A DNA stretch of 31,324 nucleotides, from positions 1 through 31,324 of IMG/VR virus record IMGVR_UViG_3300015202_000348; one strand, written 5' to 3'. The DNA is from a virus. Under the pieces are notes generated by a model that did no database searches, was not told where the DNA came from, and saw only the letters and a list, made by a program, of their open reading frames with translations. The translations under genes and the position numbers were made by a program. Below are positions 1 to 31,324 of the stretch, piece after piece; position 1 is the first letter of the stretch; every line of letters starts with the position of its first letter.

Positions 1-1
1 G

Positions 2-196
2 CTTTCAGACGCAGAGGAGAAGCTATACAAAAAGCATTTTGTTTACTCAACCCAACGCGGACTCAACTCTGCCCAGGTCGCTTTACAAAGGGTGGATATG
101 TCTGAAGACGAATGTAGAGTGGAGCGGACGATTGACGCGGCCGATCGTTTATCAGGAAGCGGGGTAAAAACCCCGCACTTCAGGGCGGATTTATAG
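2..196 (+). CDS. 3' end of an unknown gene, cut by the window edge; tail may be transposon-derived
   Basis: Frame 2 of the plus strand is open from the window edge to a TAG at 194-196 (64 codons). The first 50 or so residues look like ordinary charged protein (for example EEKLYKKHFVYSTQRGLNSA, then a D/E/R-rich stretch). The last residues (SGSGVKTPHFRADL) are encoded by the hairpin DNA at 159-188, which resembles an insertion-sequence end. The native C-terminus may therefore have been replaced when the tnpB element arrived. No family recognised. It is rightward, unlike the structural genes. The complementary strand is also open here (43-237), but its product is less protein-like. The start lies outside the window. 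Confidence 0.4.
   Translation, partial: LSDAEEKLYKKHFVYSTQRGLNSAQVALQRVDMSEDECRVERTIDAADRLSGSGVKTPHFRADL
159..188. repeat. overlapping hairpins, probable outer end of the tnpB element
   Basis: GCGGGG (159-164) pairs with CCCCGC (171-176) around a TAAAAA loop. An alternative stem CCGC/GCGG (173-176 with 185-188) encloses ACTTCAGG. On the minus strand this reads CCGCCCTGAAGTGCGGGG followed by TTTTT, a style common at the ends of IS200/IS605-type elements. Two mutually exclusive folds sharing one arm suggest a subterminal hairpin recognised as single-stranded DNA, but no tnpA is present to act on it. The exact left boundary of the element cannot be fixed by eye. Confidence 0.4.
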
Positions 197-214
197 GCGC
201 AAACGAACGCAACG

Positions 215-240
215 TTTTTGGGGGAAGCTTCCCCCAAAAA
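215..240. repeat. 26-nt perfect palindrome
   Basis: Five T, five G, AAGCTT, five C and five A form a perfect inverted repeat with no loop, centred at 227/228. It lies 107 bp upstream of the tnpB start. T runs precede the GC stem and A runs follow it on both strands, so it has the wrong polarity for an intrinsic terminator. It could be a cruciform, a protein-binding site or an element-end hairpin. Positions 241-347 then hold a short AT-rich leader with an imperfect inverted repeat (ATGGT...ACCAT, about 303-321) and no further gene. Confidence 0.6.
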
Positions 241-347
241 GCTTGCTTAGTTAAGCCGAATGCGCTGTAGATAGCAAAGATTTTAGCACTCGGCACCAAT
301 ACTATGGTACAGTATTAACCATAAGATTAATTCGTCCAACGTCTAGA

Positions 348-1586
348 ATGCTCGTATTTGAGTTTCGCGCATACGCAAAATCAGTTCAGTTCACCGCAAT
401 CGACGATGCCATCCGCACCGTTCAATTCGTTCGCAACAAAGCGATTCGCTATTGGATGGATGGGCATGGCAAGTCGGTCTACGACCTGAATAAGTACTGT
501 GCAGTTCTCGCTAGAGAATTTCCGTTTGCCAAAAAACTCAACTCAATGGCACGTCAAGCAGCAGCCGAACGTGCTTGGGCATCAATCCAACGTTTTTACG
601 ACAACTGCAAAGGTAAGGTCGCTGGCAAAAAGGGGTTTCCCCAGTTCCAGAAAGATTGCCGCTCAGTTGAATATAAAACGTCGGGATGGGCATTAAGCGA
701 CGACCGCAAATCAATTACGTTTACCGATAAAAAAGGAATCGGCAAACTAAAACTCAAAGGTACCCGCGATCTAAACTTTTACCAGCCAGACCAAATCAAA
801 CGAGTGCGGTTGGTCAAACGTGCGGATGGCTACTACGTGCAATTTTGCATTTCTGTAGATCGTACAGAGGTGTTACCTGCTACTGGCAACACGATTGGGT
901 TAGATGTTGGACTGAAAAGTTTTTACACGGACTCGAACGGTTTAGAGGTTGAAAATCCTAAGTTTTACCGTGCTGGTGAAGTAAAAATGAAACGGGCGCA
1001 ACGTCTAGTTTCTCGTAAAGTCAAAGTGATGGGCGGGGAACCCGCCCAGTGTTCAAACAATCGCATCAAATCTCGCTGTAAGCTAGGTAAGATCCACCTT
1101 AAAATAAGTCGGCAACGTAAAGACCATGCTGTGAAATTAGCAAGGTGCGTAATCCGGTCTAACGACCTGGTAGCCTATGAAGATTTAAGAGTGAGAAACA
1201 TGGTTAAAAACCATTGTTTAGCTAAGTCGATTTCTGATGCGGGATGGTATCAATTTAGAGTTTGGTTAGAAACATTTGGTCGGATATTTGGTCGGATTAC
1301 TGTTGCAGTGAATCCCGCCTACACCAGTCAAGAATGTTCTAGCTGTGGCGTAATTGTGAAGAAGTCTCTGTCTACGCGCACTCACGCTTGTCAGTGTGGT
1401 TGTGTGTTAGACCGTGACCATAATGCCGCACTCAACATATTAACCAAAGCAATAGGCACCGCAGGGCATGTGGGAACCTCAATACTAGATATTGGAATCG
1501 CTTCTGGAGACATACTCTCTACTCTTGCTGGTGCAAACCTGCAAGAGCAAGGTGCGTCATTGAAAGAAGAATCCCCTCGCCTTTAG
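348..1586 (+). CDS. tnpB: TnpB RNA-guided nuclease (IS200/IS605 family, OrfB)
   Basis: 412 aa, a normal TnpB length. The N-terminal helical region is followed by a split RuvC nuclease: motif I IGLDVGLKSF (Asp186), motif II AYEDLRVRNM (Glu278), and motif III LDRDHNAALNIL (Asp355). A zinc ribbon lies between II and III (Cys330, Cys333, Cys348, Cys350; the second pair is the CxC variant). All catalytic acids are present, so it should be active. In known relatives, TnpB binds a non-coding omega RNA made from the 3' end of the gene plus the right end, and cuts DNA matching the flanking guide next to a short motif. The protein ends EESPRL, typical of the family, with its stop codon inside the right-end hairpin. 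ATG at 348 is chosen; upstream is AT-rich with no good Shine-Dalgarno. Orientation is opposite to the phage structural genes. Confidence 0.95.
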   Translation: MLVFEFRAYAKSVQFTAIDDAIRTVQFVRNKAIRYWMDGHGKSVYDLNKYCAVLAREFPFAKKLNSMARQAAAERAWASIQRFYDNCKGKVAGKKGFPQFQKDCRSVEYKTSGWALSDDRKSITFTDKKGIGKLKLKGTRDLNFYQPDQIKRVRLVKRADGYYVQFCISVDRTEVLPATGNTIGLDVGLKSFYTDSNGLEVENPKFYRAGEVKMKRAQRLVSRKVKVMGGEPAQCSNNRIKSRCKLGKIHLKISRQRKDHAVKLARCVIRSNDLVAYEDLRVRNMVKNHCLAKSISDAGWYQFRVWLETFGRIFGRITVAVNPAYTSQECSSCGVIVKKSLSTRTHACQCGCVLDRDHNAALNILTKAIGTAGHVGTSILDIGIASGDILSTLAGANLQEQGASLKEESPRL

Positions 1587-1594
1587 GCAGGGGA
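1572..1594 (+). ncRNA. right-end hairpin, probable 3' scaffold of an omega RNA
   Basis: CCCC-GCCT-TT-AGGC-GGGG stem-loop spanning the tnpB stop codon, followed by AGTGTCAAC. In characterised TnpB systems the omega RNA scaffold ends at the element's right boundary and the next 16-20 nt of flanking DNA act as guide. Here that flank begins near 1601 (ACAAGACGGAAGATC...) and runs into the 3' end of the kinase-like gene. The 5' end of the RNA is not visible from sequence; family knowledge places it inside the tnpB 3' region. Confidence 0.5.
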
Positions 1595-1614
1595 GTGTCA
1601 ACAAGACGGAAGAT

Positions 1615-2307
1615 CTAAACTTTTTCCAGAAGATTACCAATTTGAGTAAGTAGTTTTGCCTCAGAGCCGTCTGCCCAGATCTCAATGGCGTCGGGTAGGA
1701 GTTTACGAAGATCGATTCCTGCACGTTCATGAGTACGACGGAGGTTCCAATTAAATTGCTGATAGGGTTGTCCGGCAAGGCAATCAAGAAGGAGCATATA
1801 TTCCTCACCGCCAACACTCTCGATCGCCACAACGGGACTAAGATCTGATAGAGCTTTAGCTGCAACAGCTTGCGCAAATACCTGCCGACCAAATACGGGC
1901 ACAAGAGCGTCTTCTGCTACTGAGATACAAAGTGCTCGCTTCTCGTTAACATCAGTTGGGATTGGCCTATCGAATGTTTTCGTAAGGAGGTTATTAGTAA
2001 CTTGATGGAGAACTTCGGAGGTTGAATAACAAGGGATGTTAAATGTATTGCGGAGTATCCTAACTGTAGTAGACTTGCCCGATCTAGCATACCCGCCAAT
2101 AATAATTATCTTTTTGCTACTAGGCGTCAAAGCTTTTTGGCTGTTGACAAATTGAGTAGCAGCAGCTTCCCAATCCCTGCGGCTAATCTCGCATTCGTTG
2201 TGATCCCAGTTATCGACCGCTTCAGCTAAAGGGGACTCGTACACCTTTGTCTGGTGAGCGAGAAAGAATTGATAGCCTAGGCTTGTTTGTTTCTTTGAGT
2301 TAACCAT
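1615..2307 (-). CDS. P-loop kinase, possibly a phage nucleoside monophosphate kinase
   Basis: 230 aa. A clear Walker A motif, GGYARSGKST, lies at residues 71-80 after a hydrophobic strand (IIII), followed by helix TVRILRNTF. Further on, FAQAVAAKAL, then VVAIESVGGEEYMLLLDCL and an arginine-containing NLRRTHERAG segment, resemble the substrate/lid region of dNMP- or adenylate-kinase-like proteins that many phages carry to feed nucleotide pools. The family assignment is inferred from fold-level features; only the P-loop is certain. The N-terminal 65 residues precede the kinase core and are unassigned. It lies downstream of the terminase C-half across a 152-bp spacer (2308-2459). Its stop is about 15 bp from the right end of the tnpB element, which therefore inserted just beyond it. 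Confidence 0.7.
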   Translation of the reverse strand: MVNSKKQTSLGYQFFLAHQTKVYESPLAEAVDNWDHNECEISRRDWEAAATQFVNSQKALTPSSKKIIIIGGYARSGKSTTVRILRNTFNIPCYSTSEVLHQVTNNLLTKTFDRPIPTDVNEKRALCISVAEDALVPVFGRQVFAQAVAAKALSDLSPVVAIESVGGEEYMLLLDCLAGQPYQQFNWNLRRTHERAGIDLRKLLPDAIEIWADGSEAKLLTQIGNLLEKV

Positions 2308-2383
2308 CGATCGTACAATCCAATGAAAGGTTTTGCAGAAACTCCCAGATTATTTTGTTGTATCTAGCATCTTTTGATATACT

Positions 2384-2404
2384 CCCCAGCCTGAAGGCGT
2401 GGGG
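2384..2404 (-). mobile_element. solitary transposon right-end-type hairpin
   Basis: CCCC-A-GCCT-GA-AGGC-GT-GGGG stem-loop. On the minus strand it reads GCCCCACGCCTTCAGGCTGGGGAG, broken here as GCCCCACGCC then TTCAGGCTGGGGAG, followed by TATATC. This matches the style of IS605-type tnpB right ends and of the hairpin at 1572-1594, but in opposite orientation. No tnpB or left end accompanies it, so it looks like a decayed or internally deleted element. It sits in the 152-bp gap between the terminase C-half and the kinase gene. It lacks a T-run, so it is not an obvious terminator, although it could slow transcription. Confidence 0.5.
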
Positions 2405-2459
2405 CTTTCCGGCGAATTTCGGTAATTAACTCTTTTAGTTTTAATCGATCGAGCATAAT

Positions 2460-2762
2460 TTAAAATCTTTTCTGTTTAAAGTAATCGTTGCGTGCCGACT
2501 TAAAGCCATTGGTACCTTTACCAAGTTGAACGCGTTTGAGATGTTCGGGAACTTGAGAGACAACTTCTACTTGGGTACTGCTGCTAGTCAGCTGCGTTCG
2601 TTCGAGTAACCAGCATAAACCGCAGACGGCATCGGAGATATCTTTTGAATTGTGTACAAAAACTCCAGCCTCTAGTCTAAAGTTGTCATTTTCAGGAACT
2701 TCAATGTCGTATACGTCAACAGGGGCTACTAGCTCAATGTGCTCAATTAGGCTTATTTTCAT
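2460..2762 (-). CDS. terminase large subunit, C-terminal part, preceded by split-intein C-fragment
   Basis: 100 aa. Residues 1-38 are an intein C-fragment: VDVYDIEVPENDNF (block F) then GVFVHN with the penultimate His and terminal Asn, and Ser as the +1 residue. Residues 39-100 are the C-extein, starting SKDISDAVCG, which is the last nuclease motif of a phage terminase large subunit (acidic residues of the KD..DA signature). Trans-splicing with the upstream ORF would join ...VKIDHPRSG to SKDISDAV..., a continuous terminase motif. ATG at 2762 lies 20 bp downstream of the endonuclease remnant; no Shine-Dalgarno is evident. Alone, this piece could have no terminase activity. Function is assigned from motifs and from the neighbouring half. 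Confidence 0.9.
   Translation of the reverse strand: MKISLIEHIELVAPVDVYDIEVPENDNFRLEAGVFVHNSKDISDAVCGLCWLLERTQLTSSSTQVEVVSQVPEHLKRVQLGKGTNGFKSARNDYFKQKRF
2649..2762 (-). other. split intein, C-terminal fragment (38 aa)
   Basis: Codons 1-38 of the ORF starting at 2762. It has block F (VYDIEVPENDNF) and block G (FVHN followed by S), the residues that carry out Asn cyclisation and transesterification in class 1 inteins. Its length is typical of the C-fragment of naturally split inteins broken at the endonuclease position. Partner: the N-fragment at 2904-3194. Confidence 0.9.
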
Positions 2763-2782
2763 TAGCTTTAATAGTATTTATT

Positions 2783-2920
2783 TTATCGAGCGTACCCATG
2801 CCTTAGATACCACTTATACTGACTAACTAATTCTAAATCTTGTGCATCTATTAAGGTAAACAAGTGACTATGATTACCATTTAGAAAAATCTTTACGGGC
2901 TCAATCTTGTAAGTCGTCAT
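2783..2920 (-). pseudogene. N-terminal remnant of an HNH-type homing endonuclease between the intein halves
   Basis: A 45-codon ORF, ATG at 2918-2920 and TAA at 2783-2785, in a different frame from both intein halves. It overlaps the end of the N-half ORF by 20 nt. Its sequence (VKIFLNGNHSHLFTLIDAQD, then LELVSQYKWYLRHGYAR) closely follows the opening of free-standing phage and bacterial HNH endonucleases, which typically read I.L..G..ALVD.ED...LSQYKW......GYA. It stops where those proteins would go on to the HNH catalytic domain, so it cannot be an active nuclease. Its position exactly at the intein break argues that an inserted endonuclease split the intein and later suffered a deletion. 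Family match is from memory, not a search. Confidence 0.6.
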
Positions 2921-4739
2921 GTTGAGTTAGGTATTGTGCTTCTTTATAAGTACCACTTTTAAGTAAAAATAAATGCTCTGGAGTACATTTTATAATTTTA
3001 CCATTTTCCAACGTAATTTTTAACAGTGATTTAGTTTGCTTAGTTACTCTAGGATTTAAGAGTGGCTTAACTTCATACTTACGAGTAGCAATATTAAAGG
3101 ATAGGCATTCAAAGCTTTTTGAAGAGGTAGCTAGTTCGCTTAGAGTTTTAATCATGCCGCCTTTTAAGACAACTTTAGTATCGCCTGTAAAGCAACCGCT
3201 GCGCGGGTGATCGATTTTAACTCCTTTAATTAATAATACCCGACAGAGTTCATCTTGCAGTTTATTGCGCCATGGACTTTGACGGGGCAGGATTAACCGC
3301 GACTCACGCATCAACTCTTTGGCAAAGGTATACTGCGCGACTTGAAGTGGGTTAGTGGCTGTATAGACGCGGGCGGAGATGCCTGCAAGATTAAGGCGCT
3401 CGACTGTTTCAGCGGAGTTATGATGATCGGCACCGAGAGCGTGGATGCGGCGAGATTTATGAACTTGTTTAATACATTCCTGGACGTGAACGATCGAGAC
3501 TTTGCGATTAGGGCTAGGTTCCCAGACTAAGACGCCATCGACGTAGTAGATAAGTTGACCATTAAAGTTAAGTTCTTTTCGACCAAAGGCAAATGTGTAG
3601 CTATCCTTGGTAATAGCGGGATCGAGATAGCCGCAGGAAAAAGATTGGGCGGGAACGACCTTCTCGATTGTCAGTGTTTCACGGTGGTCGGGATGAGCGA
3701 ATGAAGTAACGATCGCAGTATCGCCGGTAAAGCATTTAACTACCTCGTCTGATTCAAAGAATCCGACTGAGCTATTTGATCGAATGCCTTCGTACTCTAG
3801 TGCCGCTAGACGGGGGTTAGAGTTATAGGCTGAGGCAACGATTGGGTTATCACGCCCATACTTAGGGTTGAGATCCCAAGTTGCTAATCTAAAGCCAATG
3901 TAGGTAGGATCGGATTCTGCAAACTCGTAGAGCTTTTGGATTGGGTCGCCTTCAAACCAAGCCGAGGATAGAGCGAGGCGGCGGGCGTCTTTACCAAATG
4001 AGATCCCAGAAGCTCCAAGGTTAGCCCACATACTAAGAGCACTGGGGTTCTCTTCTTCTTCTGCATCACTACCTTCCATCCGCGCTACCTCGTCCATTAC
4101 CAGACAGATAATCGAGTAACCTACCTGTGAGCTAGATTTGGAGTTACCACTTTTAATAGACAGCAACTTAGACTTGTACAAGATTTCTTCAGCACCGATG
4201 ACAAGTAGCTTTTTAGAGATGAGCGGTTCAAAGTACTTAACGTATTTGAATAGCCCGCAGATCTGTGCGTAGATTGTACCCTTAGCTTGTTCAGCAGTAG
4301 TCGCGAGGATCAATAAGGTAATTGGTGTGTTGGCTCCAATCCCATAATGCTTTTGCGGTTTAGGGATATGACAGAGCTTATAAAACTCATAGGCAACAAT
4401 TACAGAAGCGAGTGCGCTTTTTGATCCACGGCGCCCGCATTCAAGAACCAAGTACTGCGCTGCGTTTGGGCTGTTTAAGTCCCATGTAGTACGCATCTGT
4501 TCGCTTAATTTTAAAGACTCTAGAAAGCTTTGCTCCTCGACTGTAAGGTTGAGTTTGTAGTAAGCTTTGAGGATAGCTCGTTGATTAAGATTAAGGTCGA
4601 TGCCCCAGGCATCCTTATCAATTTCCTTGTCGACAAAACTAATGATGTCTAAGTAATCCTCAGTCATTGCCGAGGCTTGTTGAACATCAAAGATTAGGTC
4701 TTCGAGTAATGAGGTAGTAGTGCGTGGGGTAAGTGTCAT
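2901..4739 (-). CDS. terminase large subunit, N-terminal part, fused to split-intein N-fragment
   Basis: 612 aa: residues 1-515 are terminase, 516-612 an intein N-fragment. Terminase packages phage DNA into the prohead. The ATPase shows Walker A GRRGSKS (102-108) and Walker B IICLVMDE (210-217). The nuclease begins with GYLDPAITKDSYTFAFG (Asp373) and continues with ALGADHHNSAETV (Asp438). The final nuclease motif is missing here and is supplied by the ORF at 2460-2762. Spliced length would be about 577 aa, normal for T4 gp17-like terminases. The hexapeptide CFTGDT occurs twice, at residues 336-341 and at the intein start 516-521. The start overlaps the stop of the upstream gene by one base (TAATG), implying coupling. 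Terminase at the end of the tail module, instead of ahead of portal and capsid, is unusual. Confidence 0.93.
   Translation of the reverse strand: MTLTPRTTTSLLEDLIFDVQQASAMTEDYLDIISFVDKEIDKDAWGIDLNLNQRAILKAYYKLNLTVEEQSFLESLKLSEQMRTTWDLNSPNAAQYLVLECGRRGSKSALASVIVAYEFYKLCHIPKPQKHYGIGANTPITLLILATTAEQAKGTIYAQICGLFKYVKYFEPLISKKLLVIGAEEILYKSKLLSIKSGNSKSSSQVGYSIICLVMDEVARMEGSDAEEEENPSALSMWANLGASGISFGKDARRLALSSAWFEGDPIQKLYEFAESDPTYIGFRLATWDLNPKYGRDNPIVASAYNSNPRLAALEYEGIRSNSSVGFFESDEVVKCFTGDTAIVTSFAHPDHRETLTIEKVVPAQSFSCGYLDPAITKDSYTFAFGRKELNFNGQLIYYVDGVLVWEPSPNRKVSIVHVQECIKQVHKSRRIHALGADHHNSAETVERLNLAGISARVYTATNPLQVAQYTFAKELMRESRLILPRQSPWRNKLQDELCRVLLIKGVKIDHPRSGCFTGDTKVVLKGGMIKTLSELATSSKSFECLSFNIATRKYEVKPLLNPRVTKQTKSLLKITLENGKIIKCTPEHLFLLKSGTYKEAQYLTQHDDLQD
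2904..3194 (-). other. split intein, N-terminal fragment (97 aa)
   Basis: Starts at Cys516 of the terminase ORF: block A CFTGDTKVVLKGG, then block B LENGKIIKCTPEHLFLL with the TxxH signature (TPEH). It ends at the ORF stop (2901-2903) after QHDDLQD, close to where contiguous inteins carry their endonuclease. Length and motifs match canonical N-fragments. The residue before Cys1 is Gly515. Splicing with the C-fragment at 2649-2762 would give a G-S junction. Confidence 0.92.
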
Positions 4740-5947
4740 TAGATCAGATCGACGAGAGTAAGTTGTTGAGTAAGCCGCTCGAGGTTAAAGGGACTGTAGA
4801 CGGCACAATAGACCGTAGCCTCAAGGGGAATAATCGTAGGGATTAAAAGGCTCTCGACGATACTAGTTGATGTGCTATTCAATTCGATTAGTGGTGAAAG
4901 CGGCTGTCGATTGATTCCATCGCTGGTATATTGCAGTTGAAGGAAAACATCGCGGCTAGCGTTAGGCAAAGCCCAGTGAGGATAGGTTTCCCATTTAGTA
5001 ATTCGGTAGGGTGTAACAGAAGAAAGACTAACGATTGCAATTTGAGTGGGTGGGTCAAGAGGAATAGTAGGAGCTGTAGCCTGCCATGATTGTTGAACCG
5101 TTAGGCTTGGTAGGTTAGTCCCGCCAGTAATATTAATCTGACCATAGATATATGGGGCGGTACCTGACTGGTAGAAGAGTAGGGATGGAGCGTCATACCC
5201 GACACTAAAAGTAATTAAGGAAACATTACCGCTAGAGGCAACAGTTAAATGCTCTGTGTATAGCTTAAGTCCCAGTGATGGGTTTTGTAGATCTCGTACG
5301 ATATTAAATCCGCCCGCTACGCCCACAGCTGCCGTAGATGTAAATGTATAAGTAAACCCCCTTACTAGATTAATAGTTGGGTTTGGTGCGCTATAGCTAG
5401 AGACGTGGTAGAAGCCATTTGTGTCTATGTCTACTGTAAGTGCATTCGTTGCAGCTACTGTCGGGGAAGTGACTAAAGCTAAAGATTTAATCTGCGTGTC
5501 TGTAGTTATGTAGCGAACTAAAGCACGTTCGATAAAGCCGCTGCGGATAAACCCAGATCGATCGACTGTTAAATCGAAAACTAAATTCGGTGAATTAGCT
5601 GTTGCGACTAGACCGACAATTGTAGTGTAAACATTACTAATTGAGTCTACAAAAGTGAGGCTACCCAATGTACTGGTTGTAGCTGCTCTTGAGAGTGTCA
5701 GTGTCGTTTTAGTAATTCCAACAATTGTAAGTGGAGCAATATTAGTTAGTGCCGCAAAGGGGTCGGCAGTTCCCGCAGAGACTCCAACAAAGCCAACAGA
5801 TGTAGTTAAGTTTAAAGAAGTAGCTAGAAAGTTTGTGCTTGTTGCAACTGTGTGGGCGTGTTTATTGTAGACTCGAATTAGTTCGCTTAGAGCGTCACCA
5901 GTGTAAGAGTTAGTAAAATTGACATTAAATAAGTCAGTGACAGCCAT
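4739..5947 (-). CDS. probable distal tail or fibre protein, unassigned
   Basis: 402 aa with no family I recognise. Composition is rich in Thr, Ser, Val, Ala and short beta-type runs, with many TxxVT-like alternations and few charged residues, as in phage tail fibre or baseplate-attached proteins. The N-terminal segment (LFNVNFTNSYTGDALSELIR then VYNKHAHTV) is helical and could be the attachment part. It is the last structural gene before terminase, stop and start sharing one base, and lies four nt downstream of the 649-aa gene. Position at the end of the baseplate cluster supports a receptor-side role, but this is inference from context. Confidence 0.5.
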   Translation of the reverse strand: MAVTDLFNVNFTNSYTGDALSELIRVYNKHAHTVATSTNFLATSLNLTTSVGFVGVSAGTADPFAALTNIAPLTIVGITKTTLTLSRAATTSTLGSLTFVDSISNVYTTIVGLVATANSPNLVFDLTVDRSGFIRSGFIERALVRYITTDTQIKSLALVTSPTVAATNALTVDIDTNGFYHVSSYSAPNPTINLVRGFTYTFTSTAAVGVAGGFNIVRDLQNPSLGLKLYTEHLTVASSGNVSLITFSVGYDAPSLLFYQSGTAPYIYGQINITGGTNLPSLTVQQSWQATAPTIPLDPPTQIAIVSLSSVTPYRITKWETYPHWALPNASRDVFLQLQYTSDGINRQPLSPLIELNSTSTSIVESLLIPTIIPLEATVYCAVYSPFNLERLTQQLTLVDLI

Positions 5948-5951
5948 AAAA

Positions 5952-7901
5952 TTAGTTAAAGGTATCTAAGGAATTAAAGCTTGTGGTAACTGGTTTATCT
6001 TTTGTTACAGTCCAAGTGTGGCAGTAAAGATTACAAACCGTGCCGGCTGGAAGCTTCTGTAAACAGTTAGTAGCAACAGCAATTGGCTTACCCTCTCCAT
6101 AGAGATTTAGATAATTACTATGCTGACTTAGATCGAGTGGATGAGTATCTTGGTCAGCTAGTCGATCTGGCGTAGCATAATCTAAAGTTGAATTGAGGTA
6201 GACGATTTCAGCTGTTGGTGTTAATCCCTGTACTCTTAGAGGATCGAGGGGGTAGAGTACATCTGCGCCAGCAGGGTAATATGTTTTAGGGTCAATACTG
6301 TTAATTGTAGTTAAGCTTGGGTAGTTAGCAATTGTCTGTAGGCTAGGGCGTTGAACAAAGTTATAGTCTATAAGTGTTATTGAGATAGGATTAAAGCCGC
6401 TGAGATAAGCAATCCATTCAATTGCGGAGGTGCCAATTTTAGGAGCTTTAAAGTAAGCATTGCTTAAAGCCCGCCAGTAGCCTACTGGAGTACCTACAGG
6501 TATTGGAAATAAAGCTGCTAACCATAGGTTGCTGTTGCTAGTAGCTTCAAGCTTAAAGGTGTTTGTTTTTGCAGACGTTAGTAAAAAGCTGGAAGCTAAA
6601 GTCTGACTGGTAGTTCTAAAGAAGCCACCCCAGATTGAACTGCGTTTTGTAAGTTGTTCGGCAGTAGGCCATAAGTACCCCGTTGGCATCATAGCGGTCT
6701 GAGCTTGAAGATATAAAGCTTTAGCTGTGTTTGTTAAAGCGACTGCTGAATCAAAAGAATTAATTGTAGTGCGCGGTAGGGTAATTAACTTTGGAGGTTT
6801 TTCTGGCAGAGCAATTGAGATGTTTGGTACAAAAGCCATTAAGCTGTAATAGCGTTCATCTAAATTACTACAGTCAAATAACTGTGTGGGCGCTAAAGAG
6901 ACATTAGATTTTATCTCATTTTGTTGATAGCGATCGAGCAACAATAAAGCAAATTGAAACGCAGTAAGCGTTTCAAGATTAGGGTTGTAAGTTCCGATAG
7001 ACCAAGAAGTCCAACTTTTTGCAAGTGGGATTAAATAGTTATGATAGTTATGGCTGCCGCTTAGTTCATGCCAAAGAATAATTGCTACAGCTGTGGCAAT
7101 ATAAGATGGGTTGCTATAGACATCAAATTCCTTGGTGGCAAAAACTAATCCAGTTCGTAGATCTAGAGCTGCTACAGCTTGTTGAGCGATAAGATCGATG
7201 GCTGATTTAATCCGTAGCTCAATCCCTGTATCGAGTTGCTGCGCTAGTGGTTTAGCACGCCATTTAGATAAAGCAGTAAGTAGCCATAGGGCTGTAACTA
7301 AATTAGATCCTAAGTCAATCTTTAACTCAGGGGTAAAGTTGTCATTTACAAGTCGCGGTATTTGATTTGGAATGTAACCATACTGTTCGATTAGGCTAAC
7401 AGTTGCTGCTATTGCTGAGACTCTAACGTGTAGATCGTTATTAGCTGCGGCTCTGTAGAGGTTAGCGTTCAACTCAATTGCGTTAGTTAGTGATGCAACT
7501 CCAGGAACCTGACGCTCTGTTTGAAAGTAAGCGTAATAGACAACTGTCGTTAGATCTGCTGCTAAACATTTAATTTCTACGCGACCTCTGGGCAAGTCGT
7601 GTAGGTACAATTTATTTTCTACTAAGCTTATAGAGGGTTCCCAGCATTCGTCTGATTTGATTCTAGTTAAAGAAAATGCTTTAATTGCAAACTTAAATTT
7701 GAGCTTTTGGTTTTTGTCGTTACCAAACATCCCGAAGCTGCTAGACATCGGAGCAAGGTAGTCAATCGTCACGACAAAATTGAAGTCGGCATTAACTTCA
7801 AGTACGATTTCAGTACCGCCAACTGAGTAGCTAGTGGCGTCGATTGCTTTAACGCTACTATTGCTAATTATTTCGCTAGGACTATAATCGGAAATTAACA
7901 T
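5952..7901 (-). CDS. large tail/baseplate-associated protein, unassigned
   Basis: 649 aa, no recognised family. The first 130 or so residues look like a beta-sandwich (GGTEIVLEVNADFNFVVTID and following alternating strands). Residues about 145-345 are strongly helical with repeated hydrophobic helices (SAIAATVSLIEQYGYIP, ALWLLTALSKW, AVAIILWHELSG, FQFALLLLDRYQ), resembling helical-hairpin or toroid folds. The C-terminal half returns to mixed beta. The start overlaps the end of the baseplate J-like gene by 20 nt, so it is very likely translated with it and assembles at the baseplate. In other myophages the gene after J encodes an inner tail-fibre connector or receptor protein; that is the best guess here. 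Confidence 0.5.
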   Translation of the reverse strand: MLISDYSPSEIISNSSVKAIDATSYSVGGTEIVLEVNADFNFVVTIDYLAPMSSSFGMFGNDKNQKLKFKFAIKAFSLTRIKSDECWEPSISLVENKLYLHDLPRGRVEIKCLAADLTTVVYYAYFQTERQVPGVASLTNAIELNANLYRAAANNDLHVRVSAIAATVSLIEQYGYIPNQIPRLVNDNFTPELKIDLGSNLVTALWLLTALSKWRAKPLAQQLDTGIELRIKSAIDLIAQQAVAALDLRTGLVFATKEFDVYSNPSYIATAVAIILWHELSGSHNYHNYLIPLAKSWTSWSIGTYNPNLETLTAFQFALLLLDRYQQNEIKSNVSLAPTQLFDCSNLDERYYSLMAFVPNISIALPEKPPKLITLPRTTINSFDSAVALTNTAKALYLQAQTAMMPTGYLWPTAEQLTKRSSIWGGFFRTTSQTLASSFLLTSAKTNTFKLEATSNSNLWLAALFPIPVGTPVGYWRALSNAYFKAPKIGTSAIEWIAYLSGFNPISITLIDYNFVQRPSLQTIANYPSLTTINSIDPKTYYPAGADVLYPLDPLRVQGLTPTAEIVYLNSTLDYATPDRLADQDTHPLDLSQHSNYLNLYGEGKPIAVATNCLQKLPAGTVCNLYCHTWTVTKDKPVTTSFNSLDTFN

Positions 7902-8937
7902 ACAAGCTCCCTAGTTCAATGAAGGTTAAGGCTCCCCAGCTAAAAGTTTCTGTCGGTAACGTAATCTCAACTCTCTGTCCTACAGAACTTAGATTTGCTT
8001 GCAGCTCTATTGGGTTAAAGCAATTAGTTAGCCTTGCGTTATTAATGTAACTAGTTGTAATGTTAGTAATATCTAATTTAATTTGGTTAAGGTCAACTGC
8101 GGGGAGAGGAGTAACGCTGACTTCTACTGTAATTGGTGTAGCTTTAGCTAACTCTACTTTAACAGTTGCGCCGATAAGATAACTCTGAACTAAGTTTTGT
8201 ACGTCTATTATTAGTGAGTCAGCTTGTTCTAATGCGCGAACGATAACTAAGACGACTCCTGGTTGAGGAGTCGTAACAATTGCATCAACAACTTGTGGGT
8301 GTTGAATAACTAGAGTTCTTACAACATCAGTAGTAAATAAACCACCCGCTCGAAGTAGAGAATACCAACGGCCACGGAGTGAGTCATCGCTCTCAGCTCT
8401 TTGACCACCAGCTAAATCTCCACAAGCGGTACCGTCGTATTTACGTTCGTAGCCGACAACCGTAGAACTGATTTGAGGGGTACTAGTATAGAGCCTAGTG
8501 CCTGCGACTAGATCGTACCCTGCTCCAATTCCGGTAGCTGTAATTTGAACAGGCGTTTCAATAAAAGCTTTGAGCAATACGTTGCTGTTGCTATTTATTA
8601 AATACTGTTGTCCGCTATTTAATTCTGTCAGGACAGTATTTGCAGCTAGAGTCAAGTCAATATTTGCAGTAATCAATGCCCAGCCAGTTGACGCGTGGGC
8701 GCCTTGACGCAAGATCCCAAAGGGAATGCAGAATGCTTCAAGGTTTGCTCCAGTAGCAATTCGAAAATCTAATGCCTCTAAAGCTAATTCGTGTTGCAAC
8801 TCAAGTTGCTGTAAGCTAGTTGCAAAACTTCGCACTAGAGTATACGCGACCCCCTGTGGAGTAAAGTCAGAGAGGGCGCTACCACTTTGAACGAGGCTAG
8901 CAAACATCTCACTCATAATTGATTCGAGATCGCGCAT
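7882..8937 (-). CDS. baseplate J-like protein (baseplate wedge)
   Basis: 351 aa. The pattern fits the baseplate J / T4 gp6-like family: an N-terminal helical region (LESIMSEMFASLVQSGSALS, then LVRSFATSLQQLELQHELAL) and the typical ALDFRIATGANLEAFCIPFG segment. A beta region with threonine-rich strands follows, then the conserved stretch DDSLRGRWYSLLRAGGLFTT and VRTLVIQHPQVVDAIV. These proteins form the iris-like inner baseplate that triggers sheath contraction. It lies directly downstream of the gp25-like gene, the order seen in P2-like and other contractile tails. The start is ATG at 8937, four nt after the upstream stop. The product overlaps the next gene by 20 nt. Confidence 0.85.
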   Translation of the reverse strand: MRDLESIMSEMFASLVQSGSALSDFTPQGVAYTLVRSFATSLQQLELQHELALEALDFRIATGANLEAFCIPFGILRQGAHASTGWALITANIDLTLAANTVLTELNSGQQYLINSNSNVLLKAFIETPVQITATGIGAGYDLVAGTRLYTSTPQISSTVVGYERKYDGTACGDLAGGQRAESDDSLRGRWYSLLRAGGLFTTDVVRTLVIQHPQVVDAIVTTPQPGVVLVIVRALEQADSLIIDVQNLVQSYLIGATVKVELAKATPITVEVSVTPLPAVDLNQIKLDITNITTSYINNARLTNCFNPIELQANLSSVGQRVEITLPTETFSWGALTFIELGSLYVNFRL

Positions 8938-8941
8938 AAAA

Positions 8942-9427
8942 TTAGACAGTAGGTTGAGGAAGAGCGATTGCCGTAGTACCCGATTGATTATTGAGAGTAT
9001 AGTCGATTGATAACTGGACTGCCGATGCGTTTGGAATTAAATTAATTGCTAGTACAGTTAGGCGACTGTCTTTTGCTGTAAGGTCAGCAAGTCTAGCTAA
9101 AGACCACTCTGTAAATGCTGGGGTAAGAGGTGCGGATAATTGATTGATTAAAGGGTCGCTCCAACCTAAATCGACAAGACTATAATTATTCCCTTTAGTA
9201 AAAGCTAGCCTTTCGTACCCACCTAATGGAGTAGTAATTCGCCGGATTAGATTAGCAATAATTGAAGCCCCGCCCGTAGTTGTTGTAATTTGTCCTAGTC
9301 GATCTATTAGGATTTCTCCATTAGCGTCGAGTTGAATATCAGTAGTGCTGGCAACATTTAGATTTGCTGCAGCTAGAGTTGCAGATCTAAGTTTATTAGT
9401 GCTGGTAAGATCATTAAAGTAAAGCAT
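8942..9427 (-). CDS. gp25/W-like baseplate wedge protein
   Basis: 161 aa. The segment DIQLDANGEILIDRLGQITT, then GGASIIANLIRRITTPLGGY and a basic/aromatic tail, matches the general layout of gp25/gpW-like baseplate proteins, which have a preamble strand followed by a helix and an LxTPxGxxxxxxxxG motif. The following GNNYSLVDLGWSDPLIN fits the same domain. Adjacent to baseplate J, as expected. The start at 9427 overlaps the upstream gene end by 14 nt. The C-terminal 40 residues form a beta-rich extension (AVQLSIDYTLNNQSG). Family call is by pattern and synteny. Confidence 0.7.
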   Translation of the reverse strand: MLYFNDLTSTNKLRSATLAAANLNVASTTDIQLDANGEILIDRLGQITTTTGGASIIANLIRRITTPLGGYERLAFTKGNNYSLVDLGWSDPLINQLSAPLTPAFTEWSLARLADLTAKDSRLTVLAINLIPNASAVQLSIDYTLNNQSGTTAIALPQPTV

Positions 9428-10007
9428 CGAATTCGCAATTAAAATTAAAATTAATACTATCGGTCTTTGTTAAAATCTGGAAGTTATGAGCAGATGCACT
9501 TACTGGTACTAAATTAGTTTGATAGAACATCGTTGCTCTAAATAACCAATTACCTAGAGGCCAAGTGGATCCTAATTCTGTATAGCTGCAGCGACCGCGA
9601 TCGTAAAGATCGTTGCCTTTAAGGATATGCAACCAGGGATGCCTAGAGTCGGGGGCATACCATAAATCCCAACCTAACGATCCGGCGTGGTGTGCAGTTG
9701 GGATTGTTGTACAAGTAGCCAAGAAAGCACAGTCATCGTCAGAAGGTGTAAAGAAATTGCGACCGACACAACGAGCTGAGGATAATGGCTGAGTCGGCCG
9801 CCACCAGATATTTTGGCTTACAGCTGTATCAGTTAAATCAGTCGTAGCTGCAGTAACAAAATACTTAGTGTCTGTATCGCTGAGTTTAGTAATAGCAGTG
9901 CCTGTAATCTGAGATGGAAAGAATCGAAAAGATTGTCCTAACCTAACTGGAACATCTGTTGATATTATATAACCCTCAGATTGAATCTTGACGATTGCTA
10001 TTTGCAT
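9414..10007 (-). CDS. small tail/baseplate protein, unassigned
   Basis: 197 aa, not recognised. Residues 1-60 look like beta strands (QIAIVKIQSEGYIISTDVPV). The middle is rich in Trp, Cys, His and Asp (IWWRPTQ, RCVGRNFFTPSDDDCAFLAT, CTTIPTAHHAGSLGWDLWYA), unusual for a structural protein here and compatible with a metal site or a carbohydrate-contacting surface. It lies in the baseplate cluster with a two-nt gap (TAATTATG) from the upstream spike-like gene and a 14-nt overlap with the gp25-like gene, so an integral baseplate role is likely. No signal peptide or membrane segment. Confidence 0.5.
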   Translation of the reverse strand: MQIAIVKIQSEGYIISTDVPVRLGQSFRFFPSQITGTAITKLSDTDTKYFVTAATTDLTDTAVSQNIWWRPTQPLSSARCVGRNFFTPSDDDCAFLATCTTIPTAHHAGSLGWDLWYAPDSRHPWLHILKGNDLYDRGRCSYTELGSTWPLGNWLFRATMFYQTNLVPVSASAHNFQILTKTDSINFNFNCEFDALL

Positions 10008-10009
10008 AA

Positions 10010-11017
10010 TTAGATTGGAGGTTGAGAGATTGCCGTCGTACCTTGCATAACAACCGGCTGTTGCTGATTAGCCGTTGCGGGTTGACGAGGATACGCATTG
10101 AGAGTTTCGATCGGCGCTATTGGTAATACTGGTATAGCAGAGATTTGTGTTGGTAGACTAACAGGGTCAGCAAAGATGTTTGCCGACAAAAAGATCTGCG
10201 CTCCAGAGATTGTAACTGCATCAGATGCTGCAATTGTAAGTAAAGAGCTAGAGTCTAGATTAATCTCTGCTCCATTTATATTTACTGTGCTCTTAGTCTT
10301 GACTTGTAAACTCTGTGATTTAAAAACGATTGTCTCTGGTAGGTCTATATCAAACGATCCGGTAATCGTATCGGCGCTCGTAATCTTCCAGCTTCCAATT
10401 TGAGAAGCGCGTGTGTTTGAAACTTCACGTTGGGCATTATAGATATCTTCAACCGACTCCGTAATATAGCGAGAGGCGGTTGCTGCTTGAATCTGAAAAT
10501 GTTTTTCGGCACGGAACCAAAAGAACTTAGAGCTGCCTTGCCAAAAGTCTGTTTGCTGATTATGAAATCCAGCGGTATAGACTGCTTGTTTGGCGCTTGT
10601 ATGTACAAAGGCAAAATTATAGTTAGCCGTCGTTGCGAGCAGGCTATACCGCCCGCAGCTTTGACTAAGTTCGTTTGCGTATGCCGAGCGCTGACTGCCA
10701 TTTTTAAAGTTGCGGAAGGTAGCAATGGCTGCTAGGATGCCGTCACCATCAGCTTTAAGGTGATCGATATAAGAGTCTACTGTTGCCCTTGCGACCTTTG
10801 TGGTTAATCGCTCACGTAGACTTGGCACCTCAACTTTAGCGTGGATGCCAGCAAGCGTATTAATAAAAAATCCACCTAAGCGATCAGCGCAGTTGTAGTT
10901 GTTAAACTGCGCTCCTTTAAATAAATAGGTTGAGCTTTGTGGTAAAGCAGCAGCTAGATAGTTACTATCAACGGCGCCAACACGAGTATAGGGATTACTA
11001 TCGATAGGTGTAGACAT
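10010..11017 (-). CDS. probable baseplate spike-like protein
   Basis: 335 aa. Residues 1-200 are mixed and unrecognised. Residues about 208-270 consist of short regular beta repeats (SADTITGSFDIDLPETIVF, then SQSLQVKTKSTVNINGAEIN and LTIAASDAVTISGAQIFL) that resemble the intertwined beta-prism of gp5/gpV/VgrG-type central spikes. The C-terminus is Pro/Gln-rich (IPVLPIAPIE, NQQQPVVMQG) and probably extended. In the tail genes of contractile phages the spike precedes gp25- and J-like proteins, which is the case here. The assignment as spike is inference from repeat style and gene order. Two-nt spacing to both neighbours. Confidence 0.5.
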   Translation of the reverse strand: MSTPIDSNPYTRVGAVDSNYLAAALPQSSTYLFKGAQFNNYNCADRLGGFFINTLAGIHAKVEVPSLRERLTTKVARATVDSYIDHLKADGDGILAAIATFRNFKNGSQRSAYANELSQSCGRYSLLATTANYNFAFVHTSAKQAVYTAGFHNQQTDFWQGSSKFFWFRAEKHFQIQAATASRYITESVEDIYNAQREVSNTRASQIGSWKITSADTITGSFDIDLPETIVFKSQSLQVKTKSTVNINGAEINLDSSSLLTIAASDAVTISGAQIFLSANIFADPVSLPTQISAIPVLPIAPIETLNAYPRQPATANQQQPVVMQGTTAISQPPI

Positions 11018-11019
11018 AT

Positions 11020-11403
11020 TTACAGTTTCTTAAATACAACGGCATTGCTCCGTAAATCCCCACAGGCAACGTAGACGATGCCACTATACCCTGTCACTAC
11101 GGGTACTTGCCATATAATTGATTTGGCGTAAGCCGTACGAGGTAGCGGTTGATCGTAGAAGATTTGACTCTGTGATGTTGATCGCAGTACTAATAAGGGA
11201 TTTGGCGGCCTGCCAGTTACGATTAGATTAAGTACTAAGTCGCCAATCGGGTTAGGATTATTACAGCTTAATCTTAACTTAAAGTAAGTTGAGTCAAGCG
11301 CAGCAAGAGCTGGGTCTGATAACGCTGCATCCATATTTTGAATCAGCGTTAATTTAGGCAGGAGTATTGGTCGAGTCGCCCAAGCAAAAGGTAAATTTAG
11401 CAT
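11020..11403 (-). CDS. small structural protein, unassigned
   Basis: 127 aa from ATG at 11403 (four nt after the upstream stop). An upstream in-frame TTG at 11418 would add five residues and overlap the upstream gene, but ATG is preferred. Composition suggests a beta fold (FKLRLSCNNPNPIGDLVLNL, IVTGRPPNPLLVLR, WQVPVVTGYSGIVYVACGDL). Small beta proteins in this position in tail clusters often are adaptors or spike-associated proteins. No family recognised. Confidence 0.5.
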   Translation of the reverse strand: MLNLPFAWATRPILLPKLTLIQNMDAALSDPALAALDSTYFKLRLSCNNPNPIGDLVLNLIVTGRPPNPLLVLRSTSQSQIFYDQPLPRTAYAKSIIWQVPVVTGYSGIVYVACGDLRSNAVVFKKL

Positions 11404-11407
11404 TACT

Positions 11408-11764
11408 TTAAATGGCAATTGTGCCAGTAAGGTAAGTAATTAATAGAACGGCTGGCGTACAACTACTAGCAGCCCAACTCGTAATTTTAAAATCACTAAG
11501 GATAAGAGAGTCAGTGACTAATTTAAGATCGTGTCCACCTAACGGATCATCTAACCGTAACTCTTTTACTTTTGTTAGATCTAATGTACCTCGCTTAAGT
11601 TTGACGGCTGCTGTATCTGCTGTACCTACAGTAACCCCATTGATAATTTCGATTGCTTCAAAGCTGCCAATTAACCGATCGCTTGAGTAAAGCTGTACGT
11701 GCTCCGTTAATATAACGCTAGGTACTGCCAAATCTAAATTGATTACTGGTTGTGTTGCAAACAT
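11408..11764 (-). CDS. small structural protein at the head of the leftward baseplate cluster, unassigned
   Basis: 118 aa, beta-type pattern (PVINLDLAVPSVILTEHVQL, FEAIEIINGVTVGTADTAAV, LKLVTDSLILSDFKITSW). Not recognised. It is the first leftward gene after the two rightward genes, so a promoter for the baseplate group should lie upstream in 11765-11968. The leader contains a strong hairpin (11790-11812) ending 26 nt before the ATG. It shares its small-beta character with the next gene, to which it is closely linked (four-nt gap). Confidence 0.5.
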   Translation of the reverse strand: MFATQPVINLDLAVPSVILTEHVQLYSSDRLIGSFEAIEIINGVTVGTADTAAVKLKRGTLDLTKVKELRLDDPLGGHDLKLVTDSLILSDFKITSWAASSCTPAVLLITYLTGTIAI

Positions 11765-11968
11765 TATTAATTACGGAGTAGTGTAGTTTGCGGGGCAGGT
11801 AACTTGCCCCGCTTGGAGTCTGATAAGCCTAAGAGCAGCTTACAAAGAGATAACGGGGCTAAGGGTAGTTTAACAGACAACTGCACTGTAAAGCACAGCT
11901 TAGTCGCTAATCTAATTAAACGCAACCCACGCCGCATAATGCGGTACGCTTACGATAAATTTAACTAA
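11765..11968. promoter_or_regulatory. divergent intergenic region with two hairpins
   Basis: This 204-bp gap separates leftward 11764 and rightward 11969 genes and should hold promoters for both. Two structures are visible. GCGGGGCA (11790-11797) pairs with TGCCCCGC (11805-11812) around a 7-nt loop, in the leader of the leftward gene. CCGCA/TGCGG with loop TAA (11932-11944) lies 24 bp upstream of the rightward ATG. I could not identify a convincing -35/-10 pair in either direction. The core CGCATAATGCG recurs at 28458-28468 in minus orientation, again upstream of a gene. Confidence 0.45.
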
Positions 11969-12535
11969 ATGAACTTAAATCTTAATTCACTTGATGCAAT
12001 TCGATTCTATACAACTAACTATTGCGTATATAAAGCACTGCCTAAACAGCAGCGTTTAATTGAGGTGTTGTTAGAAGTTTACCCCGCGTTAAAATTGCCG
12101 CATAACTTAGCCAGCTTTGGACTAGGCTTATATGACTACAACCTGCACAGCCAACTTTTAACTTCAGCAGCATCCTTGGGTCTTATTAAAACTGTACTGT
12201 ACGCGCGTCTTTATCTTGACTCTGTTCCAGCACCAACCTTTAAAACTAAAAAACTAGAGGCTAAGAGTCGTAGCAGATTCAAAGCGCTCGAAGAGCTAAC
12301 TGACAGCTACACGCAAGTTCAACTTGTTGACTTTATTGACTTTGTTAGAGATGAGTTACTCAAACCCCTAAGTATTAAAGGATTCGTAGCACCTAGAGTA
12401 CCACGAATTTTTAACGCTGTTGAATCAACAGCGTTAGTGGAAGGTAGTCAAGAGAAACTCTACCGTTCAATCGATGGTCGAGACTTAAGCGTTGCGGAAT
12501 TAATCCTTGCACGCTGGGAACCCCCTAAAGGATAG
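11969..12535 (+). CDS. unknown protein, first of two rightward genes
   Basis: 188 aa, no family recognised. Helix-rich and soluble with many Leu, Lys and Tyr residues (LPKQQRLIEVLLEVYPALKL, FKALEELTDSYTQVQLVDFI). The central part is basic (TFKTKKLEAKSRSRFKALEE). No signal peptide or membrane segment. It is on the opposite strand to the flanking tail genes and is followed after 33 nt by another rightward gene, so the two likely form an operon read from the divergent region. Possible roles include a tail-assembly chaperone, regulator or accessory cargo gene; the sequence does not decide. Confidence 0.6.
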   Translation: MNLNLNSLDAIRFYTTNYCVYKALPKQQRLIEVLLEVYPALKLPHNLASFGLGLYDYNLHSQLLTSAASLGLIKTVLYARLYLDSVPAPTFKTKKLEAKSRSRFKALEELTDSYTQVQLVDFIDFVRDELLKPLSIKGFVAPRVPRIFNAVESTALVEGSQEKLYRSIDGRDLSVAELILARWEPPKG

Positions 12536-12568
12536 TAAAATACTTTAATCAATAGCTTACTTAAACTT

Positions 12569-13294
12569 ATGACAGGTCGTTTATTTTCTTATTTGATCGC
12601 TGATAACTACCAAGCTTTTAGCGGACTCCTGTGCCTAGAGCCGAATTTAATTAAGGGCTGTTGGTCGCAAGCGCAACTTACAAATAATGGAGAGGTAATT
12701 GCTCGCCTTAACTATTATGTCTTTACAGTACTACAACTAATTATGCCAGATCGAATTAATTTTACCTCGACAATTACTAGGGCAATAGCCAGTCAATATC
12801 CGACAGCCCTAGCTGGAGCAGCCGTAAGCTTGCAACTTGGAAATGCACATCTAGAAGTAACCGTAGGTTCAAACAGTTCTTTTGCAGGTATGACAATTGA
12901 GCAGATGAGCCGCAACCTTAACCGATCGCAGTCCACAATTGAGACGGCTATTTTTAAAGCTCAGATAGATGCCGTCGGCGAACTAAGATCTAAACAGACA
13001 CTTAATCTCAAAGACACTTTTATTCACCCATTATCAGAATGTACTTTGAGTGGTAGTGACATAATTACTCTTAATGAGTATGGAGTTGCCACTAAGTTAC
13101 TCAACGTTGCTTATCTAGAAATTGGGGTTGGTCTTAATCAGCAAGCTAGTGCTCGTGCTGCTATAACAGACCTAGTCGGAGATGAGCTAAATCCAGTAGT
13201 GCTCCGCTTGTTAAGAGTTAGGCATTTACCGACTATCTATTTTATTTGTAACAGACTGGTAGAAGTTTTAGAGAACGGTAGTTACAAACTTTGA
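12569..13294 (+). CDS. unknown protein, second of two rightward genes
   Basis: 241 aa, unrecognised. Mixed alpha/beta, including YYVFTVLQLIMPDRINFTST, GAAVSLQLGNAHLEVTVGSN, a helical segment with MTIEQMSRNLNRSQSTIETA, and a C-terminal helix (PTIYFICNRLVEVLE). Its last 27 nt overlap, tail to tail, the 3' end of the leftward 375-aa gene, so the two transcripts are antisense there. Codon choice looks similar to the neighbours by eye, which does not suggest a very recent import. A phage-specific assembly factor is plausible but unproven. Confidence 0.6.
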   Translation: MTGRLFSYLIADNYQAFSGLLCLEPNLIKGCWSQAQLTNNGEVIARLNYYVFTVLQLIMPDRINFTSTITRAIASQYPTALAGAAVSLQLGNAHLEVTVGSNSSFAGMTIEQMSRNLNRSQSTIETAIFKAQIDAVGELRSKQTLNLKDTFIHPLSECTLSGSDIITLNEYGVATKLLNVAYLEIGVGLNQQASARAAITDLVGDELNPVVLRLLRVRHLPTIYFICNRLVEVLENGSYKL

Positions 13295-14395
13295 TAGCCT
13301 CCAGCCTAGATCGGCTATTAGATAATTGTTTGGTAATGTTGCTGACCAGCGTTGTGATTGAATCCAAAGGTTTTCAGCCGTCAAAGTAGAAGTAGCGATT
13401 GTACCAAACGCCGCTAATACTGATTGAGCGTCAGATGCCGCAGCGTAGTAAAGAGAGATTAATGCTCGAGCCTCTACAGTCGTTGCATCGTTTGCAAATA
13501 GAGTTAACTCTGCATTCCGTGTTGACGTTAGCAAATTAGTAATAGCTACTAGGCTTTCTAAATAGATTGCTTGAAACAAGAGTGCCCAGCCCCCACCACG
13601 ACCTACCGTTAAACCAACTTGCATTAAATGAAAAGGCTTTTGGTATCCATCTATAGGTTGATTATATATAGCAGCGAGTTGTGGGTTTTGATTACAGGCA
13701 ATTTGAAACCTCGACCATGCTGAGATTAAAGGGTCGGTAACTTCTCCTAACAATAATCGTAATCCCAAGCTTTTAACAGCCGAGCTGTCTAAGGCGTATT
13801 TAATAAACTCAACTTGCCCAGGCGCATATTTAGCTAAAGCAGCAGCCGATTTAGTAATGTACTCACGATCAAAGTTAAGCATAGTGGCCAACTGTTCAAG
13901 TCGATCGTTGGGATAGATGCTGCGGTTTAACTGAAGGTCAGACCAAACTAAATCCAATAATGTATTTACAATCTCGAGTGGTTGTAGTGGCCAAATCGTA
14001 GTCGGGTAAATAGCAGCGTAACTTGCTATCGATCCGATCGAACTACCAACTGGATAAGTCTGATGTGGATCTAAACAATCTGGGATAGGTTTGCGCCAAG
14101 TAAATGTCCGCCAATAGCGAAGGGCATTTGTAGTAAGGGCAGTACCTGTATTATCTTTGTATGCCATGCACTCACATATGCCTTCACAGATTGTGGCTGT
14201 TAGGTTTGCAGCTAAATCGGCTGTTGTGTCAATAGAAGTAGGTACGTTCTGCGCGGCTTCAATTAACCATGTAGCGCGCGCAAATTCTAACTGGAGATAA
14301 CGTTGATAGTTAGGATCGCTATCTAAAGCAACGGGTTCAGTTTTAAGTGGGTGTGCATCGTAAGGTACTTGAGTTAAATATTTATATTTAAGCAT
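13268..14395 (-). CDS. tail/baseplate protein, unassigned
   Basis: 375 aa, mostly helical (LEFARATWLIEAAQNVPTSI, ALAKYAPGQVEFIKYALDSS, WALLFQAIYLESLVAITNLL), with few beta runs. Cys pairs at CEGICECMAY might bind a metal or be coincidental. No family recognised. It follows the 1074-aa gene at two nt (TAActATG) and so belongs to the same transcript. It is the last leftward gene before the strand switch; its 3' end overlaps the convergent rightward gene by 27 nt. Given its place after hub and lysin it is probably a baseplate component. Confidence 0.5.
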   Translation of the reverse strand: MLKYKYLTQVPYDAHPLKTEPVALDSDPNYQRYLQLEFARATWLIEAAQNVPTSIDTTADLAANLTATICEGICECMAYKDNTGTALTTNALRYWRTFTWRKPIPDCLDPHQTYPVGSSIGSIASYAAIYPTTIWPLQPLEIVNTLLDLVWSDLQLNRSIYPNDRLEQLATMLNFDREYITKSAAALAKYAPGQVEFIKYALDSSAVKSLGLRLLLGEVTDPLISAWSRFQIACNQNPQLAAIYNQPIDGYQKPFHLMQVGLTVGRGGGWALLFQAIYLESLVAITNLLTSTRNAELTLFANDATTVEARALISLYYAAASDAQSVLAAFGTIATSTLTAENLWIQSQRWSATLPNNYLIADLGWRLSKFVTTVL

Positions 14396-14397
14396 AG

Positions 14398-17300
14398 TTA
14401 ATTCAAAAGTTCTTTAAGCCACTCATCAGAGGGGTTGCTAGAAGGCACTGCCTGTCCATAGTAAGAGCGGACGTTAGTCTGGAGAGCTAAATACGCCAAA
14501 GGTGAGTTATAAATATCAGCCCCAGTCTTAGCCCAGATTAGCTGTTGAAAAAATCCAGGCAAGTTACCAGCAAGTAATTGCTCGACTACAGGCACTAGTC
14601 GATGCTCAGTTTGTTTAATTAAATCGAGGAGTTGATTAGGAGCTTGCATGTAGACGTTTGCTGGTTGAGCATCTAAGATGCCGTAGCTTTGGGCGTATGT
14701 CGGAAAGTCACTTGAAGTTTTTAAACTACCCAAGGCTGCTTGGTAGGGATTAAGACTTTGACAATCGAGCAATTCTCGTATGCGCCCCTGAGAGATTTTA
14801 GATACCTCTCTTAGCACAGTACTTGGAGAAACCGTAACTAAGAGGCCACCAATAATTTGTTGTGTGGGCAGATTACCAATCGATTGAATTACTTCAATTA
14901 GGTCAATAACACTAGGATTAAGATTGCTGGCAATTGGTTGCAAATTACGCTCGGTAAGATCGAGAGGGTTTGGTAGTCTCCATTCAGTAGTCTCAACCGC
15001 AGAGACGTAATCAACGCCTGGTATTAGATTGTCTGGTTCGTCTTTGTCGACTTCAAATGTTTCGAAATATGTCGTCGGCGGATAGAGCATTACATCCAAA
15101 GTATCAAGCACTCGGGATGCAAGTTCCCCAAGTCCCGTTTCGATTAGCTGCACTTCTAAAGCGTCCCGATTAGATTGGGGGTCGATTGTATCTACAACTA
15201 TCAATTGTAATGGCGTAGCGGGATTCTCTGCGGTATACTCAAACCCTGATATTAACGGCGTGTTACTAGCAGGAAGAATAATACCATAAGGCTCTCCTGT
15301 CGTTGGGGGTAGTAACGCCCCTGTGTCTGCACAAAGACTAGGCAATAGACTGTAATTAACTCCCGTGGGGCTGGCAACTAAACCGCTGCTGATCGACACC
15401 CCAGAGTCTGATCGCCCTAATTGGCTATAGGTATCATTAACATTATTGTTGCTACGACTAGTAGAAAGTTGACTTTCAGCAAAAGTTAACAGGGGTAGGA
15501 AAGTCCCTTGGAGAGTAGGACGGGCTGTAAAGTTTTCAAGTGCAGTTGGATCGCTGTAGCCAGAACTAGCAATTGTTAAACTGACATCACTTAATTCATT
15601 CCAAGCTTCTGGGCTCTCTGGAAACTCAGGGCCGTATCCAGGTATTGTAGTATCTGGCAACTGTGTGATTGCAATACCGCTAGTATAATCAAGTTGAAAT
15701 TTAGCTAGGGGGGAGTTGAGAATCGAGTCGACAATATTATTAGCCCCGAGAACGTCAACAAACAATTGTTTATTATGCTCGTAGAGACTGCCAAAATTTA
15801 CTAAAGCTGTCTGTAAGTAATTAAGATCGGGGGGGATTACCCCAATGCTTTGAAGTACTCCTAAACCCGAGGCTAAGTTATTTGCATTAGGTACTTGAAA
15901 AGTCCAGCTTGTAGCAGAAGTTCTAGTTGCTTGCAAAGGTCCTAAGTTAATTTGTTCCAAGCTTCCATCAGTTGCTGCTTTTAACCCAATCTGTAATCCA
16001 GAGGGTAGGACAGTATTTAAAACTGATTGCTGTAAATTTAGTAAGCCGTCTGGGTTGATCTCAATCTTATCGTTGGTAAAGCTAAGTAGATTTGGTAGGG
16101 CACTAAATAGTTCATCCTGTAGCGCGTTTAGAGCAGAATCAGCATTACTAAAAGAAGCTGTGGTTACACCATCAGCTATTGCTACTCTCAGTGACATATC
16201 AACCGAAGCACAGGAAAGGTGCTGATTGACAATTGTAGCCGCGTCGAGGGCAGTATTAGATACTAGAAGTCCAAGTGATAAATTAATAGCTATACCCTTA
16301 GCTAAAATTAGTAAACGCGGAGGCTCACCTAACCCCCACTTCCAGATTAGATCGCTAGGCAAGTACGCGTTAACTCGATCGACATACGCTTTGAAATCGT
16401 CTGTAAAAGGAAAGGGGGTATTTAACTTTGCCGTATAGGTTCCAAGGATTAAGGTCGATCCGCTAGCATCTAGTCTAAGTTGAAGGTCAATTGGTAAGAA
16501 TAGATTCAGCCTAGTAACTGTTGACTGGTAGTTAGGGGTAATTGTAACGGTTCCTAAATCAGCCGTAGTTCCAAAAGTATCTAGCGCAGGCGCACCCTTC
16601 TCTGGAAAGAGAAACCCTAATACCTGCTTAGCGATCGGCAAGTATTTATTTACGGTGCGTTGGATTTCCAGGATCTTAGCAAAGGTAGGATTAGCTTCAA
16701 TAATTGCAATCTGTTTAAATGCCTCCGTAAGTACTGGATCGCTCCACGCTGCATTAGCTAAAGTATATAGTAGAGGGTAAGAAGCAGCTCGGCCCGCCTC
16801 TACACCAATTGCATTTTGAGCACTCTGTTGAATCTGCTGTAAGACTTGAAGTTTAAATTGCTGCTGTCGAGAAAGCGTTGGCGTATCTTGCCTAGACTGA
16901 ATTTTACTAACCGGATCGATTAGATGGAGATCGTTCTCTTTAGTATCTTTAAGAGTGTTAGCTGTTGTCTTAAGCGCGTCCGCAGCGGCTTGCTCATTAG
17001 TCAGCGAACTCATTGGAGTTAGACTACAGATGTTGCGGCTGTTAACTAACGTTGTCGAAGAGATGGGTTCGACTTTGCTCTTGATACTTGTAAATGGGTC
17101 AATTGTTGATAGCGACCCTGGAGTCAGCGGTGACTGTAAATCTGTATCTAGCGTAGTTAAGTCTCCGATTGAACAAAACGGTCCAACGTTTACCCAACCA
17201 CCCGCGCTAGTGATTGCGGGTTTAAAAGCTGAGGGTAGCGGCGTACCTAGATTAGTTTTAGCTCGCGTCGAGCTGTAAACGTACTTAGGGTTTGGTGCAA

Positions 17301-17622
17301 GAATAATTGCGCCGATCGCATACTTTTGATTGCCGAGGTTAAGAACAGTTGCCGTAGTTCCTGCTTGTGGCATTGGCATTGACAGTCCAATTCCTTGACC
17401 TACTCCAAATGAAAGCTGCTTAATAACTTCCGGTGGGTGAAAGATGTTAGTGCCAATTAGTTCGTTAAAGCGACGTTGGTCTGTTGTGCTCTTAGGTTGA
17501 ATTACCCAGCGGGTTAAAGCTGGGTTACTTGTAGCGTTTAACTGACGCTGAGCATTGTAATCGACTTGATTGAAATTAAACTGAGTGCTATAGCTACTGC
17601 GTTCATCAAAGAGTGAGGACAT
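14398..17622 (-). CDS. large tail protein, possibly baseplate hub component with OB-like N-terminus
   Basis: 1074 aa, no certain family. Residues about 66-115 (FGVGQGIGLSMPMPQAGTTA, then LNLGNQKYAIGAIILAP) resemble the OB-fold of gp5/gpV-type proteins, which have a strand-rich 'P..G..V.....GG....G.I' pattern. The middle (about 210-300) is helical and Gln-rich (LSRQQQFKLQVLQQIQQSAQ). The remainder alternates Leu/Thr/Asn-rich segments with many Pro. It occupies the slot where a tape measure often sits but lacks the long coiled coils and membrane segments expected of one. It is downstream of the M23 hub gene with a 19-nt AT-rich gap. Best guess: a baseplate hub or tail-tip protein. Confidence 0.5.
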   Translation of the reverse strand: MSSLFDERSSYSTQFNFNQVDYNAQRQLNATSNPALTRWVIQPKSTTDQRRFNELIGTNIFHPPEVIKQLSFGVGQGIGLSMPMPQAGTTATVLNLGNQKYAIGAIILAPNPKYVYSSTRAKTNLGTPLPSAFKPAITSAGGWVNVGPFCSIGDLTTLDTDLQSPLTPGSLSTIDPFTSIKSKVEPISSTTLVNSRNICSLTPMSSLTNEQAAADALKTTANTLKDTKENDLHLIDPVSKIQSRQDTPTLSRQQQFKLQVLQQIQQSAQNAIGVEAGRAASYPLLYTLANAAWSDPVLTEAFKQIAIIEANPTFAKILEIQRTVNKYLPIAKQVLGFLFPEKGAPALDTFGTTADLGTVTITPNYQSTVTRLNLFLPIDLQLRLDASGSTLILGTYTAKLNTPFPFTDDFKAYVDRVNAYLPSDLIWKWGLGEPPRLLILAKGIAINLSLGLLVSNTALDAATIVNQHLSCASVDMSLRVAIADGVTTASFSNADSALNALQDELFSALPNLLSFTNDKIEINPDGLLNLQQSVLNTVLPSGLQIGLKAATDGSLEQINLGPLQATRTSATSWTFQVPNANNLASGLGVLQSIGVIPPDLNYLQTALVNFGSLYEHNKQLFVDVLGANNIVDSILNSPLAKFQLDYTSGIAITQLPDTTIPGYGPEFPESPEAWNELSDVSLTIASSGYSDPTALENFTARPTLQGTFLPLLTFAESQLSTSRSNNNVNDTYSQLGRSDSGVSISSGLVASPTGVNYSLLPSLCADTGALLPPTTGEPYGIILPASNTPLISGFEYTAENPATPLQLIVVDTIDPQSNRDALEVQLIETGLGELASRVLDTLDVMLYPPTTYFETFEVDKDEPDNLIPGVDYVSAVETTEWRLPNPLDLTERNLQPIASNLNPSVIDLIEVIQSIGNLPTQQIIGGLLVTVSPSTVLREVSKISQGRIRELLDCQSLNPYQAALGSLKTSSDFPTYAQSYGILDAQPANVYMQAPNQLLDLIKQTEHRLVPVVEQLLAGNLPGFFQQLIWAKTGADIYNSPLAYLALQTNVRSYYGQAVPSSNPSDEWLKELLN

Positions 17623-17641
17623 AAATTAATTGTGGATTAGC

Positions 17642-20600
17642 TTACCCTGTAATAGATAATAGTACAACTTCAATTGTATAACCGCCACCCCCACCAGCAG
17701 CATTAAATTGATGCTTGACGGCTTCTACACGCCAGACTGACTGCGGCTCTTGATTGAAATGCGATTTCTTGTACTCCTCATCAGTATACTTAGGTCCGGT
17801 TAATCCTTTAAATTCAGTAGGGATCCGATCGTTAGTTGTTGCTGTTGGTGGTAATGCAGGTACAGAAAATACTGTAGTACTAGCAGGCGCAACTGCAGCA
17901 CTCGCTGGGTCTACATCCACAAACTCCATTTCAGTTATACCTGTTTGGGCTAAGGCAGTTTTAAACTTATCAAATTCCCCTTGAGTAATAAATCCAATAG
18001 ATCCGTGAGTACCGGGTTGAGCTTTAGAAATGCCAGGTTTGAGAACGCGATCGTTATCTACGTGGAAACCAAAGGTATTACTAGTTATACGTTTTAGTTT
18101 AGTCTTAGAGGTAATTGGAATAAAGACGGAGCCTATGCCTGGATTACCCTCTCCAGGTTTAGGTTGTCCGATGGTGTACTTGCCGTAAGGTAAAGGAGTT
18201 GCCGACTGGGCAACGTCATTTTGAGCTGTACCAAAAACTTGTTTACCAGGAAGACCAGAGTTGGCTGTACCTGTAGACGCTATATTACCAGAGGAGTCAT
18301 AGACAGTTACAGTTAGATAAATCAAGCCAAAGGTATCAGCAACTTTAGTGTTGACTACAATAACTTTGTTCTTAATTTGCGCTGTGGGTTTACTAGCGTT
18401 CGTAGCAGTGGGTACAACTTGGGTTACGGGTGTCTTTGGTGCCTCTGGTGGGGCGACAGTCTTGCTAGCTATTACAGGAGTAGAGTTTGCTTTACTCTTA
18501 CGTGCGTCAATCTCAGCTTGAGTAGGCGCAGAGCCTTTCTCAAAATTCATAAAAGTTGGTTTCAACGACTCATTACTACTTGTATTCCGCAACTCAAAAT
18601 GTAAATGAGGCCCTGTAGATCCTCCGGTATTTCCGCTCAGTGCAATTAATTGACCTGTAGCAACACTTTGACCGACAGTAACTTTTAGCTGAGATAAGTG
18701 GCCGTAAACACTACTTAGATTATTACCGTGATCTAGAGTAATCTCTGTACCGTATTTTCCTTTACGACCTGCCTCTCTAACAACACCCGCTAATGCGGCA
18801 ACTACTGGAGTACCCATACCTGCACCAAGATCGACACCCGCGTGAAATCTACGCTCACCCGTAATAGGGTGAGTTCGCCAACCGTAAATACTAGTTACCG
18901 TTACAGGCTTTAGTAGCGGATAAATCATATTATCCTGTTCGGCATTACTAGTAATTCCAGGGGCTCCAGTAGTCGCCGCTGGAAGTGCTGCAGGTGTTCC
19001 AGTCTGTGAATTTCCACTTGCGCTTTCTGCAACAACAGGCGCACCCTTTTTAGGTAGCTTAGCATCCGGCGGAAGCTGGCTGTTAATTATAGTACCAATA
19101 CCTTTATATTGAATGCACGCTAACAAATTAGGCGATCCCCCCATATTTCCTGGCTCTAGATTACTGCCAGTAAAGACACCGGTATTCGGCACGCCTGTAA
19201 ATTCTTTGTTGGGGTTGTTAATACCATTAGCCCCATTGCACATCATTACCTGTTCCGCATCAGGATTATTTGTGTCTTCGCCTTTAATTTTAGCTAAGGT
19301 GTCGCCATAGGTTAAAGCTTCACGTTTAAGGTAATCAATTGTGCCAAGGCGTTCGGCAACCAATGTTTCTAACTTGTTTAATTCTTGATGCAAAGGCGAA
19401 CCGACTACTTGAACAATCTCTCCTGGAACCATACTGGGATCTCCAATTAAGGTCATGCTGGCACTGCGTGTTTCTTTACTATGAATTCGCGCCATTTGAG
19501 CGCCAACAGCAATTGCTTCCACCCGACTGGTAATTGTCTCATCGATCACATACATGTTCCGCCCAGCAATACTCCGACCGCTAAGAAAAGGCGGGCGCGC
19601 ACTCATGTGCATTAAGATAATATTTCCCGAGTTAGCTTTGCTTGCTGTGTTATTTGGGGAGTTATTACCAATTAAATAATTAGTATACATAGCGTTAGTA
19701 GTCTGCTCCTCCCGCCAGTTAATTACTCCTTGTGCCCAATCGGGTTGAAGATTAAAGGCGACTGTTGGCTTAAAGATAATGTCATCGAAGGCGTCAGTTA
19801 CAGCTTTAGTTGTAGTCGTCTCAACAATTACTTTAGTGTCACTTGTTGTAGTCTTTTCAACAGTAGTAGTTTTTGTTACCTTTCCCTTTGACCAAGTTGT
19901 GTTAATCGCTACGTCTTTGTATTTATCAGCTAGCGCTTTAACTGCTGCAGAAGAGCCTAAGCCGTCTGGTTGAAAGCGGTAGTAGTAAGTACGGTAAAAT
20001 CGTTTAGGGTCGGTAAGCCCGCTGATGTCTGCAGAACGCGGGATGTAATAATAGTCTCCGTCCTGGTGCGAACAGAAAACTTCTGTCGGGTAAGTCTCTT
20101 GATTGCTTAACCATTTAATTAGCTCGATTGGAATCTGCTGTTCGATCGTATATTCTTTGGCAACCGACTCAGTGCTAAACGGTAGTCGACTAGTAATAAT
20201 ATTAAACTTAGGGTGCGGCAGTAGATCTAACTTAGCTGTTTTAACCTTGCCAGCTAGGGGTCGACTGTCATAATTATAGAGGTAGTCAGGCGGTGGCATA
20301 TCTAAATCCTGACCGCTAATCTGCCCTGGAGTCTTAGGTTTAAAAGTTGACAGTCCTAAGTCTTTAATTAAACCGGGGTTAATCCGCATCCCATTAATAT
20401 CAGTTTCCGACTTCTTAGCTTCTTTACCAATCGTAATATGACCGACACCTAATTGGGCTAAACGCAGAATGGTATCCGAGCGGTTAACAGCTTCGTTAGT
20501 ACCGCCTAAAGCTAAGTTCATATAAGCCCGATCGTTATTAATATCAAATGGCGACAGACTTACTTGCGTCTCCATTAAATAGCGCATTCGATCGCGGCAT

Positions 20601-21070
20601 TGAAGTACGCATTTGTATCCACTATCGGTACCAATTACGCCAATGGTATCAATAATCCCAACGAACACACGCATTAGTTGCGGCGAGTCGCTTTTCATTA
20701 ATGTAATCAAACCAGCGGCATCAGTAAATAAAGTATCAACATAGCCCATCCAGATACAGATCTCATCCTCCTGCCCGAGGTTATGCAGGATCTTGTCTAA
20801 GTCGTTAGTGACAGAAGGTAAGGGTGGCGCAAACTTATTGGCATCTTCAGCGGCAGTACTAAGGTTAATCGTTGCGGTACTAGCGTTCCAGAATCTTTGG
20901 ACGCTACAGTTGACTGACTGAACTACCCACGTCGACCCGCCGCCACCTACTGGTACATGAGCAAAAAGTAACTCGTCATGCCGTAAAGTAGTAATTACGC
21001 AAATAGGAATCTGTCCCTGTGCCCGCTGATGACATTTCGATCCGAGCGTGGGTTGGAAAGTGAGTGACAT
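17642..21070 (-). CDS. tail hub protein with M23 (LytM) peptidase and L,D-transpeptidase-like domain
   Basis: 1142 aa multidomain. Residues 1 to about 170 look like phage hub/late-control-D domain, including EICIWMGYVDTLF, FVGIIDTIGV and VLQCRDRMRYLME. About 395-425 is a Thr/Lys/Glu low-complexity linker. Around 495-560 is a second hub-like part (RVEAIAVGAQMARIHSKETR, DPSMVPGEIVQVVG). About 715-835 is a complete M23 endopeptidase: HPITGERRFHAGVDLG (zinc His and Asp near 740) and TGPHLHFEL (near 817). This fits a tail-tip enzyme that cuts peptidoglycan during DNA entry. From about 910 a further domain (PYGKYTIGQP, FGFHVDNDR, GTHGSIGF) has L,D-transpeptidase-like layout, with Ser where the catalytic Cys of HGC would be. 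It lies downstream of the tube gene. Domain order is visible; the catalytic loss is inference. Confidence 0.85.
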   Translation of the reverse strand: MSLTFQPTLGSKCHQRAQGQIPICVITTLRHDELLFAHVPVGGGGSTWVVQSVNCSVQRFWNASTATINLSTAAEDANKFAPPLPSVTNDLDKILHNLGQEDEICIWMGYVDTLFTDAAGLITLMKSDSPQLMRVFVGIIDTIGVIGTDSGYKCVLQCRDRMRYLMETQVSLSPFDINNDRAYMNLALGGTNEAVNRSDTILRLAQLGVGHITIGKEAKKSETDINGMRINPGLIKDLGLSTFKPKTPGQISGQDLDMPPPDYLYNYDSRPLAGKVKTAKLDLLPHPKFNIITSRLPFSTESVAKEYTIEQQIPIELIKWLSNQETYPTEVFCSHQDGDYYYIPRSADISGLTDPKRFYRTYYYRFQPDGLGSSAAVKALADKYKDVAINTTWSKGKVTKTTTVEKTTTSDTKVIVETTTTKAVTDAFDDIIFKPTVAFNLQPDWAQGVINWREEQTTNAMYTNYLIGNNSPNNTASKANSGNIILMHMSARPPFLSGRSIAGRNMYVIDETITSRVEAIAVGAQMARIHSKETRSASMTLIGDPSMVPGEIVQVVGSPLHQELNKLETLVAERLGTIDYLKREALTYGDTLAKIKGEDTNNPDAEQVMMCNGANGINNPNKEFTGVPNTGVFTGSNLEPGNMGGSPNLLACIQYKGIGTIINSQLPPDAKLPKKGAPVVAESASGNSQTGTPAALPAATTGAPGITSNAEQDNMIYPLLKPVTVTSIYGWRTHPITGERRFHAGVDLGAGMGTPVVAALAGVVREAGRKGKYGTEITLDHGNNLSSVYGHLSQLKVTVGQSVATGQLIALSGNTGGSTGPHLHFELRNTSSNESLKPTFMNFEKGSAPTQAEIDARKSKANSTPVIASKTVAPPEAPKTPVTQVVPTATNASKPTAQIKNKVIVVNTKVADTFGLIYLTVTVYDSSGNIASTGTANSGLPGKQVFGTAQNDVAQSATPLPYGKYTIGQPKPGEGNPGIGSVFIPITSKTKLKRITSNTFGFHVDNDRVLKPGISKAQPGTHGSIGFITQGEFDKFKTALAQTGITEMEFVDVDPASAAVAPASTTVFSVPALPPTATTNDRIPTEFKGLTGPKYTDEEYKKSHFNQEPQSVWRVEAVKHQFNAAGGGGGYTIEVVLLSITG

Positions 21071-21091
21071 AATTAATAGTTAGGTATTAGA

Positions 21092-21120
21092 AACGCGATC
21101 GGTTTAATCCCAATCGCGTT
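21092..21120 (-). terminator. putative terminator after the tail tube gene
   Basis: AACGCGAT (21092-21099) and ATCGCGTT (21113-21120) form an 8-bp stem. On the minus strand the hairpin is followed by TTTCTAATACC. The T-run is short, so read-through into the hub gene is likely. Partial termination after the abundant tube gene, ahead of low-copy hub genes, would make sense. Confidence 0.45.
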
Positions 21121-21151
21121 CCTTTAGATTCAATGTTAATTATAAAGTAGC

Positions 21152-21904
21152 TTAACGATAGAAGTAGCTAAGTCCATCTGGGTTGTCGTCGCCGCCATAA
21201 CTTACACCATTTCCTACAGTTGTAAAAGCCGCAGAGCGGCCATTAACAACTCTATTAATTGAAGCCTCTTCTACAGATAGTGCACCTTTACCTTTAGTGT
21301 CAGTAGTGTTATAAACTTGATAACCTTCAGACAAGCCTTCCCATTGGTTAGCGACGACTCGCTGACCAGACTGAACTCCCATTGCAAACGTATCCAGTTT
21401 GCAGTTGAGTAAAACGATCTTACCTTGTGCCGACCGTGGCGGTACTGCCGTCCCATTATTAGACACGACATTATTAGCGTATCTATTAGTAAGATTTAAA
21501 GTATCGTCATAATCTTTACCTCCGCCCTCAGCTTTGGCAAGCTCTGGTGCATTAATGTACATCACTAGATTAAACCGAGGCGAACGCGATACGCGAGCTT
21601 GTCTAGTTACTGAGGAGAATCCCATAGTTTCAGTTAGCACGTTAGTGTCTAGCATTCCACGTTGAGCTACCCAACCAATTTGGAAGTCGCCGTCGAGATA
21701 CCGTGGTACGCGCTGACTAAGCTCCATATAAGGTTCAGTGGCGTTACGGAAGGTAAACTGTACAGAGGTAAAGAACCCTCTGTTAACTAGATTACCCGTA
21801 GCGTCCAACATCCATAGAGTACAGTCAAATCCTTGAAACGGATCTTTAATTCCGTTATTGACTCCAGTACTCCCAGTAGTATTTTTTGTAGTAAGAATTG
21901 CCAT
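21152..21904 (-). CDS. tail tube protein
   Basis: 250 aa. It lies directly downstream of the sheath gene, the nearly universal place of the tube gene in contractile tails. Pattern: short N-terminal arm, then CTLWMLDATGNLVNRGFFTS, FTFRNATEPYMELSQRVPRY, DFQIGWVAQRGMLDTNVLTE, and late strand IVLLNCKLDTFAMGVQSGQR, VVANQWEGLSEGY. The last segment matches tube proteins of T4 gp19/XkdM type, where CK.DS...GV..G..V....W.G appears. Many copies stack as hexameric rings under the sheath. A terminator-like hairpin follows. Confidence 0.72.
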   Translation of the reverse strand: MAILTTKNTTGSTGVNNGIKDPFQGFDCTLWMLDATGNLVNRGFFTSVQFTFRNATEPYMELSQRVPRYLDGDFQIGWVAQRGMLDTNVLTETMGFSSVTRQARVSRSPRFNLVMYINAPELAKAEGGGKDYDDTLNLTNRYANNVVSNNGTAVPPRSAQGKIVLLNCKLDTFAMGVQSGQRVVANQWEGLSEGYQVYNTTDTKGKGALSVEEASINRVVNGRSAAFTTVGNGVSYGGDDNPDGLSYFYR

Positions 21905-21913
21905 TTTAATTAA

Positions 21914-24900
21914 TTATCCTACGGATACGGAGAAGTTTTGAACAACGTTAACAAGAATAATGTCGGCTGGGAAGTAAGGGGTATAGCTTACTAAAACATT
22001 AAGTTTGTTTTGTACTTGAGTAGACAGAGGGTTATTACTTGCATTACAAATTGTTGGACTAACAGCTTGAATCCAACCCGCTGAGATTTTACTATTTAGG
22101 TAAGCATCAAAGCTCGAAGCGACTAAGACACGGGTCTGTTCGTCGTTCTGAGCTGACTCTAAACCTAACGCCGTTGTGTATAAGTCAGCAATCATTTGTA
22201 AGCTGACGCGGCGAATGGAAACCTGTTGCTGCTGAGAATTGCGACTAGTAGTCCGACCATTTAGGAACTTGAATTGCGCTAAACCAGTGTCGTAGTATAG
22301 TGCATCTACACCAGCTCGAGTTAGAGCGTCTAGGTACTGTGGAGTTGCTAATGTGTCTACGCTAATCACACCGTTAATCGGTACGCCATTACCAATATAA
22401 GCTGGTGAATGTTGAGGCGAACTTAAAGATAATGTCGCTGCGTATAAAGGTGCGGTGTGTTCAGTATTGCTATTAGACAACCCAACAAACGCACAGGTGC
22501 CTGCTACAAGCGTAATGTCTTTGTTATTAAGTTGCGCGCCGTATAACACAGCTTGGCTTTGATTAAGGTTAGGAGGAGCTTGAATAATCAATCGGCGATT
22601 GCTGTTAAGTCCTGCTGTACGATTAACCTGACCGATACACTCTTCTACAACTCCGCCATAGCGAGCATCCCCAATTACAATGCCTGTTGGAATTAAGAAT
22701 GCGATGTCAGCTGCTTCTAAAGCTTGTACCGCACGAATCATAGCCGCAGCACCAACCTTACTACTATCTGCATCGGGCTCCAGAGCCGCATCTCCACCTC
22801 CTTGTAGGTATAAACCTTGTAGGTAACTTAGACCTTGATAAGCAGGGGAATAGGGTGAGGGGGTGCCTGTGGTCGTTACGTAATCTAGACTCGGTACGAT
22901 CGCCCCAAAAGCTGGTGCTATCCGAACCGGAACTTGATCTAACTCTAAGTCTGTAAGAGGAGCAGTCGTTTTTATGATCGGTACATAATAGGCGCGGATC
23001 ATGCCACTATTAGCAGTAGCATTAAAGATGCCCGTATTCAGATCGACATCGCGGGTAGAGAGGTTTAAAGTTTCTGAGGTCGGCGTATTTTGATAACTAC
23101 TACTATCGAGATCGGTAATGTTAACAATAAATTGTCCATTAACCCCAGGGTTAACAGAGACTTGAAGTTGATTGCCGTATGCTCCACTACTTAAAGCAAC
23201 AATATTGACTAGTAAGTCGCTAGTCGCCGAGTAGAGATTTAAAGAAGCGGCAGTGGCTCCTTGGTTGCCAAGTGTAAAGTAAGTAGGACTATAGCTAGGT
23301 GTTACAGCACTGGGTAAAGTAGTCCAATTAGTGTAGGCTACTCCAACGTCACTAGTATTTAACAGTAAGTCATTGGCATAAGTTCCTGTTACTAAATCTT
23401 CGCCAATCGTCTGACGAAAAATCTCAGTGTAGATTCGGTTAGCTTGAACGCCTTTAATTTGACTAGTAAGTGATAACGTCGCTGGGTGAAGAGTGCTGCT
23501 AACTATAGGTATTGCAAGGAGTGAACTCAACAGGGAGTTTTGAATAATTTGGCTATCGATTTCCTTGAGCACATCCCCAGCCGAAGTTCCGATTGCAAAA
23601 GCAGTTCCAGAAGGCAACAATGACCCAGTAAGAATAGTGGCTCTCACAAGTGGAATTGTAAAGGTCGATCCGGATAGAAAAGCTACTGCGCCGCTATTGA
23701 CAATACTGGGTAGGTCAAAGACAATCCCGGAATCGACTGCACGAACCGTATCGTCAGCTTCGATAAATAAGAATGTAACTTTTAGATTTGTTGTGGCATA
23801 CGCTTCAGTAACTATTTCGTAAGAATCTAGTAAGAGGTTGCTGTTGCGGTTGTACAGTTGGTTTCTCCACTGTACTGCATTGGGATAATTAATAGAGCTA
23901 AGTTGTGCGGTTGTTGAAACGCCAATTACATAGCCGTTTACGACCGCTTCATATAAACTAACTTTAACGCCTGCAGCTAGATCAGTTACTGTACCTGCCA
24001 CGCTACCTTTGACTAAAACTTTGTAAGTAGTATTGTCGAGCGGATCGACGATTGGTTCGCTTAGTACAGTCAGATAACCCTGACCTAAAGTTAGGTTTGA
24101 GTCATTACTATGTAAAATTCGACCAGGGGTCAAGTTACTAACAACTGCTTGGTAATTATTGCGACTAATTTTTAAAAACTGATAGCCGTCTGTCGCAGCA
24201 GGTTTTAATGTTACCATCCCCAAACCGATGACAGCCTGCGCTTCAAGTGTAGATGTCGCAGGGATTGGAACGATTGAGTTAGTTATGGCATAGATTGTAA
24301 TTGGGAGATTAGTTGGATTGACCGAACTAACTACTGTACCTATCTCAGCATTATTAAAATAAAGCTTAGAGCCAGCGTCTAATCGAGCTAACACGTTAGT
24401 AACATTTACGGCGGTTGCCTTTAATGCTGTTTGACCAATCGCTAAACTCCCAGCTTGAGTAACCGTATAATTAACAGCACCTAAAGTTATTAACCCACCA
24501 TCTGGCGTAGCCAGCATATCAGCGGTAGCTAAAACAGAAGCTCCACCTTGCGGAGTCAGGGATGTATTTAAAGAAGCAATCGTTCCACTACTACTCAAAT
24601 TAAAAGTTAGTGCTGTCGTAGCTAAATAAGCAGCCGTACTTCCGTTAAGCGCGGCAGTCAGACTTAGCGCGATCGAGTTGGTAATCCGTTCTTCTACAGT
24701 AAGCGACAGCGTACTCTGCCCTGTATAAACAAGATCGCGGTTTAAACGGCTGCTAGGGTTAACTTTGATTGTTCCAAATGAATTAAGGCTACTTAAAGCC
24801 TCACCAATGTAATTGAAATCAACACCGATTCCAGTAGTAGCAACAGGAGAACCATTATGATATTGCTGTACCTGACCCTCGTAACCAATCTTTGGAGTAA

Positions 24901-25204
24901 CGCCAGGTGTCAATCCGTAAAAAGAAATTGCTTTGATACTGGCTGTTTGTTGAGAAACCGCACGACTGATCAAGATATCAGTGGCTCCAAGCGCCAGCAT
25001 TTGACGTACAGCCTTAGCCCCTGAGCTACTATCTGCACCGTAGAGTCGATTGAAATCTTGCGACCCAGTAATTTTATAGAGTAAAGGTCCACGTCGGAAT
25101 TGCCCAACGACACCAATTGTTGATCGCCATGTAGAAGTTTGTGGGATCGTACCGACAGTAGATTGAGTAAACTCAATATGCGGATAGACGTAATTTGAAG
25201 CCAT
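21914..25204 (-). CDS. contractile tail sheath protein, unusually large
   Basis: 1096 aa against about 400-660 for most sheaths. The N-terminal domain is typical: YPHIEFTQSTVGTIPQTSTW, IGVVGQFRRGPL, DFNRLYG and LALGATDILISRAV. The C-terminal domain is also typical: GVISVDTLATPQYLDALTRA, VDALYYDTG, RNSQQQQVSIRRVSLQMIAD, FDAYLNSKISAGWI, and YTPYFPADIILVNVVQNFSV. The extra 450 or more residues (about 105-700) are Thr/Ser/Leu-rich beta material, probably surface domains inserted between the conserved parts. About 143 bp of AT-rich DNA (25205-25347) precedes the ATG; it contains a TTGACG (minus strand, 25308-25303) with a weak -10-like CATAGA 16 bp on, a low-confidence promoter. The tube gene follows. 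Confidence 0.93.
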   Translation of the reverse strand: MASNYVYPHIEFTQSTVGTIPQTSTWRSTIGVVGQFRRGPLLYKITGSQDFNRLYGADSSSGAKAVRQMLALGATDILISRAVSQQTASIKAISFYGLTPGVTPKIGYEGQVQQYHNGSPVATTGIGVDFNYIGEALSSLNSFGTIKVNPSSRLNRDLVYTGQSTLSLTVEERITNSIALSLTAALNGSTAAYLATTALTFNLSSSGTIASLNTSLTPQGGASVLATADMLATPDGGLITLGAVNYTVTQAGSLAIGQTALKATAVNVTNVLARLDAGSKLYFNNAEIGTVVSSVNPTNLPITIYAITNSIVPIPATSTLEAQAVIGLGMVTLKPAATDGYQFLKISRNNYQAVVSNLTPGRILHSNDSNLTLGQGYLTVLSEPIVDPLDNTTYKVLVKGSVAGTVTDLAAGVKVSLYEAVVNGYVIGVSTTAQLSSINYPNAVQWRNQLYNRNSNLLLDSYEIVTEAYATTNLKVTFLFIEADDTVRAVDSGIVFDLPSIVNSGAVAFLSGSTFTIPLVRATILTGSLLPSGTAFAIGTSAGDVLKEIDSQIIQNSLLSSLLAIPIVSSTLHPATLSLTSQIKGVQANRIYTEIFRQTIGEDLVTGTYANDLLLNTSDVGVAYTNWTTLPSAVTPSYSPTYFTLGNQGATAASLNLYSATSDLLVNIVALSSGAYGNQLQVSVNPGVNGQFIVNITDLDSSSYQNTPTSETLNLSTRDVDLNTGIFNATANSGMIRAYYVPIIKTTAPLTDLELDQVPVRIAPAFGAIVPSLDYVTTTGTPSPYSPAYQGLSYLQGLYLQGGGDAALEPDADSSKVGAAAMIRAVQALEAADIAFLIPTGIVIGDARYGGVVEECIGQVNRTAGLNSNRRLIIQAPPNLNQSQAVLYGAQLNNKDITLVAGTCAFVGLSNSNTEHTAPLYAATLSLSSPQHSPAYIGNGVPINGVISVDTLATPQYLDALTRAGVDALYYDTGLAQFKFLNGRTTSRNSQQQQVSIRRVSLQMIADLYTTALGLESAQNDEQTRVLVASSFDAYLNSKISAGWIQAVSPTICNASNNPLSTQVQNKLNVLVSYTPYFPADIILVNVVQNFSVSVG

Positions 25205-25347
25205 AAGATTTAAACTTTAATTTAGGTAGTGACAAGAATAACTGATCGATAGCTTACTGAGCGCCTGACCCACCCACTTGTCTATGCTGAGGTAGCGGCA
25301 AACGTCAACACAATCCCACTTCCATAGTTTACCTACTTAGCTTATGA

Positions 25348-25668
25348 TTAGCGGTGCAGTTTCTTTGTAAGCGTGTCATCTAAAGATAAATAGCCATCCC
25401 CTAATAGGTAATGGCATCGAGTTATGACACCTTTACTAGTAGAGTCCCGCCAGCAAATCGGCAGCTCAGAGTTCAAGCCCCGACGCAACACTAATCTCGA
25501 CCGAGTTGAAATTGGTATTTGCTTGGAGGTCGACAGAGCTGGCTGTTTGACAACGGGCACCTTAGTTGCTCCTGGCGCCGAGTTAAAAGTTATACCAAGA
25601 AGCAATACATTTAACACAGTAAGACTGCAAGTGATTCCTAATTTAAAGTAATAATTACAATTACGCAT
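25348..25668 (-). CDS. small secreted or membrane-anchored protein, unknown
   Basis: 106 aa from ATG at 25668. The N-terminus has a charged/polar start (MRNCNYYFK) and a hydrophobic segment LGITCSLTVLNVLLLGITF, like a signal peptide or membrane anchor. Then comes a Pro/Lys-rich linker and a small domain with two Cys (LPICWRDSTSKGV, ITRCHYLLGDGYLSLDD) that could form a disulfide. There is no lipobox of the usual kind. A secreted protein inside the head-to-tail gene row is unexpected; it might be a lysis-related (spanin-like) or superinfection-related 'moron'. The opposite strand is open over 25424-25651 but its product is less convincing. Spacing to the upstream gene is 24 nt. Confidence 0.5.
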   Translation of the reverse strand: MRNCNYYFKLGITCSLTVLNVLLLGITFNSAPGATKVPVVKQPALSTSKQIPISTRSRLVLRRGLNSELPICWRDSTSKGVITRCHYLLGDGYLSLDDTLTKKLHR

Positions 25669-25692
25669 AAGATTTCGGTTGTAGTTTATTAA

Positions 25693-26409
25693 TTAACGAT
25701 CGAAGTTGCCTTCTGAGTAGGTAAGCCGAAACCGGATGTTAGCGTGGTGAAAGACTAAATTCTCCGCTGACTTCTGATCAAAGATTGTTGCCGTCTCATA
25801 ATGAACGGCGCTAATCTGGGGCGATCTAATTCGATAAGGGTGAATATAACGGATGTCGCGAATGACGTACCTAAGAATTGTAATCCAATCTTTTAAAACT
25901 TCTTCTGCTGGCAGCACTACGACATCTACAGTTTGAGGTTGATAGATTTTACCCTGGCTTGAGCTATACCCAATGGTAAGCGGTGTAAATAAAATGTCAT
26001 CAGTTGGACTTGTGTGTACCTCTGTTAATTGAGCTTGTCCGTAACTAAGAGTTATCGGGCTGTCAAAGTCAACCACTCGGTAACTAAGTTCAGCCACGTA
26101 GTGTGCTGTAAGACTATAAGTCGCTCCCGCAAATTGATTCTGAGCAATACTAATTGGTTCCTCAGAAGCGTAACCAGACATGCCGTGATTTAACCTTACG
26201 GTATCTGGGTAAATGCCTAGCACTAACCCTGGGTTAGCAAGTTCTCTCCCCCCGTATAATTTAACCTTTTCAATCTTAACTGGCTCAGCTAATCGGGTTG
26301 GATCGTAAACAATTGCGTTTAGTACGGCAGGATGTTGGGAGATAGCAATTGCCAATGCCGCAATTAGATCGCGATCGCTAGGTACGGAATTAAACTCAAG
26401 GTTAGACAT
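25693..26409 (-). CDS. neck/tail-terminator candidate, unassigned
   Basis: 238 aa from ATG at 26409, one nt after the stop of the upstream gene. An earlier in-frame GTG (26451) would overlap that gene by 41 nt and is disfavoured. Mixed alpha/beta: PSDRDLIAALAIAISQHPAV, VKLYGGRELANPGLVLGIYP, then beta segments with AQLTEVHTSPTDDILFTPL, helix EEVLKDWITILRYVIRD, ending in strand NIRFRLTYSEG. Size, place just before the sheath and this fold outline fit a tail-completion/terminator protein (T4 gp15-like role). That is inference from position; the family is not recognised. Confidence 0.5.
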   Translation of the reverse strand: MSNLEFNSVPSDRDLIAALAIAISQHPAVLNAIVYDPTRLAEPVKIEKVKLYGGRELANPGLVLGIYPDTVRLNHGMSGYASEEPISIAQNQFAGATYSLTAHYVAELSYRVVDFDSPITLSYGQAQLTEVHTSPTDDILFTPLTIGYSSSQGKIYQPQTVDVVVLPAEEVLKDWITILRYVIRDIRYIHPYRIRSPQISAVHYETATIFDQKSAENLVFHHANIRFRLTYSEGNFDR

Positions 26410-26410
26410 A

Positions 26411-27967
26411 TCAGTTGTACAAGTACCCCGTAATGTACTGCGTCTTCTCACGAATACTATAAGTACTCTGATTTACTTTAGAGCCTAACTGCGCAACTTC
26501 TGCTGCGTGTCCCGCACCAGGTAGTGCAGTCGAACTACTGCCTAACGTCTTTTCATACAAAGGCTTACAAATTAAACTAAAGGGCAGATTGGAAAAGTCA
26601 GTCTGCGGTCCGAATTTATCGCCTAGAGCAATCTCAATATCATCAGGAACGCTAAGGATATCTAAAACTAGATGGGTTGTTGGACTTAGTACCGACCAAG
26701 CAATTAATTCTACAGCCGCCATTGGTGCAAGATCTGTCATCGGGTCGTCTCGAACAACTGCACCAATCAAACGCGTATCTGTAGTATTACTTTGAAGCGC
26801 ATTAACTAAAGCAATTGCCTGCTGTGAGTAACGCGGAGTAGTGGCGTTTGCTGCAGACGCTGCTGTTTTTAAAATGCTACTAGTTACAGAAAGACGATAG
26901 GTCAAACTACCTGTAGGAGGTGGAACTGGGACGAGCGTTGTTCCTGCTTTATTTCTAAAGTAGAGAACATTATAGTCAGGAACAAGAGCGGCCTTGGCAG
27001 CAGCAGTAATTGTGCTTAATGCAGTTCCTTTAGGTGTTCGTTGTAAAAGCAAACAGCTATTGATAAAAGTCTGGTAGAGGTCGAGAGTCTCAATTCCCCA
27101 CTTAAAAGGTAATTCTTTAGCGCCCCCAGCATCTACAAATTGAACTGATACTAAATCACAATTGATACCAACGGTATAATCGCGCATAGCAAAATCAATA
27201 AATGGATAGCCGTGCTCTCCTGATTGGGTAACTGCCGCAATAATATTTGTACTAGAAGTTGGCTTTAAAGTATAACGATTGATCGCTAAAGCAATGTCAC
27301 TAGCAATCGTTCTTGTATGAATCGTAGTGCCTGCTGGGTAAGTTTTAATAGAAACCCAACTCGACGCTGCAACCGAACAGGGAATAAAAAAGCTGACAGC
27401 TAAATCTTTGGCTAAAGTTATCTCAAGTGGCTGGAAGTAAAACCGCGCTTCTTTAACTTTCTCTAGGCCTACGCTATCTGTATTCGGTACTATAGTTTTA
27501 GATTGTAGTAGAATTAACCGATCAAGACTAATAACTGCTTGCTTCCGTAGAAACTCTGCCATAGTATGCTGAAACGGCTGTGTGGCAAAAGCCCCAATAA
27601 ACACCGCCGCTGCAAATTTACAACTGACCTCAAGTATCCCCTGAGAGTAATCTGCATAATTGACTATCGCTGGTGTTCCCCACATTAGCGACTCTACTTG
27701 CTCGGTACTATAGCGTGGCGACCCATCAAGCCTCTCGGCACTAAGCAGAAGCATTGCAATCTCAGGGTCAGTGTCGTGAGTAATAGTATTGTAAATCTCG
27801 GTATATTTAAGCCCGCTTAATAAGATGCTATAGCTACGAATCGTTTTAACTACTGTTAGAAAAGCTGCTGAAGTTGCTAAGACTCGATCGTCAATCGGAC
27901 TAGCCGCCGCAATTGCTGCTGCAAAAGTAGGGTCGGCAATTGTAAATCGGCGGCTAAAGTCAAACAT
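26411..27967 (-). CDS. head-tail region protein, unassigned
   Basis: 518 aa, no family recognised. The N-terminal half is helical (FTIADPTFAAAIAAASPIDD, VLATSAAFLTVVKTIRSYSI, RLDGSPRYSTEQVESLMWGT). The C-terminal half is mixed. It does not look like a portal: the size would fit, but the long stem and wing helices and the gene order (portal upstream of capsid) do not. It lies one nt from the upstream gene and one nt from the downstream one, so its translation is coupled. A neck or tail-joining role is plausible from location only. Confidence 0.5.
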   Translation of the reverse strand: MFDFSRRFTIADPTFAAAIAAASPIDDRVLATSAAFLTVVKTIRSYSILLSGLKYTEIYNTITHDTDPEIAMLLLSAERLDGSPRYSTEQVESLMWGTPAIVNYADYSQGILEVSCKFAAAVFIGAFATQPFQHTMAEFLRKQAVISLDRLILLQSKTIVPNTDSVGLEKVKEARFYFQPLEITLAKDLAVSFFIPCSVAASSWVSIKTYPAGTTIHTRTIASDIALAINRYTLKPTSSTNIIAAVTQSGEHGYPFIDFAMRDYTVGINCDLVSVQFVDAGGAKELPFKWGIETLDLYQTFINSCLLLQRTPKGTALSTITAAAKAALVPDYNVLYFRNKAGTTLVPVPPPTGSLTYRLSVTSSILKTAASAANATTPRYSQQAIALVNALQSNTTDTRLIGAVVRDDPMTDLAPMAAVELIAWSVLSPTTHLVLDILSVPDDIEIALGDKFGPQTDFSNLPFSLICKPLYEKTLGSSSTALPGAGHAAEVAQLGSKVNQSTYSIREKTQYITGYLYN

Positions 27968-27968
27968 G

Positions 27969-28388
27969 TTACACTATTGTACTTGTAAGCGGATCGATTT
28001 CTGCAGTCGTAGGAGCAAGTTGACGAGTTAGAATTTCGTTACAAGAAGCCGTAACTTTTTTATTAGCCCCATATAATTCAAGGATTCGCTGGACTTTAAA
28101 TACCGGAATTGGATTAAGATTACTCAGCTCAGTTAGATAGGCAAGTACTTCAATCGTTGGAGCGTTCAAAGCAATCGCAAGCTCGACAACTTCATTGGGT
28201 TTAACTTCTGGAGTTGGATCAGTGTCGTCTCCTTCAGTATCAGTACTGCTGATAATTAAAAAAGGATGTGATGACATTACAGCTCGGACATCTGCCTTAG
28301 GAATCGATACCATTTCACCACAGTGTAACCGTTTTGATTCGGTGCCGTAATTAAATGAACCAGGACTCTTAGCAAGTAGATGATACAT
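27969..28388 (-). CDS. small head/neck protein, unassigned
   Basis: 139 aa from ATG at 28388; the first 12 codons upstream would need a TTG start (28424), which is less likely. The N-terminal MYHLLAKSPGSFNYGTESKR, LHCGEMVSIPKADVRAVMSS, HPFLIIS resembles a small beta barrel common at the start of phage head-tail proteins. A Thr/Asp-rich acidic linker (TDTEGDDTDPTPEVKPNE) follows, then helices (VVELAIALNAPTIEVLAYL). The 120-bp leader (28389-28508) holds a strong hairpin. No family recognised. Confidence 0.5.
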   Translation of the reverse strand: MYHLLAKSPGSFNYGTESKRLHCGEMVSIPKADVRAVMSSHPFLIISSTDTEGDDTDPTPEVKPNEVVELAIALNAPTIEVLAYLTELSNLNPIPVFKVQRILELYGANKKVTASCNEILTRQLAPTTAEIDPLTSTIV

Positions 28389-28447
28389 AAAAGGAGTAGA
28401 GGTAGGTTGATAGTACAAAAGCAAAATGCTGTTTTGTGGTTATGCTA

Positions 28448-28479
28448 AAGGGCAAGCCGCATTATGCGACGTGCCCCTT
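28448..28479 (-). promoter_or_regulatory. nested hairpin in the leader between two head-region genes
   Basis: Outer arms AAGGGCA (28448-28454) and TGCCCCTT (28472-28479, one bulged C). Inner stem CGCA/TGCG around TTA (28458-28468). The inner core, CGCATAATGCG on the minus strand, is identical to the one at 11933-11943 on the plus strand, each lying upstream of a gene on its own strand. It could be a terminator (no T-run follows), RNA-processing site or operator. Confidence 0.4.
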
Positions 28480-28508
28480 GTCAGATGTCAAATGGCTAAG
28501 GGCGTAAC

Positions 28509-29228
28509 CTAAATAATTAGATCGACACTCTTAGGTCTGGTTACAATAACATCGGTTGCTGGAGTAGCAATTGCTCCGCCTGTTAGTAAAACTTGAACCT
28601 TAGCAATCAAGACACCAGCCGAGAAACGTGTGTAACTCGGACCCATGCCTGGAGACGATGGTGGAAAGCCAGAGTTAGGTAGAGTAAGTACAGCTTGCTC
28701 ATCCTCAAATGCTAATACTCCACCAGTAATCTGGTTAAAAGGCAGGTTGCGGAAGTCAGCACTTGAAGGTACAAATACGTTCTGTGGTACGTAAGGTTTG
28801 TTAGGGTCAATATTCGCTGATACAAACGAGTCTCGTGTCTGCCAAGTAACCCCATTATAGACGTAGATGTCCGAGAGGTATTGATCAAATTTTCCAGCAG
28901 GGGTGACCAACATTACCAAGTCGCCAAGTGTACCAGATGTAGGTAATGCTAGAACTACAGGTACGGCGCGAGTAGGAACAATATAAACCTTTAGTTTATT
29001 AATTCCATCAGCTAACGCAGTATCGGTAACTAAACTATTTGAAACAATAGAGAAGGGTAGCGAGTCAATTAATACTTTACTTGCGCTGACGTTAAGGGTA
29101 ACTACTCCAGCGGCAGCGGTTGCGGTAACAATACCACCACGATCAGCAATTCCTGATAGCGGGGTAAGGCGATACGTTCCTCTAGACTTAAAGATGTCTT
29201 CGAGTTTATTACTTCCAGTCGATGACAT
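28509..29228 (-). CDS. head-region protein, possible capsid decoration protein
   Basis: 239 aa. It follows the major capsid gene by 98 bp, separated by a terminator-like hairpin. N-terminal half with regular beta pattern (GGIVTATAAAGVVTLNVSAS, KVLIDSLPFSIVSN, LKVYIVPTRAVPVVLALPTS). The centre, DIYVYNGVTWQTRDSF, resembles a short structural-domain motif. Then FNQITGGVLAFEDEQAVLTL and Pro/Gly-rich (GFPPSSPGMGPSY). No family recognised; decoration or head-completion roles fit the position. ATG at 29228; no Shine-Dalgarno seen. Confidence 0.5.
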   Translation of the reverse strand: MSSTGSNKLEDIFKSRGTYRLTPLSGIADRGGIVTATAAAGVVTLNVSASKVLIDSLPFSIVSNSLVTDTALADGINKLKVYIVPTRAVPVVLALPTSGTLGDLVMLVTPAGKFDQYLSDIYVYNGVTWQTRDSFVSANIDPNKPYVPQNVFVPSSADFRNLPFNQITGGVLAFEDEQAVLTLPNSGFPPSSPGMGPSYTRFSAGVLIAKVQVLLTGGAIATPATDVIVTRPKSVDLII

Positions 29229-29286
29229 GATTCAATTTGCTCCGTAGGTTAATGCAAAACAGTATAGTAATAGGCGAATTTTAAAC

Positions 29287-29325
29287 CTCTCTGGGGTAAC
29301 TTATTGAAGTTACCCAAAGCGAGAG
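29287..29325 (-). terminator. putative terminator after the major capsid gene
   Basis: GGGTAACTT (29294-29302) and AAGTTACCC (29307-29315) form a 9-bp perfect stem with loop ATTG, enclosed by CTCTC (29287-29291) and GAGAG (29321-29325). It starts just after the capsid stop. On the minus strand a weak GGTTTAAAATT follows. A stable hairpin with partial T-run suggests attenuation, giving capsid mRNA in excess and protecting its 3' end. Confidence 0.55.
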
Positions 29326-29326
29326 A

Positions 29327-30703
29327 TTAGTAGAGGCTGTAAGCAGTACCGTACGAGAACAAGCTGTCGTTGTACAGACCAGAGTTCAGCGCATTTGGTG
29401 CACAGACGTTAACGATCGAGATCCAGTGTGGATATTTAACGATTGGTAAGAACGCATCACCCATTTGAATCGCCAATCCAGGTAGAGCAGGAGGTGGTGG
29501 ATTGTCAGTCGAACGAATCCAAGGGCCAACGATCTCTTTGTACTCACCCATACAGTGCCAAGTCATACCCAAAGTCTCACCAGAATTAGTAGAAGACCGA
29601 GGAGCAACTAAGACGATTTGGTGTGGAGGCCAATAGAGAGTAGGCTGTCCAGTTTGAGGATCGGCAAAGCGACCGCGTACAACGTGGATGGGGCAACCAG
29701 AGATTGCAACTAAGTCGCCGTTAGCAAATGCGTAAGCATTACTTGGGGATACAGGACCGTCCATTGGGAAGACGTTAGTCCGACCACCACCAGCAACGTT
29801 CATGTTACCAATAAATGCGGTTTGACCAGACCCACGTCGGATAATGTCGTTAGCTTGGATTGCATCGTAAAGGGCAGATCCCATGTAGATTTCCCAGCCG
29901 TCAACTTTGTTAACTTCGGACAACCAAGTTTTGAGACGACGGATAGTCCCAGCAATATCAGCTTGACGATTAGTCCATGGCACGCCGACGTTTAGATTGA
30001 CATCAGTAAAGAGCAATGCCTCCATCCGACCTTTAGTAGGATTAAGATCGGTACCGGCAACATAACTGTTACCATCTCCGATCGAAGGTACTGCGCCACC
30101 GCGAGCAATTAAACCAACAGCAGTACCGTCTGGGTAAGTACCTCCCCAACCGTTGTAGCTAAAAAAGTTGTGAGGAGGAATATTAGTCGAGACGTTAATT
30201 GACACGTCCGAGCGGGCGTCAGTGTAGTTGATACCACCAAGGAGAGTCATGTACCGCATGTACAGGATTAACTCGTTACGACGCATGTAAGCGGCTTCGA
30301 CTTTACGAGCAACCATCTGCGCGGGATCAACACGATCGTTATAAGTACCTGGCGCGCGCAAGTCGTTAACTGCACTATCTTCGATATAAAGATGTTCGCG
30401 GGTAAAAGCTGGGTTAGCAAATCTCCGACGAACGCGACGAGCAGTAGCTAACTGAGTTGAAAATTCCTTACCCATTTCAACAACTGGAGCCATCGACACA
30501 GAATCAATGTACTGTTCGAAAGCAATTGTGCGCTCGGGAGTATAGAAAGTTGGAAACAGATCTTCAAGATCGGGAGGAGTTTGACGTTGAAAACCTTCGA
30601 GCAACATTGTTAGCTGGGTACCGCCGAGCAGATCGACATCACCACCAGCAACGTAATCAGAGATCTGCGCGCCGTAAGTTGGAAAAGTAGATTGGTTTAA
30701 CAT
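29327..30703 (-). CDS. major capsid protein (lambda E-like family)
   Basis: 458 aa. The order of features fits the lambda gpE-type capsid family: FYTPERTIAFEQYIDSVSMA, PVVEMGKEF, RRVRRRFANPAFTREHLYIE, VDPAQMVARKVEAAYMRRNE, LILYMRYMTLLGGINYTDAR. Later come TIRRLKTWLSEVNKVDGWEI, YMGSALYDAIQAND and NAYAFANGDLVAISGCP. The HK97-like fold makes the icosahedral shell. About 110 residues longer than lambda E, partly from a Gly/Asn-rich insert (YNGWGGTYPDGTA, GDGNSYVAGTDLNPTKGR). The next upstream gene is the coiled-coil assembly protein. ATG at 30703; upstream spacer is G/C-run rich on the complementary strand and lacks a Shine-Dalgarno. Confidence 0.85.
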   Translation of the reverse strand: MLNQSTFPTYGAQISDYVAGGDVDLLGGTQLTMLLEGFQRQTPPDLEDLFPTFYTPERTIAFEQYIDSVSMAPVVEMGKEFSTQLATARRVRRRFANPAFTREHLYIEDSAVNDLRAPGTYNDRVDPAQMVARKVEAAYMRRNELILYMRYMTLLGGINYTDARSDVSINVSTNIPPHNFFSYNGWGGTYPDGTAVGLIARGGAVPSIGDGNSYVAGTDLNPTKGRMEALLFTDVNLNVGVPWTNRQADIAGTIRRLKTWLSEVNKVDGWEIYMGSALYDAIQANDIIRRGSGQTAFIGNMNVAGGGRTNVFPMDGPVSPSNAYAFANGDLVAISGCPIHVVRGRFADPQTGQPTLYWPPHQIVLVAPRSSTNSGETLGMTWHCMGEYKEIVGPWIRSTDNPPPPALPGLAIQMGDAFLPIVKYPHWISIVNVCAPNALNSGLYNDSLFSYGTAYSLY

Positions 30704-30712
30704 GAAAGATTA

Positions 30713-30740
30713 GGGTTTCGGGGTTTAGGATGAATTAGGG
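30713..30740 (+). other. possible two-layer G-quadruplex motif in the capsid gene leader
   Basis: G-runs at 30713-30715, 30720-30723, 30728-30729 and 30738-30740 with loops TTTC, TTTA and ATGAATTA. It is on the strand complementary to the capsid mRNA, 10-37 bp upstream of its ATG. One run has only two G, so at most a weak quadruplex. Confidence 0.25.
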
Positions 30741-30757
30741 TCTGCAAATCTTTAGAG

Positions 30758-31291
30758 TTACTTAGGCATCCGAGCAGCACGACCTTCTAGGAATTTGCTA
30801 TAGCCAAATTCTTGCTTAGGTGCAGCAGTTGCTGGGTTAGGTACTGAGAGTTCCGTGGCCCCAACATTACCGTGCTGAGTAAGGTAGGTAGTAGCCTCAG
30901 CGGTTGAAAGCTCTTGCGCTTGAGCAACTAGTGCGTCGGCAGTAGCGTCATCCATACCAGGGGAGGATAAAGCAGTTGTAAAAGCTTGCTTAGCCCCAGC
31001 ACTTAAAGCAGCTTCTTTAATAATCGAGAACCGTTTTTCTTTAAGGTCGTTAGAGCGCGCAGATTTAAGGGTGTCATTCTCAACACTAAGTACTTGCACT
31101 TCAGCCTTAACGTTAGAGAATTCTGCTTTAAGAGCAGCAAGCTCAGCGCTCATTGCCGCTAATGTTGTAGATAAAGCCAGATCTTGATTTGAGTGGGTAG
31201 GTGCCGCCAGCTCAATAGCTGCTGGAATTACAGCGGGAGTTGCGGGAGTTGCGGGAGTTGCGGGAGTTGCGGGAGTTGCTTCAGTTTGCAT
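30758..31291 (-). CDS. probable scaffolding or capsid assembly protein
   Basis: 177 aa. N-terminus MQTEATP then Ala-Thr-Pro triplet repeats. Next a coiled coil of about 50 residues (LSTTLAAMSAELAALKAEFS, NVKAEVQVLSVENDTL) and basic KSARSNDLKEKRF. The C-terminal half is helical (ALSAGAKQAFTTALSSPGMD, ADALVAQAQEL), ending SKFLEGRAARMPK. Coiled coil plus position directly upstream of the major capsid gene is typical of scaffolding proteins, which organise prohead assembly and are then removed. The frame stays open upstream to the window edge (no stop in 31292-31324), so it may be the C-terminal part of a longer protease-scaffold fusion. The other two leftward frames do stop in that stretch. ATG at 31291 taken. 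Confidence 0.65.
   Translation of the reverse strand: MQTEATPATPATPATPATPAVIPAAIELAAPTHSNQDLALSTTLAAMSAELAALKAEFSNVKAEVQVLSVENDTLKSARSNDLKEKRFSIIKEAALSAGAKQAFTTALSSPGMDDATADALVAQAQELSTAEATTYLTQHGNVGATELSVPNPATAAPKQEFGYSKFLEGRAARMPK
31233..31277 (-). repeat. five identical 9-bp tandem repeats
   Basis: Unit GCGGGAGTT repeated five times without a mismatch (31233-31277), encoding the Ala-Thr-Pro triplets near the N-terminus of the scaffold-like protein. Being a multiple of three, changes in copy number by slippage would keep the frame and only lengthen or shorten the linker. Confidence 0.95.
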
Positions 31292-31324
31292 AGAATTTAA
31301 ATTAGTTAAGTTTTGTGGAGCATC

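What the first reader, a model, noticed from the sequence alone, without database searches (positions are those of the whole stretch)
2763..2920. Endonuclease remnant at the fracture point of the intein
A 45-codon ORF between the intein halves matches the opening of HNH homing endonucleases (LIDAQDLELVSQYKW...GYAR) and is cut off before the catalytic domain. Its ATG overlaps the N-half stop. This looks like a late stage of the 'fractured gene' process in which a free-standing endonuclease splits an intein: the nuclease is now mostly deleted and the split kept.
Basis: partly seen in the sequence, partly recalled or inferred. Interest (0 to 1): 0.75.

Follow-up and report, generated by a model that had tools for sequence, protein, structure and literature searches.

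The report
Endonuclease stub inside split terminase intein
A phage's DNA-packaging gene is split in two by a self-splicing protein element, and between the halves lies the first 45 codons of the DNA-cutting gene that probably once spread that element; related phages still carry the whole cutter at this spot, so this is a late, decayed stage of a known kind of mobile element.

Summary
On the minus strand, TerL (terminase large subunit) is encoded as two genes ending and starting in the halves of a split intein (IntN 97 aa, IntC 38 aa, +1 Ser). Between them lies a 45-codon ORF (2783-2920) overlapping the N-half by 20 nt. Pfam and PHROGs give no hit, because their HNH models barely cover this N-terminus. 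A profile of endonucleases found between the same intein halves in other phages matches it at 32.6 bits (E about 2e-9 over 790 reading frames of the window; best of 2,000 shuffles 5.3 bits). Another has a different HNH, and one a 64-nt spacer with no gene. The closest TerL relative (57%) has an empty site. Best reading: a fractured-gene split intein that kept its split after a deletion removed the catalytic and DNA-binding parts of its free-standing homing endonuclease. New variant of a known kind. Whether the stub still does anything is untested.

The parts
3195..4739 (-). TerL N-extein (aa 1-515): ATPase and most of the RuvC-like nuclease domain, ending ...KIDHPRSG
   Evidence: (terminase phrog_17415); 57% identical to the intact TerL of L314
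2904..3194 (-). IntN, 97 aa, Cys1 CFTGDTKVV...CTPEHLFLL...AQYLTQHDDLQD; stop TGA at 2901-2903
   Evidence: Pfam Intein_splicing/Hint; block B TPEH present; same end point DxLQ(D/E)* as L010 and L082
2783..2920 (-). 45-codon ORF: truncated N-terminus of an HNH_3/AP2 free-standing homing endonuclease; overlaps IntN by 20 nt
2763..2782 (-). 20-nt gap between stub stop and C-half start; site of the missing ~180-190 endonuclease codons
2649..2762 (-). IntC, 38 aa, MKISLIEH...VYDIEVPENDNFRLEAGVFVHN
   Evidence: Pfam Intein_splicing 125-155; alignment A5
2460..2648 (-). TerL C-extein, +1 Ser, SKDISDAVCGLCWLLERT..., carries the last conserved nuclease motif
   Evidence: matches the empty-site sequence of L314

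Best explanation
The locus is a fractured-gene split intein in phage TerL, late in its homing cycle. A free-standing HNH_3/AP2 endonuclease once lay between the intein halves, in an N-half / endonuclease / C-half operon with close or overlapping ends, and presumably spread the whole cassette by cutting empty TerL alleles (inferred). In this phage a deletion removed about 180-190 codons (the HNH catalytic region and both AP2-like DNA-binding regions), leaving 45 codons that encode no nuclease. The intein halves keep all their splicing residues, so TerL is presumably rebuilt by protein trans-splicing, which preserves the split although its mobility gene is dead. Shown here: the homology, the truncation, the same architecture with full genes in relatives, the empty site in the closest TerL relative. 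Inferred: past homing activity, present trans-splicing, and neutral decay of the stub.
For: Homology of the stub: 32.6 bits, E 2e-9; 51% to L440 in the aligned part. Full HNH gene between the same halves: L355, L434, L435, L439, L440, L441, L235 up to the contig end, L010 with a frameshift before its second AP2-like region. Intein tree: 10 split inteins group together (UFBoot 88) and window + L010 are sisters (98; FastTree 0.93). The endonucleases of these split TerL inteins form one clade (0.905) that also holds L235. Empty site in L314, 57% identical TerL. TerL exteins of window and L010 are not detectably alike by tblastn at E 1e-3 although their inteins are 49% identical, which points to horizontal transfer of the intein. 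AlphaFold model of the intact relative L440: the stub covers only the first strands and helix, before the catalytic region; best PDB match is I-HmuI, weak at E 0.016.
Against: There is one copy of the window allele, so selection on the stub and an assembly deletion cannot be tested. FastTree support for the whole split clade is moderate (0.71), and L100, a contiguous mini-intein, sits beside or inside it. By raw pairwise score the best match of the stub is a free-standing HNH of Bacillus phage Staley (99), with L440 (92) and L435 (90) next, so descent from the resident endonuclease rests on position and profile score rather than on a best hit. The related phage L082 has a different HNH family at the spot, so endonucleases there can be replaced.
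Confidence: 0.88

Rival explanations
1. The stub is kept by selection: translated after the N-half (20-nt overlap) and ending 20 nt before the C-half, it hands ribosomes on to the C-half, replacing the coupling that the full endonuclease gave.
For: In 6 of 6 relatives with an intact endonuclease of this family and a visible C-half the endonuclease stop overlaps the C-half start by about 1-20 nt. The stub frame is open and it is still the ORF just upstream of the C-half.
Against: No Shine-Dalgarno-like sequence was seen by eye before either start. L024 does without any ORF (64-nt spacer) and L022 has its halves about 5.7 kb apart. An open frame of 45 codons is also expected of a recent deletion.
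Confidence: 0.15
2. The deletion is an artefact of assembly or sequencing and the real phage carries a full endonuclease.
For: A single metagenomic contig; no reads and no second copy were available (exact 25-mer search of IMG/VR: 0 hits).
Against: The 20 nt between stub and C-half hold several stop codons in the stub frame, as expected of real degraded sequence; the surrounding genes are intact.
Confidence: 0.05
3. The stub is the trace of a separate, later visit of an HNH gene to the spacer and not of the endonuclease that travelled with this intein.
For: L082, in the same intein clade, has a different HNH (phrog_3377) in the same place, and L034 a TnsA-like endonuclease. The top pairwise hit of the stub is a free-standing HNH.
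Against: The stub scores 32.6 bits with the split-intein endonucleases against 19.0 with the general HNH set, and its sister intein L010 carries the same HNH type.
Confidence: 0.08
4. A chance open reading frame with accidental HNH-like residues.
For: It is short and has no Pfam or PHROG hit.
Against: E 2e-9 with the family profile; no shuffle above 5.3 bits; it lies exactly where relatives have that gene.
Confidence: 0.005

Closest known systems
Fractured genes (Dassa et al. 2009, split inteins with a free-standing endonuclease between the halves; paper not held, cited in PMC10343443 and PMC11766414; details from own knowledge)
   Same: Essential phage gene split inside an intein, endonuclease gene between the halves
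   Different: Here the gene is TerL, the endonuclease is HNH_3/AP2, and only its first 45 codons remain
Pseudomonas jumbo phage MIJ3 PolB split intein with HNH orf154 between orf153 and orf155 (PMC6892783)
   Different: Host gene PolB; HNH gene described as present, not truncated
AceL-TerL, GOS-TerL, Cat-TerL natural split inteins (PMC11766414)
   Same: Natural split inteins of phage terminase
   Different: Atypical split (IntN 25-37 aa, IntC 104-115 aa) and +1 Cys in that review's table; here 97/38 with +1 Ser, so a different split and very likely a different site
Streptococcus phage vB_SagM-GXN1 TerL (PQ819873, L004)
   Same: Split TerL intein at the same SKD site
   Different: Nuclease-like domain fused to the N-half; not HNH
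Aeromonas phage Aeh1 nrdA-a / mobE / nrdA-b (cited in PMC3653736)
   Same: Essential gene cut in two by a free-standing endonuclease
   Different: No intein; the two subunits work without splicing

Membership tests
HNH_3/AP2 free-standing homing endonuclease | N-terminal segment ...LVDDEDxxxxxKYKWYLxxGYA | tested here: met
   32.6 bits, E 2e-9
HNH_3/AP2 free-standing homing endonuclease | HNH catalytic region (HNH_3) | tested here: not met
   Absent; the ORF ends at the position equivalent to L440 residue 41, HNH_3 lies at 75-99. Hence a remnant, not a working member
HNH_3/AP2 free-standing homing endonuclease | C-terminal AP2-like DNA-binding regions | tested here: not met
   Absent from the ORF and from the 20-nt gap; the own-genome search finds only the stub
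Split intein (Hint), trans-splicing | Cys1, block B TxxH, block F, block G His-Asn, +1 nucleophile | tested here: met
   CFTGDT, CTPEHL, VYDIEV, VHN|S
Split intein (Hint), trans-splicing | Halves on separate polypeptides, inserted in a host gene whose empty form is known | tested here: met
   Separate ORFs; L314 empty site GG|SKDIAD
Split intein (Hint), trans-splicing | Trans-splicing activity | not testable with these tools
   Needs an expression assay
Fractured gene arrangement | Endonuclease gene between the intein halves | tested here: inconclusive
   Present only as a stub here; full in L355, L434, L435, L439, L440, L441 and frameshifted in L010
Fractured gene arrangement | Homing into empty alleles | not testable with these tools
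   Inferred from intein/extein discordance only
AceL-TerL type split intein | Split after 25-37 residues, +1 Cys | tested here: not met
   97/38 split, +1 Ser (values for AceL from PMC11766414)

The most novel reading that the evidence does not exclude
The endonuclease stub has been turned into a short relay ORF that couples translation of the two terminase halves, so a selfish gene has been reduced to a regulatory spacer that now keeps the split essential gene working.
Probability: 0.12. Interest if true: 0.65.

Novelty: new variant of a known kind. Interest (0 to 1): 0.5.

Why it matters
Split inteins are thought to come from endonuclease invasion of contiguous ones, but intermediates are rarely shown. 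Here one TerL site offers a series: empty site, contiguous inteins with and without an endonuclease, split inteins with a full endonuclease, a frameshifted one, a 45-codon stub and a 64-nt spacer. It suggests that the homing cycle described for contiguous inteins and introns (PMC1654191) also runs for split ones, and that the split can outlive the endonuclease. The intact relatives give a set of untested natural split inteins and endonucleases of practical use.

Tried and rejected
Pfam and PHROGs on the 45 aa: no hit, uninformative because those models barely cover this N-terminus. Single-sequence TerL scan of IMG/VR: one unrelated helicase intein. Exact 25-mer search for a second copy of this allele: none. 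The genome collection gave three contiguous TerL inteins at SKD sites, one locus without an N-half upstream, and no HNH of this family. A second intein suspected at the CFTGDT near TerL residue 333 was rejected: the intein-free relative L314 has CWRGDSSIV there. L022 and L035 first looked like C-halves without partners: L022 has its N-half about 5.7 kb upstream; L035 has none in its record and stays unexplained.

Full report
What is there. The window is an IMG/VR virus record of 31,324 bases with tail and baseplate-type genes on the minus strand (my reading of the ORFs). Its large terminase subunit is closest among annotated phages to Microcystis and Microcoleus phages (34-35%). It is encoded in two ORFs: 4739-2901 (612 aa) and 2762-2460 (100 aa). 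The first ends in an intein N-half (Cys516 onward, 97 aa), the second starts with a 38-aa C-half ending VHN followed by Ser. Between them, overlapping the first by 20 nt and ending 20 nt before the second, lies the 45-codon ORF of the finding.

Is the resemblance real. Pfam and PHROGs return nothing for the 45 aa. That is not a refutation: in full proteins of this kind the Pfam HNH_3 match begins at residue 57-80. tblastn against phage genomes finds HNH homing endonucleases of Bacillus phages at E 8e-5. A profile made from 69 HNH proteins of IMG/VR gives 19.0 bits against 6.7 for the best of 2,000 shuffles, and the ORF is the best of 790 window segments. A profile made only from the seven endonucleases found between TerL intein halves gives 32.6 bits, E 2e-9; best shuffle 5.3 bits.

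The relatives. Scans of IMG/VR with the intein halves gave a large set of TerL inteins at the same SKD site. A uniform scan found about 76 contiguous ones and 17 in which the two halves were not in one ORF, some of these being frameshifted or incomplete. Six contigs (L355, L434, L435, L439, L440, L441) hold an intact HNH_3/AP2 gene of 222-269 aa between the halves. L235 has the N-half and an intact endonuclease, then the contig ends. L010 has the HNH gene, but its second AP2-like region is in another frame, which reads as early decay. L082 has an HNH of another family, phrog_3377. L034 has a TnsA-like endonuclease. L024 has a 64-nt spacer with no gene. L022 has its halves about 5.7 kb apart with no HNH seen between.

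History. In a tree of IntN plus IntC the split inteins with these endonucleases, the window, L082 and L022 form a group (UFBoot 88), and window and L010 are sisters (98; FastTree 0.93). Window, L010 and L082 end the N-half at the same residue, DxLQ(D/E). The endonucleases also group together (0.905). The TerL exteins do not follow: tblastn of the window extein finds nothing in L010 at E 1e-3, while L314, 57% identical to the window TerL, has an empty site. So the intein was probably acquired horizontally, and the simplest history is that it came with an HNH_3/AP2 gene that was later cut down.

What was lost. In the relatives the endonuclease stop overlaps the C-half start by about 1-20 nt; in the window 20 nt separate them and about 180-190 codons are gone. 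The predicted structure of L440 (mean pLDDT 85) places the retained part in the first strands and helix, before the catalytic region and the two AP2-like regions. The nearest solved structure is the HNH homing endonuclease I-HmuI, at a weak E of 0.016.

Mechanism. Shown: homology, truncation, same architecture with full genes in relatives, intact splicing residues. Inferred: that the ancestor homed, that TerL is now rebuilt by trans-splicing, and that the stub is decaying. The homing-cycle model (PMC1654191) predicts loss of the endonuclease after fixation. The arrangement matches the fractured genes of Dassa et al. (not held; cited in PMC11766414) and the PolB split intein of phage MIJ3 with HNH orf154 (PMC6892783).

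Limits. One copy of the allele, no reads, no close relative of the intein. Support for the split clade is moderate in one of two methods. Whether the endonuclease caused the split or entered a split intein cannot be told from these data.

Noticed in passing
window 348-1586 (+), hairpins near 1568-1590 and 2383-2405: A TnpB-like OrfB_IS605 gene lies close to the 3' end of terL, with two G+C-rich hairpins (CCCCTCGCCTTTAGGCAGGGG and CCCCAGCCTGAAGGCGTGGGG) that look like IS605-type ends. No Rfam match.
   Followed up: partly
window about 3722-3743 (-), TerL aa 333-338: The TerL extein has CFTGDT, the same hexapeptide as the intein start, with near-identical DNA. The intein-free relative L314 has CWRGDS there, so it is extein; the close match stays unexplained.
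   Followed up: yes
L022 5001 and L353 (contig IMGVR_UViG_3300001765_000001): TerL split-intein halves about 5.7 kb apart on the same strand, with several unrelated small ORFs between: a dispersed split terminase.
   Followed up: partly
L035 (IMGVR_UViG_3300042309_002578) 4974-5312: A TerL C-half whose intein N-part is missing from the whole 138-kb record; decayed intein, rearrangement or assembly error.
   Followed up: no
L082 2460-2490: The start of the HNH gene between the TerL halves sits next to an inverted repeat (CGTTATCTCC TTCT GGAGAGATAACG) that covers its likely ribosome-binding site.
   Followed up: no
L034 1386-2660: A 424-aa TnsA-like endonuclease gene lies between TerL intein halves at the same site, an endonuclease type I do not know from split inteins.
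   Followed up: partly
L004 (PQ819873) 2440-5401: Unannotated TerL of phage vB_SagM-GXN1 seems to carry two split inteins: a C-half before the ATPase motif MDE and a second intein at the SKD site with a nuclease-like domain fused to the N-half.
   Followed up: partly
L102 about 4001-4400: A contig with an intein ending just upstream of the KVDHP motif, directly followed by the SKD-site context, possibly two neighbouring TerL inteins.
   Followed up: no
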